Below, piece after piece: positions 1-64,000 of a stretch of DNA of 64,000 nt. Location: NCBI GenBank assembly GCA_017631315.1, contig JAGBTN010000015.1, forward strand, positions 219,936-283,935. Direction: 5' to 3'. The translations under genes and the position numbers were made by a program. This stretch comes from Bacteroidaceae bacterium (lineage in GTDB: Bacteria > Bacteroidota > Bacteroidia > Bacteroidales > Bacteroidaceae). The stretch's first letter is position 1. Every line of letters begins with the position of its first letter. Under the pieces are notes generated by a model that did no database searches, was not told where the DNA came from, and saw only the letters and a list, made by a program, of their open reading frames with translations.

Positions 1-93
1 TTCGGATAAGCCCTTTTCTACCTTCCTACCTAACGTCGGGAACGCCCTCCTTAAGGGGCAATATCGGACACGCCACACCTGTTCGAAAAACAA

Positions 94-181
94 GCACTGC
101 CTTGTTGCCCAAATAGGTTAACCATTATAGCCAACAAGCACTGCCTAATTGACCGATTAGGCAGTGCTTGTCTGACGAATA
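94..181. repeat. 22-nt-period array, locus 1 (family R1, variant cores)
   Basis: Four 8-bp cores start at 94, 116, 138 and 160, exactly 22 nt apart: GCACTGCC, GGTTAACC, GCACTGCC and GGCAGTGC. The last is the reverse complement of the first and third. The array lies downstream of pyrH (minus strand). I see no gene in positions 1-93 and cannot say what they belong to. Confidence 0.75.
134..171 (-). terminator. Perfect 16-bp hairpin downstream of pyrH
   Basis: Positions 134-149 and 156-171 are perfect reverse complements separated by a 6-nt loop. It is placed correctly to end the birA-pyrH transcript, but there is no proper T-tract after the stem on the minus strand (only TTGT), so it may instead be a structural part of the repeat array it sits in. 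Confidence 0.5.
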
Positions 182-237
182 GATACGGCTTTTTCAACGC
201 AATGATTTACAGCAATATGCGTCGAGCCTTGTTTTTC

Positions 238-945
238 TCAGTTGTGCACCAGCGTCCCTATTTCCTCGCCGCTGAGCACTCGCTGCAAATTGCCCACGAT
301 GTCCATATTGAAAACATAGATGGGCAAATCGTTTTGCATGCACATGGCTGTCGCCGTAATGTCCATCACCTTCAATCCTCTTGAGATAACCTCGCTGTAA
401 GTGATGTCGTGGAACTTCGTCGCCGTTGGGTCCTTCTCCGGATCAGCCGTGTAGATACCATCCACTCGGGTGCCCTTCAGCATCACATCGGCCTCAATCT
501 CAATGCCTCGCAGCGAGGAGCCCGTGTCGGTTGTAAAGTAAGGGCTGCCCGTGCCGGCACTGAAGATGACCACTTCGCCCTGTTCCATAGCCTCGATGGC
601 CTTCCACTTGTTGTAGAACTCGCCTATGGGCTCCATGCGGATAGCCGTCATGACACGGTTCTTCTGCCCTATGGCACCCAGCGCACTGCTCAGGGCAAGC
701 GAGTTGATAACCGTGGCACACATGCCCATCTGATCGCCCTTGACACGGTCGAAACCCTTGCCGGCACCGGAAAGGCCACGGAAAATGTTGCCGCCGCCTA
801 TGACGATACCAATCTGCACACCCATGCTGGCCACGTCCTTTATCTGCTGAGCATACTCGTTGAGACGCTTCACATCGATGCCATAGCCCTGCTCTCCCAT
901 CAGACTTTCACCGGAGAGTTTAAGAAGAATACGTTTGAATCTCAT
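238..945 (-). CDS. pyrH: UMP kinase PyrH
   Basis: A 235-aa cytoplasmic kinase that phosphorylates UMP to UDP in pyrimidine nucleotide synthesis. The family's opening KRILLKLSGE (residues 4-13) and the glycine-rich IVIGGGNIFRG near residue 50 are present, together with the aspartate-rich YTADPEKDP segment near residue 168 that is typical of the amino-acid-kinase fold in bacterial UMP kinases. Length is normal. The ATG (945-943) overlaps the TGA of birA in an ATGA arrangement, so the two are very probably translationally coupled. Identification is secure. Confidence 0.97.
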   Translation of the reverse strand: MRFKRILLKLSGESLMGEQGYGIDVKRLNEYAQQIKDVASMGVQIGIVIGGGNIFRGLSGAGKGFDRVKGDQMGMCATVINSLALSSALGAIGQKNRVMTAIRMEPIGEFYNKWKAIEAMEQGEVVIFSAGTGSPYFTTDTGSSLRGIEIEADVMLKGTRVDGIYTADPEKDPTATKFHDITYSEVISRGLKVMDITATAMCMQNDLPIYVFNMDIVGNLQRVLSGEEIGTLVHN

Positions 946-1721
946 AATATATATTTTAGTTCCTTGAATTCGTAGCGGCGGAGAAGCCCCTCTTTGTCGC
1001 AGAGAAGAATGTGACCACTTGGTTCAACATCGACAATCTTGGCGTAAAAAGTTCCCATTTCATCGGCAAATTCGTGCTCCTCACCACTTCGGTAAAGCCC
1101 ACTTTTATACGCCTCGTGCACCGCATCGAGTGCGGCAATGTTGCCATTTTCTATCTTCCGGAAAAGACTCGTGAAGTGCTCCATGAACTGTTCCAACACA
1201 AAGCGTCGCTCAACATCGTGCCCCGCAATGTCTGCCAAGGAACGCGGATTTGGTGCATCACTCAAGAAACAACGCTGGTTCACATTGATGCCGATGCCGA
1301 TAGTAGAGCGCAAAACCTGCGACCCCTGCAAATCGTTCTCGATAAGTATGCCCGCCACTTTGCTGTCGCCAAAGTAGATGTCGTTGGGCCACTTGACGGA
1401 AAACCCCGGAACAAAAGCATTGAGTGCAGCCTTCACCGCCAAGGCAGCAGCCTCCGAGATGGCAAACATACGGCGAATGGGCAGTGCCGCCGGCATCACA
1501 CGAAGGCTGAACAACAGGTTTTCGCCTCGTGCCGACTCCCATTTGTTTGTGGCTGCTCCGCGACCGCCCGACTGGAACTCGGTCGTAACGAGCGTCATAC
1601 GACGGTCGCCCGGCGCACCAAAACGCCGGAGAAAGTTGTTCGTAGAATCCACCTCATCGAGCTCAATCATACGAAACACCGGCGAATCGTCCAGACAAAA
1701 ATGCTTCTCCATTGTCAACAA
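942..1721 (-). CDS. birA: Biotin--[acetyl-CoA-carboxylase] ligase BirA
   Basis: Attaches biotin to the biotin carboxyl carrier domain by way of biotinyl-AMP. The protein (259 aa) has SGGRGAATNKWES (the GRGR-type biotinyl-AMP loop, here GRGA) and VKWPNDIYFGDSKVAGIL, the substrate-lysine segment of the family. There is no N-terminal helix-turn-helix, so it is a catalytic-only form rather than an E. coli-type biotin repressor. The start may be at 1721 or 1712 (MEKHF); both lie just downstream of a -7 element at 1746-1738. It is first in a two-gene operon with pyrH. Confidence 0.93.
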   Translation of the reverse strand: MLTMEKHFCLDDSPVFRMIELDEVDSTNNFLRRFGAPGDRRMTLVTTEFQSGGRGAATNKWESARGENLLFSLRVMPAALPIRRMFAISEAAALAVKAALNAFVPGFSVKWPNDIYFGDSKVAGILIENDLQGSQVLRSTIGIGINVNQRCFLSDAPNPRSLADIAGHDVERRFVLEQFMEHFTSLFRKIENGNIAALDAVHEAYKSGLYRSGEEHEFADEMGTFYAKIVDVEPSGHILLCDKEGLLRRYEFKELKYIL

Positions 1722-1737
1722 TCTACTTTTCTATAGT

Positions 1738-1746
1738 GCAAAGATA
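1738..1746 (-). promoter_or_regulatory. Promoter -7 element for birA-pyrH
   Basis: On the minus strand this reads TATCTTTGC, a match to the Bacteroidetes TAnnTTTG element, 17 nt before the birA start. Confidence 0.7.
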
Positions 1747-1842
1747 GTAAACTTTTCATTATAAAAGACCACTAAGACAAAAGGAAGAGCAAAATAATAC
1801 AAGATTTATCGCGTAATACTTCACGATATGCAAACTTTTGGC

Positions 1843-1851
1843 TAACTTTGC
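1843..1851 (+). promoter_or_regulatory. Promoter -7 element for the GH2 gene
   Basis: Reads TAACTTTGC, 31 nt before the ATG at 1883. No clear -33 TTTG at the usual distance. Confidence 0.65.
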
Positions 1852-1882
1852 ACGGAATTACATCTAACCAAACAAACAAGAC

Positions 1883-4573
1883 ATGAAACGTACGATTCTT
1901 TCTCTTCTGATGGTGACACTCACAGCCATTCTTCCCGTCAGAGCCAACAGTAGAAACAATTTTATCAGCCTTGATTCACGCCTCAAACATGGCGGTAACC
2001 AGACATGGCACATGCTTCGTGCCGGAGATGCCCAGGCAACAGCATCGGAAATATCTACCATTGGATTCGACACGAAAGGCTGGACAGAGGCAATTGTACC
2101 TGCAACTGTGCTGACGAACCTCGTGGAGCAGAAAGTTTACCCTGAGCCTTACTACGGACAAACCAATAAACTTGCCAACAACATCATCCCCGATCTGGCA
2201 AAAGTGGGACACGAATTCTATACTTATTGGTTTAGAACCGAGTTCCAAGTGCCTGCCGAATATAAAGGAAAGCACATTTGGCTCGAACCGATGGGCATTA
2301 ATTATCGGGCAGAAGTGTGGGTCAACGGACACATGATAGGACAGATGGCGGGCATGTTTAACAGCCAACCTTTCGACATTACCGACCGCGTGAAGCCCGG
2401 GCAGACTGCGGTTCTTGCCATTCGCGTAAAGCCTGTCGATGTGCCGGGCACTACGATGCCCAAGAGTTGGGGAGCGGCCGGCGAGTGGCACAATGGTGGT
2501 GATGGCTGGATTGGGCAGAACGTGACGCAACTTATGACTGTGGGTTGGGACTTTACCTTCGAGGATGGTGTACGCGACCGCAACACCGGCATCTGGCGTT
2601 CGGTGCGTCTCTATGCCACAGGAGCCCAACAATTGCGCAGTCCTTATGTCTGCTCGGAACTGTCGAAGCCGAACTACGACAAGGCGAGCGAAACAGTGAG
2701 TGTGGAGGTTTGGAACCCCAATACGAGAGGCGGCGAGTGCTATGTGAGCGGAAGTATTGATGGTACGGACATCACTTTCAAGTCGGAAAAGATTAAGTTG
2801 CAGCGTGGCGAGCATACGACGGTTACTTTCTCGCCGAAGGATTTTCCGCAGCTTGTCATTGAGAATCCCCGTTTGTGGTGGCCGAAGAACAAGGGCCCTC
2901 AGAATCTTTATACGCTTCGTCTTACCCTTACCGACAGCAAGGGTGGTGTGATGGACAGTCTTTCTACGCGTTTCGGCATACGCGAAATTGTTGCCAGCCG
3001 CGAGACGCCCGACAAGTCGAAGGTCTTCATTGTGAACGGCCACAAGACCTTTGTCCGTGGCAACAACTGGATTCCTGAGGCGATGCTCCGCACCGATGAC
3101 AGGCGAATGGAGACGGAGTTGGCATATACCGACCAGTCGGGTCTGAACTTGTTGCGTTTGTGGGGTGGCGGCATCGCTGAGAGCGACCGCTTCTATGAAC
3201 TGTGTGATGAGTATGGCATTATGGTCTGGCAGGAGTTTTGGATGACGGGCGACACGCGCCATCCTATGGACGAATCGCTTTATTTGGCTAACGTGGAGAA
3301 CACCATGAAGCGCATCCGCAACCATCCTTCCATTATTATATATGTGTCGAGCAACGAGAGTACGGCTGTTACGGGTGCGAAGGAACTCATCCAGAGCCTT
3401 GCTCCCGATGTGCCTTACCAGATGCAGAGCGAATGCGACGGTGTGCACGACGGCAGCCCCTACAAGCAGGTGAACCCGATGCGCCACTACGAGAACACGG
3501 CTTCCGACCGTGGCAGTCGTGTGGATGGCTTTAATCCCGAGTACGGTGCGCCCACCTTGCCCATCGTGGAGAGCCTTCGCGAGATGATGCCTGCCGAGGA
3601 CCTCTGGCCCATCAACAAGGCAACGTGGGACTACATGGACGGCAACGGTTTCCACTTGATGAGTACTCTCTACAAGGATATGGTGAACCAGTATGGCGAA
3701 AGCCACAACATCGACGAGTTTGCACGCCGTGGACAGATGGTGGGAGCCATGAACAGCAAGAGCATCTGGGAGGTGTGGAATGAACACAAACTGCAGTATG
3801 GCGACCGCTGGTGTTCTGGCCTGTTGTTCTGGTATCACAACTGCCCCAACTGGCAGGTATGTGCCCGCATGTGGGACTGGTTCCTGGAGCCGACGGCTTC
3901 GCTGTACCACACGATGCATGCCCTGGAGCCTGTCCACATACAATACGACTACCTGACGAACACCGTGAGCGTGAGCAACGACTACATCGAACCGCAGAAG
4001 GGTCTCCTTGCCAAGGCTGAGGTTTACGACCTGCAGAGCCGCAAGCGGAACACCTTCACGGCAAAGGTGGACGTTCCTGCCGACGGTGTGGCGAACGACA
4101 TTCTCACTGTCGGGTTCCCCGACGACATAACGCCCGTCCACTTCATCGCCCTGGAACTGACCGACGCCAAGGGCAACGTGGTGAGCCGCAATTTCTACTG
4201 GCGCTCCAACAGCAAGTATGAGGGCAAGAACACGGTGACCGGCCCCTGCACAGGCGGTTTCGAAGCACTCGGCACCATGCCCGAGGCCAAGCCCTCGGTA
4301 GTGGCTCGCCGCCTCGCCGACAAGGATGGATACTGCCACTGGCAGGTGACGCTGAAGAACAGCAGCCGGCGCATCGCCTTCTTCTGCCAACTGCTCCTCA
4401 CCGATGCCAACGACAAAGCCGTACACGGCACCTTCTACAGCGACAACTTCCTGACGCTGCTGCCCGGACAGAAGCAAGTCATCAACATCCGTACACCCAA
4501 GCACGACGGCACAGACTACCGCCTGCGTTTCTGCGAAAACATGGGCACTGTGCGCAACGTAAACATCAAATAG
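1883..4573 (+). CDS. Secreted GH2 glycosidase, beta-mannosidase / exo-beta-glucosaminidase type
   Basis: An 896-aa exported enzyme with a signal peptide (MKRTILSLLMVTLTAILPVRA). Domain order follows GH2: an N-terminal jelly-roll sugar-binding domain (GINYRAEVWVNG), Ig-like domains, then the TIM barrel with LLRLWGGG and the acid/base region NHPSIIIYVSSNES (Glu about 492); PEYG at about 553 is the likely nucleophile region. A C-terminal Ig-like domain follows. This arrangement fits mannosylglycoprotein endo-beta-mannosidase or exo-beta-D-glucosaminidase rather than beta-galactosidase; the substrate cannot be fixed from sequence. It is probably periplasmic and acts on glycans. It has its own promoter and no coupled partner. 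Confidence 0.85.
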   Translation: MKRTILSLLMVTLTAILPVRANSRNNFISLDSRLKHGGNQTWHMLRAGDAQATASEISTIGFDTKGWTEAIVPATVLTNLVEQKVYPEPYYGQTNKLANNIIPDLAKVGHEFYTYWFRTEFQVPAEYKGKHIWLEPMGINYRAEVWVNGHMIGQMAGMFNSQPFDITDRVKPGQTAVLAIRVKPVDVPGTTMPKSWGAAGEWHNGGDGWIGQNVTQLMTVGWDFTFEDGVRDRNTGIWRSVRLYATGAQQLRSPYVCSELSKPNYDKASETVSVEVWNPNTRGGECYVSGSIDGTDITFKSEKIKLQRGEHTTVTFSPKDFPQLVIENPRLWWPKNKGPQNLYTLRLTLTDSKGGVMDSLSTRFGIREIVASRETPDKSKVFIVNGHKTFVRGNNWIPEAMLRTDDRRMETELAYTDQSGLNLLRLWGGGIAESDRFYELCDEYGIMVWQEFWMTGDTRHPMDESLYLANVENTMKRIRNHPSIIIYVSSNESTAVTGAKELIQSLAPDVPYQMQSECDGVHDGSPYKQVNPMRHYENTASDRGSRVDGFNPEYGAPTLPIVESLREMMPAEDLWPINKATWDYMDGNGFHLMSTLYKDMVNQYGESHNIDEFARRGQMVGAMNSKSIWEVWNEHKLQYGDRWCSGLLFWYHNCPNWQVCARMWDWFLEPTASLYHTMHALEPVHIQYDYLTNTVSVSNDYIEPQKGLLAKAEVYDLQSRKRNTFTAKVDVPADGVANDILTVGFPDDITPVHFIALELTDAKGNVVSRNFYWRSNSKYEGKNTVTGPCTGGFEALGTMPEAKPSVVARRLADKDGYCHWQVTLKNSSRRIAFFCQLLLTDANDKAVHGTFYSDNFLTLLPGQKQVINIRTPKHDGTDYRLRFCENMGTVRNVNIK

Positions 4574-4582
4574 AAAAACATC

Positions 4583-4692
4583 CACTGGCCTTATGCTCCG
4601 GAATGGTTAACCTTTCCCCAAATAATGGTTAAGCATTCCGGCCATAATGGTTAACCCTTTTGGCAATAATGGTTAACCATTCCCGGCGACAA
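4583..4692. repeat. 22-nt-period array, locus 2 (family R1)
   Basis: GGTTAACC or one-base variants start at 4605, 4627, 4649 and 4671, exactly 22 nt apart. A degenerate unit with core CACTGGCC sits in register at 4583. The spacers run ATT..GGC..ATAAT. The array fills most of the gap between the GH2 gene and the sugar kinase. Confidence 0.9.
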
Positions 4693-4738
4693 GCAACAAG
4701 GCACACCGAACCAACCCATAAGACAATACCCGAAAACC

Positions 4739-5908
4739 ATGAAATGCCAAGAAAAATTCTTTGAGAAATACAAACGCGAACCAGAAGCCATTGCCTTCTG
4801 CCCCTACCGCGTCTGCCCCATCGGCGCACACAGCGACGCCAACCTCGGCAAGATAACCGGCCTCGCCATCGACAAGGGCATACACATCGCCTACAGCCCC
4901 AAGCACAACGGCGTAGTGGAACTCAGTTCCCTGCAGTTCGACAAACGCGCACAGTTCCACGTCCGCGACGTGCCACGACACAAAGAAAACGACTGGGCAG
5001 ACTACCTGCGGGGCGTCACACTCAAACTCGGCGAACGCTATCCCCTCACGTCCGGACTGAGCGGCATCATCGAAGGCAGCCTCCCCATCGGCGGCCTCTC
5101 CTCGTCGGCAGCCGTAGCCCTCGTCTTCCTCAAAGCACTCTGCCACGTCAACAACATACACCCCGAACCACAAGAACTGATACGCATCTCCGTCGCATCC
5201 GAAAACGACTACGTCGGCGTCAACAGCGGCAAACTCGACCAAAGCTGCGAAGTCTACTCCAAAAAAGACCACCTCCTCTACCTCGACACCAAGACCGACC
5301 AGTACGAACTCATACCCACCCACCCGCAGATGAAGCCCTACCGCATAGCCATCTTCTTCAGCGGCATCGAACGCACACTGGCCGGCAGCAAATTCAACAT
5401 GCGCATAGACGAAGCACGAAGCGCCGCCTACGCACTCATGGCATACACCGGCATCGAATACGGCAAGTTCCACGAAGCCAACCTCAGAGCCGTGCCACGA
5501 CAAATCTACGAACAATACAAACTCCAACTGCCCGAAACCTGGCGCAGAAGAGCAGAACACTGGTACACCGAATACGACCGCGTAGAACAAGGAGCCGAAG
5601 CCTGGCGCCAAGGAGACCTGCAAACCTACGGCCAACTCAGTTTCGAAAGCGGACACAGCAGCATCGTCAACTGGGAAACAGGCTCGCCCGAACTCAAAGC
5701 ACTCTACGACATCATGCGACACACCGACGGCATCTACGGCGGACGATTCAGCGGAGCAGGATTCAAAGGCTGCTGCATGGCACTCATCGACCCAGCATAC
5801 GAAGAAAACATCACCCGACAAGTCACCACAGAATACCTCAAGATATTCCCACAACTCAAAGACAAATACAGCTACCACATCTGCCAAAGCGCCGACGGAG
5901 TACTCTGA
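4739..5908 (+). CDS. GHMP sugar kinase, galactokinase / galacturonokinase-like
   Basis: A 389-aa cytosolic GHMP kinase expected to make a sugar-1-phosphate. The ATP-binding GGLSSSAAVAL loop is near residue 118 and the C-terminal GGRFSGAGFKGCC motif is present. The sugar-binding signature near residues 22-36 is CPYRVCPIGAHSDAN, not the GEHTDYN of ordinary galactokinase; from memory it more closely resembles the SPYRICPLGAH signature of plant galacturonokinase. The next gene, 26 nt downstream, is a nucleotidyltransferase, which would turn the sugar-1-phosphate into an NDP-sugar. The coding strand is strongly C/A-rich. Kinase family is certain; the substrate is inference. Confidence 0.8.
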   Translation: MKCQEKFFEKYKREPEAIAFCPYRVCPIGAHSDANLGKITGLAIDKGIHIAYSPKHNGVVELSSLQFDKRAQFHVRDVPRHKENDWADYLRGVTLKLGERYPLTSGLSGIIEGSLPIGGLSSSAAVALVFLKALCHVNNIHPEPQELIRISVASENDYVGVNSGKLDQSCEVYSKKDHLLYLDTKTDQYELIPTHPQMKPYRIAIFFSGIERTLAGSKFNMRIDEARSAAYALMAYTGIEYGKFHEANLRAVPRQIYEQYKLQLPETWRRRAEHWYTEYDRVEQGAEAWRQGDLQTYGQLSFESGHSSIVNWETGSPELKALYDIMRHTDGIYGGRFSGAGFKGCCMALIDPAYEENITRQVTTEYLKIFPQLKDKYSYHICQSADGVL

Positions 5909-5934
5909 AAACACACAAAACAACAGCACACAAC

Positions 5935-6675
5935 ATGAAATGCCTCATACTGGCCGCCGGCTATGCCACACGCCTATACCCACTCACCGAAAACCAACCC
6001 AAACCACTCCTCACAGTAGGCAACAAAACAATCCTCGACTGGCTCATAGACGACATAGACGGAGCCGGACTCGTCGACGAATACATCGTCATCTCCAACC
6101 ACAAGTTCGCCCGCCACTTCCAAGACTGGGCAAACACAAAACCACAGAAAATAACCATCGTGGACGACGGCACATCCACCAACGAAACACGACTCGGAGC
6201 CGTCTGCGACATACAATTCGCCATCGAACAACTCAACCTCGACGACGACATGCTCGTCATCGCCGGCGACAACCTGCTCGACTTCAGCCTGCAACGCTTC
6301 GTCCACTACGCCCACAAGAAACAAACATCCTGCATCATGCGCTTTTGGGAAACAGACGAACAACGACTCCTTAAATGCGGCGTCGTCACCATCGACGAAC
6401 AAGACCGCATACTGCGCATGACCGAAAAGTCGCCCACACCCGAAACACACTGGTGCTGCCCACCCTTCTACTACTATACACGCCAAGACGCACGCCTCGT
6501 CAAAAAAGGCATCGAAAACGGCTGCGGCACCGACGCACCAGGCAGCTACATCGCATGGCTATGCACCCAAACACCCGTACACGCCATGGAAATGCCCGGA
6601 AAACGCTACGACATCGGCAACCTGCAAAGCTACGAACAAGTACAACACAACTACCAAGGCATCACCATAAACTAA
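5935..6675 (+). CDS. Sugar-1-phosphate nucleotidyltransferase
   Basis: A 246-aa Rossmann-like nucleotidyltransferase, condensing a sugar-1-phosphate with an NTP. It begins with the family loop LILAAGYATRLYPLTENQPKPLL (read here as two adjoining motifs, the glycine-rich NTP loop and the KPLL motif) and has the metal-binding aspartate in IAGDNLLDF. It lacks the left-handed beta-helix of GlmU-type enzymes. Its pairing with the kinase upstream suggests a two-step salvage route from free sugar to NDP-sugar. Confidence 0.82.
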   Translation: MKCLILAAGYATRLYPLTENQPKPLLTVGNKTILDWLIDDIDGAGLVDEYIVISNHKFARHFQDWANTKPQKITIVDDGTSTNETRLGAVCDIQFAIEQLNLDDDMLVIAGDNLLDFSLQRFVHYAHKKQTSCIMRFWETDEQRLLKCGVVTIDEQDRILRMTEKSPTPETHWCCPPFYYYTRQDARLVKKGIENGCGTDAPGSYIAWLCTQTPVHAMEMPGKRYDIGNLQSYEQVQHNYQGITIN

Positions 6676-6725
6676 GGCCAGCAGACAAAGAAACACACAC
6701 ATTAAACCATTTTTCCGCCTGATTA

Positions 6726-6758
6726 TTTGCACGTTTGGCAGAAATAACATATCTTTGC
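6726..6758 (+). promoter_or_regulatory. Promoter for rimP-nusA-infB
   Basis: TTTG at 6726-6729 and TATCTTTGC at 6750-6758 are separated by 20 nt, a full match to the Bacteroidetes -33/-7 layout. The start codon of rimP is 74 nt further, leaving room for a structured leader. Confidence 0.8.
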
Positions 6759-6771
6759 ACACAGAAAGATG

Positions 6772-6802
6772 AAAGTGAGGGGCTATAAAAGTTCCTCACT
6801 TT
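6772..6802 (+). promoter_or_regulatory. Terminator-like leader hairpin before rimP
   Basis: AAAGTGAGG (6772-6780) pairs perfectly with CCTCACTTT (6794-6802) around a 13-nt loop and is followed by a T-rich run. It lies in the 5' leader between promoter and rimP start, where it could act as an attenuator; an autoregulatory role through NusA is inference. Confidence 0.55.
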
Positions 6803-6832
6803 TCTTTAATAAACCAAAAAACACTTCAACAC

Positions 6833-7300
6833 ATGATCAGCAAAAGCGCAGTACAGCAAGCCGTAGAACAATGGCTCGAAGGCAAAGAGTATTTCCTGGT
6901 TGACATCAACATCACACCCGATGACCGCATCGTCGTAGAAATAGACCACGCCGACGGCGTCTGGATAGAAGACTGTGCCGACCTGAGCCGCCACATAGAA
7001 TCGTGCCTCAGCCGAGACGAAGAAGACTACGAACTCGAAGTAGGCAGTGCCGGACTCGGACAACCCTTCCGCGTTCGCCGACAGTACGAAATACACATCG
7101 GACAAGAAGTCGAAACACAACTGCGCGACGGACACAAATACCGAGGCACACTCCTCAGCGTAAACGAAGAAAGCTTCCAGCTGAACATACAACAAAAAGT
7201 CAAAGAAGAAGGCAAAAAACGTCCCGTAGTCAAAGAAGTACCCACAGACTTCCGCTTCGAAGACATCGCCTACACAAAATACCTCATCAAAGTGAAATAA
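6833..7300 (+). CDS. rimP: Ribosome maturation factor RimP
   Basis: A 155-aa protein required for 30S subunit maturation. It has the family's N-terminal alpha/beta domain (residues 1-75, including EIDHADGVWIEDCADLSRHIE) with the ELEVGSAGLGQPF motif at the domain junction, and a C-terminal SH3-like domain. It is first in rimP-nusA-infB, the order found in most bacteria. Codons end mostly in A or C. Confidence 0.95.
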   Translation: MISKSAVQQAVEQWLEGKEYFLVDINITPDDRIVVEIDHADGVWIEDCADLSRHIESCLSRDEEDYELEVGSAGLGQPFRVRRQYEIHIGQEVETQLRDGHKYRGTLLSVNEESFQLNIQQKVKEEGKKRPVVKEVPTDFRFEDIAYTKYLIKVK

Positions 7301-7321
7301 AACATAACACATACACACACA

Positions 7322-8581
7322 ATGGCAAAGACAACAAAACAAAAAGATGCGGCAGACATGATAGAAGTATTTGCCGACTTCAAAGAGAAAAACAACATCG
7401 ACAGAGCCACACTCGTCAGCGTCCTCGAAGAATGCTTTCGCAGCGTCATCTCCAAGATGTACGGCTCCGACGAAAACTACGACATCATCGTCAACCCCGA
7501 CAAAGGCGACTTCGAAATCTACCATAACCGCGTCGTTGTACCCGACGGCGAAGTAAAAGACCCAAATAAAGAAATCGCCCTCAGTGAAGCACAGAAAATC
7601 GAAGACGACTACGAAATAGACGAAGAAGTCAGCCAACGCGTAGAAGTAGCAGACTTCGGACGTCGCGCAATCCTGCAACTGCGCCAAACATTGGCCAGCC
7701 GCATCATGGAACTCGAATACGATTCACTCTACAACCAATACAAAGAACGCGAAGGCGAAATCATCACCGCCGAAGTATATCAAACCTGGAAACGCGAAAC
7801 ACTCCTCATGGACGAAGACGGAAACGAACTCCTTCTCCCACGTCAGGAGCAAATCCCCGGAGACTTCTTCCGAAAAGGAGAAAGCACACGAGCAGTCATC
7901 TCACGTGTAGAAAACACAGGTGGCAAGCCACGCATCATCCTCAGCCGCACCGATCCAGCCTTTTTGCAACACATGCTCGAAGCAGAAGTGCCAGAAATAC
8001 AAGACGGACTTATCACCATCCACAAGATAGCACGCATCCCCGGCGAACGTGCAAAAATAGCAGTAGAAAGCTATGACGACCGCATCGACCCAGTAGGAGC
8101 ATGCGTCGGTGTCAAAGGAAGCCGTCTGCGCGGCATCGTTCACGAGTTGAAAGGCGAAAACATCGACGTAGTGACATGGACATCCAACACACAACTCATG
8201 ATTACCCGTGCACTCAATCCTGCTCGCGTCAACAGCGTTGTCCTTCACGAAGAAGAACATACCGCAGAGGTTTACCTCGATCCCGACCAGGTTTCCCTCG
8301 CCATCGGCAAGGGCGGTCTTAATGTCAAGCTCGCAAGCATGCTTGTCGGATACACAATCGACGTCTTCCGCGAACTCAACGACGAAGACAACGATGACGT
8401 AAGCCTTGACGAATTCACCGATGCTATCGAGCCATGGGTTATCGACGAACTCAAAAAGATTGGTTTCGAGACAGCAAAAGACGTGCTCGGTGCACAGCGT
8501 GAAATGATCATTCAGAATGCCGACCTTGAGGAAGAGACCGTCGACGAAGTGCTCCGCATTCTGCAAGCAGAGTTTGAATAA
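7322..8581 (+). CDS. nusA: Transcription termination/antitermination factor NusA
   Basis: A 419-aa RNA-polymerase-binding factor. Visible domains are the N-terminal RNAP-binding domain (residues 1-130), the S1 domain (about 135-200, GEIITAEVYQ), and two KH domains, including IDPVGACVGVKGSRLRG (first KH) and VSLAIGKGGLNVKLA (second KH). It lacks the acidic C-terminal repeats of E. coli NusA and is shorter accordingly. Codon choice changes within the gene: A/C-ending codons dominate the first two thirds, and G/T-ending codons become common after about position 8100. Confidence 0.96.
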   Translation: MAKTTKQKDAADMIEVFADFKEKNNIDRATLVSVLEECFRSVISKMYGSDENYDIIVNPDKGDFEIYHNRVVVPDGEVKDPNKEIALSEAQKIEDDYEIDEEVSQRVEVADFGRRAILQLRQTLASRIMELEYDSLYNQYKEREGEIITAEVYQTWKRETLLMDEDGNELLLPRQEQIPGDFFRKGESTRAVISRVENTGGKPRIILSRTDPAFLQHMLEAEVPEIQDGLITIHKIARIPGERAKIAVESYDDRIDPVGACVGVKGSRLRGIVHELKGENIDVVTWTSNTQLMITRALNPARVNSVVLHEEEHTAEVYLDPDQVSLAIGKGGLNVKLASMLVGYTIDVFRELNDEDNDDVSLDEFTDAIEPWVIDELKKIGFETAKDVLGAQREMIIQNADLEEETVDEVLRILQAEFE

Positions 8582-8631
8582 TATACCTTTTCACCTTTCA
8601 TTCTTAATTCTTCACCCTTCATTGTTCATAT

Positions 8632-11553
8632 ATGAGCATCAGATTAAATAAAGTAACAAAAGAATTCAACATTGGACTGCAAACCGCTGTTGAGTTTCTA
8701 CAGAAGAAAGGCTTTGACGAAGTACAAGCCAATCCTAATTATAAGATAACAGAAGAACAATATTCTCTGTTGCAAAACGAATTCAGTTCTGACAAAGGTC
8801 TGCGACACGAAGCAACACAACTCATTCAGCAACACATCGGCCATACGAAAGAGCGCAAGGACACCGGTAAGGCTAAGCCAGTGGAAGAGGTTCAGATTGA
8901 GGCTCCAAAGGTTTCCGGCCCCAAGATTCTTGGCCGTATTGATTTGGGTGATAGTCGCGCTGATGCTTCTAAGGCAGAGACGCCCGAGAAGGCTAAAGCA
9001 GAAAAGCCCAAGGCTGAGAAGGCTAAGGCCGAGGCTACTCCTGCAGAAATGCCAAAAGCAAAGGCTGACAACGAGGAGAAGAAACCGAAGGTTGTGCCTG
9101 CCGAGGAGACCATGGAGGCTAAGCCAAAGAAAGCTGAGGACGTTAAGCCTGAGGTGAAGAAGGCGGCTCCTGCTCCTGAGGAGAAGGTGGTTGCTGCTGC
9201 GAAGGTGCAGAAAGAGGCTCCGGTTGCTATGCCTAAGGAAGCAGAAAAGCCTGTTGTACAGAAAGAAGAAGTTGTGGCACCTGCTGCCGAGAAGAAGGCC
9301 GAAGATGAAGTTTTCCGCCTCACTCCGGCCGCGAATGCAGCTCCCAGTCTGACCATCAAGGGTAAGATTGACTTGTCGAGCCTGAACCAGACTACGCGTC
9401 CGAAGAAGAAATCTGCCGAAGAGCGTCGTCGTGAACGTGCCGGACAGGATGGCCAGGGCGGTGACCGCAAGAAGCGTGTCCGCATTGGTAAGGAGCGTGT
9501 AGATGTCAATGCTGTAGCCAATCAGCCTCACGGCCAGCAGAAGAAGAACAATGGTGGCCAGCAGCAACAGCAGAATCAGGGCGGCAACGGTAAGAACAAG
9601 AAGCAGAAGAATCACCCCAAGCAGGCTCCTGTTCAGCCAGAAGTTAGCGATGAAGAAGTTGCCAAGCAGGTTCGCGAGACTTTGGCTCGCCTTACGAACA
9701 AGGGCAGCAAGATGGGCAAGGGTGCGAAGTATCGCCGTGAGAAGCGCGAAGCCATCCGCCAGGGCATGGAGGAGGAAATGGCAAATGTTGCAGCCGAGAG
9801 CAAGGTGCTCAAGTTGACAGAGTTTGTAACTGCCAACGAGCTTGCTACGATGATGGATGTTCCCGTGACGAAGATTATTGCTACTTGCATGAGTATCGGC
9901 ATCATGGTCAGCATCAATCAGCGCATGGACGCCGAGACTATCAACCTTGTTGCCGAGGAATTCGGCTTTACTACAGAATATGTCAGTGCTGAAGTCAGTG
10001 CTGCTGTGAGCGAGGAGGAGGACGACGAGCAGGATCTCGTGCCACGTGCTCCGATTGTGACCGTCATGGGTCATGTCGACCATGGTAAGACTTCTTTGCT
10101 GGACTACATACGTCAGACGAATGTTATTGCCGGTGAGGCCGGTGGTATTACGCAGCACATTGGTGCTTACAATGTGACGCTCGAGGACGGACGCCACGTT
10201 ACGTTCCTCGACACGCCGGGTCACGAGGCCTTTACTGCCATGCGTGCCCGTGGTGCTCAGGTGACGGACATTGCCATCATCATTGTGGCTGCCGACGACG
10301 ACATCATGCCTCAGACGAAGGAGGCCATTGCGCATGCTACGGCTGCGAATGTGCCTATTGTTTTTGCCATCAACAAGATTGACAAGCAGAGTGCTAACCC
10401 CGACAAGATTAAGGAGGGTTTGGCTGCCATGAACTTCCTTGTTGAGGACTGGGGCGGCAAGTATCAGAGCCAGGACATCAGTGCCAAGAAGGGTATTGGT
10501 GTGGACGAACTTTTGGAGAAGGTTCTGCTGGAGGCTGAGATGCTCGACCTCAAGGCCAACCCCAACCGCAAGGCTACGGGTTCCATCATCGAGTCGAGTC
10601 TGGACAAGGGCCGTGGCTATGTGGCTACGCTGCTTGTGAGCAACGGCACTTTGCGTGTGGGCGACATTTTGCTTGCCGGCACTAACTATGGCCGTGTGAA
10701 GGCGATGCTGAACGAACGTGGCCAGCGTGTGCAGGAGATTGGTCCGGCTCAGGCGGCTACGGTGCTTGGCTTGAACGGTGCTCCGCAGGCAGGTGACACG
10801 TTCCACGTTATGGATTCCGACCAGGAGGCGCGTGAGATTGCCACCAAGCGTGAGCAGCTGGCTCGCGAGCAGGGCTTGCGCACCATGAAGCGTCGCGGCC
10901 TGGAAGAGTTGGCTCACAACATTGCTTTGGGCGGTGTTCAGGAGTTGAACCTCATCGTCAAGGGCGACGTGGACGGCTCTATCGAGGCTTTGAGCGACTC
11001 GCTCATCAAGCTTTCTACAGAGAAGATTCAGGTGAATGTCATCTACAAGGCCGTTGGTCAGATCAGCGAAAGCGACGTGAACATGGCCGCTGCTGCCGAG
11101 AACTGCTTCATTGTCGGCTTCCAGGTTCGTCCCTCAGCTGCTGCCCGCCGTCTGGCGGAGCAGATGGATGTGGACATCCGCCTCTACAGTGTCATCTACG
11201 ATGCCATCGAGGAGGTGAAGGACGCCATGGAGGGCATGCTTTCTCCCGAGATAAAGGAGGAGGTAACAGCTCAGGTGGAAGTACGCCAGGTTTACCACAT
11301 CACGAAGGTGGGCACCGTGGCAGGTGCGTATGTCATCGACGGCAAGGTGAGCCGCTCGAACAAGGCACGCGTCATCCGCGACGGCATTGTGGTCTTCACC
11401 GGCGCCATCAATGCGCTGAAACGCTTCAAGGACGACGTCAAGGAAGTCAGCACAAACTTCGAGTGCGGTATCTCCCTGGTGGGCTACAACGACTTGAAGG
11501 AAGGCGACATGCTCGAGACATTCCAGGAAATTGAGATAAAGGCTACGCTCTAA
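8632..11553 (+). CDS. infB: Translation initiation factor IF-2
   Basis: A 973-aa GTPase that places initiator tRNA on the 30S subunit. A short N-terminal IF2_N domain (residues 1-50) is followed by a long low-complexity Lys/Ala/Pro/Glu linker to about residue 350, then a second IF2_N-like region and the GTPase domain with [12 protein letters not shown] (G1), DTPGHE (G3) and NKID (G4), and domains II-IV. Codons end mainly in G or T, in sharp contrast to rimP and early nusA in the same operon. Confidence 0.97.
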
Positions 11554-11554
11554 G

Positions 11555-12082
11555 GTGGACATCCTGTTGCTCGCACTCCTGGCCGTCGGCTTCGTGCTGG
11601 GGCTCATGTCAGGGGCCGTCAAGCAGATTGTCTCGCTTGCTGCCCTCGTGTTAGGCTTCGCCGTTGCCAGCCTCTACAGCCAAGAGCTGAGCAATGTGCT
11701 GGCCGATGTACTGCCAATGCCCGACGTCTGCCGCATAGTGGCCTTCGTGCTGCTGTGGGTCATCGTGATTCTCGTGGCACGCCTGACCGGAGCACTGCTC
11801 ACGTCGCTGCTCGACAAAGTGCTGGCCATAGGAATGCTCAACCGCCTGCTGGGCGGCATCCTCGGCACAGCAAAATTCGCACTCGTGCTAGGAACACTCA
11901 TCTGGCTCCTCTCCACAACCAACCTGATAAGCCAAGAGACAATGCAGACATCGCAACTCTGCCGTCCGCTCAAAGCAATGCCCGAATACACATATAACGT
12001 AATAAAAAAACACGCCCCACAAGCGGGCCAAGAAATAAGCATGTGCCTCACCCGAAAAAAAGGTATGCCTAATGAGCAATAA
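11555..12082 (+). CDS. CvpA family membrane protein
   Basis: A 175-aa integral membrane protein with about four hydrophobic segments; the opening ILLLALLAVGFVLGLMSG is typical of the CvpA/colicin V production family, of unclear function in most bacteria. The GTG start at 11555 follows the infB stop by one base, so it is coupled to infB. The last codons, giving the tail GMPNEQ, lie inside a degenerate unit of the 22-nt repeat array that follows, so the C-terminus is probably repeat-derived. Confidence 0.82.
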   Translation: MDILLLALLAVGFVLGLMSGAVKQIVSLAALVLGFAVASLYSQELSNVLADVLPMPDVCRIVAFVLLWVIVILVARLTGALLTSLLDKVLAIGMLNRLLGGILGTAKFALVLGTLIWLLSTTNLISQETMQTSQLCRPLKAMPEYTYNVIKKHAPQAGQEISMCLTRKKGMPNEQ

Positions 12083-12149
12083 TGCTTAACCATTCGGGCC
12101 AAAAAGGTTAACCATTATCCACATAATGCTTAACCCTTTTGGCAAGGCA
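12062..12149. repeat. 22-nt-period array, locus 3 (family R1), overlapping the end of cvpA
   Basis: GCTTAACC, GGTTAACC and GCTTAACC start at 12084, 12106 and 12128. One more unit is in register at 12062, with core GGTATGCC and the usual spacer ending GCAATAAT; it is translated as the end of the CvpA protein. Confidence 0.85.
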
Positions 12150-12175
12150 CGTCCACGTAAAACACAAATAGCTGA

Positions 12176-13618
12176 ATGACAGACGACAATAGCTTTGTAC
12201 GCGAAGTGGCGGAGAAGAAGTACGAATACGGCTTCACCACCGACGTACAGACAGACATCATCGAGAAAGGACTCACCGAGGACATCGTGCGCCTCATCTC
12301 CCAAAAGAAGGGAGAACCCGAGTGGCTCCTGGAATTTCGCCTGAAAGCGTTCCGCTACTGGCTCACCATAGAGCAACCCACATGGGGACACCTCAAGATG
12401 CCCCACATCAACTACCAGGACATCTCATACTACGCCGACCCCACAAAATCGAAAAACAAAGAGCCCGGAGAAATAGACCCCGAACTCATGAAAACCTTCG
12501 ACAAACTCGGCATCCCCCTCGAAGAACGCATGGCACTGGCAGGCACCGCCGTCGACGCCGTCATGGACTCCGTAAGCGTCAAAACAACCTTCCGCGAAAA
12601 ACTACAGGAAAAAGGCATCATCTTCTGCTCCTTCAGCGAAGCCGTACGCGAACACCCCGACCTCGTCCGCCAATACCTCGGCAGCGTAGTCCCATACAAA
12701 GACAACTACTTCGCCGCACTCAACTCCGCCGTCTTCAGCGACGGCTCCTTCGTCTACATACCAAAAGGCGTGCGCTGCCCCATGGAACTCAGCACATACT
12801 TCCGCATCAACGCACGCGGCACAGGACAATTCGAACGCACACTCATCGTCTGCGACGACGACGCCTACGTCTCCTACCTCGAAGGATGCACCGCACCCAT
12901 GCGCGACGAAAACCAACTCCACGCAGCCATCGTGGAAATCATCGTAAACGAACGAGCAGAAGTCAAATACAGCACCGTACAAAACTGGTACCCCGGCGAC
13001 AGCGAAGGAAAAGGCGGAGTACTCAACCTCGTCACCAAACGCGGACACCTCAGAGGAGCAAACAGCAAACTCTCCTGGACACAAGTAGAAACCGGAAGCG
13101 CCATCACCTGGAAATACCCCAGCTGCATACTCACAGGAGACAATAGCCAAGCAGAATTCTACAGCGTGGCCGTCACCAACAACCACCAACAAGCCGACAC
13201 CGGAACCAAGATGATACACCTCGGCAAAAACACCCGAAGCACCATCATCTCAAAAGGCATCAGCGCAGGCAAAAGCCAAAACACATACCGAGGACTCGTC
13301 CGAGTAGCAAAAGACGCCGAAGGCGCACGCAACTACAGCAGTTGCGACTCACTCCTGCTGGGAAGCCAATGCGGAGCACACACCTTCCCATACATGGACA
13401 TACACAACGACACCGCAGTCGTAGAACACGAAGCCACAACAAGCAAAATCAGCGAAGACCAACTCTTCTACTGCAACCAACGAGGCATCAACACCGAAGA
13501 AGCAGTCAGCCTCATCGTCAATGGCTACGCAAAAGAAGTCATCAACAAGCTGCCAATGGAGTTCGCCGTAGAAGCACAAAAACTCCTCGGCGTCAGTCTC
13601 GAAGGCAGCGTCGGATAA
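12176..13618 (+). CDS. sufB: Fe-S cluster assembly protein SufB
   Basis: A 480-aa scaffold component of the SufBCD complex that builds Fe-S clusters in the cytosol. It shows the SufB family core, including [20 protein letters not shown], the beta-helix region, and the C-terminal segment with [11 protein letters not shown] and [10 protein letters not shown]. Length is normal. First gene of sufBCDS; sufC follows after 9 nt. The coding strand is very C/A-rich. Confidence 0.97.
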
Positions 13619-13627
13619 AAAAACACC

Positions 13628-14380
13628 ATGTTACAGATAAAAGACCTACACGCCAGCATCAACGGCAAAGAAATACTCAAAGGCATCAACCTCAACGTCC
13701 AAGACGGCGAAATACACGCCGTAATGGGACTCAACGGAGCAGGCAAAAGCACACTCTCCAACGTCATCGTCGGACACCCAGCCTACGAAGTCACACAAGG
13801 AACCATAAACTTCAACGGGAAAAACATCCTCACACTCAAACCCGAAGAACGCGCACACGAAGGAATCTTCCTAAGCTTCCAACAACCCACAGAAATCCCA
13901 GGCGTCTCAATGGTCAACTTCATGCGTGCAGCACTCAATGCCAAACGCAAATACAAAGGACAAGAACCCATGCCCGCAGGCGACTTCCTCAAACTCATGC
14001 GCGAAAAAAGACAAATCGTAGAACTCGACAGCAAACTCACAAGCCGAAGCGTGAACGAAGGCTTCTCAGGAGGCGAAAAGAAACGCAACGAAATATTCCA
14101 AATGGCAATGCTCGAGCCCACACTCTGCATACTCGACGAAACAGACAGCGGACTCGATGTCGACGCACTCCGCGTAGTGGCAGAAGGATTCAACAAACTG
14201 AGACGACCGGAAACAAGTGCCATCGTCATCACACACTACCAACGACTGCTCGACTATATCAAACCAGACATCGTACACGTCCTCATCGACGGACGCATCG
14301 TCAAGACAGCAGGACCCGAGCTCGCCACAGAGATAGAAAACCGAGGCTTCGACTGGATAAAAGAGGAGGTAGGACTGTGA
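13628..14380 (+). CDS. sufC: Fe-S cluster assembly ATPase SufC
   Basis: A 250-aa ABC ATPase that powers SufBCD. Walker A is GLNGAGKST (about residue 35), the signature is FSGGEKKRNEI (about 147) and Walker B is LCILDETDSGLD (about 165). No membrane segment is present, as expected for this soluble ABC protein. Its TGA overlaps the GTG start of sufD. Confidence 0.97.
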   Translation: MLQIKDLHASINGKEILKGINLNVQDGEIHAVMGLNGAGKSTLSNVIVGHPAYEVTQGTINFNGKNILTLKPEERAHEGIFLSFQQPTEIPGVSMVNFMRAALNAKRKYKGQEPMPAGDFLKLMREKRQIVELDSKLTSRSVNEGFSGGEKKRNEIFQMAMLEPTLCILDETDSGLDVDALRVVAEGFNKLRRPETSAIVITHYQRLLDYIKPDIVHVLIDGRIVKTAGPELATEIENRGFDWIKEEVGL

Positions 14381-15594
14381 ATGCTGAAAAGCAATACATC
14401 GACTTCTACAACGAAGTAAAAGACACCATCGCTGCACGCAGCAGCCAGGAGATGAACACCTGCCGCGAAGCAGCCCTGCACACCTTTGCCACACAAGGCT
14501 TCCCTTCGCCAAAAGTGGAACGCTACCGTTATGCAAAAGTCGAAACAGACTTTTCTCCCAACTACGGCATCGCTCTCACACCAATCAAAGGGCCACTCCC
14601 TCCCCATTGCTTCCGCATTGCAGATGCTGTTCCCCATGCACGCACATTATATAATAAGGTTGCTGACACAGCAGACAGCATCGTAGCACTCAACACAATG
14701 CTCTGTGTCGACACTCTCGTCGTACACGTTCCTAAAGGCACTCGCGTTGAACATCCCATACAGATAAGCAACACCCTCAAGGGCGAACAGGACACGATGG
14801 TCTGCCGGCGCATCCTAATCATAATGGAGGAGCTGGCGCAGGCTGATGTCATCATCACTGACCGGGCAACCTCACAAAGCCGTTTCCTGACAAACCAAGT
14901 CATTGAAGTCGTGATGCACGACGGTTCACACCTCAGCCTCTATGAGACTGAAGAGACACATCTGCTCTGCACGCGCTACAGCAGTGTCTTTGTTCAACAA
15001 GGCAGAAACAGCACTTTCCATCATACTAACCTGACGCTCTTCAACGGACACACCCGCAATCGCCTTGATGTACAACTGCAGGGCGAAGGCAGCGAAGTGA
15101 CTGCCAACGGTTGTGTTATTGCCGATAAGATGCAGCGTGTGGACAACAATACGCTTATTGACCATCAAGTGCCCAACTGCCGGAGCAATGAACTTTATAA
15201 GTATGTTCTTGACGACAATGCCGTGGGTGCCTTTGCCGGAAAGATATTGGTTCGTGAGGGTGCGCAGAAGACAATCAGCAAGGAGACGAATGCAAACCTT
15301 TGTGCCACACGTTCTGCACGAATGTTTACTCAGCCGATGCTTGAGATATATGCCGACGATGTGAAGTGTTCTCACGGCAGCACTGTTGGTCAGATGGACG
15401 ATGCTGCGCTTTTCTATATGCGCCAGCGAGGCATCGACGAAAAGGAGGCTCGTCTGCTGCTCAAGGCTGCATTCATCACCGAAGTCATCGAAACCATTCC
15501 CCTCGAGTCGCTCCGCGACCGTTTGCATGTGTTGGTGGACAAGCGTTTGAGAGGCGAATTAAGCAAATGTGAAGGATGCAAACTATGCCAATAA
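14377..15594 (+). CDS. sufD: Fe-S cluster assembly protein SufD (GTG start)
   Basis: A 405-aa partner of SufB in the SufBCD scaffold, with the same beta-helix fold. The open frame extends far upstream inside sufC, but the credible start is the GTG at 14377: it overlaps the sufC stop by 4 nt (GTGA) and has AGGAGG about 7 nt before it. The C-terminal CSHGSTVGQMDDAALFYMRQRGI motif region is the family hallmark. Codon use returns to the T/G-richer style towards the end of the gene. Confidence 0.93.
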   Translation: MNAEKQYIDFYNEVKDTIAARSSQEMNTCREAALHTFATQGFPSPKVERYRYAKVETDFSPNYGIALTPIKGPLPPHCFRIADAVPHARTLYNKVADTADSIVALNTMLCVDTLVVHVPKGTRVEHPIQISNTLKGEQDTMVCRRILIIMEELAQADVIITDRATSQSRFLTNQVIEVVMHDGSHLSLYETEETHLLCTRYSSVFVQQGRNSTFHHTNLTLFNGHTRNRLDVQLQGEGSEVTANGCVIADKMQRVDNNTLIDHQVPNCRSNELYKYVLDDNAVGAFAGKILVREGAQKTISKETNANLCATRSARMFTQPMLEIYADDVKCSHGSTVGQMDDAALFYMRQRGIDEKEARLLLKAAFITEVIETIPLESLRDRLHVLVDKRLRGELSKCEGCKLCQ

Positions 15595-16802
15595 TACAGA
15601 AAAGGGACGACTTTCCCATCCTGCAAAGAGTTATTTACGGGAAGTATCCTCTTGTCTATCTGGACAATGCTGCAACTACACAAAAGCCGCGACAGGTGGT
15701 TGAGGCAATGACGGAGGAGTACTATAATGTCAATGCCAACGTGCATCGTGGTGTTCATTTCCTTTCTCAACAGGCTACGGAACTGCACGAGGCTTCACGC
15801 GAAACGGTGCGTTCTTTTCTGAATGCCCGCAGCACATCGGAGATTATCTTTACCCGCGGCACCACGGAGAGCATAAATCTTGTGGCATCATGCTTTGGCC
15901 AGGCTTTCATGAAGGCTGGCGACGAGGTGATTGTCAGCGAGATGGAACACCACAGCAACATTGTCTCGTGGCAACTTATGCAAGAGAGGCTGGGCATCCG
16001 GCTGCGTGTTGTTCCCATTACTGACGACGGCCGTCTCGTGATGGACGAGTATGTAAAACTCTTCAACGAACGCACCAGGATTGTCAGCATCACACACGTC
16101 AGCAATGTGCTGGGCACTATCAATCCGGTGAAGGACATCGTCCGGATTGCACACGAGCACAATGTCCCTGTCCTCATCGACGGGGCTCAGAGTTCGCCGC
16201 ACATGAGGGTTGATGTGCAGGAACTGGACTGTGACTTCTATGCCTTCAGTGGTCATAAGATTTATGGCCCCACCGGCATTGGAGTTCTCTATGGCAAGGA
16301 GGAGTGGCTCGACCGTATTCCTCCCTACATGGGCGGTGGCGAAATGATAAAGAACGTCAGTTTCGAGCGCACCACCTTCAATGCTTTGCCCTACAAGTTC
16401 GAAGCTGGAACGCCCGACTATGTAGCGACCACCGGCCTCGCCAGGGCTCTCGATTACGTGACTGCCATTGGCCTGGACGCCATCGAAGCCCACGAGCGCG
16501 ACCTGACGGCATACGCCATGCAGAGGCTGATGGAGGTGGACGGCATGCACATCTATGGGCCAGGCATAGAGGAGCACGACGCCGTCATCAGTTTCCAGGT
16601 GGGCAACATCCACCATTTGGACATGGGTACGCTGCTCGACCGCCTCGGCATTGCCGTACGCACCGGCCACCATTGTGCCGAGCCTCTTATGCGCCGCTTG
16701 GGCATAGAGGGTACCTGCCGGGCAAGTTTCGCCCTTTACAACACAAGAGAAGAGGTGGACGCACTGGTCGAAGGCATACGCCGTGTCAGCCAGATGTTCT
16801 GA
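15585..16802 (+). CDS. sufS: Cysteine desulfurase SufS
   Basis: A PLP enzyme of about 405 aa that takes sulfur from cysteine for the Suf scaffold. The PLP lysine is in FSGHKIYGPTG (about Lys225) and the persulfide cysteine in RTGHHCAEP (about Cys364), so it is a type II (SufS/CsdA) enzyme. Two ATGs are possible, 15576 and 15585; the second is preferred because AAGGA lies 8 nt before it. It overlaps the end of sufD. No sufE or sufU follows. Confidence 0.95.
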   Translation: MPIIQKRDDFPILQRVIYGKYPLVYLDNAATTQKPRQVVEAMTEEYYNVNANVHRGVHFLSQQATELHEASRETVRSFLNARSTSEIIFTRGTTESINLVASCFGQAFMKAGDEVIVSEMEHHSNIVSWQLMQERLGIRLRVVPITDDGRLVMDEYVKLFNERTRIVSITHVSNVLGTINPVKDIVRIAHEHNVPVLIDGAQSSPHMRVDVQELDCDFYAFSGHKIYGPTGIGVLYGKEEWLDRIPPYMGGGEMIKNVSFERTTFNALPYKFEAGTPDYVATTGLARALDYVTAIGLDAIEAHERDLTAYAMQRLMEVDGMHIYGPGIEEHDAVISFQVGNIHHLDMGTLLDRLGIAVRTGHHCAEPLMRRLGIEGTCRASFALYNTREEVDALVEGIRRVSQMF

Positions 16803-16861
16803 CCTCAGCCATCCCCTCGCCTACCCCCTTCTGCAACGCCCTACAGCCTTCCGTCCGGAAA

Positions 16862-16905
16862 GGTTAAGCATTCTGCCAATAATGGTTAAGCATTATTGCA
16901 ATAAA
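16862..16905. repeat. 22-nt-period array, locus 4 (family R1)
   Basis: Two units with core GGTTAAGC start at 16862 and 16884. The array lies between the convergent sufS and GH97 genes and runs straight into a GC-rich hairpin. Confidence 0.85.
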
Positions 16906-16931
16906 GGCGAGGGGGAAAATCGTCCTCGCCC
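16906..16931 (-). terminator. GC-rich hairpin between sufS and the GH97 gene
   Basis: GGCGAGG (16906-16912) pairs with CCTCGCC (16924-16930). On the minus strand it lies just after the GH97 stop and is followed by TTTATT, so it most likely ends that transcript; it could also serve sufS. Confidence 0.5.
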
Positions 16932-16941
16932 TTCGTGTCTG

Positions 16942-18879
16942 TTACTCTATCACACCACACCATCCACCATTGCGAACCAGGTGCAGACGGAGCTTCGTCT
17001 GTGGCGTAACGTCCTGCTCGCCACGCTTGTAATCCACTGCTATGCGGTGGGCATTACGGCCGTCCTGGAAGTAAGTGAGGTGCCCATTTTTGCCGATGAA
17101 ATCGAGAGAAATCTCAATGTCCTGTGCCTTGCTGCCCGTCATGGCACCAATGTACCACTTGTCGCCCTTGCGCTTTGCCACCACATAGTGTTCGCCAGCC
17201 TTGGCCGAGAGCACCCGTGTGTCGTCCCAAGTAGTGGGGACGGATGCCATGAAACGCGTACATTCTTCCTCGCGGAGGTAACGTGTGGGGCTGTCGGCGA
17301 GCATCTGCAGACCGCTCTCGAAGCAGACATACAGTGCCATCTGGTAGGCACGTGTGCCACTGCCCATCGGCATGGAGCCCGTACCTCTGTTGTCCTCCGG
17401 CTGCGCACTCTGCATGGAGCCGGGCGTAAAGTCCATTGCTCCTACGGCATTGCGTATGTATGGGAGCCAGATGGTGTTGTCCGGATGGCATCCGCCACCT
17501 TGTTCCATGCCACGCACACCTTCGTAACTGATGAGGTTGGGCAAACGCTGTTCCAGTCCTGCCGGTTTGAAAGAGCCGTGGAAGTCGATGAGAAGTTTAT
17601 GCTTGGCACACTCACGGGTGATGCGTTCATAGTAGTTCACCATCCATTGGTCGCTGTGGTCCATGAAATCGACCTTCAAGCCCTTCACGCCCATCTTGGC
17701 ATAATAGGAAATCACGTCGGGGTGTTGTTCCACCGTGAGCCACGTCAGCCAAAGCACAATACCAACGTTTCGGGCAGCGCCGTACTCCACAAGTTCCCTG
17801 ACGTCTATCTCGTCGCGGGTTGTAAACGGGTCCTGAACGCGTTTGTTCCAGCCCTCGTCCAGCAAGATGTACTCCACTCCGAACTTCGAAGCACAGTCGA
17901 TGATATACTTATATGTATCGTTGTTGATGCCAGCCACGAAGTCCACATCCCAAATGGTCCAGTGGTTCCACCAGTCCCAGTTGACCTTTCCGGGCTTAAT
18001 CCACGACGTGTCGTCCAGTTCGCACTTGCCTGCCAGCACAACTTCCATTTGGTTTTCGGCAATCGTGGCGTCTGTTCCTATTACAGCAAAGCGCCATGGC
18101 AGTGTGCGCTGTGCATCGGTGCGGGCAATGCAGTCGTACTCCTTGGTGATGTTCCAGCCGCGGTCGCCGCGCGGTTCCCATGCCTGAGGCGACTTGGGGA
18201 AGACGGACTTGAAGCCATTGCTGCCCGTAGAGTAGAGGAACATATTGGGGTAGTCGCGCACATCACTCTCGGAGAAGAGCACCTTCGTGCCCTTGGGGCT
18301 CTCGAGAAGAATGGGCAGGTAGGTCATCTCGTCGCCTATGCGATACTCGGAGGTAGAGATGTGTGTGTAGGGATTCTCGTAGGAAGTCATGAAACCGCGT
18401 GTCTTGGAGATGTGTGCCGTGAAGGCTTCGGGCAGATTGAGTTCGACACCTTCGTTCACGATGTCTGTCTGTCCCTTCCCTTTGTTGATGGCAAAACGGT
18501 AGGCAACGCCATTGTCGTAGGCACGCATATCGACGGAGATGCCGCCCTTGAACGCGAGTGTCAACTGATTGGCGCAGTTGGGGACCTCGGCATACTTCAG
18601 GGGCACAACGGGACGAATCACTTCGTCCACCTTGCTACGCTTTGCGCTGCTCAACCGAGGCTTAGTGCCAAACGTCTCTGCTCCCACTTGAAGGCTGATG
18701 GGGCAGTCCTTCAAGATCTGCTCCTCGCCATAGAACACGCTGTAGGTGAGGCGGTCGCCAATGGTGACCTCCAGTTTGATGTTACCACTCGGAGAGGCCA
18801 ACGTCTCCACCTTGTCTGCATAAACACTGCCAATGCCCAACAGCATGAGCATAAGCACCAAAAAGTTTTTTCTCATCAT
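16942..18879 (-). CDS. Secreted GH97 alpha-glycosidase
   Basis: About 645 aa, with a signal peptide (MMRKNFLVLMLMLLGIGSVYA). It has the GH97 N-terminal beta-sandwich, the TIM barrel with YILLDEGWNKR and GLKVDFMDHSDQW, and the C-terminal beta domain. From family knowledge, an Asp in the KVDFM segment indicates the retaining branch (BT1871-like alpha-galactosidases), whereas the inverting SusB-type alpha-glucosidases lack it; this is a moderate inference. The open frame runs up to 18990, but the -7 element at 18929-18922 lies inside that extension, so translation starts at 18879 or 18876. Confidence 0.87.
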   Translation of the reverse strand: MMRKNFLVLMLMLLGIGSVYADKVETLASPSGNIKLEVTIGDRLTYSVFYGEEQILKDCPISLQVGAETFGTKPRLSSAKRSKVDEVIRPVVPLKYAEVPNCANQLTLAFKGGISVDMRAYDNGVAYRFAINKGKGQTDIVNEGVELNLPEAFTAHISKTRGFMTSYENPYTHISTSEYRIGDEMTYLPILLESPKGTKVLFSESDVRDYPNMFLYSTGSNGFKSVFPKSPQAWEPRGDRGWNITKEYDCIARTDAQRTLPWRFAVIGTDATIAENQMEVVLAGKCELDDTSWIKPGKVNWDWWNHWTIWDVDFVAGINNDTYKYIIDCASKFGVEYILLDEGWNKRVQDPFTTRDEIDVRELVEYGAARNVGIVLWLTWLTVEQHPDVISYYAKMGVKGLKVDFMDHSDQWMVNYYERITRECAKHKLLIDFHGSFKPAGLEQRLPNLISYEGVRGMEQGGGCHPDNTIWLPYIRNAVGAMDFTPGSMQSAQPEDNRGTGSMPMGSGTRAYQMALYVCFESGLQMLADSPTRYLREEECTRFMASVPTTWDDTRVLSAKAGEHYVVAKRKGDKWYIGAMTGSKAQDIEISLDFIGKNGHLTYFQDGRNAHRIAVDYKRGEQDVTPQTKLRLHLVRNGGWCGVIE

Positions 18880-18921
18880 ATCTGTAGTTTTAGTTTTGTG
18901 GCAAAATTGCTTTCTGGAGAA

Positions 18922-18929
18922 CAAAGATA
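18922..18929 (-). promoter_or_regulatory. Promoter -7 element for the GH97 gene
   Basis: Reads TATCTTTG on the minus strand, 43 nt before the signal-peptide start. Confidence 0.65.
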
Positions 18930-18984
18930 ATGAATTATTTTTACTTTTCAGCACACTCCGATTTATTTTTGCAGGCAAGCGCAA

Positions 18985-19070
18985 AAACATCTACTGCCAA
19001 ACAGGCAATAATGGTTAACCATTCCGGGCATAATGGTTAACCTGTTTGGGGAACAAGGCAGTAGATGTTT
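18985..19070. repeat. 22-nt-period array, locus 5 (family R1), closed by an inverted repeat
   Basis: Cores start at 18991, 19013, 19035 and 19057: CTACTGCC, GGTTAACC, GGTTAACC and GGCAGTAG. The outer two are reverse complements, and the pairing extends to 14 bp (18985-18998 with 19057-19070) plus a further 7 bp inside (18999-19005 with 19041-19047), so the whole array could fold into one hairpin. It lies upstream of the GH97 gene and downstream of pnp. Confidence 0.85.
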
Positions 19071-19106
19071 CCACACACCGCCAGCCTCACACACCAGAAG
19101 ACACAA

Positions 19107-19155
19107 AATCCCCCTCCAGAAAACCCCGCCATAAAAGGGGCTCTGAAGGGGGATT
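19107..19155 (-). terminator. Terminator of pnp
   Basis: AATCCCCC (19107-19114) pairs with GGGGGATT (19148-19155), with further pairing of CAGA and CCCC inside. On the minus strand it follows the pnp stop and ends in TTTTGTGT. Confidence 0.7.
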
Positions 19156-19190
19156 CCTTATTCACAACGGTGCGACAGGCACCATATTCC

Positions 19191-21440
19191 TTATTCTGCT
19201 ACAGGCTCTTCGCCCTGTTCGGGACGGGGACGACGCTCGCCACGTTCGGGACGAGGACGACGTTCACCACGCTCGGGACGGGGACGACGCTCGCGCTCAA
19301 CATAGCCCTCGGGCTTCTCCATCAAAGCGCGGCGGCTCAACTTGAACTTGCCTGTCTTCGGATCAATCTCGAGGAGTTTCACCTGAAGCTTGTCGCCTTC
19401 CTTCAGACCTGCCTCCTCTACTGTCTCGAGGCGCTTCCAGTCGATTTCGCTGATATGCAGAAGTCCGTCCTTGCCAGGCATGAACTCTACGAAGCAGCCG
19501 TAAGGCATGATGCTGCGAACAGTGCCCTCGTAAACCTCACCAATCTCGGGAACAGCAACAATAGCCTTAATCTTAGCCATGGCAGCATCGATGACATCCT
19601 TGTTGGGACCGCTCACCTGAATCTTGCCAACGCCGTCTTCCTCGTCGATAGTAATGGTAGCACCAGTCTCTTCCTGCATGCCCTGGATAATCTTACCGCC
19701 CGGGCCAATGACAGCACCAATGAATTCCTTCGGGATAATCATCTGCTCGATGCGGGGAACATGAGGCTTCAACTCCGGACGTGGAGCATCGAGCGTCTTC
19801 ATCATCTCGGCAAGGATATGCTCACGGCCAGCCTTTGCCTGCATGAGAGCCTTCTCGAGAATCTCGTAAGAGAGACCGTCGCACTTGATATCCATCTGTG
19901 TTGCGGTCAAACCATTCGGTGTACCAGTGGTCTTGAAGTCCATGTCGCCAAGGTGATCCTCGTCGCCAAGAATATCGCTCAACACAGCATACTTGTCCTC
20001 GCCGGGGTTCTTGATGAGACCCATGGCAATACCGCTGACGGGAGCCGTAACGGGAACACCGGCATCCATCAAAGCCAAGCAGCCTGCACAGGTGCTGGCC
20101 ATTGAGCTGGAACCATTGCTCTCCAGAATATCGCTCACTACACGAATTGTATAAGGATAGTCGGCAGGAATCTGACCCTTAAGGCCTCGCCATGCCAAAT
20201 GGCCGTGACCGATCTCACGACGACCTACGCCACGCTGTGCTCTTGCCTCGCCGGTTGAGAAGGGAGGGAAGTTATAGTGGAGCAGGAAACGCTGGTATTC
20301 ACGTACGAGCACATCGTCGACAAGCTTCTCGTCGAGCTTTGTGCCAAGTGTACAGGTGGCCAGAGACTGTGTCTCACCACGGGTGAAGATGGCACTTCCG
20401 TGAGGTCCGGGCAGCGGACTTGCCTCGCACCAGATGGGGCGAATATCGGTTGTCTTACGACCATCGAGGCGTACGCCTTCGTCCAGGATGCAGCGACGCA
20501 TTGCGTCCTTCTCTACATCATGGTAGTAACGGTCGATGAGAGCATTCTTCTCCTCGAGTTCTTCGGCAGGCATATCTGTGTGAGCCTCGGCATAAGCAAC
20601 CTTGAACTCCTCGCGAATAGCCTCGAAAGCGGCAGCACGAGCATGCTTCTCGAGAGCCTGCTTCGTAACGTCGTAAGCCTTCTGGTAGCATGCAGCCTTA
20701 ACCTCTTCGCGCAGTTCCTCGTCGTTTACCTCGTGGCAATACTCGCGCTTAACATCCTTGCCGAGCTCTTTGCTCAACTCCTTCTGCAGGCGGCACATGG
20801 GCTTGATAGCCTCGTGAGCAGCCTTGAGGGCAGCAAGAAGGTCGGTTTCCTGCACTTCCTTCATCTCGCCTTCCACCATCATGATGTTCTCTTCGGTAGC
20901 ACCGACCATGAGGTCCATGTCGGCTTCCTTGAGCTGTTGGAAGGTTGGGTTGATGACAAACTCGCCGTTGATGCGTGCAACACGCACCTCGGAGATGGGG
21001 CCGTCGAAGGGGATATCACTGCAAGCCAGAGCTGCAGAAGCGGCAAAGCCAGCCAGAGCATCGGGCATATCCACGCCATCGGCAGAGAAAAGGATTACAT
21101 TCACATAAACTTCAGCATGATAATTGCTGGGGAAGAGAGGACGCAGAGCGCGGTCCACCAGACGACAAGTCAGAATCTCGTCGTCGTTTGCCTTACCCTC
21201 ACGCTTCGTAAAGCCACCGGGAAAACGGCCGGCAGCAAAATACTTCTCTCTGTACTCTACCTGCAAGGGCATGAAATCTGTTCCGGGAACGGCATCTTTG
21301 GCTGCACAAACAGTGGCCAGGAGCATCGTGTTGTTCATACGAAGCATCACGGAACCATCGGCTTGCTTGGCAAGTTTCCCGGTCTCGATGCTGATGGTTC
21401 TTCCATCAGGCAACTCGACTGTCTTTGTAATTACGTTCAT
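19191..21440 (-). CDS. pnp: Polyribonucleotide nucleotidyltransferase (PNPase)
   Basis: A 749-aa 3'-5' phosphorolytic exoribonuclease of mRNA decay. Two RNase PH domains flank an all-helical domain, followed by a KH domain ([21 protein letters not shown]) and an S1 domain ([20 protein letters not shown]). The last 35 residues are an Arg/Pro/Glu/Gly tail built of a 9-residue repeat, PRPERGERR, in about three copies. A promoter element lies at 21505-21498; the gene is monocistronic with its own terminator. Confidence 0.97.
19206..19292 (-). repeat. 27-nt tandem repeat encoding the PNPase tail
   Basis: About three near-identical 27-nt units encode PRPERGERR repeats at the C-terminus of PNPase. 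A length-variable RNA-binding tail is the likely effect. Confidence 0.8.
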
Positions 21441-21497
21441 CTTGTTTTTGTTAACTTATTGTTTTTCTTTACGTCAAATATGTGATATAAAATCGTA

Positions 21498-21505
21498 CAA
21501 AGATA
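21498..21505 (-). promoter_or_regulatory. Promoter -7 element for pnp
   Basis: Reads TATCTTTG on the minus strand, 58 nt before the pnp start. Confidence 0.65.
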
Positions 21506-21568
21506 CGAAAAAAAGTGAACTGCAAGGGGAGAAGAGGAAAGATTTATCAGTTTTTGAGTAAATTTTTA

Positions 21569-21577
21569 TATCTTTGC
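21569..21577 (+). promoter_or_regulatory. Promoter -7 element for the thioredoxin-fold lipoprotein gene
   Basis: Reads TATCTTTGC, 24 nt before the ATG at 21601. Confidence 0.7.
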
Positions 21578-21600
21578 ACATCATTTAGAACCAAAACGCA

Positions 21601-22746
21601 ATGAAAAAGACACTTATATTACTCCTCTCTCTTGTTTTGCTGTGCCAATGCAAACAGGAGAAGACATTCTGCATTGAAGGTTGTATCAGCGACGCCGACT
21701 CGTGTATGCTCTACCTGGAACACCTGTCTTTGGGCAAAGGCACGGTAGCCATCGACAGCGTCAGGCTGGGAGACGACGGAATGTTCTGCTTCAGAGAAGA
21801 AGCCCCCGGCAGTCCGGAGTTCTATCGTCTCCGCATCGGCGGACAGGGCATCAATCTTGCCATCGACAGCACCGAGACAGTGCGCATAGAGGCAAGCCTG
21901 GACAGCCTGTCGTTCGGCTACAGTGTGGAGGGCAGCAACTCCTGCGACAGCATTCGTCTGCTCTGCATTAAACTTGCCGACACGGAGCGCAAGGCACGAC
22001 GCATCTCCACAGACCGTAACTACACTCTCCAGGAGAGGGACTCGATGATAGGCAGCCTCATCGGACAATACAAATCGGAAGTCAAGCAGGATTTCATTCT
22101 GAATCACTACGATGCCACATATAGTTATTATGCCTGCTTCCAGACATTCGGCAGCGGATTCATCTTCAATCCCTACCAAGACAAGAGCGACCTCATCTGG
22201 ATGCGTGCTGTTGCCAATGCGTGGAACGAGAAGTACCCCAACTGCACACGCTCCGAAAACCTCTGCGCCATCGTACAAGAATGTCGTCGCAACCAGGCGA
22301 AGCCACGAGAGATTGTGCTGAACATCGACGGCGACAAGGTGCGCGAACTGGGCATCATCGACATGACATTCCCCGACATCAACGGCAACGAACGAAAACT
22401 CAGCGACCTGCGCGGACAAGTAGTCCTGCTCGACTTCATGGCCTTCTCCATGAACGGAAGCACCGAGCGGTTGCTGCACATGAGAGAGCTCTACGAGAAG
22501 TATCACGACCGAGGGCTGGAAATCTACCAGGTAAGCTTCGACCCCAACCAACACATGTGGAAGCAACGGTGCGAAGCACTGCCCTGGATCAGCGTGTTCT
22601 GCGAAGAAGGTGTAGAAAGCGACATGTTGCAACTCTACAACGTCGGCCACCTGCCGTGCTTGTTCCTCATAGACCGCAACTGCGACCTGCAAGCAAGACA
22701 GGAAGACATCACCGACCTGGGAGAAGCCATCGAAGCACTGCTCTGA
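21601..22746 (+). CDS. Thioredoxin-fold lipoprotein (DUF4369-TlpA type) lacking the CxxC active site
   Basis: A 381-aa exported lipoprotein: the signal peptide ends LLLSLVLLCQC, a good lipobox with Cys16. The N-terminal half matches the DUF4369 layout common in Bacteroidetes; the C-terminal half is a TlpA/AhpC-TSA thioredoxin fold (GQVVLLDFMAFSMNGSTERLL). Where TlpA has a CxxC (WCGPC), this protein has AFSMNGST, with no cysteine, so it cannot act as an ordinary disulfide reductase. It may be a binding or structural derivative. It has its own promoter and is followed by a 22-nt-period repeat array. Confidence 0.8.
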   Translation: MKKTLILLLSLVLLCQCKQEKTFCIEGCISDADSCMLYLEHLSLGKGTVAIDSVRLGDDGMFCFREEAPGSPEFYRLRIGGQGINLAIDSTETVRIEASLDSLSFGYSVEGSNSCDSIRLLCIKLADTERKARRISTDRNYTLQERDSMIGSLIGQYKSEVKQDFILNHYDATYSYYACFQTFGSGFIFNPYQDKSDLIWMRAVANAWNEKYPNCTRSENLCAIVQECRRNQAKPREIVLNIDGDKVRELGIIDMTFPDINGNERKLSDLRGQVVLLDFMAFSMNGSTERLLHMRELYEKYHDRGLEIYQVSFDPNQHMWKQRCEALPWISVFCEEGVESDMLQLYNVGHLPCLFLIDRNCDLQARQEDITDLGEAIEALL

Positions 22747-22752
22747 AAACTT

Positions 22753-22840
22753 CTGCAGAGAAGTCGGCCATTTACTGCAGAGAAGTCGGCCAACTTCACA
22801 CGTGTAGTTGCCCGGAAGGACGCGTCCGTTTCGTCAAATG
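22753..22840. repeat. 22-nt-period array, family R2, copy 1
   Basis: Cores start at 22753, 22775, 22797 and 22819, exactly 22 nt apart: CTGCAGAG, CTGCAGAG, CACACGTG and GACGCGTC. CTGCAG, ACACGTGT and GGACGCGTCC are palindromes. Spacers carry GAAGTC-GGCC and AACTTC arms. A further CTGCAG falls near the next position (22843). It directly follows the stop of the lipoprotein gene. Confidence 0.85.
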
Positions 22841-22990
22841 GACTGCAGAACTATTCGCACGTCATGTTACAGCGACTTGCAAAACTCTCGAAAAAAGGCT
22901 TTCTCCGACTTCTGAAATAATCCGCCAGCACAAGACCAAATCGGCAGAAATCTCCCATTTCATCGGTTAAAAACGACTAAGAAGGGGGAA

Positions 22991-23257
22991 ATCATTCTGG
23001 CGTGATACGTTCGCAACGCTTCTCGCCCGTCGAGGCATCATAGCCAAAAACATCCACGTACTCGCACCTGACATTCATGGGTTGCTTCATCTGGGCAAAC
23101 ATCTTCTGCAGAACAATCTCGTGACCATTCATCTTGACAATGCCCACCCACTAACGTTTGAGCATTGCAAGTACCGTCCGATTGAAAGAATTGACCACTA
23201 AAATGCTCAAAAAGCAAGTTACATGACGGACAGCGAACTCCGGACATCCTTTTTTCA
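22991..23257 (-). pseudogene. Fused remnant of the DUF4833 and DUF5686 genes
   Basis: Positions 22991-23152 match 25185-25346, the 3' end of the intact DUF4833 gene, with only two differences seen over 162 nt. The sequence then switches to a clearly more diverged copy (23153-23257) of an internal part of the DUF5686 gene (around 26207-26306). The switch falls at a shared GCCCA-n-CCACT, which suggests a microhomology deletion inside an older duplicate of the gene pair. No intact reading frame remains. Positions 22860-22990 hold nothing I recognise apart from the 13-mer at 22954-22966. Confidence 0.85.
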
Positions 23258-23359
23258 TCAACTCTCTGCACAAAAGAAATAAATAAAAGGAAGATTTTGC
23301 AAACAATGTATGACGAAATTACTAAATTTGCAGTGTAAACTAAAAAGGGAAAATATCAA

Positions 23360-25093
23360 ATGATATTTAAAAAGAGAATGAACGCAGAAAGATTACATAA
23401 AGATATAAAGGCAAAATGGAATGCTATATTAGAGGAAGAAAAACAACAAAGAGAAATAGAAAGTGAAAAAAGCAAATCAATGTTTGGAGATGGCTTAAGT
23501 TTATTAGTAAGAAATGCTAAAGAAAAGGCAGGAGCATGGATACAAAAGTTGCAGAAGGCAAAAAAACGATGTGAAGAAAAACAGCAAAGAGAACAGGAAG
23601 CAAAATTACAAAAGCAAATTGAAAGAAAAAGAGCCTATGCTAAATATAAAAAAAAGGAAAAGGATAAATGTATTCAATTTGAACACGACTTGAATTCCAT
23701 CGGAGTCTCTTTCACTTCCCCTAAAGCACGTTATTATGATATTTACGCGCCAGAAGACGTAGATATAGAAAATTTGCTAGGCTTGCTTAAGGAAATAAGA
23801 AAAATTGGAAGTCAAAGGATTTGCAAAATTCGAAATGTAAGGTTTTCTATACACTGCTATATTACAGACTCTAATAATGAGAAACTAATTGAGATTACAG
23901 AATTCTGCTCAGAATGTTGTAGTTTAGTTTTTTATAAGAATGATATAGGGGAGATGATATTTAAAAAGGGAAACATTACTACACAAGTACGGGATTACCT
24001 TTTCTGTTATTTGGAAAATCGGAAAATTCAACAAACTGAAAATATCATTATTTCTATTATAGAAAGAGGTATAAGTCAAGCTGGTCTGCTCCCTATAAGA
24101 GGTAATACAATAGAAGAAAAAACAAGTACCGCACTAATGCAATCTAGATATGGTATAAAAATCCCCCAAAATATAGATTCTTTTAGGGATAACGACATGT
24201 TGGTAGTAGATTACGATTTGCCAAACAAATCAGATTTGTCCAATGTAAAAGAATATAAATATATTGCTTCTTCAAAGGAGATAAGGACTAAAACATATAC
24301 GGAAAGTTATATTGCTAAAAGATACGAAAATGTATTATATTCAATAGCACTACGCTCTTTATATGAGATTTTTTATGTAGACAAAGATAACGAAATCAAG
24401 GCTGTCACATTCAATGGTTTCGTTACACAAATAAACCCAGCAACTGGAATAAGAGAAAGGAAATGTATTCTATCTCTTCAAGTTGATAGAGAAAATTTCT
24501 TACAGATTAACCTGTCGCAAGTAGAACCTAAAGCCTGTTTCAAAGCATTAAAAGGTGTATCTGCTGCTAAGCTTATAGATATTACTCCTATCACTCCCAT
24601 ATTGACTTTAAACAAAAAAGATAAACGGTTTGTAGCAGGCAAAGAAGTGTCTATAAACCAAGGAACAAATCTAGCAGCCATGCATTGGGAAGATTTTGAA
24701 CATCTTGTAAGAGAACTGTTTGAAATGGAATTTGCAAGAAACGGAGGAGAAGTACGAGTAACTCAGGCAAGTAGAGACGGAGGAGTTGATGCAATCATCT
24801 TCGACCCAGATCCACTGCGCGGTGGCAAAATAGTTGTACAAGCAAAACGCTACACAAATACCGTTGGAGTTTCTGCAGTTAGGGATTTGTATGGAACGGT
24901 AATCAACGAGGGAGCAAACACAGGCATTCTCATCACAACCTCCGACTATGGGCATGACTCCTACGAATTTGCAAAAGACAAACCTTTGAAATTATTGAAT
25001 GGTGGACATTTACTTGCCTTGTTACACAAGAATGGGAGAAGCGCACACATCAACATAGAGGAAGCAAAAAAAATAAACGATAACTCGCTTTGA
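23360..25093 (+). CDS. Mrr-like restriction endonuclease with coiled-coil N-terminus
   Basis: A 577-aa protein. Residues 1-110 are highly charged, Lys/Glu/Gln-rich and probably coiled coil; the middle is unrecognised; the last ~130 residues, from MHWEDFEHLVRELF (residue 441), form an Mrr-type PD-(D/E)XK nuclease domain with the catalytic Asp in DGGVDAI (about 477) and VQAKR (Gln494, Lys496). Such domains occur in Type IV enzymes that cut modified DNA and in other defence proteins. The gene is far more AT-rich than its neighbours, stands alone without a methylase, and is next to a duplication scar, all consistent with transfer. The target is unknown. Confidence 0.83.
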   Translation: MIFKKRMNAERLHKDIKAKWNAILEEEKQQREIESEKSKSMFGDGLSLLVRNAKEKAGAWIQKLQKAKKRCEEKQQREQEAKLQKQIERKRAYAKYKKKEKDKCIQFEHDLNSIGVSFTSPKARYYDIYAPEDVDIENLLGLLKEIRKIGSQRICKIRNVRFSIHCYITDSNNEKLIEITEFCSECCSLVFYKNDIGEMIFKKGNITTQVRDYLFCYLENRKIQQTENIIISIIERGISQAGLLPIRGNTIEEKTSTALMQSRYGIKIPQNIDSFRDNDMLVVDYDLPNKSDLSNVKEYKYIASSKEIRTKTYTESYIAKRYENVLYSIALRSLYEIFYVDKDNEIKAVTFNGFVTQINPATGIRERKCILSLQVDRENFLQINLSQVEPKACFKALKGVSAAKLIDITPITPILTLNKKDKRFVAGKEVSINQGTNLAAMHWEDFEHLVRELFEMEFARNGGEVRVTQASRDGGVDAIIFDPDPLRGGKIVVQAKRYTNTVGVSAVRDLYGTVINEGANTGILITTSDYGHDSYEFAKDKPLKLLNGGHLLALLHKNGRSAHINIEEAKKINDNSL

Positions 25094-25185
25094 CAAATTC
25101 TATCAATGACTTCTCTGTCTTGCCGAATCAACCTCAAGAATGAGGGAATAAAAACTTCATACACACAGAATTCTCCATGCAATAA

Positions 25186-25683
25186 TCATTCTGGCGTGAT
25201 GCGTTCGCGACGCTTCTCGCCCGTCGAGGCATCATAGCCAAAAACATCCACGTACTCGCACCTGACATTCATGGGTTGCTTCATCTGGGCAAACATCTTC
25301 TGCAGAACAATCTCGTGACCATTCATCTTGACAATGCCCACCCACTTGCCATTGCGCTTGCAAATGCGGATGTATACCTTGTCATAAACTGCCATGCAGA
25401 CCGTTGCCTCGTCTTTGCCGGCATTGATTACCTTGACACCGAACGCCATCTTACGGTCCAGAAATGTCAAATCCTCTATTCTTGTCTCTCCACCCAACAC
25501 CCAATATGCCTTGAGCGGTTCCTTCTGGTTGAGTTTACCATCCTGCAGATTGATGTCGTAGCATACATAGTTTGTGTTCGTGTTACGCTCGAAGACAAAG
25601 ATATGCTCCCGCGGTATCGTGATGGCTCCCGCCGTAAGGCAACACAAAGAACACAGCAATACACTGAGAATAAAATGCTTCAT
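25186..25683 (-). CDS. Secreted DUF4833 protein
   Basis: A 165-aa exported protein with signal peptide MKHFILSVLLCSLCCLTAGA and the DUF4833-like sequence IFVFERNTNTNYVCYDIN; function unknown. It is the last gene of a minus-strand series after the GNAT protein and the DUF5686 protein, 17 nt after the latter. Its last 52 or so codons are duplicated at 22991-23152. Confidence 0.78.
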   Translation of the reverse strand: MKHFILSVLLCSLCCLTAGAITIPREHIFVFERNTNTNYVCYDINLQDGKLNQKEPLKAYWVLGGETRIEDLTFLDRKMAFGVKVINAGKDEATVCMAVYDKVYIRICKRNGKWVGIVKMNGHEIVLQKMFAQMKQPMNVRCEYVDVFGYDASTGEKRRERITPE

Positions 25684-25700
25684 GGGGCGAAATTATGCAA

Positions 25701-28235
25701 TTAGAAGGAGAATGTCAGGTTGACACGAACACCATTCTTCTTGGTTCCGGGATGTTCATGATAGTTGATGCGGCGCACATAGTCCACACCGAAAATCTTG
25801 AAGATGTTGCGCACACCAACCGCCACCTCCATGTAAGGCTTGCTGGGGCTGATGGGATATGAACCTTCGGGGAACTCGTAAAGCATGGCATCACCGCTGT
25901 TCTTCCAGGGATTGTTCTTGTCGGTCAGTGTACCCCATACGCCTCGGAAAGCAACATACTCGCGCAACTTCAACTTCTTGAGCAAAGGAATACGGTTGAA
26001 AATCTTGCCGTTCATGTTCCACGCCACAGACCAGAAGACACGACGGTCCATGAAGAACTCCATGTTGTGAAGCATGTTGAGGGTTCCCTCCTGCTCTACA
26101 TAAGAAATACACGTCGGGGGAGTAATGAGCAATGGGAACGGCACCTTGTTCCACTGGATTGAACCGGAAGCATACAAGTCCAGACGGCCCCATGTGCCCA
26201 ACCACTGACGCTTGAACATTGCAAGTTCCGTCTGATTGGAAGAATACTGACCACCCAAGACTCCCTCGAAGCAAGTTGCATGACGAACAGTAAACTCCGG
26301 ACGGTCCTTGTCCACGGGCCAACGGTCCTGCTTCGTATTGATATACGTCTGCCCGGGGCAGAACTGCACCGTGGCATTCAGTTCCGTAGTACGCATCCTG
26401 AAATCCTCTCTGCCATCGTTGACATGAATGAAACGCAAATCGCCAACAGGCCTGTTGCTCTCAGCAATAATGTTCGTGCTGAAATTCATGCCATAATCCG
26501 TTTCCCAGATAAAGCCCAGTCGCTGCTTGTTATTCTTGTAAAGCATATTGACCGTCTCTGTTCTGAAGTTGACGAAAAGGTTATCCTTACTGTTCTTCAA
26601 GAACTTATCGGAAACAGACGTAACATCAAGACTGCTCTCGAACACAATCATTCGTTGCGGGAACTCAAACGACGAATGTTTCTTCTTGTTGAAACAATAC
26701 TGCGCCGTAATGCCATAGTAATTGCCACCCGACTTGAAGCCATGCGTATAATTACCTTCGAGGAAGAAATGCTTATTGAAAGCAGCCGTCGTCTTACCGC
26801 CGGCACGCAAGCGGAAGCCGTCGTAGAAGTTGGTAGAGAATGTGCTGATAACCGGACCGATATCAAACTTGCTAGGTTTGCCCGCCCTGGAAGTTTCGAT
26901 GAAGTTCTCGAAAAGTGTCTTGAATACAAGCAGCGGAATGCGCATGTTCTTCGACTTGGACATGGCAGTCATAAAGTCACCCAGTCCATCCTCCTTCTTC
27001 GTCAACTCCACTGCACGATACTGATCCCAGAACTCATCGTCCTGGCTGCGTGAGTCTGCCATGCGCTTCACCTTGGCCTGACCCTTGAACAAATTCTTGT
27101 GCAACGGGTCGAAACTATAATCGGAAATACGCGTGTTGCGGACAACAAGAAGACTCTTGCCAAGCAACGTCATTTCCGCCCACATATCATCAGTGCTCAA
27201 AGCCCATTCACCATTAGGCAACTGACTGTAGATTTGGTCGATGTGCAACGTGCTGACAAAGTTTACATCGCTCTTTGGAGGAATAGACAAATGACACTTC
27301 TTTACGTGAAGCGTGGAGTCCTTCAATATATAAATGTCGCCATTGAAACCAATATCCTGCGGATTGTTCGGTGTAAACTGCAGATGATAACATGAGTCGC
27401 GCTCCACAAGAACCGTGTCGACAATATAATAACGGTAAAACGCTGTTGCACCGGCACCAATAGGACTCAAGAACGGAAACTTCAGCAGCTTGACATAGTT
27501 GTCGTATATGTCGACATCCTGAAAGACCTCTTTGAGCGTTGTATTCAACATGTCGCCCGTTGCAAAAAGCTGGTTCAAACCAGAACTCTGCTCACCCTTA
27601 ATGATGTCCTTCTCCGACTGCGGGTCCTTACGATAAATGTGTTGTGTTACGGTTTCATCAAGGCTGATAGGAACCACCATCTTACCTGTGTACGGACTAA
27701 GTTCCGCCTGTTGCGAGAACTTTACTTTGTCGAGTTCCGTACTGTCCTGTTCCTTGACCTTAAAGTCGTTCAAGGCCATTGAAAGCTTTTGGTATTTGTT
27801 GTAAGTATAGAAGTCGTGGTTTTCGAGTTTCGTGTCCTTTTTTGCCTCGATAACTCGTTTCATGAGTTCCACTGCAGGATTACCCTTGCGCACGTAGCGT
27901 CTCTTCTCGGCCTTAATAACCACCTCTTGAAGATTCTTCGTGTCGGGTTTGAGTTTTATAGTCAGACGGCTGGGAGTAGCCTTAGTTATATTCACACTCT
28001 CTTCCTTAAAGCCCATGCAGGAGAAAGTGAGTGTCGCGCCATTGATACGCGCAATGGAAAAGACGCCATCAAGGTCAGCTATCGCAGATACCTTGCGATC
28101 CTTGTAAGTCACGCCTGCAAGAGAGAGACTGTCACCTGTGGAAGAGTCGATGATGACACCTGTTATCTTCTGTCCCATGACGTTTATTGCAAACATCAAA
28201 AGCAGGGCAAGAGTTGCAAAGAGTTTTCTTCTCAT
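25701..28235 (-). CDS. Outer-membrane DUF5686 protein with carboxypeptidase-like regulatory domain
   Basis: An 844-aa exported protein. After the signal peptide comes a CarboxypepD_reg-like domain (ITGVIIDSSTGDSLSLAGV, residues 24-105), then the DUF5686 region, and a C-terminal half of alternating beta strands ending in the aromatic VNLTFSF, typical of an outer-membrane beta barrel. The family is common in Bacteroidetes with no established role. It follows the GNAT gene by 37 nt and precedes the DUF4833 gene by 17 nt. Confidence 0.82.
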   Translation of the reverse strand: MRRKLFATLALLLMFAINVMGQKITGVIIDSSTGDSLSLAGVTYKDRKVSAIADLDGVFSIARINGATLTFSCMGFKEESVNITKATPSRLTIKLKPDTKNLQEVVIKAEKRRYVRKGNPAVELMKRVIEAKKDTKLENHDFYTYNKYQKLSMALNDFKVKEQDSTELDKVKFSQQAELSPYTGKMVVPISLDETVTQHIYRKDPQSEKDIIKGEQSSGLNQLFATGDMLNTTLKEVFQDVDIYDNYVKLLKFPFLSPIGAGATAFYRYYIVDTVLVERDSCYHLQFTPNNPQDIGFNGDIYILKDSTLHVKKCHLSIPPKSDVNFVSTLHIDQIYSQLPNGEWALSTDDMWAEMTLLGKSLLVVRNTRISDYSFDPLHKNLFKGQAKVKRMADSRSQDDEFWDQYRAVELTKKEDGLGDFMTAMSKSKNMRIPLLVFKTLFENFIETSRAGKPSKFDIGPVISTFSTNFYDGFRLRAGGKTTAAFNKHFFLEGNYTHGFKSGGNYYGITAQYCFNKKKHSSFEFPQRMIVFESSLDVTSVSDKFLKNSKDNLFVNFRTETVNMLYKNNKQRLGFIWETDYGMNFSTNIIAESNRPVGDLRFIHVNDGREDFRMRTTELNATVQFCPGQTYINTKQDRWPVDKDRPEFTVRHATCFEGVLGGQYSSNQTELAMFKRQWLGTWGRLDLYASGSIQWNKVPFPLLITPPTCISYVEQEGTLNMLHNMEFFMDRRVFWSVAWNMNGKIFNRIPLLKKLKLREYVAFRGVWGTLTDKNNPWKNSGDAMLYEFPEGSYPISPSKPYMEVAVGVRNIFKIFGVDYVRRINYHEHPGTKKNGVRVNLTFSF

Positions 28236-28272
28236 ATGTATGTTTCGTCTGTTATCTCGCTATATATCCTTA

Positions 28273-29406
28273 TCAAATTCCCTTACTGAAGCAACGGCGA
28301 CGCTTATAGACCGTAGGATTGAGTGTTCGCCACTGGGCAAGAACCTTCAAATTACTTTCAAGCATCGGACCTGTCTCCGCACTTCGGAATCCCATCTTGT
28401 TAAAAAGAGGAATGAGATCCTCAAAGAGCAGAGCATTGATGCCATGCGCCTGCCAATCGGGATGAACAGCAATAAGCAGCAGTTCTGCTTCCTCCTCGTG
28501 TTTCCATTTCAAGGAACGTAGCAAATGGTACCAACCAAAAGGAAACATCTTTCCTTTTGACTTCTGCAACGCCCTTGCAAGATTGGGCATCGTGATACAG
28601 CAGGCAATAAGGTTGCCATTCTCGTCCTCAACCATTGGCAACATACGCAAGTCAAGCAATCCGATATACTGGGCAACAAAAGCATCTGCCTCCTCGTCGG
28701 TATGTCGACTGTAACCGAACAAGTGGCTATAAGCATCGTTCAACAAACGGAAAATCTTGCGTCCGTAACCATCCTTGAAGATGTCGCGCTTGGTAAGTTT
28801 CCTCACCTTCAGCCCATACTTCTTATTTACCAGTTCCGTTACACGTGCAAAACGTTCAGGCACCTCATGGGGTACTTCGACTTTCACCTGCACCCAGTCA
28901 ACCTCCTTGCCATAGCCATGTTGCTCCATGTGCTCGGGATAATAAGACGGGTTATAAATGGTAACGCCCGAACCCATTTTGTCGAAATCTTCAACAAGCA
29001 TGCCCTCCTTGTCGAAATCAGAGATGCCCAATGGGCCTTGAATCGTGTCCATTCCCTTGCTTTGCCCCCACTGTTCTACAGCATTGAGCAATGCTCCGGA
29101 CACATCTGTGTCGTCGATGAATTCTATCCAGCCAAAGCGTACGCACTTATTACCCCATGTCTGGTTTGCCTTATGGTTGACAATTCCCACAATACGCCCC
29201 ACCGGTTCTCCTGCTTCACTATATGCAACAAAGGGCATCACATCGGCATGCTGAAGACCGGGGTTGTGTTTGGGATCAAACCACCTACGCACATCCACAT
29301 CCAAATCTGGGACATAACATGTATTACCTTTGTATATCTTTTGGGGTAGTGCCAGAAAATCGTTCATCTGGCGCTTGCTTTGGACTGGTCTAACGTGGCA
29401 TTTCAT
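28273..29406 (-). CDS. GNAT-fold family protein
   Basis: A 377-aa cytoplasmic protein from a Bacteroidetes family annotated as N-acetyltransferase-like; GNAT-like features are LLLIAVHPDWQAHGINALLFEDLI and the C-terminal ETGPMLESNLKVLAQWRTL. The N-terminal half resembles a second, degenerate GNAT fold. Acceptor unknown. The frame is open to 29457, but the -7 element at 29462-29454 overlaps that point, so the next ATG at 29406 is the start. First gene of the GNAT-DUF5686-DUF4833 series. Confidence 0.72.
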   Translation of the reverse strand: MKCHVRPVQSKRQMNDFLALPQKIYKGNTCYVPDLDVDVRRWFDPKHNPGLQHADVMPFVAYSEAGEPVGRIVGIVNHKANQTWGNKCVRFGWIEFIDDTDVSGALLNAVEQWGQSKGMDTIQGPLGISDFDKEGMLVEDFDKMGSGVTIYNPSYYPEHMEQHGYGKEVDWVQVKVEVPHEVPERFARVTELVNKKYGLKVRKLTKRDIFKDGYGRKIFRLLNDAYSHLFGYSRHTDEEADAFVAQYIGLLDLRMLPMVEDENGNLIACCITMPNLARALQKSKGKMFPFGWYHLLRSLKWKHEEEAELLLIAVHPDWQAHGINALLFEDLIPLFNKMGFRSAETGPMLESNLKVLAQWRTLNPTVYKRRRCFSKGI

Positions 29407-29453
29407 GCTGGCATGGTTTGTTTGCGTACGCGCATAGTATGCACTTATCGCCC

Positions 29454-29462
29454 GCAAAGATA
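29454..29462 (-). promoter_or_regulatory. Promoter -7 element for the GNAT-DUF5686-DUF4833 genes
   Basis: Reads TATCTTTGC on the minus strand, 48 nt before the chosen start. Confidence 0.7.
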
Positions 29463-29592
29463 CAATTATTTAGTCAATAAGTTATTATTTTTGCTGGAGT
29501 TATTTCGTTAATGCTCCCTTTTTCATGAAAGAATATGTGTTTTTGCACAGCTCGGCATTTGCAGAATTGAAGAAATGACCTCTGCTTTAACC

Positions 29593-29643
29593 AAAAGAAG
29601 ACCTCGCAAGACACACTTTTTCGTGCCTGCGAGGTCTTCTTTT
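29593..29643 (-). terminator. Terminator of the DUF349 gene
   Basis: A perfect 16-bp stem (29593-29608 with 29628-29643) and 19-nt loop, ending TTCTTTT on the minus strand, 22 nt after the DUF349 stop. Confidence 0.85.
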
Positions 29644-29665
29644 GATTTGCTATTTAAAGGGAGAT

Positions 29666-31543
29666 TTATTTCTTTTCTCCTCTCATCTGTTCGTCAACGG
29701 CCTTTATCTTCTGAACGAGAAGGTTGAGTTCTTCGCGGAGTTTTTCGACTTTCTTGTTCATGGCATCGACGAGCGTATTGCCTTTCTTGCTACTGGAAGT
29801 GAGGAAGCCTATGTTGTTTTCGTACGTCTTGATTTCAGCCAGCATGCGTTCATAGGCACGCTGCATCTTCTGGCGTTCGTTTTCAAGTGAACCGCCTGCG
29901 TTCTCCACTCTCTGTTGCAAGTTCTGTCGGAAGTTGTTGAGACGGCGCTTTGCCTGGCTGGCTCCATAGGCATCGTATATCTTGTCGCAGATGGCACGAT
30001 ACTCTTTGTAGAGCGTCTCTTTATCGCGGAAAGGCACATGTCCTACTTCGTTCCACTTCTGTTGGAGTTCCTTAACCTGGGCGATGATGTTTTCCGCCTC
30101 GCTTTCTGCCAGTTCCTTGAGTTGGGCGATGATGCCAAGTTTCTGCTCCTTGTTGGCATTCTCTTCGTTGCGCGTGTCGGCTGTTGCTGCTTGTCGTGCC
30201 TCGAAGAAGTGGTCGCATGCTGCCGTGAAGCGTTTCCAGAGGTCTTCGCTATACTTGCGGGGAACGGTTCCTATTTCTTTCCATTGCTTTTGGAGGTTGA
30301 TGAGGATGTCGCCTGTGGAGCGCCATTCGGTGCTGTCCATGAGGGCTTCTGCTTTTTCTACCAGTTCTTTTTTCTTGGCAAGGTTAGCGTTGAGTTCGTC
30401 TTTGAGGTTGCTGAAGAAGGCTGTCTTCTTTTCGAAGAAGGTGTCACAACCTTTGCGGAAGCGTTCGAAGATGGCTGTGTTCATCTTCTGCGGGGCGAAG
30501 CCGATGGTTTTCCACTCTGCCTGCAGTTCTTTTATCTTCTGTGTGATGCCGTCCCAGTCGGCGAATGTTTTGAGTCCTTCTGTTTCGAAGGCTTCGAGTT
30601 GTTCGCAGAGGGCGGTTTTCTTGGTGAGGTTTTCTTCTTCACGAGCTTTGATGGCTTCGAAGTATGCCTGGTGCTTTTTGTTGATGGTGGTTGTGGCTTC
30701 CTTGAATGCCGCCCATATCTGCTCGCGTATTTCTTTGGCTACGGGGCCTGTTTCTTTCCATTCCTGATGGAGTGCCTGCAGTTGGTTGAAGGCTTGCAGG
30801 ACGTCGGGGGTTTCGGCGAGTGCTTCGGCTTGCTGAACGAGGCGTGTCTTGACTTCGAGGTTTTTCTTGAAGTCGTAGTCGCGCAATTCGTGGCCGAGTT
30901 TGAGCACATCGTAGAACTGTTCCACGTAGAGCTGGTAGTTTTTCCAGAGTTCGGTGGCGCGTTCGGCGGGAACGGTTTTTATTTCTTTCCACTCTGCCTG
31001 TAGGGCTTTGAATTCGTCGAAGTTCTTGTTGGCTTCTTCGGGAGTGGATGTGAGTTGCTGTATGCGTTCGAGTATTTCGAGTTTGCGCTTGAGGTTTGTC
31101 TGCTTCTGCTGTTCTTGTGCTTCCTGAAGGGCGGCGCGGCGCTGGCGAATGGTTTGCATGGCTTCGCGGAAGAGGGGTTCTGCAGCGTCTATCTGCGGTG
31201 TGAACTTGTCTGCTTCTCCGCCGGCTTCAACAAAGGCGTTGAAGGCTTCCTGCACTTCGGCGTTATGGAATTTGTAGAACAATTGTTTGAGGAGGTTGAG
31301 TTCTGCCTTGTCGCCGGTTTCTTGGCTTTGTGCTATTTCCTGAACGCGGGCAACGACTTCTTCCTTTGTGCGGAAGGTTTGTTGCATGATTTCCTGTTCG
31401 GTTTCGGCGACGGGTGCTTCCTCTTCGCTTGTTGCGGTTGTTTCTACTTGGGGTTCTTCGGCTGCAAACTCAACCGTTTGCTCTGCAGCCATTTCAGGAG
31501 ACTGCCCGAGGGCAGTGGTTTCATTAGTCTCTAAAGAGTCCAT
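29666..31543 (-). CDS. DUF349 repeat protein
   Basis: A 625-aa, highly charged, largely helical protein. After an acidic Glu/Ala/Thr-rich N-terminus of about 60 residues it carries at least five DUF349 repeats recognisable by W-K-E-(I/T)-G-x-(V/A)-(P/A), for instance WKETGPVAKEIREQIWAAF, WKTIGFAPQKMN, WKEIGTVPRKYSEDLW and WNEVGHVPFRDKETLY. No signal peptide. The family is widespread in Bacteroidetes and Actinobacteria without an assigned role. Monocistronic, with its own strong terminator. Confidence 0.88.
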   Translation of the reverse strand: MDSLETNETTALGQSPEMAAEQTVEFAAEEPQVETTATSEEEAPVAETEQEIMQQTFRTKEEVVARVQEIAQSQETGDKAELNLLKQLFYKFHNAEVQEAFNAFVEAGGEADKFTPQIDAAEPLFREAMQTIRQRRAALQEAQEQQKQTNLKRKLEILERIQQLTSTPEEANKNFDEFKALQAEWKEIKTVPAERATELWKNYQLYVEQFYDVLKLGHELRDYDFKKNLEVKTRLVQQAEALAETPDVLQAFNQLQALHQEWKETGPVAKEIREQIWAAFKEATTTINKKHQAYFEAIKAREEENLTKKTALCEQLEAFETEGLKTFADWDGITQKIKELQAEWKTIGFAPQKMNTAIFERFRKGCDTFFEKKTAFFSNLKDELNANLAKKKELVEKAEALMDSTEWRSTGDILINLQKQWKEIGTVPRKYSEDLWKRFTAACDHFFEARQAATADTRNEENANKEQKLGIIAQLKELAESEAENIIAQVKELQQKWNEVGHVPFRDKETLYKEYRAICDKIYDAYGASQAKRRLNNFRQNLQQRVENAGGSLENERQKMQRAYERMLAEIKTYENNIGFLTSSSKKGNTLVDAMNKKVEKLREELNLLVQKIKAVDEQMRGEKK

Positions 31544-31589
31544 CGTTGCGTATGTTTAATTATAACAATAAAGTGGGTACAAAGTAAAG

Positions 31590-31621
31590 TAAAAAAGCCC
31601 TAACCTGCAAGGAAAGGGCTT
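31590..31621 (-). terminator. Terminator of corA
   Basis: On the minus strand AAGCCCT and AGGGCTT pair (31615-31621 with 31595-31601), followed directly by six T's. It lies just after the corA stop. Confidence 0.85.
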
Positions 31622-31642
31622 GTTTTTTCTGCTTATATCTTG

Positions 31643-32569
31643 TTAAATCCATGTTTTGCGCTTGAAATACAGCAGGAAGGAGAGGGTTACGCCTACGGAA
31701 AGCACGAGTGCGAGGGGGAAGCCCCACTTGGCGGTTTCCATGCCGTTGACGAGGTTCATGCCGAAGAGGCTGGCGATGAGTGTGGGGAACATGAGGATAA
31801 TGTTGATGCTGGTGAGCATCTTCATGACGGAGTTCATGTTGTTGTTGATGAGATTGGCGTAGGTATCCATCGTGGAGTCGAGGATGTTTGCGTAGATGTT
31901 GGTGGTTTCGCGTGCCTGACTCATCTCGATGCCTACGTCTTCTATCATGTCGGCGTCCAGTTCGTCGATGGGGAGTTTGAATTTCAGTTTGGAGAGGAGG
32001 TTTTCGTTGCCTCGGATGGAGGTGACGAAGTAGGTGAGACTGTCCTGCAGACGGCTGAGTGCGACGAGGTCTGTGTTGCTGATTTTGTGGTCGAGGTTCT
32101 GCTTTGCCTTGTCTATGCGTGCGCTGATTTGCTTGAGGCGTTTCAGATACCAGACGGCACAGCAGAGGAAGAGGCGGAATATCATGTCGACAGAATCGAC
32201 GAATCCCAGTCCGCGCTTCTGCTGATAGGAGACGAAGTCGTTCATCATGTCGGTCTCGAAGTTGCAAACCGTGATGAGGACGTCGCCCTTCATGATGATA
32301 CCGAGCGGGATGGTGGTGTAGGGCGTACGGCTCTTTGTCTCTTTGACGTAGGGGATACGCAAGATGATGAGCACCCATCCGTCGTCGATGTCATAGCGGG
32401 CACGTTCGTCGGTATCGGCAATATCGCTGATGTAGTAGTCGGGAATGTGGAGTGTCGACTCCAGATAGTTCTTGTCTTCCTCGGTGGGGCAGGTCACCTG
32501 CACCCAGCAGCCGGGCTGCCATTCTTCAATGGTACGCATACCATTCGAAGTGTTCCAGTAAGTTCGCAT
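31643..32569 (-). CDS. corA: CorA family divalent cation transporter
   Basis: A 308-aa inner-membrane channel for Mg2+ (or Co2+). A long helical cytoplasmic domain is followed by two C-terminal membrane helices with the family's GMN signature between them (SLFGMNLVNGME, about residue 270). The positively charged end (FKRKTW) is normal. A long leader of about 160 nt separates the promoter (32745-32737) from the start; AGGAGG lies just before the ATG. Confidence 0.93.
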   Translation of the reverse strand: MRTYWNTSNGMRTIEEWQPGCWVQVTCPTEEDKNYLESTLHIPDYYISDIADTDERARYDIDDGWVLIILRIPYVKETKSRTPYTTIPLGIIMKGDVLITVCNFETDMMNDFVSYQQKRGLGFVDSVDMIFRLFLCCAVWYLKRLKQISARIDKAKQNLDHKISNTDLVALSRLQDSLTYFVTSIRGNENLLSKLKFKLPIDELDADMIEDVGIEMSQARETTNIYANILDSTMDTYANLINNNMNSVMKMLTSINIILMFPTLIASLFGMNLVNGMETAKWGFPLALVLSVGVTLSFLLYFKRKTWI

Positions 32570-32736
32570 CGTTCGATTCCTCCTCGGTTTTTAGTTGGGA
32601 TTCATGCACAGTTTCCATTCGCTCCTCGTGGAGTGTGCAATAGCGATGCAGGCTCCGGAGCACTAAGAACTGTAACTTTCCGCGTAATAGTCGTCCATTG
32701 TGGTTTTTGAATAGCTTTTAAAAATTGATAGCGGTT
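32570..32736 (-). promoter_or_regulatory. Long structured 5' leader of corA
   Basis: The corA transcript should start near 32730, giving a leader of about 160 nt, unusually long for this window. It contains the palindrome GCTCCGGAGC and a second hairpin CTCC-ACGA-GGAG. I do not recognise a known magnesium riboswitch; a regulatory role is inference. Confidence 0.4.
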
Positions 32737-32745
32737 GCAAAGATA
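32737..32745 (-). promoter_or_regulatory. Promoter -7 element for corA
   Basis: Reads TATCTTTGC on the minus strand. Confidence 0.65.
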
Positions 32746-32842
32746 CGAAAAAAAGTTATTCTGCAAATATCTGCACCCTATTTTTTTCAGCCCGAAGCCC
32801 AAAATCCATTCCAGACACCCCCTTCAGCACCTCCGCAAAACA

Positions 32843-32926
32843 GGTTAACCATTATTGCCAGAAAGGTTAACCATTACGGGCAGAAAGGTTAACCATTGTC
32901 GCCATAATGCTTAACCCTTTTCGCAG
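32843..32926. repeat. 22-nt-period array, locus 6 (family R1)
   Basis: Three perfect GGTTAACC cores at 32843, 32865 and 32887 and GCTTAACC at 32909, exactly 22 nt apart. It lies between the corA promoter and the tRNA-Gln pair. Confidence 0.92.
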
Positions 32927-33001
32927 CCACCCCACAAGGCTATTTCCGCAAGGGTACAAAAAAGCGGGTTGCACCCAAAGGCACAACCCGCACACTCACC
33001 G

Positions 33002-33072
33002 TTGGGCTACCCGGACTCGAACCAGGAAAGGCAGGACCAGAATCTGCAGTGTTACCATTACACCATAGCCCA
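33002..33072 (-). tRNA. tRNA-Gln(CTG), copy 2 in transcription order
   Basis: A full cloverleaf on the minus strand: acceptor TGGGCTA/TAGCCCA, D-arm GTGT/ACAC, anticodon loop TTCTGGT giving CTG, T-arm CCTGG-TTCGAGT-CCGGG. The closing pair of the anticodon stem is an A-C mismatch. CCA is not encoded. Identical to the copy at 33135. Confidence 0.93.
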
Positions 33073-33134
33073 ATCTGTTTCAAAACCAGCAGTTTCGGCA
33101 CCACACGGCACTCACAAAAACCGCCTCTCGTGCG

Positions 33135-33205
33135 TTGGGCTACCCGGACTCGAACCAGGAAAGGCAGGACCAGAATCTGCAGTGTTACCATTACACCATA
33201 GCCCA
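33135..33205 (-). tRNA. tRNA-Gln(CTG), copy 1 in transcription order
   Basis: Identical to the copy at 33002-33072, 62 nt upstream of it and following a -7 element at 33247-33239. The two are probably one transcript. Confidence 0.93.
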
Positions 33206-33238
33206 ATGCGCGACACGTGCCAACGCACGTTTGCGGCT

Positions 33239-33247
33239 GCAAAGTTA
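33239..33247 (-). promoter_or_regulatory. Promoter -7 element for the tRNA-Gln pair
   Basis: Reads TAACTTTGC on the minus strand, 34 nt before the first tRNA. Confidence 0.65.
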
Positions 33248-33296
33248 CGCCTTTTTTATTAACTGACAAATCTTTCTGCTAAAAAAAACTAATTTT

Positions 33297-33329
33297 TTTG
33301 CATTTTTCTTCAACTCTCCTTACCTTTGC
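33297..33329 (+). promoter_or_regulatory. Promoter for rsfS-ftsH-cdsA
   Basis: TTTG at 33297-33300 and TACCTTTGC at 33321-33329, 20 nt apart; the rsfS start is 37 nt on. Confidence 0.75.
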
Positions 33330-33365
33330 ACACGTTTATCACGCAATACATATTTATAATAACAA

Positions 33366-33725
33366 ATGAAGAAAAAGAACGAACTCGTAGAAGCCATCAT
33401 AGACGGACTGCAAGACAAAAAAGGACGCGACATCGTCGTAGCCGACCTCACAGAAATCACCGACGCCGTATGCCAATACTTCGTCATCTGCTCGGGCGGC
33501 TCACCACTGCAAGTAACAGCCCTCGCACAATCCGTCGGCGAAACCTGCCGCGACCGGCTGAAAGCAAAACCCATAGCCGTGGCCGGAATGAACAACGCCA
33601 TCTGGGTGGCAATGGACTATGCAGACGTCATCGTACACATCTTCGTACCCGAACAACGCGAGTTCTACAACATCGAAAACCTCTGGGCCGATGCCGAACT
33701 CACCAACATCCCCAACATCGACTGA
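33366..33725 (+). CDS. rsfS: Ribosomal silencing factor RsfS
   Basis: A 119-aa protein that binds ribosomal protein L14 and blocks subunit joining when nutrients fall. The family sequence is visible: KGRDIVVADLTEITDAVCQYFVICSG, MNNAIWVAMDYADVIVHIF and EQREFYNIENLWADA. First gene of rsfS-ftsH-cdsA, a common Bacteroidetes order. Confidence 0.95.
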   Translation: MKKKNELVEAIIDGLQDKKGRDIVVADLTEITDAVCQYFVICSGGSPLQVTALAQSVGETCRDRLKAKPIAVAGMNNAIWVAMDYADVIVHIFVPEQREFYNIENLWADAELTNIPNID

Positions 33726-33738
33726 ACACCCGAAATAC

Positions 33739-35739
33739 ATGAACGACAACAACAATAAAAACAAAAAGCGCAAGCCACAATTCAGCCTCACCTGGCTCTA
33801 CGTCATCATAGCCGTAGCATTAGGCTACATGCTCATGAAGGGCGACAACACACTGCTCGAGGGAAGCACCTCGCGCAAAGCAACATACACCCAGTTCAAA
33901 AGCTACGTCGAACAAGGCTACGCATCCCGCATCATCGTCAACAAAAAAGCCGGCTCACTACAAATGTACATCCAGCCGAGCCACATACGCGACATCTTCA
34001 AAGACCAAAAAGTAGACAGCACCACACGACACTTCGTCGTCGTGCAATTCCCCTCTGCCGACAAACTCGACGACTTCATCAGCCAGCAAGAACAACTTCA
34101 GCACTACACCGGCGAAACAGAATGGCAATCGGGCGACGACGACAACGGCATCATGCGATTCTTCTGGAGCTTCGGCCCCTTCATCCTCATCGTCTTCTTC
34201 TGGATATTCCTCATGCGACGCATGAACGGAGGCAATAGCGAAGGCGGAGGCCCCATGGGCATCTTCAACGTAGGCAAGAGCCGAGCCAAACTCTTCGAGA
34301 AAGACGACAAAAACAAAGTCACCTTTGCCGACGTAGCCGGACAAGAAGGCGCAAAACTCGAAGTACAGGAAATCGTAGAATTCCTCAAAAACCCCCAACG
34401 ATACACCGACCTCGGAGGCAAAATACCCAAAGGCGCACTCCTCGTAGGCCCTCCCGGAACAGGCAAGACACTGCTCGCCAAAGCCGTAGCAGGAGAAGCC
34501 GATGTGCCATTCTTCAGCATGTCGGGTAGCGACTTCGTAGAAATGTTCGTCGGCGTCGGAGCAAGCCGAGTGCGCGACCTCTTCCGCCAAGCCAAAGAAA
34601 AAGCACCCTGCATCATCTTCATCGACGAAATAGACGCCGTCGGAAGAGCAAGAAGCAAAGGCGTACAAATGAGCTCCAACGACGAACGCGAAAGCACACT
34701 CAACCAACTCCTCACCGAAATGGACGGCTTCGGCACCAACAGCGGCGTCATAATCATGGCAGCCACCAACCGAGCCGACATACTGGACAAAGCACTGCTG
34801 CGCGCCGGACGATTCGACAGACAAATACACGTCGACCTGCCAGACATCAATGAACGAAAAGACATCTTCCTCGTTCACCTGAGAAACATCAAGACAGACA
34901 ACACACTCGACATCGACTTCCTCGCCCGACAAACACCCGGATTCAGCGGAGCCGACATAGCCAACGTCTGCAACGAAGCAGCCCTCATAGCAGCACGAAA
35001 CGGCAAAAAATCAGTCGAAAAAGAAGACTTCCTCGCAGCCGTCGACCGAATCATAGGCGGTTTGGAAAAGAAAACCAAAGTAATGACCGCCGACGAGAAA
35101 CGCACCATCGCACTGCACGAAGCCGGACATGCCACCATCAGCTGGCTCCTGCAATACGCCAACCCACTCGTCAAAGTTACCATCGTACCCAGAGGACGTG
35201 CCCTTGGCGCAGCATGGTACCTGCCCGAAGAACGACAAATAACCACACGCGAACAGATGCTCGACGAGATTTGCGCCACCCTCGGAGGCCGTGCTGCCGA
35301 AGAACTCTTCTGCGGACACGTCAGCAGCGGAGCCATGAACGACCTGGAGCGCGTCACAAAGCAAGTCTACAGCATGATAACATACCTGGGCATGAGCGAC
35401 AAACTGCCCAACATCTGCTACTACAACAATCAGGAATACGGCTTCCAACGCCCCTACTCCGAAGCAACGGCACAACTCATCGACGAAGAGACAAAAGCCA
35501 TGATTGCAGAACAATATGCCCGTGCCAAAGACATTCTGAGCAAGAATGCCGAAGGACACGCCGCACTTGCCCAACTGCTCATCGAACGCGAAGTCATCTT
35601 TGCCGAAGACGTAGAACACATCTTCGGACCACGCCCCTGGACAAGCCGCACGGAAGAACTCCTGACAGAACCGACTCCCGCTCCCGCCGAAACACCCGAG
35701 AGCGAGGAAGAAAACAACGAAACAACAGACAACCAATAA
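33739..35739 (+). CDS. ftsH: ATP-dependent membrane zinc protease FtsH
   Basis: About 666 aa. Two N-terminal membrane segments ([14 protein letters not shown] and [15 protein letters not shown]) flank a periplasmic domain; the AAA+ module has Walker A GPPGTGKT, Walker [13 protein letters not shown] and the arginine-finger region; the zinc protease motif is HEAGH. It degrades membrane and regulatory proteins. The frame is open to 33619 inside rsfS, but the ATG at 33739, 13 nt after the rsfS stop, gives the normal N-terminus. The coding strand is C/A-rich until the last third. Confidence 0.96.
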
Positions 35740-35787
35740 ATCGACCTTCCGCCTCTTACAAAAGAGACCGGCAGGAAACCACACATT

Positions 35788-36657
35788 ATGAAAAACCTTA
35801 TCGTCCGCGCCCTGACCGGTGCCGTATATGTCCTGCTGCTTGTGGGCTGCACCATCTACAGTCCCATCACTGCATTCTTCTTCTTTGCCTTCGCTGCAGC
35901 AGGCACACTCTTCGAGTTCGGCACATTGATGAACAAACACGTCGAGACCCAAATGCCCCGTCCCATCAACGCAATGGCAGGCGTTGTACTCGCCGCAGCC
36001 GTATGGCTCAGTGCCATTGCCAGCGAACAGACAGCACAGATGTTCGCCCTCTACGGCCTGCTGCTGCTCTACATCCTCATCAGCGCACTCTACCGCCGCA
36101 GCAAAGAACCCCTTAAGGACTGGGCACTCTGCTTTGCCTCGCAGATATACATAGCCCTACCCTTTGCCCTGCTGCCCCTGCTCAGCATAGCCTATAACGC
36201 AGCAGACGGCAGCATGACGTACCAATGGATATACCCACTCGCCCTGTTCATCTTCATTTGGGTGAACGACACCTTTGCCTACCTCTGCGGCTGCTCGCTG
36301 CAGAAATACATCCCCCTGAAACTCTTTCCACGCATTTCTCCCAAGAAGTCGTGGATAGGCAGCATCGGCGGCGGCCTCTTCACCCTGCTGGCAGCCGTCA
36401 TCATCTGGAGGCTGGACAATGGACAATGGTCAATGGTTAATGGTCAATCTTCAATGTCTCTGCTTCGCTGGCTGGGCTTTGCTCTTACCGTTGTAGTCTT
36501 CGGCACCTGGGGCGATCTTGTAGAGAGCCTCATCAAACGCCAACTTGGCATCAAAGACAGCGGCAACATCCTTCCCGGTCATGGAGGACTGCTCGACCGC
36601 TTCGACAGCGCTCTGCTCACCATCCCTGCCTCGGTCGTTTACTTCATATTGACATAA
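35788..36657 (+). CDS. cdsA: Phosphatidate cytidylyltransferase CdsA
   Basis: A 289-aa polytopic inner-membrane enzyme making CDP-diacylglycerol for phospholipid synthesis. The C-terminal signature is KRQLGIKDSGNILPGHGGLLDRFDS. Near residues 209-224 the protein has LDNGQWSMVNGQSSMS, which is encoded by a tandem TCAATGG/TTAATGG-type repeat (36414-36456) of the sort usually found between genes; it falls in a loop between membrane segments. Third gene of rsfS-ftsH-cdsA. Confidence 0.94.
   Translation: MKNLIVRALTGAVYVLLLVGCTIYSPITAFFFFAFAAAGTLFEFGTLMNKHVETQMPRPINAMAGVVLAAAVWLSAIASEQTAQMFALYGLLLLYILISALYRRSKEPLKDWALCFASQIYIALPFALLPLLSIAYNAADGSMTYQWIYPLALFIFIWVNDTFAYLCGCSLQKYIPLKLFPRISPKKSWIGSIGGGLFTLLAAVIIWRLDNGQWSMVNGQSSMSLLRWLGFALTVVVFGTWGDLVESLIKRQLGIKDSGNILPGHGGLLDRFDSALLTIPASVVYFILT
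36414..36456 (+). repeat. Short tandem repeat within cdsA
   Basis: Imperfect copies of CAATGG(A/T) and TTAATGG alternate here and keep the reading frame open. The same flavour of repeat is seen at the start of the M20 gene (about 52308-52338, minus strand). Confidence 0.65.
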
Positions 36658-36671
36658 TTTCCGTTTTTTTC

Positions 36672-36703
36672 TTTGCACTTAAAAGGAAAAGTCGTAACTT
36701 TGC
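36672..36703 (+). promoter_or_regulatory. Promoter for tRNA-Leu
   Basis: TTTG (36672-36675), 19 nt, then TAACTTTGC (36695-36703); the tRNA starts 11 nt later. This is a textbook Bacteroidetes promoter. Confidence 0.85.
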
Positions 36704-36713
36704 ACCCGCAATT

Positions 36714-36799
36714 GCCCAGATGGTGGAATTGGTAGACACGAGGGACTTAAAATCCCTTGGCCAGTGATGGCCGTACGGGTTCGATTCCCGTTCCGGGCA
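36714..36799 (+). tRNA. tRNA-Leu(TAA)
   Basis: An 86-nt class II tRNA with anticodon stem-loop AGGGA-CTTAAAA-TCCCT (anticodon TAA), a long variable arm (TGGCCAGTGATGGCC) and T-arm ACGGG-TTCGATT-CCCGT. Position 5-68 of the acceptor stem is an A-C mismatch. CCA is not encoded. Confidence 0.95.
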
Positions 36800-36806
36800 C
36801 ATGCAA

Positions 36807-36844
36807 ACAAAAGAGGATGAACCTAATGGCTCATCCTCTTTTGT
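36807..36844 (+). terminator. Terminator after tRNA-Leu
   Basis: A perfect 14-bp stem (36807-36820 with 36831-36844) around a 10-nt loop, beginning 7 nt after the tRNA, with a T-rich 3' arm. Confidence 0.85.
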
Positions 36845-36873
36845 ATTTCTACGGATGTGGGAGCACGTCTTAT

Positions 36874-36891
36874 GGCAGGCAGCAACCTGCC
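36874..36891 (-). terminator. Small hairpin after the DUF5053 gene
   Basis: GGCAGG and CCTGCC pair around a 6-nt loop, immediately after the stop of the DUF5053 gene on the minus strand. There is no T-tract, so its role is uncertain. Confidence 0.35.
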
Positions 36892-37209
36892 TCATCCGAG
36901 TTTAGCCGCATCTATTTCATCTGCATGCGCCATCAGTCGTTTGGCAATATCACGGAAAGCCTCGGTTAACTGTCGAAACTCAGCCTCATTGAAGGCTGTC
37001 TCGTCTTTGCAGTACATACATCCATGCAAACGCTTATTTATCCAACTTCTTGACCTCTCAAAATACTGCTCTGCCAATTGTGTTTTATTGATGAGTCCCT
37101 CGAGTTCACTGAATGCTATAAATGTTGCTTCTGGTTTATACTCTAACAATTTTTTGCGAGTCCCCTCATACTTCTTCAGATTAAAAATTTTTCTCTTACC
37201 TAAGTACAT
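36892..37209 (-). CDS. DUF5053-like small protein
   Basis: A 105-aa helical protein. QLAEQYFERSRSWINKRLHGC and the tail LTEAFRDIAKRLMAHADEIDAAKLG fit the DUF5053 family of Bacteroidales, which I associate with mobile elements; function unknown. It is AT-rich towards its start, stands between the tRNA-Leu terminator and another AT-rich patch, and has no recognised promoter. Confidence 0.7.
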   Translation of the reverse strand: MYLGKRKIFNLKKYEGTRKKLLEYKPEATFIAFSELEGLINKTQLAEQYFERSRSWINKRLHGCMYCKDETAFNEAEFRQLTEAFRDIAKRLMAHADEIDAAKLG

Positions 37210-37272
37210 ATCAATTATTTTTTGTAAATTTGTCCCCGAAATAAATCAGGGGCTTGGTTAAAAATTTAGTTG

Positions 37273-37497
37273 CTAATCTCTGATTTCATTTAATAAGCCT
37301 TCGATTTGCTTGATTATTGATTGATTAGCAGGAGTTTCGATTAGGGAAAGTAATCGGGAAATTCGGCTAATCAATCTTTCTTTTTGTTTATTCTTCCATT
37401 GTCCTAAATACTTTCTTCTGCCTGATTTCCTGCAAAATTCTCCATGAAACCAGGAGAAATACTTGTTCGTCGGGCAATAAGTATTGACTTCAGTCCA
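37273..37497 (-). other. Open frame without a start codon, overlapping the end of the zinc-ribbon gene
   Basis: A stop-free stretch of about 74 codons runs from inside the last codons of the zinc-ribbon gene, in another frame, to TAG at 37273-37275. It would read ...YCPTNKYFSWFHGEFCRK... with a basic, helical tail. No ATG or GTG begins it. It may be a decayed gene end, or the zinc-ribbon gene may once have continued through a frameshift here. Confidence 0.35.
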
Positions 37498-37777
37498 TCA
37501 TCCAGACCTTTCCTGTTTCCTCGAAACTTCCGTTACACTTCGGACATTTTCCAGTAATTGGATTCCACACCTGTTTGTCAAGATTCTTCGAACTGCACTT
37601 TGGGCATACAGGCTCATCCAGTTTCTTGCCGTGGGGAACATACACATCGACAATCTGCCGACAATCCTTACAAGCAAAATGAAAAAGGTCTGCCAACATC
37701 AGCATATCGTGTCCGGTCGGAGTTGCTGAAATTTCATACCCGCATCCACTACATTTGTATTCTTTTAAAACGGCCAT
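37490..37777 (-). CDS. Small zinc-ribbon protein
   Basis: A 95-aa protein with four CxxC knuckles: CSGC (residues 9-12), CKDC (about 36), CPKC (about 58) and CPKC (about 79), enough for two zinc ribbons. No catalytic domain and no recognised family; a nucleic-acid- or protein-binding role is only a guess. A -7 element lies at 37837-37830. Confidence 0.7.
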   Translation of the reverse strand: MAVLKEYKCSGCGYEISATPTGHDMLMLADLFHFACKDCRQIVDVYVPHGKKLDEPVCPKCSSKNLDKQVWNPITGKCPKCNGSFEETGKVWMMD

Positions 37778-37829
37778 ACTAGATTCCTTTTTTGTGGTTT
37801 CTATACTTTTACAATATCTGTATCGATGA

Positions 37830-37837
37830 CAAAGATA
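37830..37837 (-). promoter_or_regulatory. Promoter -7 element for the zinc-ribbon gene
   Basis: Reads TATCTTTG on the minus strand, 52 nt before the ATG. Confidence 0.65.
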
Positions 37838-37986
37838 GTAAAATTTGTCAACTTCAAGACGATGAAACCATACTTTTATTCATTTTTTCTACTCTTGGGT
37901 ATTGACGAATCGGAGAGGAAATAATACGTTATCGTGTGTGTAGGCAGAAAGAGTCTTCCCGTGATTTAAGTGACATGTTCAAACTT

Positions 37987-38074
37987 CTGCAGAGAACTTT
38001 GCAATTTACTCTGGAGAAGTTGCCCAACTTCACTCGTGAAGTTTGCCGAGTGGACGCGTGGGGTTGGATGGCTT
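37987..38074. repeat. 22-nt-period array, family R2, copy 2
   Basis: Cores at 37987, 38009, 38031 and 38053: CTGCAGAG, CTCTGGAG, CACTCGTG and GACGCGTG. Around 38031 the sequence AACTTCAC-TC-GTGAAGTT is a perfect 8-bp inverted repeat. It fills the gap between the end of the TIM-barrel protein gene and the promoter of the zinc-ribbon gene; the rest of that gap (37850-37980) shows nothing I recognise. Confidence 0.82.
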
Positions 38075-38091
38075 CTCGGTACGGATGTTTT

Positions 38092-40302
38092 CTACTTGCC
38101 TTTTTCTATGCAGACCCGGACGCCATCGGGGGAGTTCTCGAACGAGAGCCACAAGAGGTGTTTGGCAAGGGCGCCGGCAGGTGCGTCGATGGTTCTTGCC
38201 TTGTATGTGACGGCCTTGCCTTCGGCGTCGGTGCAGGTGATGCGTGGCGACTTGTAGGCTTTGGGCAAATAGAGGCACAGGATGTTGGTGGTGTTCTGCG
38301 GCGACTTGCTGACGAAACTGTAACTGTTGGCCGTTGTTTGCTCGTCGTACTGGCGCGATGCTGCGGCCACGACTTGCGGACGCTTCTTACTGATTTTCTT
38401 CAAGTCGAAGAAGTAGCCCTGCTGCCCCGGCAGGATGTCCACCTTGCTGCAATAGGTCAGTTCGGGCGAGAAGAGGTCGATGTATTCTCCCTTCAGCGTG
38501 AAAGGTTCGTCGCTGACCATGTTCTCGTCGAGGACTGCCACAAGGGTGTAGGGCCCTCGCTCGAGATAGAAGGAGTTCTTCTGCTGCAACCTGCCTGCCG
38601 TCTCGCTATAAGCCTTTTCTACGCTCTCTACAAAATGCTTGTCGCCTCCCTGCTTGAGGACATATTCTTTGGGGTCGTTGCGCAGAACACAGACTTTACC
38701 CTTGCCGTATCTGTATTCTCCTGCCTCAGCCTTCTGCGGAATACCCATCAGGGAGAAGAGGTGCTCGGAGGGCGCATCGTAGTGCATCTCGCCCTGGTTC
38801 CACCATTCGCGAACACTCTGATAGGGGTCGTCGTCACGACCGGAATACACGATGAAACCGCCATTTTTTACCCATTCTGCCAAATGTATGTGGGCTTCCG
38901 GCGAGAGAGGTTTCATGTTGCTGTAGGACATGAGCAGCACACGAACATTGCGCCATGTTTCAGGGTAGCCGACGTTCTCGATGTGCGTAATGCTGACAGG
39001 TATGCCCCGTTTGAGGAGAGGCAATGCCTCGCCGTAGAAGTTGGAGAGTTGCGGATCGTCGTATCCCTCGACAGGACGAGGGGAGCGCTGGAACATCAGA
39101 GAATTCGACATCAGCACCGATATGCCTTGTGAGCCGCTGACCTTGTTCTCGGAAAGAGGCATGTGGTTGAGGGTGTTTATCATCACCTGCATCTGTGTTG
39201 AATAGAAACGGGGGATGTGTGCTTTCTTGTCGCTGTCGGCACTCACCTTGTAAAGCCCCTCGTAGATGCGGTCGGGCCATGGCATCACTTCGTAGTCGGC
39301 TATCTGCGGATAGAGCAGTTGTGCGGTGAAGGTAGCCTGGTAGTTGCGTTTGTAGTCTTCCCAGTCCTTGGCCCTGTCCTCTATGGGGTCGGTCAGGAAG
39401 AACATCTTTCGTCCGGTGGGGCGTGTCATGGACTCCATACAGCCATACTCCAGGAATGCCGTCTCGAAGACTCGCTCCTTGGCTCTGCCGTTGAAGTAGT
39501 TGGGCTCGCGAGAGGTGCCCGTCCAGACCTGAGCAATGTATCCGTCACAACTCTCCAGGGAGGCCAACGATGCTTCGGGCGAGACAATCTGCCACTGCGA
39601 GTAGTTGAGCAACGAGTGAGTGGGGACGTAGCAACGCACATCCATGCCCTTCTCGCGTCCGTATTGTTTTGCATAAGAAAAAGCCTCGTCCAAAGCCCTG
39701 TAGTAGAGATGATACTTGAGTTTGTTGGAGAGATAGGTGTTCTCGGCACTTTCGTGCTGAGGTCGCCATGGGAATCCGTAATAGTCTTGCCACTCGCGCT
39801 TGAAGGCCTCGCTATATCCTGCACGGGCCCAGAACTCAGGTTCTTCGAGGAAAATAGCGTCTATGCCGGCATCGATGACCGGCTTGATGTGACGCTCCTT
39901 GAAGTATGTCAGATAGTTTCGAGTGGGGACAATATAAGGCACCATTCGTCCGTGCCAAATGGTGTCGCCATGCATCGTCTTCTGTCCCTCGTCGAGGTGC
40001 CACTTGCCATCCCACTTGCCTGTGAAGTAGTCCTGATAATCGCCCCAGGCAATGCCCGTCATGAAGTGAGTGGTATAACCCCGCCTGCGCCACGACTCTA
40101 CACGCTGAAGGAAGGTCATACGTCGGTTGTCGTTTGCTCCATAGACCATAACAAGGTCGGAACGGATATCGGTGACTGGCTTCCACGGACCTGCCGTCTG
40201 GAACGTTGTCTTCTCGCCCGGACGCGTCTCTGTATTGCGAACATCCTGCGCCCGAAGCAACAGAGCTGAGAATAGAAAAAGTGCAATAAATGTCGATTTC
40301 AT
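38092..40302 (-). CDS. Secreted TIM-barrel glycosidase-like protein with a GATase-like domain
   Basis: A 736-aa exported protein (signal peptide MKSTFIALFLFSALLLRA). The first 400 residues look like a glycoside-hydrolase TIM barrel (AGIDAIFLEEPEFWARAGYS, with acidic EEPE; later YEVMPWPDRIYEGLY). Residues 440-560 resemble the glutamine-amidotransferase-like domain of GH42-type enzymes (VRVLLMSYSNMKPLS, WVKNGGFIVYSGRDDDP). The end is beta-rich. I cannot place it in a GH family and the substrate is unknown. It follows cysK on the minus strand by 42 nt, without a recognisable -7 element. Confidence 0.6.
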   Translation of the reverse strand: MKSTFIALFLFSALLLRAQDVRNTETRPGEKTTFQTAGPWKPVTDIRSDLVMVYGANDNRRMTFLQRVESWRRRGYTTHFMTGIAWGDYQDYFTGKWDGKWHLDEGQKTMHGDTIWHGRMVPYIVPTRNYLTYFKERHIKPVIDAGIDAIFLEEPEFWARAGYSEAFKREWQDYYGFPWRPQHESAENTYLSNKLKYHLYYRALDEAFSYAKQYGREKGMDVRCYVPTHSLLNYSQWQIVSPEASLASLESCDGYIAQVWTGTSREPNYFNGRAKERVFETAFLEYGCMESMTRPTGRKMFFLTDPIEDRAKDWEDYKRNYQATFTAQLLYPQIADYEVMPWPDRIYEGLYKVSADSDKKAHIPRFYSTQMQVMINTLNHMPLSENKVSGSQGISVLMSNSLMFQRSPRPVEGYDDPQLSNFYGEALPLLKRGIPVSITHIENVGYPETWRNVRVLLMSYSNMKPLSPEAHIHLAEWVKNGGFIVYSGRDDDPYQSVREWWNQGEMHYDAPSEHLFSLMGIPQKAEAGEYRYGKGKVCVLRNDPKEYVLKQGGDKHFVESVEKAYSETAGRLQQKNSFYLERGPYTLVAVLDENMVSDEPFTLKGEYIDLFSPELTYCSKVDILPGQQGYFFDLKKISKKRPQVVAAASRQYDEQTTANSYSFVSKSPQNTTNILCLYLPKAYKSPRITCTDAEGKAVTYKARTIDAPAGALAKHLLWLSFENSPDGVRVCIEKGK

Positions 40303-40344
40303 GGTGCAGTATATATTATAATATGTATAATCTTGTCCTAATTC

Positions 40345-41274
40345 TCACTCCTGCAGCAAAGCCGTAGAGAGGTAGCGTTCGCCCGTATCGGGCAGAAGAA
40401 CGACGATGTTCTTGCCTTCGAACTCCGGACGGTCGGCTATGACTTCGGCTGCATGCAATGCCGCACCGGAAGAGATGCCTACGAAGATGCCTTCCTCTCT
40501 GGCAATGGCTCTCGCTGCAACAAATGCGTCGTCGCTGCTGACAGGCAACACCTCATCGACATATTCAGAACAGAAGTTCTTCGGAACAAAGTTGGCGCCT
40601 ATGCCTTGTATTTGATGAGGTGCAGCCGACTTGCCAGACAAGACGGCACTCTCGGCAGGCTCTACTGCCACAACATGAATGTTCGGATTGTGCGCCTTCA
40701 GTGCCTTGGCAACGCCAGACACAGTGCCACCCGTACCCACTCCGGCAACGAAGACATCCACCTTGCCATCGCTGTCCTGCCATATCTCCTCGCCAGTCGT
40801 CTGGACATGAGCAACAGGATTGGCTGGGTTGTCGAACTGTTGCAGGATGACGGCTCCGGGTGTGCTGTTGAACAACTCTTCTGCCTTACGGATTGCTCCC
40901 TCCATTCCTTCATCGCCTGGTGTGAGAACAATCTCCGTGCCATAAGCCTGTGCCAGCTTTCTGCGCTCAATGCTCATCGTGTCGGGCATGGTCAAGATGA
41001 CTTTATAGCCACGCACAGCACCGACAAGCGACAGGCCTACACCCGTATTGCCACTGGTTGGCTCTATGATGGTGCCACCCTTCTTCAGGATGCCCTTCTC
41101 TTCGGCATCGAGTATCATACTCAAAGCCACACGGTCCTTAACGCTGCCTCCGGGATTGAAGAACTCAACTTTAGCAATGATGTTTGCCTTCAGGTTGCGA
41201 TTGCGTGCAAAGGTGTCGAGGCGAACCAATGGCGTGTTGCCTATAAGGTCGGTGATTGAATTGAAAATAGTCAT
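40345..41274 (-). CDS. cysK: Cysteine synthase A
   Basis: A 309-aa O-acetylserine sulfhydrylase, making cysteine from O-acetylserine and sulfide with PLP. The PLP lysine is in NPGGSVKDR (Lys46); the substrate loop TSGNTGVG and the phosphate-binding GTGGTVSG are present. It lies 24 nt after the Cys-rich FeoB partner gene on the same strand, so it may be read through from the feo promoter. Confidence 0.96.
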   Translation of the reverse strand: MTIFNSITDLIGNTPLVRLDTFARNRNLKANIIAKVEFFNPGGSVKDRVALSMILDAEEKGILKKGGTIIEPTSGNTGVGLSLVGAVRGYKVILTMPDTMSIERRKLAQAYGTEIVLTPGDEGMEGAIRKAEELFNSTPGAVILQQFDNPANPVAHVQTTGEEIWQDSDGKVDVFVAGVGTGGTVSGVAKALKAHNPNIHVVAVEPAESAVLSGKSAAPHQIQGIGANFVPKNFCSEYVDEVLPVSSDDAFVAARAIAREEGIFVGISSGAALHAAEVIADRPEFEGKNIVVLLPDTGERYLSTALLQE

Positions 41275-41298
41275 AACGCTTCAAACTTACAGATTCTA

Positions 41299-41442
41299 CT
41301 ATCTCTGGCTGCAACCAGAACATTCTTCGCTGCAACAACCGCTGCAACGACTGCACTTGCCGCCTCTGCGAAGGTAACGGTACAGCGAGAAGGCTGCAAA
41401 GGCCAGCACTGCTGCCAAAAGTATGATGCTTTGTATATTCAT
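41299..41442 (-). CDS. FeoB-associated Cys-rich membrane protein
   Basis: A 47-aa protein: one membrane helix (IILLAAVLAFAAFSLYRYL) then CSRCSGCCSEECSGC. Such proteins accompany FeoB in many Bacteroidetes and Firmicutes and may help Fe2+ transfer. Its ATG overlaps the feoAB stop (ATGA), so it is coupled to it. The longer frame that begins at 41523 inside feoAB is not needed. Confidence 0.85.
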   Translation of the reverse strand: MNIQSIILLAAVLAFAAFSLYRYLRRGGKCSRCSGCCSEECSGCSQR

Positions 41443-43826
41443 AACATTGATATTATTGTGTGAACAATGAATGCTACCAGCCACGCAATGCAACACTGCC
41501 CGAACATGATGATAAACATCCAACGGGTGCCAAGTTCACGCCGGATGGTTGCCATCGCAGCCATGCAGGGTGTATAGAGCAGGCAAAAAACGAGAAGAGA
41601 ATAGGCCACGCCGGGCGTAAAGACTTCTGTTATTGCCACTCCTGCAAAGAGTGTGCTCAACGTACTTACCACCACTTCCTTTGCCAAAAGGCCGCTTACC
41701 AGCGATGTCACAACTCGCCAGTCGCCACAACCCAATGGCTCGAAGACGGGAACAACGAGGCTTGAAATCTGTGCAAGCATGCTTCGGGAAGCCTCCTCGG
41801 CAGGCACCATTCGCAAATGGAAGTCGAATGTCTGCAAAAGCCATATGATGATGCTGGCAAAGAAGATGACCGTAAAGGCCTGGGTGAGGAAGCCTTTGGA
41901 CTTCTCCCACAGCAATTGCCACACGTTCTTCAGCACCGGCATACGGTAGTTTGGCAGTTCCATGACGAAAGGTACTGCTTCGCCTTTGAACCATGTCCAC
42001 TTCAAAACAAGCGCCAGAACAATACCCATCACGATGCCTATCACGTAGAGCGACATCATCACCCACGCCGCATGCTTCGGGAAGAAAGCGGCAGAGAAGA
42101 AGGCATAGATGGGAATCTTGGCTGTACAGGACATGAAGGGTATCAGCAATACCGTGAGTTTGCGGTCGCGTTCGCTGGGGAGTGTGCGGCTTGCCATTAC
42201 GGCCGGAACGGAACAACCCAAGCCGACGAGCAGTGGCACGATGCTTCGGCCGGAGAGTCCCAACAGCCTGAGCAACCTGTCCATCACGAAGGCGATGCGT
42301 GCCATATAGCCCGTATCCTCGAGCATACTAAGGAAAAAGAACAGACAGACGATGAGGGGCATGAAGACAAGCACTGTGCCTACGCCCGAATAGACGCCGT
42401 CGATGATGAGCGAATGTATGGGTGGTGCGATGTTCCACTGCGTCAGTAGGGCATCGGTCAGTTCGGTGAATCGGTCTATTCCCTCTTGGAAAAGGTCTTG
42501 CAGCCATGCGCCTACGACGTTGAAGGTGAGGTAGAAGACTGTCGCCATGATGAGCAGGAAGGACGGTATGGCTGTGTATCGTCCTGTCAGCACCTTGTCG
42601 ATGCGACGGCTGCGGCGTTGTTCTTTGTTTTCTTCGGGGTGGACAACTGCCTGACGGCACACTTTGAGTATGTATCGGAAGCGCATGTCTGCGATGGCGG
42701 CACGGCGGTCGAGGCCTCTTTCCTCTTCCATTTGGCAGATGATGTGTTCGATGGTTTCCTGTTCGTTCTGTGTCAGGCGAAGTGCTTCGGTTACGTATTG
42801 GTCGCCTTCTATCAGTTTGCTGGCGGCAAAGCGGACGGGGAGATGGGCTGCATGGGCGTGGTCTTCGATGAAGTGCATGATGGCATGCATGCAGCGATGC
42901 ACTGCTCCTCCGTGTTCTGTGGGGCAGCAGAAGTCTCGCCGAGCCGGTCCTTCCTGGTAGCGTGCCACGTGGATGGCGTGCCTCACGACCTCATCCACTC
43001 CTTCGTTTTTCATGGCACTGATGGGGACAACGGGTATGCCGAGCATTTCTTCCATCTGGTTGATGTGTACTGTTCCGCCATTGTTTCTCACTTCGTCCAT
43101 CATATTGAGGGCAAGGACAATGGGGACATCGAGTTCCATCAGTTGTATGGTCAGATAGAGATTGCGCTCTATGTTTGTTGCATCGACGATGTTGATGATG
43201 CCGCTGGGATTGTCTTCCAGTATGAACCGGCGGCTTATCACCTCTTCGCTCGTGTAGGGACTGAGGCTGTAGATGCCGGGGAGGTCGATGACGGTTGCTT
43301 CGGGGAAGCCTTTTATGTTGCCGTCTTTGCGCTCGATTGTCACACCGGGGAAGTTGCCAACGTGCTGTCTGCTGCCTGTCAGTTGGTTGAAAAGTGTAGT
43401 CTTTCCGCAGTTCTGATTACCTACAAGTGCAAAGGTGAGATGTCCTTTTTTTGCCGATGAAATGGGATGAAATGCATCTTCTTCGTGATAACGGCCTTCC
43501 TCGCCGAAGCCTGGGTGAAGCCCCTCTCCAATCTCCCCTCGAGGAGGGATGTTTTTCTTGCGTTGCTTCTGCTCATTTTCCTCCTCCTCGGGAGAAGGAT
43601 TAAGAGAAGGGGCAACTTCTATCTTCTCGGCATCTGCCAGACGCACGGTCAGTGTATATCCCTGAATGGAGAGTTCCATCGGGTCGCCAAGGGGTGCATA
43701 CTTCTGCAGCGTCACCTGGGTTCCGGGAATCATGCCCATGTCGAGGAAGTGCTGACGGAGTGCTCCTTCGCCACCCACCTTGAGGATGGTGACCGTCTGC
43801 CCTTTGCTAAGTTCTCTCAGTGTCAT
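41439..43826 (-). CDS. feoB: Fused FeoA-FeoB ferrous iron transporter
   Basis: About 795 aa. An N-terminal FeoA SH3-like domain (residues 1-75) is joined by a 55-residue charged linker to FeoB: G1 GNQNCGKTTLFNQLTG, G3 DLPGIYSL, then the polytopic channel with the Gate domains. The linker is encoded partly by a CCTCCTCGAGGGGAG-type repeat. It imports Fe2+ across the inner membrane. The ATG at 43826 is chosen because the -7 element (43862-43854) lies inside the longer open frame that reaches 43904. Confidence 0.94.
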   Translation of the reverse strand: MTLRELSKGQTVTILKVGGEGALRQHFLDMGMIPGTQVTLQKYAPLGDPMELSIQGYTLTVRLADAEKIEVAPSLNPSPEEEENEQKQRKKNIPPRGEIGEGLHPGFGEEGRYHEEDAFHPISSAKKGHLTFALVGNQNCGKTTLFNQLTGSRQHVGNFPGVTIERKDGNIKGFPEATVIDLPGIYSLSPYTSEEVISRRFILEDNPSGIINIVDATNIERNLYLTIQLMELDVPIVLALNMMDEVRNNGGTVHINQMEEMLGIPVVPISAMKNEGVDEVVRHAIHVARYQEGPARRDFCCPTEHGGAVHRCMHAIMHFIEDHAHAAHLPVRFAASKLIEGDQYVTEALRLTQNEQETIEHIICQMEEERGLDRRAAIADMRFRYILKVCRQAVVHPEENKEQRRSRRIDKVLTGRYTAIPSFLLIMATVFYLTFNVVGAWLQDLFQEGIDRFTELTDALLTQWNIAPPIHSLIIDGVYSGVGTVLVFMPLIVCLFFFLSMLEDTGYMARIAFVMDRLLRLLGLSGRSIVPLLVGLGCSVPAVMASRTLPSERDRKLTVLLIPFMSCTAKIPIYAFFSAAFFPKHAAWVMMSLYVIGIVMGIVLALVLKWTWFKGEAVPFVMELPNYRMPVLKNVWQLLWEKSKGFLTQAFTVIFFASIIIWLLQTFDFHLRMVPAEEASRSMLAQISSLVVPVFEPLGCGDWRVVTSLVSGLLAKEVVVSTLSTLFAGVAITEVFTPGVAYSLLVFCLLYTPCMAAMATIRRELGTRWMFIIMFGQCCIAWLVAFIVHTIISML

Positions 43827-43853
43827 AATTGTTGTGCTTTGTGTTCTTGCAGT

Positions 43854-43862
43854 GCAAAGGTA
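43854..43862 (-). promoter_or_regulatory. Promoter -7 element for feoAB
   Basis: Reads TACCTTTGC on the minus strand, 28 nt before the start. Confidence 0.65.
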
Positions 43863-43976
43863 CGAAAAAAAGATGAAGTGCAAGGGGAAACGGGGCTTCT
43901 GCAAAGCAAAACACCTAAAAATGATGAGGTGCGGAAGGTCTTTCCCAGAACAGGGAAACGCGGCTATACCTAAATA

Positions 43977-44063
43977 GGTGTAGCATTATGGCAATAATGG
44001 TTAAGCATTACGGGCGGAAAGGTTAACCATTATGGGCAAAAGGGTTAACCTTTATTTTTACTG
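43977..44063. repeat. 22-nt-period array, locus 7 (family R1)
   Basis: Cores at 43977 (GGTGTAGC, decayed), 43999 (GGTTAAGC), 44021 and 44043 (GGTTAACC). It lies between the divergent feoAB and Nudix genes; neither promoter is inside it. Confidence 0.88.
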
Positions 44064-44163
44064 CCTCACAGGGTGTTGCATCGGCACCTCTTCCCTGCTC
44101 GCCCTGCAGAATGACATGTGCGCCACTCGAAGTGGAGCTTTTTTCGGTTACAAAGCCTCGTTT

Positions 44164-44197
44164 AGTTGCCCATTCAAGCGGTTTTCGCTATCTTTGC
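44164..44197 (+). promoter_or_regulatory. Promoter for the Nudix gene
   Basis: AGTTG (44164-44168), 20 nt, TATCTTTGC (44189-44197). It decides the start at 44218, against the open frame that begins at 44032. Confidence 0.75.
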
Positions 44198-44217
44198 AAA
44201 GTAAAAACATCCGAATC

Positions 44218-44778
44218 ATGCTAAACAAGGAAGAAAACCACCTGCTGCATCTCTTCTCGCATTGCCCCGTGTGCGGAGCAAAAACCTTTGCCGAAGACAC
44301 CGAAAAAAGCAAGCGTTGCGAGGCTTGCGGCTTCCAGTATTTCATGAACCCCAGTGCCTCTACGGTTGCCATAATTGTCGATGAAATGGGGCGTTTGCTG
44401 TCTGTGCGCCGAAGCAAAGAGCCGGCAAAAGGAACCCTCGACCTGCCCGGAGGCTTCTGCGACTGCAACGAGACGGCAGAAGAGGGCGTCAGAAGAGAAG
44501 TTCTGGAAGAGACCGGCCTCATCGTCACCGAAGCACGCTACCTCTTCTCCTTACCCAACAGGTATCTCTACAGCGGGCTCAACATCCCCACACTCGACCT
44601 CTTCTTCCTCTGCAAGGCAAAGGACACCACTGGCGCAACCGCCATGGACGATGCGGCCGAAGTGCTGTGGCTGCCATGGGACAAGGTCAATCCCTCAGAC
44701 TTCGGGCTGAAGTCCATCAGTCTTGGTGTGGAACGGCTTCTGCAGATGCACGCCGAGAACCCGGCCATCTTCCGCTGA
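44218..44778 (+). CDS. Nudix hydrolase with zinc ribbon
   Basis: A 186-aa hydrolase of nucleoside diphosphate compounds. An N-terminal zinc ribbon (CPVCG, CEACG) is followed by a complete Nudix box starting at GGFCDCNETAEEG and ending REVLEETGL. The zinc ribbon recalls NudC-type enzymes, but the protein is shorter. Substrate not predictable. Its last 62 nt overlap the end of the acyltransferase gene on the other strand. Confidence 0.88.
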   Translation: MLNKEENHLLHLFSHCPVCGAKTFAEDTEKSKRCEACGFQYFMNPSASTVAIIVDEMGRLLSVRRSKEPAKGTLDLPGGFCDCNETAEEGVRREVLEETGLIVTEARYLFSLPNRYLYSGLNIPTLDLFFLCKAKDTTGATAMDDAAEVLWLPWDKVNPSDFGLKSISLGVERLLQMHAENPAIFR

Positions 44779-45757
44779 GCCAGGGAACACGCTCCACATA
44801 AGGCACCAGCCAGGAACAGATGCAGAAAACAACCGGCAAGAGAATCAGCGCATCGTCCACCCTTCCGTAGATGCTCCTGCCGAAGGAAAGATGCGTGAAC
44901 TTATAGAAATAAAGCATCGGATAGTGCGAGATGAAAAAGACCATGCTGTGCTCGCCGATGAAACAAAGCCAAGGAATGCGTGGCACCCTTGCAGTCAAAA
45001 GAACACCCGACAAACCGCACAACACCAGGGTTGCACGCACAACTGCCATCAAAGCATTGCCCGTGAAGATGTTCTGGCTCATGTTGTAAGTGCCCGGAGC
45101 CACAAAGCCCAACACCACAAACAGCAGAACCATCAGCCACGAGGCAGCCATCAACCGCCGAATCTCAAAGCGACACATCGCCCACTGCCACAACCTTCCG
45201 AGATAGAAGAAGTAGCAAGCAATGAAAACATTGCCAAGGCTCATCGGCACATTGTTGCCCGTCCGGTATGCCCAATAACTGATGGCAGGAAAGAAAACCG
45301 TGAGCCAACACAAATGCTTCACCTTGTCGATGTAGCGAACCATCATGTAAACCACAAAAAACGAAAAGAGAAACCAGATGGGAGAGTTGCCGTAGAAACC
45401 ACTCTTCATCCAGATATGGCTCCATTCCAACGGCTCAACAAACTTCTTGTAACGGTCCACTAGAGGAAAATAGAAACTGAAATAGACCACCAAACCTATC
45501 ACACCACTCGTCACATAAGGCACGAGCAGACGCTTGCTCCTGTCCTTCAGATAGTCCATATCCGTACCGGAAGAAGTGCCTTTATTGAAGAAACCAGCCT
45601 TGAAGAAGAAGAAACTCATGAAGAAGAAACTCCATCGCATCACTTCTCCCCACCACTCCTGTTCCTCCTGACCACAGAAAGCCATGATGTGCAGCGATAC
45701 CATACGGATGATGCAAATGCCGCAAAGAATGTCGAAGGCATGATTTCTCTCTTTCAT
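44717..45757 (-). CDS. Membrane acyltransferase (OafA/YrhL type)
   Basis: A 346-aa polytopic membrane protein with about ten hydrophobic segments. It begins with the family's FDILCGICIIRMVSLHIMAF (conserved His in the first membrane helix) and would O-acylate an envelope glycan or lipid. It is coupled to LicD (ATGA overlap at 45754-45757), pointing to cell-surface modification. The last 20-odd residues are encoded antisense to the Nudix gene and are Arg/Ser/Ala-rich, so the C-terminus may be a late extension. Confidence 0.83.
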   Translation of the reverse strand: MKERNHAFDILCGICIIRMVSLHIMAFCGQEEQEWWGEVMRWSFFFMSFFFFKAGFFNKGTSSGTDMDYLKDRSKRLLVPYVTSGVIGLVVYFSFYFPLVDRYKKFVEPLEWSHIWMKSGFYGNSPIWFLFSFFVVYMMVRYIDKVKHLCWLTVFFPAISYWAYRTGNNVPMSLGNVFIACYFFYLGRLWQWAMCRFEIRRLMAASWLMVLLFVVLGFVAPGTYNMSQNIFTGNALMAVVRATLVLCGLSGVLLTARVPRIPWLCFIGEHSMVFFISHYPMLYFYKFTHLSFGRSIYGRVDDALILLPVVFCICSWLVPYVERVPWLSGRWPGSRRASAEAVPHQD

Positions 45758-46593
45758 AAGCGTTCCGGAAAAACAAGTTCCTCTGGCCGGTGGCTGACCT
45801 TCATCTCGTCGGGAATATCCTTCCGGACAGAGCCATAGTGATTGTTCAAGTAGAGCAACAAGTCTCGTGGTGCACAGACCTGCAACGGACCCAGTGCCAC
45901 GGTTTGCGTTTGCTCGATGTCGGCGATGGGCAGATGCTCGCTCCTGGTGATGATGTTCTTCACCTCTTTCAGATTTCTGCCATTGAAGATTGTCTGCACA
46001 CCATACATCATTTTATATATAACCCGTTTGCCTAGCAGAGATATGAGCAGCCGAGTGAAGAAACAAGGCAGCCAACCTCGCTTGCGAGGCTCTGGTATGT
46101 CGCACCTTCCGCAGTGCTTCCATTGCCATATCTCCTTGGCTATAAACAGTCCGTTCAAGAAGAAAACCACCTTATGCTGCAGCCTCTCGAGCCACTTCTG
46201 ACGAGGAATCTTGTCGAAAGGAAAGATGTCGACAAAGATACCCTGATGCATGTCGATATGCTTGAACGTGGATTCCGAGAAGCGCGACCCGTTCATGCGG
46301 ACCTTCATGAAGTAGAAAGGCGTATGCGACTCTGTGTCGGGAGACTGCAAGAAAAAGCGGTCGCCGAGTTCCTGCTGTGCCACCTTGGCAAAACGCTCGT
46401 AGTCCGAACGCATCATGCCAACGTCGATATCGTCGTCCCAAGGCAGCATCTTCTGCCAGAAGTAAGCACCGATGGCCGTGCCGCCCGTCACGAAGTAGCG
46501 GATGTCATGCTTTCTGCAGATGCGGTCCACCTCGCCAAGCGTCTCGTAGAGTGCATCCTGAAGCCGTTGAAGTTCCTGCTCTTTATACCTCAT
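45754..46593 (-). CDS. LicD family phosphotransferase
   Basis: About 279 aa. The nucleotidyltransferase-like motif FVTGGTAIGAYF then LPWDDDIDVGM is the LicD signature; such proteins add phosphocholine or another phospho-substituent to surface polysaccharide. The frame stays open to 46803 inside the upstream gene, but MRYKEQELQ at 46593, 8 nt after that gene's stop, is the natural start. Middle gene of HD/OB protein - LicD - acyltransferase. Confidence 0.88.
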   Translation of the reverse strand: MRYKEQELQRLQDALYETLGEVDRICRKHDIRYFVTGGTAIGAYFWQKMLPWDDDIDVGMMRSDYERFAKVAQQELGDRFFLQSPDTESHTPFYFMKVRMNGSRFSESTFKHIDMHQGIFVDIFPFDKIPRQKWLERLQHKVVFFLNGLFIAKEIWQWKHCGRCDIPEPRKRGWLPCFFTRLLISLLGKRVIYKMMYGVQTIFNGRNLKEVKNIITRSEHLPIADIEQTQTVALGPLQVCAPRDLLLYLNNHYGSVRKDIPDEMKVSHRPEELVFPERL

Positions 46594-46601
46594 CTTCTTG
46601 T

Positions 46602-47489
46602 TTAGATGTTCTCTCCTTGGGGGGAGTTTGAGGGAGCGACCTTCTTCGTGCCCAAGGCATTCATGTATTCCATGTCGCCAGCACCTTCCCACATATCGGT
46701 CTTGGCACTGAGGTTGTCGATGTGGGTCACGACTATTGCCTCCTGGGTGCAGGGCACGACGGGGCTGCCGAACTCCCTTGTGCCGTGATGCGACAGCACG
46801 CAATGGACGATTCGTTTCGTCTCGTCGTCGCAGATGCCCTTTTCCTTTAATATATTATGCAGCCAATGAGCGCCGATGTAGATGTGTCCGAGCAGATACA
46901 TGTCCGTCTGAGTCTCGCCCGTCTTGCTGTATTCGTTCATCTTTCCGCAGTCGTGAAAGAGGATGGCAAGTATGCAATGCTCCACCTTCACCCTGTAGGG
47001 CAAACAAGGATAGAGCCCTTCGAGGATATGAAGCATCTGGTGTGTGTGGTTCAGCAGCCCGCCGGGAAAGGCATGGTGCATGCTTGTGGCGGCAGGATAG
47101 GTGCTGAACGGCTCGTAGAAACGCCCGGCAAACTCTTCGATGACCGCCATCAGAGCCTTGTCCGAGCAATAGCCCAAGAGTTTTCTTATCGTATCGTCCC
47201 AAACATCGCGACGTATGGGGCGGGGCAGCAAGTTGTAGAGTTCGTGGTCGAACAACGGTTCGCCGCCACACTTCAGGTCGCGGAAGTCGCACGACTTCTT
47301 GCCGGCATTGTCCTTGATGTTATAGAAGAACACCAGTTGCCCCACCTGCGGTTCTGCCGTTGGCGCCATATCCCAGACACTGACATTGATAGTCTCATTG
47401 AGATTTGCCACCTTAAGCGAGGCGTAAGACGACCCGGTCTTTGTCGTACCATTACTGCGACCGATGACGAGATATTCCTTGTTATTCAT
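46602..47489 (-). CDS. OB-fold/HD-domain protein, YhaM 3'-5' exoribonuclease-like
   Basis: About 295 aa. An N-terminal OB fold (residues 15-75) is followed by an HD domain: HHAFPGGLLNHTHQM, LFHDCGKMNEY, CVLSHHG and VTHIDNLSAK supply metal-binding residues. The layout matches YhaM-type exonucleases. The last residues, KVAPSNSPQGENI, are encoded by a CTCCTTGGGGGGAG-type dispersed repeat. A divergent promoter element (47523-47515) rules out the ATG at 47528 and supports 47489. Confidence 0.85.
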   Translation of the reverse strand: MNNKEYLVIGRSNGTTKTGSSYASLKVANLNETINVSVWDMAPTAEPQVGQLVFFYNIKDNAGKKSCDFRDLKCGGEPLFDHELYNLLPRPIRRDVWDDTIRKLLGYCSDKALMAVIEEFAGRFYEPFSTYPAATSMHHAFPGGLLNHTHQMLHILEGLYPCLPYRVKVEHCILAILFHDCGKMNEYSKTGETQTDMYLLGHIYIGAHWLHNILKEKGICDDETKRIVHCVLSHHGTREFGSPVVPCTQEAIVVTHIDNLSAKTDMWEGAGDMEYMNALGTKKVAPSNSPQGENI

Positions 47490-47514
47490 AAACGTTTTAA
47501 TGTCAAATAACTTC

Positions 47515-47543
47515 GCAAAGTTACGCATTTTTCATAACTTTGC
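47515..47543. promoter_or_regulatory. Back-to-back promoters for the HD-LicD-acyltransferase operon and tadA
   Basis: TAACTTTGC is read on the minus strand at 47523-47515 and again on the plus strand at 47535-47543, only 11 nt apart. The two transcripts must share or compete for this short space. Confidence 0.75.
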
Positions 47544-47566
47544 ACACAAAAGCAAGCAAAAAGACA

Positions 47567-48001
47567 ATGGAAGAGGACATTATATACATGAAGCAAGCCC
47601 TGGCAGAGGCAAACAAAGCATACAGCCAAGGCGAGATACCCATCGGTGCCGTTGTGGTATGTCGGGGCAAAATCATTGCCCGAAGCCACAACCTGACCGA
47701 ACTCCTGCACGACGTTACTGCTCATGCCGAGATGCAAGCCATTACGGCAGCAGCCGAGCATCTTGGCGGAAAGTATCTTACCGACTGCACTCTCTACGTC
47801 ACTGTAGAGCCTTGTGTGATGTGCGCAGGAGCACTCGGCTGGTCACAAATCAGCAGAATCGTCTATGGCACGGCAGACGAGAAACGTGGCTACGCACGCT
47901 TTGCGCCCAACGCACTGCACCCTCGCACACAAGTCACCTCCGGCGTCATGGCCGAAGAATGTGCCGAACTGATGCAACGCTTCTTCAAAGAAAAGAGATA
48001 A
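47567..48001 (+). CDS. tadA: tRNA-specific adenosine deaminase TadA
   Basis: A 144-aa zinc deaminase that makes inosine at the wobble position of tRNA-Arg(ACG). The active site is HAEMQ (His53, Glu55) with PCVMCAGAL (Cys83, Cys86). The ATG at 47567 is preferred to 47540, which lies upstream of the expected transcript start. Confidence 0.94.
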   Translation: MEEDIIYMKQALAEANKAYSQGEIPIGAVVVCRGKIIARSHNLTELLHDVTAHAEMQAITAAAEHLGGKYLTDCTLYVTVEPCVMCAGALGWSQISRIVYGTADEKRGYARFAPNALHPRTQVTSGVMAEECAELMQRFFKEKR

Positions 48002-48082
48002 CCAACAGCCCTATCGGCAAGTTTTCTTCATGTTTTCGCCACAATAGTACTGTTTTTTGCCGATATCGGCAAGAAAAGACAT

Positions 48083-48112
48083 AAAAAAGAGCCTGCTCAT
48101 CGGAGCAGACTC
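48083..48112 (-). terminator. Terminator of the 226-aa secreted protein gene
   Basis: GAGTCTGCTC pairs with GAGCAGGCTC on the minus strand and is followed by six T's. Confidence 0.85.
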
Positions 48113-48147
48113 ATTAGTGGTTTATCTCAAAAGCAGCGAAGACTTTG

Positions 48148-48828
48148 TTACAAGTCCTCACCATTGGCTTTGTTATATCTATTGTCATAATACATATAGA
48201 TATAATATTGACCCGCAGCCTCGCCAATACTGAACCATACACTCTTTTTGGAGAACAAATCAAACGCCATTTTTTCTCGTAATCTATCATATTCCTCTTC
48301 CATTTCCTTTGTGGGGTTCTGTAATTGTTCTTCTGTATACCTACTCTCCAACTCTTTATAAATAGCAACGTTGAGCGCATCAATACTCTCTGAACTTGGG
48401 AATTGATAATATTCCGCTTGATATACTTTTTCATGTATAGTCATTTCATATGAAATGTCTTCATCTTCTGATATAGAAAAATCATCAGGCGTAAAATACC
48501 GTTCGTTTTTTTCAAACTGATAGCAAAGATTGTTGAAACGAATCTTAATTTGCGCTTCGTCTGTACCATTCCTATCAGCAAGCATTATACGGTAGACTTT
48601 GTTGTTGTTCGTAACGACATATACATCCACGTCACGACCGTTGAATTCACCTTCAAAATATTCCTTCCCCTCAAATGTCTTTGGCGTAAAACCTTTAGCA
48701 ATTAGTTTCTTTCTCATGTCTGCCTTAAATCCATCTACAGGAATACCGAGAAAAGTTGTTACGTCCGTTTGTGCCGAAATAGTCAGCACACAAAACATCA
48801 TTAGCACTATTGAAAATAGTTTTTTCAT
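48148..48828 (-). CDS. Secreted protein of unknown function
   Basis: A 226-aa exported protein (signal peptide MKKLFSIVLMMFCVLTISAQ). After it comes TFLGIPVDGFKADMRKKLIAKGF, an opening seen in several small Bacteroidales secreted proteins, and a mixed alpha/beta body rich in Tyr and acidic residues. No catalytic motif. More AT-rich than its neighbours. Monocistronic with promoter (48859-48851) and terminator. Confidence 0.75.
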   Translation of the reverse strand: MKKLFSIVLMMFCVLTISAQTDVTTFLGIPVDGFKADMRKKLIAKGFTPKTFEGKEYFEGEFNGRDVDVYVVTNNNKVYRIMLADRNGTDEAQIKIRFNNLCYQFEKNERYFTPDDFSISEDEDISYEMTIHEKVYQAEYYQFPSSESIDALNVAIYKELESRYTEEQLQNPTKEMEEEYDRLREKMAFDLFSKKSVWFSIGEAAGQYYIYMYYDNRYNKANGEDL

Positions 48829-48850
48829 AATCCTTTATGTTTTTTCTTCC

Positions 48851-48859
48851 GCAAAGTTA
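48851..48859 (-). promoter_or_regulatory. Promoter -7 element for the 226-aa protein gene
   Basis: Reads TAACTTTGC on the minus strand, 22 nt before the ATG. Confidence 0.7.
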
Positions 48860-49011
48860 CACTTTTTCTTGTATTCAACAATGTTTTCGCCTGGAAAATG
48901 CTGCATCGCTAATCTTTTGAAACTCCGTCTTGTTTTCGCAAGCGAAGGACATTCTACAACGCCCGACCTTACTTGCTGATTTTGAGTGCACGGAGTGAGG
49001 GAGCAAAACTT

Positions 49012-49099
49012 CTGCAGAGAAGTTGGCGAAGTTCTGCAGAGAAGTTGGGCTACTACACACGTGAACTTTGACAAGCGGACAGGAGAGGGTGTCCCGAAC
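49012..49099. repeat. 22-nt-period array, family R2, copy 3
   Basis: Cores at 49012, 49034, 49056 and 49078: CTGCAGAG, CTGCAGAG, CACACGTG and GACAGGAG. Core order is the same as in the copies at 22753 and 37987. Confidence 0.85.
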
Positions 49100-49133
49100 C
49101 TTCTGGCAAAGGACGAGGGAAACCGCTGAAAAC

Positions 49134-49170
49134 AAGAAGCCGGGTCAAAACGATTTCGACCCGGCTTCTT
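49134..49170 (-). terminator. Terminator of the choice-of-anchor protein gene
   Basis: A perfect 13-bp stem (49134-49146 with 49158-49170) rich in GC, ending TTGTTTT on the minus strand. Confidence 0.85.
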
Positions 49171-49196
49171 CTTTATGTTAATCTTTGGTTCGGCGA

Positions 49197-51008
49197 TTAC
49201 TGACCTACGTACACCTTGAAGGTCTCCTTGCCTACCACCACAATGTAGTAACCGGGCTGTGCCACGGTGAAGATTGCGCTTTCGGGAGCAGATGCGGTAC
49301 GTGCCACCTGACGGCCATCGGCTGTGTAGATGGCTACGCCTGCCATGAGAGGATTGGTCACTACCAACGACTGACGGCGCACAGCCACCTTTGCCTGGGC
49401 AGCGGCGTCCACAGAGTTCAAGCCGGTAATCAAGTCGACCATCACAATGTTAGACATTGCGCTCTTTACTTCAGGAATCTGCATCACCACGTTTTCCTGC
49501 TGACGAACCGCCCATGAGGCTGTTACGGCATAAGCGACCTTGTCGTTCTCGCCGGCTGTCAAATCCTTGACATCGCAAGTCAACTCCTTAGACACATAAG
49601 TGCGGACGGGGAGAGGAAGCACTTCCTCCGCATTGAGGTTTACCATTGCCTTGAGGTCGTCTATAAACCATTTTCCCTTCTCGTTGGAAGTAAGTGCCAA
49701 TACACAGGCTGTTCCCTCTGTACCTTTCAATTCGAAAGTATAGTCGGCCCATTCGTTTGTGAGGTCGAATTCCTGACTTACAGTCTCTGTCATCTGACCA
49801 TTCTCGGCAACGGTGTAGAGTTTTACCATCGCCTTCTGGATGCCTTCCTGAGAAAGGGCCTTGAAAGTCATACTGAAAGTTCTGTTTACGCCGTTGAGAG
49901 TAATCACCGGCGAAGCCAACTGTCCACAACCGAAGAAATCAGGATCTTCATTATTCAAACCGAGAACACCTTCAGCCATCAGTGGGAGATTCACAGACCA
50001 GTCGCCTTCCATCAGACATTCCATTTCCTTCTGGGGCTGATCCATTGTTCCCTCTGTAAACTCCGAGAAGTCTGTATCCACCAGAGTATAAGTTTCCTGT
50101 TCCTTAGCAGTATGAATCTTCAACACCTGCAAGTAATACTTGGTGGCGATGTCCGATGCGTTCCAGGAAGCAGTAAACTTGTCTGCAGCAACATTGGTTG
50201 CTTCGTTGGCAACAGGGGCAACAACTTCTTCGCTCGTTGGGAACACGGTGATGCGCTGGCTCGGCTGAGAAACAGAACTGCCATTCTTGGCAGACACATT
50301 ATAATAATAAGGAATGTCGAACTCTCCTTCCGTCACCTCATAGGACGTGCCAGTTACTTCTTTTCCCTTAAACAAGTAAACAGGATCGAAGGTGGTTGTT
50401 TCGTAGTTATATTCGTATGTAAAGACATCCAGCAAATAAGAAGTGGCACCGCCTGCTTCCATCCAGTTGGCAGTAAAAGAGTCCTTTGTGAAATTGCTGC
50501 TGGGCAAAGCCACAGGAATGTCCACACCCTGGTCGTCTACAACGATGTCATCAATGTAGAAATCAGAATACAAGGCTTGGAAAGCAATCATATAGTTAGG
50601 ACCGCCATTGTCCAACGTAAGGGAGTATTCCTGCCATTCGCTGGTGATTTGAACATAGTTCATAGCCGACATATACATGTCAGACATCAATACCATGGCA
50701 GGATTTGAGTCCGACTTGGCCTTAAAACGAACCACGAAACTGCCATTGTTGGCAGAAAGGTCGAGAGCAGGCGTAATCAAGTTGGCACCAGCGGGAAGAT
50801 AGGCACTGCCACCGGCCTGACAAACATACATGCCCGACCAGCCGGGAGTTTGTGTCATCCCTGTTAAGTCCATCATGAAATTGGTCATGTCGGGTGCCTG
50901 GTCCGTACCGGCTGTAAAACGAGAGAAGTCCTCAGTGAGAACAATTTTGGCATTCAATGCAAACACACTGGTCAATGCCATCATAATAGTAAGTAGATTT
51001 CTTTTCAT
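49197..51008 (-). CDS. Secreted multi-domain surface protein (MAM/choice-of-anchor J, Fn3, T9SS-like end)
   Basis: A 603-aa exported protein. Two beta-sandwich modules of the choice-of-anchor J type (LTEDFSRFTAGTDQAPDM with FYIDDIVV; VDTDFSEFTEGTMDQPQK with WFIDDLKAMV) alternate with two fibronectin-III-like modules (FTANWMEAGGATSYLLDV, FTASWNASDIATKYYLQV). The end (VAIYTADGRQVAR, then GYYIVVVGKETFKVYVGQ) resembles a type IX secretion sorting domain. Probably surface-exposed and adhesive or glycan-binding; role unknown. Confidence 0.78.
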   Translation of the reverse strand: MKRNLLTIMMALTSVFALNAKIVLTEDFSRFTAGTDQAPDMTNFMMDLTGMTQTPGWSGMYVCQAGGSAYLPAGANLITPALDLSANNGSFVVRFKAKSDSNPAMVLMSDMYMSAMNYVQITSEWQEYSLTLDNGGPNYMIAFQALYSDFYIDDIVVDDQGVDIPVALPSSNFTKDSFTANWMEAGGATSYLLDVFTYEYNYETTTFDPVYLFKGKEVTGTSYEVTEGEFDIPYYYNVSAKNGSSVSQPSQRITVFPTSEEVVAPVANEATNVAADKFTASWNASDIATKYYLQVLKIHTAKEQETYTLVDTDFSEFTEGTMDQPQKEMECLMEGDWSVNLPLMAEGVLGLNNEDPDFFGCGQLASPVITLNGVNRTFSMTFKALSQEGIQKAMVKLYTVAENGQMTETVSQEFDLTNEWADYTFELKGTEGTACVLALTSNEKGKWFIDDLKAMVNLNAEEVLPLPVRTYVSKELTCDVKDLTAGENDKVAYAVTASWAVRQQENVVMQIPEVKSAMSNIVMVDLITGLNSVDAAAQAKVAVRRQSLVVTNPLMAGVAIYTADGRQVARTASAPESAIFTVAQPGYYIVVVGKETFKVYVGQ

Positions 51009-51078
51009 TTTTGTGTTTTGTTGTGTATTAAATTAAGAGAAATTAAAAAATTTTTCCGTTCAGTCCTTTAAAAAACGT

Positions 51079-51087
51079 GCAAATTTA
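51079..51087 (-). promoter_or_regulatory. Promoter -7 element for the surface protein gene
   Basis: Reads TAAATTTGC on the minus strand, 71 nt before the ATG. The gap 51090-51264 is AT-rich and shows nothing else I recognise. Confidence 0.5.
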
Positions 51088-51264
51088 CATCTTTTCTACA
51101 ATGTAGAAGTCTGTTATCGCAAAAAAATGAAGTTAGATGACAAATTGGATATAAAAACAAGTGGACACTTCCGTTTTATATCACCCACAAAAAAAAACAA
51201 ATTTATTGCTAAGTGATTGCCGACTATTACTTCAATGCGTTCGGATGTAACGGCTCTTTGCTGC

Positions 51265-52317
51265 TCACTTCAGCAACGCAAAGTAGGTCTCTATTGCTTG
51301 CTCAATTTCGCAAATATCCACGAATTCATCGGCAGAATGGCTGCGTCGGCTGTCGCCGGGACCCATCTTCAGGCTGGGGAACGACATGAGGGCTTGGTCG
51401 CTCAATGTGGGTGAGCCGAAAGGTTTGCCGCCGAGGGCAATGATTCGTTGCACAAGAGGATGGTTCCCATCAATGCTGGAAGAACCTAATCTGAAACTGC
51501 GGGCCTTGACTTCCGACTTCACATTTCGGCAGATTTCATCGTAGAGTTCACGATTCGTGTAACATTCATTCGACCGCACATCTACGGTAAAGGTGCAGGT
51601 GTCGGGCACGACGTTGTGCTGCGTGCCTGCATTGACGATGGTAACACTCATCTTTACGGGGCCGAGCAGCGGGGAGACCTTCTCCCACTTGTGCCGACGG
51701 AACCACTCGATGTCGTCGATGGCATGATAGATGGCATTGTCGCCTTCGTCGCGGGCAGCATGTCCGGCCTTGCCGTGAGCCGTCACGTCGAGCACCATCA
51801 GACCTTTCTCGGCAATGGCAGGCTGCATGCAGGTCGGTTCGCCTACAAGAGCCACATCTATCTTCGGAAGCAATGGCAGAACGCTTTCCACGCCGTTCTT
51901 TCCGCTTACTTCTTCTTCGGCACTCGCCAGAAAGACGAGATTGTAAAGCCCGCCCTCCTCTTTGAGAGCGGCAAAGACATGCAGCAGAGAGACCAGACTG
52001 GCGCCATCGTCGTTGGAGCCAAGCCCATAGATGCGGTTGCCTTCACGCGTCGCCTCGAAGGGATTGCGCTGCCATCCGGCAACAGGCTTCACGGTGTCGA
52101 TGTGGGCATTCAGGAGGAGCGTCTGTTTCTCCGGAGCAAAGTTTGGCTGCACCGACCACAGATTGTTGCCCGAACGATGTACCTCGAGCCCGAGTTCGCC
52201 TTGCATATAGTCCTGCAGGAGGTCGGCAGCCGCCGTCTCTTCGCGGCTGATGCTCGGCACTTCGATAAGCCTGCAAAGCAAATCCACCGCCTTCTCTGTT
52301 ATCTTTTCATTGAACAT
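51265..52317 (-). CDS. M20 family metallopeptidase (ArgE/DapE-like deacylase)
   Basis: About 350 aa. The zinc site motifs are LLNAHIDTV (His, Asp), GLGSNDDGASL (bridging Asp) and FLASAEEEVSG (catalytic Glu pair). The protein belongs with N-acetylornithine/acetyl-lysine or succinyl-diaminopimelate deacylases; in Bacteroidetes a related enzyme works on N-succinylornithine, but the substrate is not settled by sequence. A -7 element at 52355-52347 places the transcript start below about 52342, so the ATG at 52317 (or 52338) is used, not 52380. The codons just before it are ATGGTAAATGG-type repeat. Confidence 0.85.
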   Translation of the reverse strand: MFNEKITEKAVDLLCRLIEVPSISREETAAADLLQDYMQGELGLEVHRSGNNLWSVQPNFAPEKQTLLLNAHIDTVKPVAGWQRNPFEATREGNRIYGLGSNDDGASLVSLLHVFAALKEEGGLYNLVFLASAEEEVSGKNGVESVLPLLPKIDVALVGEPTCMQPAIAEKGLMVLDVTAHGKAGHAARDEGDNAIYHAIDDIEWFRRHKWEKVSPLLGPVKMSVTIVNAGTQHNVVPDTCTFTVDVRSNECYTNRELYDEICRNVKSEVKARSFRLGSSSIDGNHPLVQRIIALGGKPFGSPTLSDQALMSFPSLKMGPGDSRRSHSADEFVDICEIEQAIETYFALLK

Positions 52318-52346
52318 TGAACGTTTACCATTTACCATTTGACGGG

Positions 52347-52355
52347 GCAAAGTTA
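52347..52355 (-). promoter_or_regulatory. Promoter -7 element for the M20 gene
   Basis: Reads TAACTTTGC on the minus strand and decides the start of the M20 protein. Confidence 0.7.
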
Positions 52356-52408
52356 CGAAAAAAGCCAAATAATTCTTCATTCCTAACTCCTAATTCTTAA
52401 TTTATTCG

Positions 52409-52417
52409 TATCTTTGC
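52409..52417 (+). promoter_or_regulatory. Promoter -7 element for the acyl-CoA ligase-prfB genes
   Basis: Reads TATCTTTGC, 22 nt before the ATG at 52439. Confidence 0.75.
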
Positions 52418-52438
52418 CATATCAAAGAACGAATCGCT

Positions 52439-54247
52439 ATGCAGAACCCAAGTCCAATTTCCACGCTTATCCAAAGCCAAGCCGAAGTCTATGGCAAACG
52501 TCCCGCCATGCTTTACCGCGACGACAACGAGCAACGATGGAAAGGCATCTCATGGGAGAAATTTGCACAAACAGTGAGCCGTGTGTCGGCATCGCTGCTG
52601 GAACTGGGTGTCGGCGTACAGGAAAACGTCGCCATCTTCTCGCAAAACATGCCTCAATGTATGTATGTGGACTTCGGTTCCTATGGCATCAGGGCGGTCA
52701 CCATCCCGTTCTATGCCACGTCGAGCGAGACGCAAGTCAAGTACATGGTCAGCGACGCCAAGATTCGATACATCTTTGTTGGCGAGCAATACCAGTACGA
52801 CACAGCCTACCGTGTGCTCAAGATTGAGCATCACATGCAGCGACTCATCATCTTCGACCCTTCTGTCCGGAAAGACCCACAAGACAACGTCAGCCTCTAT
52901 TTCGAGGAATTCCTTGCTCTCTCCGACGGCAAAGACCACAGCGAAGAAATCCAAAAGCACATCTCCGAAGTGGAAGAGGACGACCTTGTCAACATCCTCT
53001 ACACAAGCGGGACTACAGGCATCAGCAAAGGCGTCATGCTCACCCAGCGGATGTATAACGCAGCGTTCCGTGCTCACGTCGGGGCTCTGCCGCTTACCGA
53101 CCAAGACCTCAGCATGAGTTTCTTGCCTTTCACCCATGTCTTCGAACGCGGATGGTCATATCTCTGCTTCAAGACCGGCTGCCCCATCGCCATTAACCAA
53201 CGCCCACAGGACATCCTGCAAAGCCTGCGCGAAGTGCATCCCACCTGCATGTGTGCCGTGCCTCGCTTCTGGGAGAAAGTCTATGCCGGCGTACAGGAAA
53301 AGATACGCACATCAAGCCCCATGCAACGCAAGATGCTCGAAGACGCTCTGGAAGTGGGAAAGGCATACAATGTCGACTACAAGATGCGAGGACTCGTGCC
53401 GCCTCTGACCCTGAAGATGCGCTATCTCTTCTACGAGAAGACCGTCATTGCCCTGCTGCTCAAGACACTCGGCCTGGAGAGAGGACACTTCTTCCCCGTA
53501 GCCGGAGCAGCCATTCCACCCGTCATCGAGGAGTTTGTACGTTCGGCAGGCATCATGATGGTCATCGGTTACGGCCTGACCGAAAGCACTGCCACCGTCT
53601 CCTGCGACCGCTGGAACAAACCCATCACGCTCGGCTCCATAGGCCGACCACTGGATGGCGTGCAGGTGAAGTTCGGGGAGAACAACGAAATACTGCTCAA
53701 GGGCGACACCATCACACAAGGCTATTACCGCAAAGCCGAGATAACAGCCATGGCAATAGACGACGAGGGATGGTTCCACACTGGCGATGCCGGCTACATG
53801 AAGGACGGCGAACTCTTCATGACGGAACGCCTCAAGGACCTCTTCAAAACAAGCAACGGCAAATACATTGCACCGCAGATGCTCGAATCGAAGTTCTGTG
53901 TGGACCGATACATCGACCAAATCGTCATTATTGCCGACCAGAGAAAGTTCGTTTCGGCACTCGTCATTCCCGATTACGGCCTGCTGGAAGACCTGGCAAA
54001 GAAGCGCGGCATCGCCTTCAACTCCCGTGCCGAGCTCTGCAACAACGAACGGATTGTGCAGTTCGTCATGGACAGAATAGAAACAATTCAACAGGACCTG
54101 GCCTCCTACGAGCAAGTGAAACGCATCACCATACTGCCCGAACCGCTCAGCATGGAACGCGGCGAGCTCACCAACACGCTGAAGGTAAGGCGTCCGGTCC
54201 TCAACGAAATATACAAGGAACAAATAGATAAGATGTACGAAGAATAA
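52439..54247 (+). CDS. Long-chain fatty acid--CoA ligase (AMP-forming)
   Basis: A 602-aa adenylating enzyme. The P-loop-like YTSGTTGISKGVML (about residue 190), GYGLTESTATVS and the GDAGYMKDGELFMTERLKDLFKTSNGKYIAPQ stretch (split here into the hinge and catalytic-lysine regions) mark the family. It activates long-chain fatty acids. Its TAA overlaps the prfB start. Confidence 0.92.
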   Translation: MQNPSPISTLIQSQAEVYGKRPAMLYRDDNEQRWKGISWEKFAQTVSRVSASLLELGVGVQENVAIFSQNMPQCMYVDFGSYGIRAVTIPFYATSSETQVKYMVSDAKIRYIFVGEQYQYDTAYRVLKIEHHMQRLIIFDPSVRKDPQDNVSLYFEEFLALSDGKDHSEEIQKHISEVEEDDLVNILYTSGTTGISKGVMLTQRMYNAAFRAHVGALPLTDQDLSMSFLPFTHVFERGWSYLCFKTGCPIAINQRPQDILQSLREVHPTCMCAVPRFWEKVYAGVQEKIRTSSPMQRKMLEDALEVGKAYNVDYKMRGLVPPLTLKMRYLFYEKTVIALLLKTLGLERGHFFPVAGAAIPPVIEEFVRSAGIMMVIGYGLTESTATVSCDRWNKPITLGSIGRPLDGVQVKFGENNEILLKGDTITQGYYRKAEITAMAIDDEGWFHTGDAGYMKDGELFMTERLKDLFKTSNGKYIAPQMLESKFCVDRYIDQIVIIADQRKFVSALVIPDYGLLEDLAKKRGIAFNSRAELCNNERIVQFVMDRIETIQQDLASYEQVKRITILPEPLSMERGELTNTLKVRRPVLNEIYKEQIDKMYEE

Positions 54248-55359
54248 TGATAACTCAAGACCAACTAAAAGAAGTCAAGGAGCGCACCGAACAACTCAAC
54301 CGCTACCTCGACATCGATTCGAAGAAAATACAGTACGAAGAAGAACAGCTCCGCACGCAGGCTCCAGGTTTCTGGGACGACCAGAAGCGTGCCGAGGCAC
54401 AGATGAAACTCGTAAAGGGACTGGAGAAGTGGATTAAGGGCTATGCCGAAGTCAAGACGCTCTGCGACGAACTGGACACGGCCTTCGAGTTCTACAAGGA
54501 GGAACTCGTCACCGAAGAGGAGGTGGACGCACTCTACGCCAAGACCATCGCTGCTATCGAAGAACTGGAACTGAAGAACATGCTGCGTCGCGAGGAAGAC
54601 TCGATGGACGCTGTCCTCAAGATAAACTCGGGTGCAGGCGGCACCGAAGCACAGGACTGGGCACAGATGCTGATGCGAATGTATATGCGTTATGCCGAGA
54701 CGCACGGCTACAAGTGTGTGGTGAGCAACTTGCTCGAAGGCGACGATGCAGGCATAAAGTCGTGCACGCTCGAGATTCAAGGCGAGTTCGCCTACGGCTA
54801 TCTGAAGAGCGAGAACGGTGTTCATCGCCTGGTTCGCGTCTCTCCGTACAATGCCCAGGGCAAGCGCATGACGAGTTTTGCCAGTGTTTTCGTGACGCCA
54901 CTCGTGGACGATACCATCGAAGTGAACATCGAACAGGCTCGCATCTCTTGGGATACGTTCCGCAGTTCGGGTGCCGGCGGACAGAATGTGAACAAGGTGG
55001 AGTCGGGCGTTCGCCTGCGCTACCAGTACAAGGACCCATATACGGGCGAGGAAGAGGAAATCCTCATCGAGAACACTGAGACGCGCGACCAGCCGAAGAA
55101 CAAGGAGAACGCCATGCGACTGCTGCGCTCCATGCTCTACGACAAAGAGTTGAAGCACCGTATGGCCGAGCAGGCGAAGGTGGAAGCGGGCAAGAAGAAG
55201 ATTGAATGGGGCAGCCAAATCAGGAGTTATGTCTTCGACGACCGTCGCGTCAAGGACCACCGTACCGGCCACCAGACCAGCGATGTGGGTGGAGTGATGG
55301 ACGGCGACATCGATGCCTTCATCAAGGCCTTCCTCATGGAGTTCTCCGAGGGGGAATAG
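54247..55359 (+). CDS. prfB: Peptide chain release factor 2, without programmed frameshift
   Basis: A 370-aa release factor recognising UGA/UAA. The peptidyl-tRNA hydrolysis motif GGQ is at 244-246 (SSGAGGQNVNKVES). The stop-codon tripeptide position reads SPY (199-201) where the E. coli-type RF2 has SPF. The reading frame is continuous: at the place where most prfB genes carry an in-frame UGA and a slippery CTT there is CTC GAC (RYLDIDSKK), so no frameshift control exists. Confidence 0.95.
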   Translation: MITQDQLKEVKERTEQLNRYLDIDSKKIQYEEEQLRTQAPGFWDDQKRAEAQMKLVKGLEKWIKGYAEVKTLCDELDTAFEFYKEELVTEEEVDALYAKTIAAIEELELKNMLRREEDSMDAVLKINSGAGGTEAQDWAQMLMRMYMRYAETHGYKCVVSNLLEGDDAGIKSCTLEIQGEFAYGYLKSENGVHRLVRVSPYNAQGKRMTSFASVFVTPLVDDTIEVNIEQARISWDTFRSSGAGGQNVNKVESGVRLRYQYKDPYTGEEEEILIENTETRDQPKNKENAMRLLRSMLYDKELKHRMAEQAKVEAGKKKIEWGSQIRSYVFDDRRVKDHRTGHQTSDVGGVMDGDIDAFIKAFLMEFSEGE

Positions 55360-55389
55360 TCCGTCGAACACCATTCAACGCTATCTGCC

Positions 55390-55878
55390 ATGCCTCTTTT
55401 CGAAATAGAACGCAAGTTTCTCGTCACAGGCGACTTCCGTCCGTATGCCACTGGCTCTACACGCATCGCACAGGGCTACATCGCCTCTGGCGGAGGGCGC
55501 ACCGTGCGTGTCCGTATTCGTGGCGAAAAAGGCTATCTCACCATCAAGGGTCCGAGCAACAAAGCTGGCCTGGGACGATTCGAATGGGAGAAAGAAATCC
55601 CGTTGGACGAAGCCGAAGCGCTCATGGGCATCTGCGAACCGGGCATCATACGCAAGACACGATGGCTCGTTCCCTCGGAGGACGGGCGTCACACCTGGGA
55701 GATAGATGTCTTCGAAGGCGAAAACGATGGGCTGATTATGGCTGAAATAGAACTCGGAAGCGAAGACGAAACGTTCGAAATACCCCATTTCATCGGAAAA
55801 GAAGTCACTGGCGACCGCCGCTACTACAACAGCCACATGCGCCAGTATCCCTACCGCTTGTGGAAAGACCAACAATAG
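55390..55878 (+). CDS. CYTH domain protein
   Basis: A 162-aa triphosphate-tunnel metalloenzyme-like protein. It opens with the signature EIERKFLV and has alternating charged strands (TVRVRIRGEKGYLTIKG, EKEIPLDEAEAL, WEIDVFEGENDGLIMAEIEL). Bacterial relatives hydrolyse inorganic triphosphate; the activity here is inferred. It follows prfB by 30 nt and may share its transcript. Confidence 0.88.
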   Translation: MPLFEIERKFLVTGDFRPYATGSTRIAQGYIASGGGRTVRVRIRGEKGYLTIKGPSNKAGLGRFEWEKEIPLDEAEALMGICEPGIIRKTRWLVPSEDGRHTWEIDVFEGENDGLIMAEIELGSEDETFEIPHFIGKEVTGDRRYYNSHMRQYPYRLWKDQQ

Positions 55879-55914
55879 AACCGGAAACAACCCTTTAGGC
55901 TTTACACAAAAATA

Positions 55915-56000
55915 GGTTAACCTTTCTGCTAATAATGGTTAACCTTTACGACGATAATGGTTAAGCATTCTGCCAATAATGCTTAACCTTTATTTTTTGC
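55915..56000. repeat. 22-nt-period array, locus 8 (family R1)
   Basis: Cores at 55915, 55937, 55959 and 55981 (GGTTAACC, GGTTAACC, GGTTAAGC, GCTTAACC), exactly 22 nt apart. It fills the gap between the convergent CYTH and small-peptide genes and ends directly against the small-peptide stop codon at 56001. Confidence 0.92.
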
Positions 56001-56189
56001 CTACCACTGCTCGTCCCAAACATCGGTTCCCTTCACGAACTGATTGCCCTCGGCATCGTTCGTCGGCTCACGGTCGGCAACAGAACTTCCGTCGGTAATA
56101 CCCGACGCATTTCCCGAGGCTGCCAGAAACATTTCGTGCAGTCCGAATTCAACAGCAAAAGCAGAGGGCGAAGTATAAGGCTTTCTCAT
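56001..56189 (-). CDS. 62-aa orphan peptide of the YxxP...WDxxW type
   Basis: Reads MRKPYTSPSAFAVEFGLHEM, then FLAASGNASGI, an acidic Asp/Glu/Gly stretch, and ends FVKGTDVWDEQW. Short proteins with this plan (basic start, YxxP, a hydrophobic segment ending in AASG, acidic middle, VWDxxW end) are, from memory, common as unannotated ORFs in Prevotella; no function is known to me. It starts 13 nt after the stop of the 389-aa secreted protein gene, suggesting co-transcription with it. Confidence 0.7.
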   Translation of the reverse strand: MRKPYTSPSAFAVEFGLHEMFLAASGNASGITDGSSVADREPTNDAEGNQFVKGTDVWDEQW

Positions 56190-56202
56190 TGTTTCAGGAA
56201 AC

Positions 56203-57372
56203 TCATTTGCCCACATACTTTTTGCCATCCTTGATGTATATGCCACGCAAGGATGTGCCCGAACGCAGGCCGGCAAGGTTATAGAAATCGCCCATTTCAT
56301 CGGGCGTTTCGGCAATGGTGCGGATTGCATCTTCGTCGGCTGCCCCGTCGAGAACAAAGCCCTTTGCTCCGCTCGAGGCGGACGGCACAGCCAGATATGC
56401 CGTACCACTCTTGCAGGAGAACGCACCGCCATCGGCCGAACCCCAATAGAAGCCGAGTGCCGTTTTGCCATCGAAGTCATCGTAAGCCAACTTGTAGAAC
56501 CTGGCATTGCCAGTCATCGGCTGGGAGGCAGAGCACAGCATATTGTCGGACAAGGCATCGGGCATCTCGCCATCGAGTGTATAATATGCCACCTCGCCGC
56601 TCTGCGAAGAAAGCAGCACACCAGTGTTTGCCGGCACATAACGTCCGCTCCTGCCACAACCGTTCTGCACCGCCAGCGGCGACACACACAAGAGTCCATC
56701 GACAACAGACACCTTGCTCACCGTCACCTCCTCGGGGAAGAAGGTTGCCTTCCCACTGCTGAAAGTCGCATAGTTCAAGCCTCCGCTCTGCGCAGGCAAT
56801 GTGAGGCCGTCCTCCGCCATGATGATGTCTATCCGGTGGAGCATGACGAAGTTGGTGTTGTGGGCCTTTATCTGCAACTGACGCACCTGCTTGTTTATAT
56901 CGACAGCCGGCAGCATATAGCCCAAAGAACCTGGGGTGGAAGAGTCATACGCCAAGATGTCGGCATAACTTATCTTTTGGGACAAGTTGCTTACATTGAC
57001 CTGCAAATCACTATCCGTGTCGGATGTTTCCCTCGAAGCATAGACAACAACCCTCTCAATAGACTTGTTGCTGATTTCTGCGCTCAAGGAAAAAGTTACA
57101 AAGGCAAAACCACTACCAGTCTCCTTGCCTATACGAAGACCACAACCGGCATTGTCATAAAAACAATCTGCAATGCTAATCTCCGTAATATAAGACGCCC
57201 CTGCACTGCAAAAATCGTTGGCAGACATAGCATCCTTAAGCGAAGTTTCTATCAATCCGCCGCTTTTCGCTCCACGATTGAAGTCGATGCTATAGACTTC
57301 TGCATACAAAGAAACGGGCAGAAGCATCAGCAAGACACAAATAAGCCTTAACGAATGCACCGCCCGTCTCAT
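56203..57372 (-). CDS. Secreted beta-rich protein with T9SS-like C-terminus
   Basis: A 389-aa exported protein (signal peptide MRRAVHSLRLICVLLMLLPVSLYA). Beta-rich, Ser/Gly-rich body without catalytic motifs; the segment YVPANTGVLLSSQSGEVAYYTLDG and the end FYNLAGLRSGTSLRGIYIKDGKKYVGK (the typical sorting-domain turn, here as its last 27 residues) resemble Prevotella surface proteins. It follows metG by 13 nt on the same strand and precedes the small peptide gene. Confidence 0.75.
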   Translation of the reverse strand: MRRAVHSLRLICVLLMLLPVSLYAEVYSIDFNRGAKSGGLIETSLKDAMSANDFCSAGASYITEISIADCFYDNAGCGLRIGKETGSGFAFVTFSLSAEISNKSIERVVVYASRETSDTDSDLQVNVSNLSQKISYADILAYDSSTPGSLGYMLPAVDINKQVRQLQIKAHNTNFVMLHRIDIIMAEDGLTLPAQSGGLNYATFSSGKATFFPEEVTVSKVSVVDGLLCVSPLAVQNGCGRSGRYVPANTGVLLSSQSGEVAYYTLDGEMPDALSDNMLCSASQPMTGNARFYKLAYDDFDGKTALGFYWGSADGGAFSCKSGTAYLAVPSASSGAKGFVLDGAADEDAIRTIAETPDEMGDFYNLAGLRSGTSLRGIYIKDGKKYVGK

Positions 57373-57385
57373 ATCCGTATTTCTT

Positions 57386-59443
57386 TTATCCTACTTGGCT
57401 GCCCCCCTTCACGTCGTCGATAGTCGTCGTAACGCTGAGGTCGCCATTGTAATTCACTGCACTGAGAATCATGCCCTGGCTCTCCTCGCCCATCATTTGA
57501 CGAGGCGCAAAATTGGCGATGAAAAGGACTCTTTTGCCCACCAACTGCTCTGGCTCATACCACTGGGCAATGCCACTCAGGATGGTTCTGTCTTGGCCGC
57601 TGCCGTCGTCGAGAGTGAACTTCAGGAGTTTCTTGCTCTTCTTAATCTTCTCGCAACTCTTGACAAGACCGACACGTATGTCGAGCTTCTCGAAGTCCTC
57701 AAAAGAAACCGTCGGCTTCACTGGCGCAGCCTTGTAGGCAGCCGCCTCGTTCTGCTTAACAACGTCCTCGAGCTTCTTCTTCTGCGCAGCCACAACCTCG
57801 TCTTCTATCTTGGTGAACAGCAACTCGGGCTTTGGCAACTCCCTGCCCGCAGCCATAATGTCAGTGCGGCCAAGGTCTTCCCATGAGAACGTATCGAGAG
57901 CTATCATCTCTCTCAAACGCTTGCTGCTGAAAGGCAGGAAAGGCTCGAAAGCAATAGCAAGGTTGGCAGTTATCTGCAGACTGAGGTTGATGATGGTCTT
58001 CACACGCTCCGGATCGGTCTTGACAACCTTCCAGGGCTCACAGTCCGCAATATACTTGTTGCCGATACGGGCAAGGTTCATCGCCTCCTTCTGTGCTTCG
58101 CGGAACTTGAAACCCTCAAGCAACTGCTCCAGTCTCGCCTTGACATCCTGGAACTCAGCCAGCGTCTCCTTATCATAATCGTTCAGCTCTCCACACTCGG
58201 GCACACGGCCCTCGTAGTACTTCTGCGTAAGTTGCAAAGCACGATTCACAAAGTTGCCATAAACAGCAACGAGTTCATTGTTGCAACGAGCCTGGAAATC
58301 GTCCCAGGTAAAGTCATTGTCCTTCGTCTCTGGAGCATTGGCCGTAAGCACATAACGCAACTCGTCCTGGCGATTAGGCAACTCGTCGAGGTACTCGTTA
58401 AGCCATACCGCATAGTTCTTCGACGTGCTGATTTTGTTACCCTCAAGGTTGAGAAACTCATTGCTGGGCACGTTGTCTGGCAAAATATAATCACCATGCG
58501 CCTTGAGCATTGCAGGGAAGACAATACAATGGAAGACGATATTGTCCTTTCCGATGAAATGGACCAATCTTGTCTCCTCATCCTTCCACCACTTCTCCCA
58601 GCTTCCCAACTCCGGACGAGCATCACAAAGTTCCTTGGTATTGCTGATGTAACCAATGGGAGCATCAAACCAAACATAAAGAACCTTGCCGTCCGCACCT
58701 TCTACGGGCACAGGAATACCCCAATCAAGGTCACGCGTCACAGCACGAGGACGAAGTCCGCCATCGAGCCAACTCTTGCACTGTCCGTAAACATTGCTGC
58801 GCCATTCCTTGTGATCCTCAAGTATCCACTTCTCAAGCCACTGCTGGTCCTTGTCCAAAGGCAAATACCAATGCCTCGTAGGCTTCTTGACAAGAGGATT
58901 ACCAGTCTCTGCATTATAGGGATTAATCAGTTCCTCGGGAGAAAGAGTGGCACCACACTTCTCGCACTGATCACCATAAGCCTCGGGAGCATGGCAGCGC
59001 GGACACTCGCCACGAATGTTGCGGTCTGTAAGGAAATGACCAGTCTGTTCGTCAAAGAACTGCTCACTAACCTGCTCCACAAACTTGCCTTCGTCATAAA
59101 GCTTACGGAAAAAGTCGCTCGCCAGCTTATGGTGCGTATCGCTCGTAGTACGGCTATAAACGTCGAACGAAATACCAAAACGCTCGAAACTGTCCTTAAT
59201 AAGATAATGATAGCGGTCAACCACCTCCTGAACCGATATGCCTTCCTTGCGGGCACGAATGGTTACGGGCACACCATGCTCGTCGCTACCACCGATGAAC
59301 AAACATTCGCGTCCCTTCAAACGAAGGTAGCGCGCATAGATATCAGCGGGCACATAAACACCTGCCAAATGACCAATATGTACAGGTCCGTTTGCATAAG
59401 GCAAAGCAGATGTAATGGTTGTTCTCTTGAATTGTTTTCCCAT
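57386..59443 (-). CDS. metG: Methionyl-tRNA synthetase
   Basis: About 685 aa. Class I signatures are present: the HIGH equivalent is HIGH itself in [11 protein letters not shown], and the KMSKS loop appears as KISTSKN. A CxxC zinc knuckle pair (CPRCH, CEKCG) and a C-terminal tRNA-binding/dimerisation OB domain ([15 protein letters not shown]) complete the long form of the enzyme. MGKQFKRTT is the start; a TTG ten codons earlier overlaps the probable -7 element (59478-59471). Confidence 0.96.
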
Positions 59444-59470
59444 GTGAGAGATTCTGTATATTTTTCTGCA

Positions 59471-59478
59471 CAAAAATA
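59471..59478 (-). promoter_or_regulatory. Promoter -7 element for metG
   Basis: Reads TATTTTTG on the minus strand, 28 nt before the metG start. Confidence 0.5.
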
Positions 59479-59540
59479 CAACTTTTTTTGCATTTAGCAG
59501 GCAAAAGAGCTGTTTTTTTTCTTGCAGAACCTATTACATG

Positions 59541-62423
59541 TTATTTACGTGTCAAAAGCAAATAATTAAAGCCTATAAGTTTTCCTGTTCCAGAAATACC
59601 TCCACCCACAAGACGCATACGCAGTTTGAGAGTTCCTGCCTCGATGGAATGGTTGCCAAGATCTATGGTCTGCATCTTCTCTGTCTGGTTTGTTGATTCG
59701 TCTATATCGTTCCCCAGTCGTTCCTCTGTTCCATCGGAACGCACCAAAGAGAAGCGGGCTGTACCTCGACTGGACTTGGAAAGTTTGTAGTTCAGTTTGA
59801 AGTTGAAGTTGCCACTCACAGGAACAGGAAAAGAATAGGTGACATAATCGCCAACGGCTTTCATGGTTGCGACACTACTATAACCTCCCTCCGAATCTGG
59901 ATTTCCATTGAAAAAGGAACTGATTGTTATCTGACTATTAGATTTCTCTACCGCATCTTGATAGTCTTCGGGCTCAAAACGGAGCGATGTTATGTTTGCT
60001 CCCGGGTAAGGAATGTCGTTATTTACCACATTGGATATGGTCGTTTGCGACTTTCCTTCGCTGTCCATGGGAACGAGAAGTCGCATGGAATCGTTTATCT
60101 TTGGGTCATAAACGACGATGGATGCTTCTGTGTCTGGTGTTCCTTCGGCTTGAATACAGAGTGAGCCGTCGGGCAATATGGTTTCGGTGTATGACTGTAC
60201 TCCTTGGTCTGCGAAGAGTACTTGCAAGTCGTCGTGTGTGTATTCCTGAATCCAGAATGCTTTTGCGGGAGAGGAGTTTTGTGCCATATTAACGGGTAAT
60301 CCTTGTCGGTTGAGTTCCTCTCCACTGAATGTGCCTACGAAGGCGTAGGTGAACACACCGGTGTCGTCTAACGTTACGTCTTCTACGGCATATTGTTTGG
60401 CACTGTCCAACCAGCGTAGAGGATAACGAACTGTCTCGGAACTAAGTAGGTTTCCTCCTCCGTTTGTTGCATAAACGAGGGCACGATCCTTGGTTTCTGT
60501 GGTGTACATCCAGATGTATGGACCGACATTTGGTTTCCATTGTGAGGCGTCGTTGGCATTGAAACCTTCGCCTAACCATACTGGACGCACCATGCCGTCG
60601 GTAAGTGTGCGGACTCGTGGGCTGCGTCGCCAGGCATTCAGTTGCCCCATTCTTGCCACTCCTTCCTTGTCCCAGTTGGTTGGGAAGGTTTTCGATTTTA
60701 TGTTACGGGCACTGAGTAGTGCATAGAGTTCATCGGTCTTTGTTGTCGGTTCGCCGCCCACATAGACGGCAGAGAGAGGCAGATGCCCGAAATGATTTCC
60801 AAGGGCATCGATGCTTTTGTCTATTCCTGTGATGGTGAGCCATCCGTTGTTTACGATGTGGAGCAGTTCTGTGTTGCGGTCGCCTTGCGTGGGGTAGATG
60901 TCCACCTCGCTTGTCACCTTGACTTCGTATTGGGGATGTTGTGAGACTATTTGGTTCATCATGTCTCTGCTCCTGACGAGTTTTCGATACACATTATCGC
61001 CGGGCATGCTGTAGTCTGTGGCGTCGAGGTTCTGCCAATACTGTGTCAGGTCCACTGCTTGATGGCTAAGATTGTAGAGGCTTATCATTGACTCTATTTT
61101 CTGCCTCTTGGCTTCGAGGACGGCCGGATCGGCGAGGTCGTTGCCTGCATTGTGGTTGCCTCCGCTGTTGCTGTACCATAGTCCCAGGCGAAGACCGGCA
61201 TTTTTCACCTGACGGGCGAAGGAAGTCATGTTTGGAATGCCTGGAGTGTTCGATGTTATTGGGTCGCGAGAGAGTCCGTCGTTGTTCAGTCCTTTACCAT
61301 CGGCAGTGCTGTTGTTCCATCCGTCGTCGATGAGCAGCATGTCGTAGCCGGCCTGTTTTGCCAACGGAAAGACGGTTCTGGTGAAGTATGTTGTGGTGCG
61401 GTTGCCGTTTGTGAACCAGTCCCAGTCGTTTATCATGAAGGATGTTGTGGTGTGGTGGTATTGGAAACGGCGACGCAGGTGCTCCTCTACGGCCATTTTT
61501 CCGTCGACGATATCGCCTTGGAAAACGGTCATATTGACGCCGATGTACTCGAATTCTTCATTCGGTCGCAGTTGGAGTTGCAGGGATTCGGGGCATGTCT
61601 TCACGGTGACGTAGCGTCTGTTTGCCGTACTCCATGCAGTGGAAACGGCAATGGGGCGCAGCATGTATTCGTACGCGGGCGACTCTCTGCTGCCACTCAC
61701 TTCTGGACCATATTGTGTCTTCCAGTTGGTTTCGGGTGCAAGATACCAGCCATGTCCTTGACTATAAAGGCAGATAAAGCAGCGTGCCACGCCTTTGCCC
61801 CGATTGGCGGTTGGCGGTTCGTTTATGTTTACCTGAGTGCTCTTCCATGCGCCCTCTTCGAAGTAGTGTAGCCAGTGCGTCTGATTGGGGAAATCCAGGC
61901 GGATGACTTCGCTGTTTTCGATGAGGATGTCGTGTGTTGAAGTCAGGTTTTTCAGGTAGGTTTGAAAGTGTACTCCCGAGCCTCCGTCGTAGATCTTGAA
62001 CCGAAGCCTCGCCTGCATCTGTTCTCGGCGAAGGACAATATCGAGTTGTTTGCCAAGGTGTTCGCCGCCGGCGGCTTCCGGCAGGAGTATGTCTGCAACG
62101 TCTGTGCTGGCCAACTCCCATTCTGCATCGCTGGCGCGGAAGGTGAAGTTGGTTGTCGCCTGCTGCGGAGTGAGTGCCAGGAGGCGGCCGGTATAGGTGA
62201 AGAGCAGGCTGCTGCCCTGAGTGAGCGAGGTGTTTGCCGCCTTATTATATACCTCTTGCAGGGAGATGCCACTGCCCTGCTGAAAGGACAACTTCAGGCG
62301 CAAGACATCGTTCTCCAGCACCCATTCCTGGCCTGCCATCGTTACGGAACTCTGCGCCGCAGCGGCACTCATGCAAAAGCCCAGCATGCAGAGCAAAAGG
62401 GTTGCTATCTTACGGATAATCAT
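59541..62423 (-). CDS. Secreted GH36-like alpha-galactosidase family protein with C-terminal carbohydrate-binding module
   Basis: A 960-aa exported protein (signal peptide MIIRKIATLLLCMLGFCMSAAA). An N-terminal beta-sandwich, then a TIM barrel with YDMLLIDDGWNNS and LRLGLWYSNSGGNH, which recall clan GH-D (GH36/GH27/GH97-like) enzymes, then about 140 C-terminal residues (FEPEDYQDAVEKSN, YVTYSFPVPVSGNFNFKLNY) resembling a CBM6/35 sugar-binding module. I cannot name the catalytic residues with confidence. Second gene of a two-gene operon with the beta-helix protein. Confidence 0.75.
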   Translation of the reverse strand: MIIRKIATLLLCMLGFCMSAAAAQSSVTMAGQEWVLENDVLRLKLSFQQGSGISLQEVYNKAANTSLTQGSSLLFTYTGRLLALTPQQATTNFTFRASDAEWELASTDVADILLPEAAGGEHLGKQLDIVLRREQMQARLRFKIYDGGSGVHFQTYLKNLTSTHDILIENSEVIRLDFPNQTHWLHYFEEGAWKSTQVNINEPPTANRGKGVARCFICLYSQGHGWYLAPETNWKTQYGPEVSGSRESPAYEYMLRPIAVSTAWSTANRRYVTVKTCPESLQLQLRPNEEFEYIGVNMTVFQGDIVDGKMAVEEHLRRRFQYHHTTTSFMINDWDWFTNGNRTTTYFTRTVFPLAKQAGYDMLLIDDGWNNSTADGKGLNNDGLSRDPITSNTPGIPNMTSFARQVKNAGLRLGLWYSNSGGNHNAGNDLADPAVLEAKRQKIESMISLYNLSHQAVDLTQYWQNLDATDYSMPGDNVYRKLVRSRDMMNQIVSQHPQYEVKVTSEVDIYPTQGDRNTELLHIVNNGWLTITGIDKSIDALGNHFGHLPLSAVYVGGEPTTKTDELYALLSARNIKSKTFPTNWDKEGVARMGQLNAWRRSPRVRTLTDGMVRPVWLGEGFNANDASQWKPNVGPYIWMYTTETKDRALVYATNGGGNLLSSETVRYPLRWLDSAKQYAVEDVTLDDTGVFTYAFVGTFSGEELNRQGLPVNMAQNSSPAKAFWIQEYTHDDLQVLFADQGVQSYTETILPDGSLCIQAEGTPDTEASIVVYDPKINDSMRLLVPMDSEGKSQTTISNVVNNDIPYPGANITSLRFEPEDYQDAVEKSNSQITISSFFNGNPDSEGGYSSVATMKAVGDYVTYSFPVPVSGNFNFKLNYKLSKSSRGTARFSLVRSDGTEERLGNDIDESTNQTEKMQTIDLGNHSIEAGTLKLRMRLVGGGISGTGKLIGFNYLLLTRK

Positions 62424-62435
62424 AGTATTCGGATA

Positions 62436-63542
62436 TTATTTGAGAGGTATGTTCATGTCGTTTCTTGCCATGAAGTAGAGACGCGCCTTGTCGTCGATGT
62501 CGAGGATGAGTACCTCACCTTCCGCATGAATATCCTCGTCTTCGGCTGCCGTATTATTGCTCACCATACAGCCGCTCAGCGTGCTGCCGGAAGTGGCATA
62601 AACGCCGCCTCCCACCCCTTCGGCAGACGTCAGCGTCACACTCCGTACGGGACGGATGCGACAATAGCCCAACGCACTCAGCCTACCGCTCTGCGCATTG
62701 GTCGTATGCAGGCAGTAAGCCACCGGTTTGCCACTCTCTGTGGCAGTGTTCGAGGCCCAGTAACGTTTGCCCGACAGCACATCGTTTCCGCTGATTTTCA
62801 ACTTGTTTTCCAAGAGATAATACGATGGCGAGAAAGCATATAGCCCGTCGCCCACAGCCGAAGTCAAGTAGAGCAACTCACTGTTGGAAGGCAATCGCCA
62901 GTCGCTCTTGCCGCCTTCGCTGCATTGCGACACAGCCTCCTTGCCACGCGTATGCTGATAGTGGCGGCCATAGTCAACAGGACTCATTATGACAGCCCTC
63001 CGTGTCGAGGCATTAACAAAGAGCACCAAGCCGCCTTCCTGCGGCAGATATTCGCCCACAGCCGGCATCCCGGCACCATTATCCTCGATGATACAATTGC
63101 GCAGAACACCATTCCGACGAAGCAACACGCCGGCCCCCATCTGCCCAATCCCCTGAGTAATGGCAAAACCATCCCAGGCAGAAGGCAAATCATAGTCCGT
63201 CGGCTGCTCGAGCACCCTATACAAATGCTTGCCGCAGAGGACACTGCGCTGCGAACTATACATCGGCAAAAGACGCTGCTGCTCAGACGTTTCCGTTCCA
63301 AGAAAACCACCCAACACCGTCACACCCTCAGGCATCAGAAAACCACCATAATAGGTCCCCACAGCCACCCAAACAGAGTCGCCGGCAGAACAGCACAACA
63401 GAGCCGAACACAGGTCGCTCGTCGCCGACTCCCACGAACTGCCATCAGCCCACAAAGTGCCCGCCTCGCTGACATAAACACGCTTCGCATCAGCAAAACA
63501 GGACACAAAACACAGCAGAAAAGAAAACAAAAAATGTCTCAT
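62436..63542 (-). CDS. Secreted beta-helix protein with an inserted DUF1566-like domain
   Basis: A 368-aa exported protein. N- and C-terminal parts are right-handed beta-helix repeats (GVTVLGGFLGTET, GVLRNCIIEDNG, GSTLSGCMVSNNTA). Between them, residues 175-300, sits a stretch with KSDWRLPSNSELLYL and RYWASNTATESGKPVAYCL, typical of DUF1566/Lcl or fibrobacter-type lectin-like domains. Probably surface-bound and glycan-related. It is 12 nt upstream of the GH36-like gene, with a promoter element at 63571-63564. Confidence 0.72.
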   Translation of the reverse strand: MRHFLFSFLLCFVSCFADAKRVYVSEAGTLWADGSSWESATSDLCSALLCCSAGDSVWVAVGTYYGGFLMPEGVTVLGGFLGTETSEQQRLLPMYSSQRSVLCGKHLYRVLEQPTDYDLPSAWDGFAITQGIGQMGAGVLLRRNGVLRNCIIEDNGAGMPAVGEYLPQEGGLVLFVNASTRRAVIMSPVDYGRHYQHTRGKEAVSQCSEGGKSDWRLPSNSELLYLTSAVGDGLYAFSPSYYLLENKLKISGNDVLSGKRYWASNTATESGKPVAYCLHTTNAQSGRLSALGYCRIRPVRSVTLTSAEGVGGGVYATSGSTLSGCMVSNNTAAEDEDIHAEGEVLILDIDDKARLYFMARNDMNIPLK

Positions 63543-63563
63543 CTATATACACAATAACAAACA

Positions 63564-63571
63564 CAAAGTTA
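63564..63571 (-). promoter_or_regulatory. Promoter -7 element for the beta-helix/GH36-like operon
   Basis: Reads TAACTTTG on the minus strand, 22 nt before the ATG. Confidence 0.65.
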
Positions 63572-63676
63572 CATTTTTTTCTCCTTAATGCAAAGAAAAT
63601 ATATACAATAATAACAAAAGCCGACAAAAACACTCCCAAGAACCCAAAAACAAGGGTTGTACCCCTCGTCCAAAAC

Positions 63677-63742
63677 CCTTAACCATTATCATCAAAAAGG
63701 TTAAGCATTATCGGCAGAAAGGTTAACCTTTTCCCGCAGAAG
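63677..63742. repeat. 22-nt-period array, locus 9 (family R1)
   Basis: Cores at 63677 (CCTTAACC), 63699 (GGTTAAGC) and 63721 (GGTTAACC). It lies between the rRNA operon terminator and the beta-helix operon promoter. Confidence 0.85.
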
Positions 63743-63861
63743 GATAAAGCACCTATATTCAGACGACTGAAGGCACATCAGACAAAGCAGCGCCACACAA
63801 GGCAAAAGAGCAAAACCCTCTCGACCGCCTGCCTGCGCAGACCGAGGACAACTGACGGCAA

Positions 63862-63901
63862 CAAAACAAAAAAGCCCTCCGAGATTGCTCTCGAAGGGCT
63901 T
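63862..63901 (-). terminator. rRNA operon terminator
   Basis: A 13-bp stem with one mismatch (63872-63884 with 63889-63901) and a 4-nt loop, followed on the minus strand by TTTTTTGTTTT. Confidence 0.88.
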
Positions 63902-63910
63902 CACTGAAAA

Positions 63911-64000
<90 letters not shown>

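What the first reader, a model, noticed from the sequence alone, without database searches (positions are those of the whole stretch)
4583..4692. Dispersed intergenic arrays with an exact 22-nt period and a GGTTAACC core (family R1, nine loci)
The sequence shows nine intergenic loci (94, 4583, 12062, 16862, 18985, 32843, 43977, 55915, 63677) with two to five units whose cores start exactly 22 nt apart. The core is usually the palindrome GGTTAACC (variants GCTTAACC, GGTTAAGC); the 14-nt spacer tends to ATTAT-GGCN-ATAAT, itself an inverted repeat. The period never slips although bases vary, so spacing appears to be under selection. 22 nt is about two helical turns, so all cores would face the same side of DNA. 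The loci sit between convergent, divergent and tandem genes alike. Candidate roles: a binding array for a dimeric nucleoid or chromosome-organising protein, RNA hairpin chains, or a decayed mobile element. I know of no described family like this.
Basis: seen in the sequence. Interest (0 to 1): 0.88.

Follow-up and report, generated by a model that had tools for sequence, protein, structure and literature searches.

The report
22-base-pair phased DNA repeat lattice
In this gut bacterium and related species, short mirror-image DNA motifs between genes sit exactly 22 base pairs (about two DNA turns) apart, and a faint trace of the same rhythm runs through the genes, which hints at an undescribed way of organising the chromosome, although no protein or function has been shown.

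Summary
GSTTAASC cores 22 nt apart occur 16 times in the window (0 in shuffles) and 278 times in the genome (reversed control 0). All 46 arrays in a 464-kb sample lie between called genes.

GGTTAACC is one family of several. Other families in this genome and in other species of the genus keep the same pitch. Intergenic DNA peaks at lag 22 even with GGTTAACC and TACATGTA arrays masked. Gene interiors show a faint comb at 44, 66 and 88, not at 33, 55 and 77; E. coli and other families of the order do not.

Between sister genomes 21 of 23 arrays are shared; cores are conserved, spacers drift. Spacer arms avoid complementarity and there is no G·U strand signature, so RNA hairpins are unlikely. A TACATGTA family has three cores in 59 of 60 arrays; its outer units covary as an inverted repeat and its centre never self-pairs.

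Best reading: DNA-level phased sites for an unknown dimeric chromosomal protein. BIME-like mobile hairpins are the main rival. No protein was identified.

The parts
94..167 (.). mixed 22-nt array: GCACTGCC / GGTTAACC / GCACTGCC / GGCAGTGC cores at 94, 116, 138, 160
4583..4692 (.). array at the given coordinates: CACTGGCC at 4583, then four GGTTAACC-type cores at 4605, 4627, 4649, 4671
   Evidence: orthologous array in G023 without indel
12062..12135 (.). GGTATGCC unit at 12062 plus three GGTTAACC-type cores (12084, 12106, 12128)
16862..16913 (.). two GGTTAAGC cores (16862, 16884) and GGCGAGGG in register at 16906, between convergent genes
18985..19071 (.). CTACTGCC / GGTTAACC / GGTTAACC / GGCAGTAG at 18991, 19013, 19035, 19057; the outer units form a 14-bp inverted repeat
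32843..32916 (.). four GGTTAACC-type cores (32843, 32865, 32887, 32909)
43977..44050 (.). GGTGTAGC unit at 43977 plus three GGTTAACC-type cores (43999, 44021, 44043), followed by a T-run
55909..55995 (.). complete four-core element (55915, 55937, 55959, 55981) with A-run before and T-run after
63677..63728 (.). three cores CCTTAACC / GGTTAAGC / GGTTAACC (63677, 63699, 63721)
22750..22795 (.). array of another family (CTGCAGAGAAGT, period 22), intergenic
49006..49050 (.). array of the CTGCAG family (AACTTCTGCAGAGAAGTTGGC, period 22), intergenic

Best explanation
The arrays are DNA-level, helically phased sites. SHOWN: dyadic cores (GSTTAASC flanked by AA and TT) repeat every 22 bp, most often four times, in an element of about 88 bp; the cores are conserved between sister species while spacers drift; the arrays lie between called genes; the flanking DNA keeps the same register for about five more units; a weak 22-bp comb runs through gene interiors. 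INFERRED: a dimeric chromosomal protein (one with loose specificity, or paralogues) binds the dyads cooperatively on one face of the DNA, since 22 bp is about two helical turns in a bacterial chromosome, and forms nucleoprotein filaments that are dense between transcription units and sparse within them, as a nucleoid scaffold or insulator. Modules such as GGTTAACC x4 or TACATGTA x3 would be strong nucleation points that spread in particular species.
For: Pitch exact while sequence varies: lag 22 in 14 of 40 stretches from 38 other genus members, against 0 to 2 of 40 at seven control lags; dyad centres at 11, 22, 33, 44 and 55 nt (27, 26, 16, 19, 9 in G000, against 0 to 3 at other distances from 10 to 55). 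Intergenic lag 22 is the top lag with GGTTAACC and TACATGTA arrays masked (z 15.6 in G000, 23.0 in G111; rank 1 of 68 lags). Register holds about five units outward from the arrays. Gene interiors: lags 44, 66 and 88 rank first among same-codon-phase lags in G000, G023 and G111 (z 2.9 to 6.3), 33, 55 and 77 do not; not due to a few genes in G000 and G111; absent in E. coli (82 kb) and other families of the order (115 kb). Cores constrained: 10/524 and 6/522 changes against 5% per lineage, p 2e-4 and 2e-6; free spacer positions 73/480. Core changes mostly keep the strong/weak class (6 of 10, 5 of 6). No strand preference: 12 arrays with, 13 against the gene strand, 1 undecided; G·T to A·C 0.97 against 0.98 expected. 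46 of 46 arrays intergenic. Core number: four in 27 of 46, three in 59 of 60 TACATGTA arrays. A published E. coli dinucleotide period of 11.05 bp (PMC7537859, passage) makes 22 bp two turns.
Against: No binding protein was identified or tested. Very different cores in one genome would need several specificities or a shape-reading protein. Covariation of outer units in the TACATGTA family (29 of 48 against 7.8 expected) is not predicted by simple protein binding. Copy numbers change abruptly between species, and identical TACATGTA copies exceed independence (40 pairs against 15.8, p 0.0014). Some arrays are direct repeats of non-palindromic units. In genes the lag-22 excess itself is weak (z 1.6 in G000, -0.6 in pooled other members) although 44 and 66 stand out, which I cannot explain. 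Some genus members show no lag-22 signal. Gene calls are home-made.
Confidence: 0.42

Rival explanations
1. Non-autonomous mobile palindromes (BIME/REPIN-like): 66-88 bp units spread by an unknown transposase that reads hairpins; the 22-nt pitch is a requirement of that enzyme, and older copies decay into the lattice between genes.
For: Species-specific expansions: TACATGTA pairs 173, 145, 109 and 43 in four genomes and 0 in 121 of 139; identical copies above independence; outer units covary as an inverted repeat and fold as a stem of about 30 bp, DNA MFE -39.4 kcal/mol, z -12 in one G111 array; discrete ends of the GGTTAACC element; mean pairwise identity of GGTTAACC arrays slightly above reshuffled spacers (27.44 against 26.83 of 42, sd of the null mean 0.16).
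Against: No Y1 transposase in G000 or G023 (genomes 86.6% and 72% complete); no target-site duplication in 27 four-core arrays; no empty site, 21 of 23 arrays shared and 2 without ortholog; no near-identical GGTTAACC copies (best 36 of 42 against 35.3 reshuffled); does not predict a comb inside genes.
Confidence: 0.27
2. By-product of mutation: slow 22-nt tandem duplication, slippage and template switching build and homogenise the lattice, with no function.
For: The one array-length change among 21 aligned pairs is a net loss of 22 nt; a few other 22-nt gaps; quasi-palindrome correction could produce the covariation of outer units.
Against: Spacers within an array are no more alike than between arrays (8.52 against 8.40 of 14, z 0.8) and less reverse-complementary (z -4.5); cores conserved; gives no reason for one pitch with unrelated sequences, nor for a comb in genes.
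Confidence: 0.13
3. RNA-level elements: bidirectional terminators or 3'-UTR hairpins.
For: Arrays between tandem genes lie nearer the upstream 3' end (21 of 26, p 0.0025; G111 19 of 23); A-run before and T-run after the four cores; single strands fold better than shuffles.
Against: Arms of the same core and of the same spacer pair less than expected (z -4.3 each); G·T to A·C mismatch ratios on the transcribed strand equal expectation in G000 and G111; arrays also occur between divergent genes (5 of 42).
Confidence: 0.1

Closest known systems
REP / BIME (bacterial interspersed mosaic elements) with RAYT transposases (PMC2817692, passages seen)
   Same: intergenic, more than 100 copies, palindromic units in regularly spaced mosaics, hybrid mosaics of several unit families
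   Different: one 22-nt pitch for many unit sequences; no GTAG-type head in the consensus; no Y1 transposase in G000 or G023; flanking DNA in the same register and a weak comb in genes
BrickBuilt minisatellite MITE of Porphyromonas gingivalis (PMC4596501, abstract, passages and part 1 of section 7 seen)
   Same: short tandem units in intergenic DNA of a related bacterial group
   Different: 23-nt unit AGAYCATARTATCCTCTCRTRTG with leader, tail and IS5-like ends; 19 copies; P. gingivalis and P. gulae
10-11 bp dinucleotide periodicity of bacterial chromosomes (PMC7537859, abstract start and passages seen)
   Same: period near the helical repeat (11.05 bp in E. coli), also seen in genes
   Different: here single letters repeat at 22, 44, 66 and 88 but not at 33, 55 and 77; very strong between genes; absent from my E. 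coli samples
Multi-site operators and iterons (recalled: ArgR boxes, MetJ boxes, 22-bp plasmid iterons)
   Same: repeated sites one or two helical turns apart, a few copies each
   Different: those sit at few loci with one known protein; here hundreds of sites and many core sequences

Membership tests
REP/BIME with RAYT | high-copy extragenic palindromic units in regular mosaics | tested here: met
   278 pairs genome-wide; 46 of 46 arrays intergenic
REP/BIME with RAYT | cognate Y1 (RAYT) transposase in the genome | tested here: not met
   PF01797: 0 matches in G000 and G023; other genus members: 53 of 139 over the cut-off; genomes incomplete
REP/BIME with RAYT | 5' GTAG-type head next to the palindrome | tested here: not met
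   column composition of 27 four-core arrays shows no such head
MITE | target-site duplication | tested here: not met
   best offset gives 3 of 27 four-mers
MITE | terminal inverted repeats | tested here: inconclusive
   A-run/T-run ends in GGTTAACC arrays; TACATGTA outer units covary
BrickBuilt | 23-nt unit with IS5-like terminal repeats | tested here: not met
   period 22 and another unit sequence
intrinsic terminator | RNA hairpin followed by U-run on the transcribed strand | tested here: inconclusive
   T-run present, but arms anti-complementary and no G·U signature
known RNA family | match to an Rfam model at gathering score | tested here: not met
   four matches in the window: three tRNAs and 5S rRNA, none in an array
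11-bp helical periodicity | signal at all multiples of about 11 bp, common to bacteria | tested here: not met
   33, 55, 77 and 99 not raised; E. coli and order controls flat at 22, 44 and 88
protein-binding operator array | a protein that binds the units | not testable with these tools
   needs experiment

The most novel reading that the evidence does not exclude
Chromosomes of this genus are laid out on a 22-bp lattice whose pitch, more than its sequence, is under selection: a bacterial analogue of phased chromatin. A genus-specific protein filament covers intergenic DNA densely and genes weakly; units evolve freely as long as dyads stay on one face, and families such as GGTTAACC x4 and TACATGTA x3 are its high-affinity seeds.
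Probability: 0.32. Interest if true: 0.96.

Novelty: categorically new. Interest (0 to 1): 0.86.

Why it matters
DNA between bacterial genes is usually thought to carry promoters, terminators and scattered repeats. A base-exact 22-bp register over many intergenic regions of one genus, with changing unit sequences and a faint continuation into genes, would point to an undescribed chromosome scaffold or to a repeat class whose mobilising enzyme fixes pitch but not sequence. Either can be tested with pull-downs, occupancy maps and population genomes.

Tried and rejected
RAYT/REP origin: no Y1 transposase in G000 or G023. Global hairpin for the GGTTAACC family: complementarity about the element centre is below expectation (836 against 858.9; single positions mixed). 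Phage origin: 0 stretches in viral contigs for the three-core GGTTAACC pattern. Insertion polymorphism: no clean empty site. Indel lengths: too few to be decisive; one badly aligned region gives most gaps of 10 or more. Orientation context: convergent and divergent shares do not differ significantly from other intergenic regions (p 0.27, 0.19). Complementarity beyond the TACATGTA arrays: positions 6-9 slightly raised, 6-40 not significant (716 against 708.1). Stop-codon cassette (TTAA every 22 nt gives stops in all frames): dropped because other families lack TTAA. Kissing loops by the TACATGTA loop: not excluded for that family. Tn7-like 22-bp sites: recalled only, not tested.

Results against the simple picture: 2 of 23 arrays of other families fall inside called genes. 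In one search lags 18, 21, 24 and 30 also give 8-10 repeats in other members, against 21 at lag 22. In one search, masked, other lags reach z 11.4 (lag 9, G000) and 15.8 (lag 7, G111); only GGTTAACC and TACATGTA arrays were masked there. With every lag-22 repeat of 12/14 masked as well, lag 22 stays first of 68 in both genomes, but 44, 66 and 88 fall to ranks 8, 6 and 14 in G000. In pooled other members lag 21 is second (z 4.1). G003, G006, G022 and G042 show no lag-22 signal. E. coli and order samples are smaller than mine.

Limits: unnamed or MAG genomes, mostly incomplete. Genes come from my own codon-score caller; E. coli uses its annotation. TTAA and the C/G frame of the GGTTAACC cores were imposed by the search; the flanking AA and TT were not. 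Dropped rows: one search used 42 of 46 arrays (4 near stretch ends) and found orthologs for 21 in the loci then held; one search placed 42 of 46; one search tested 31 of 32 G111 arrays (one four-unit array left out); one search kept 59 of the 60 TACATGTA arrays counted and looked only at three or more cores, one search found no two-core chain; one search used 48 distinct three-core arrays. G111 and the short stretches were chosen because they hold TACATGTA arrays. The core table is biased because arrays were found by their cores in G000; one search corrects this. G000 and G023 are close relatives, not independent.

I raised the best reading (0.40 to 0.42), the bold reading (0.25 to 0.32) and interest, lowered two rivals, and moved novelty from new variant to categorically new.

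Full report
WHAT IS THERE. The window lies in a 2.68-Mb draft genome (G000, 21 contigs, 86.6% complete). GSTTAASC-N14-GSTTAASC occurs 16 times in the window, against 0.00 in 100 shuffles, and 278 times in the genome, against 0 for the reversed pattern. In a 464-kb sample (the window plus 20 stretches) I found 46 arrays: 27 with four cores, 12 with three, 5 with two, 2 with five. All 46 lie between genes by my own gene caller.

ANATOMY OF THE GGTTAACC FAMILY. The search imposed the core [GC][GC]TTAA[GC][GC]. Around it, in 27 four-core arrays, AA and TT one base away on either side are nearly invariant. An A-run at -6 to -1 and a T-run at 74 to 80 bound an element of about 88 bp, four times 22. 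Spacers are diverse (103 distinct of 118). Within an array they are not more alike than between arrays (8.52 against 8.40 of 14, z 0.8) and they are less reverse-complementary (7.57 against 8.33, z -4.5). Arms across one core pair at 194 positions against 226.3 expected, across one spacer at 346 against 385.6 (z -4.3 each). So extended local palindromes are avoided.

EVOLUTION. A sister genome (G023) aligns at about 90-96% over most of its longest blocks; divergence is 6.3% in called genes and 10.0% between them. In one syntenic block 21 of 23 arrays of G000 have an array at the same site and two have no ortholog. In reverse 22 of 25 are shared, two have no ortholog and one is absent; there G000 carries a different 22-nt array (CTTCTGCAGAGAAGTTCACGAT, three units). 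Among the 21 arrays aligned the only length change is a net loss of 22 nt, aligned as two gaps. Counting only changes in the lineage not used to find the arrays, 10 of 524 and 6 of 522 canonical core positions changed, against about 5% expected (p 2e-4, 2e-6); free spacer positions differ at 73 of 480. Core changes mostly keep the strong/weak class (6 of 10, 5 of 6).

NOT ONE FAMILY BUT A LATTICE. Searching for any 22-nt repetition gives, in G000, families built on CTGCAG, CACGTG, AACGTGTT, GGCACGCC, CTACTGCC and TACATGTA cores. 57 of 159 intergenic regions of at least 80 nt carry a lag-22 repeat at 12 of 14 matches, against 0 to 2 at each of 17 other lags. GGTTAACC pairs occur in 7 of 101 genomes searched, G000 included. 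Yet of 40 stretches from 38 other genus members 14 carry a lag-22 repeat at 13 of 14, against 0 to 2 at lags 19, 20, 23, 25, 26, 28 and 29; multiples of three and lag 21 also give some (8 to 10 repeats at 18, 21, 24 and 30, against 21 at 22). The units there are unrelated words, many palindromic. Dyad centres recur at exactly 11, 22, 33, 44 and 55 nt. With GGTTAACC and TACATGTA arrays masked, lag 22 stays the top lag between genes (z 15.6 in G000, next 11.4; z 23.0 in G111, next 15.8). With every lag-22 repeat of 12/14 masked too, lag 22 is still first of 68 in both; 44, 66 and 88 stay first in G111 but not in G000. Pooled over other members z is 5.6 at 22 (4.1 at 21), and 0.2 for other families of the order (33 kb); some members show nothing. 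E. coli: z 0.0 (36 annotated regions, 6.7 kb) and -0.9 (34 kb, my caller). Outward from the arrays the register stays at 22 for about five units, with a weak consensus in G111.

INSIDE GENES. Lags 44, 66 and 88 rank first in G000 (z 6.3, 5.5, 2.9), G023 (4.6, 5.9, 3.3) and G111 (5.1, 4.5, 3.4); lag 22 is clear only in G111 (3.6); 33, 55, 77 and 99 are not raised. The excess is small, 0.3 to 0.8 percentage points of identity at 44-88. In G000 and G111 it holds in both halves of genes ranked by coding score and without the 12 strongest genes. Pooled other members show 44 (z 4.3) and weakly 66 (2.5), not 22 (-0.6). E. coli (82 kb) and other families of the order (115 kb) show none of it. So recognisable arrays lie between genes, but the rhythm is not confined there.

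THE TACATGTA SISTER FAMILY. Units TTGM-NNN-TACATGTA-NNN-KCAA occur in 18 of 139 genomes of the genus, up to 173 pairs, and in 0 of the 392 other genomes searched in the order. In the loci held, 59 arrays have three cores, one has four and none has two. In 48 distinct arrays the variable triplets of unit 1 and unit 3 are complementary in 29 (inner) and 23 (outer) cases, against 7.8 and 10.2 expected, with several pair types; the triplets around the central core are complementary in 0 of 48, against 6.2 (p 0.0007). As single-stranded DNA a G111 array folds into one stem of about 30 bp with a mismatch just below the loop. The family is thus selected, or corrected, as a long inverted repeat with an imperfect centre. 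In G111 the 31 arrays that could be placed are all intergenic, one more is at an edge; between tandem genes 19 of 23 lie nearer the upstream 3' end.

DNA OR RNA. If the dyads acted in RNA, G·U pairs should be tolerated on the transcribed strand. Among mismatches in dyads between tandem genes G·T to A·C is 197:204 in G000 (expected ratio 0.98), 308:339 in G111 (expected 0.87), 96:126 in G023 and 421:398 in other members. Array orientation is independent of gene strand (12, 13, 1 undecided). I place the function at the DNA level, with the caveat that the test is for dyads in general.

MECHANISM. The most economical reading is a phased set of dimer sites: exact spacing near two helical turns, palindromic cores under constraint, free spacers, defined core number, no strand preference, and a faint continuation into genes. 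Protein, cooperativity and purpose are inference. Covariation in the TACATGTA family and abrupt species-specific copy numbers speak for a mobile or hairpin-forming origin of the strong modules, so both may hold: dispersal like a BIME, retention as scaffold.

COMPARISON WITH KNOWN KINDS. REP/BIME mosaics share the general plan but are tied to RAYT transposases and a GTAG-type head, missing here. BrickBuilt has a 23-nt unit. The published helical-phase periodicity of bacterial chromosomes is a dinucleotide signal near 11 bp that includes genes; here only even multiples of 11 rise. A REP survey shows one passage on Bacteroidota, a species table, with no occurrence of Prevotella or of 22 bp (PMC12306157, term search). 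Ten searches of the open-access library listed no such arrays or period; most subscription papers and preprints are not covered.

Noticed in passing
window 33002-33072 and 33135-33205 (- strand): Two tRNA genes with identical Rfam scores, 133 nt apart, next to the array at 32843; possibly a duplication.
   Followed up: no
L121 16414, L188 5230, L188 11679 (G034): Near-identical elements with three TCATGA cores at 22 nt and TTGCAGCATCATGA-type ends at three loci: a TACATGTA-like family that looks recently dispersed.
   Followed up: partly
L119, L121 (G030, G034): Arrays of 7-nt repeats such as GAATGAA and AATTGAC in some genus members, giving lag peaks at 7, 14 and 21.
   Followed up: no
intergenic region at G000:C15 about 122521, ortholog in G023:C31: G023 carries about 1.17 kb more than G000 in this intergenic region; content not examined.
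   Followed up: no
flanks of TACATGTA arrays, L193-L212: Units of other families (GGCGTGCC, GGCATAGT, ATGCTGCT) often sit at exactly -22 and +22 of the three-core array, so arrays are mosaics.
   Followed up: partly
interiors of called genes in G000, G023, G111: Weak excess of identical letters at lags 44, 66 and 88, with lag 22 weaker than 44 and 66 in all three; unexplained.
   Followed up: partly
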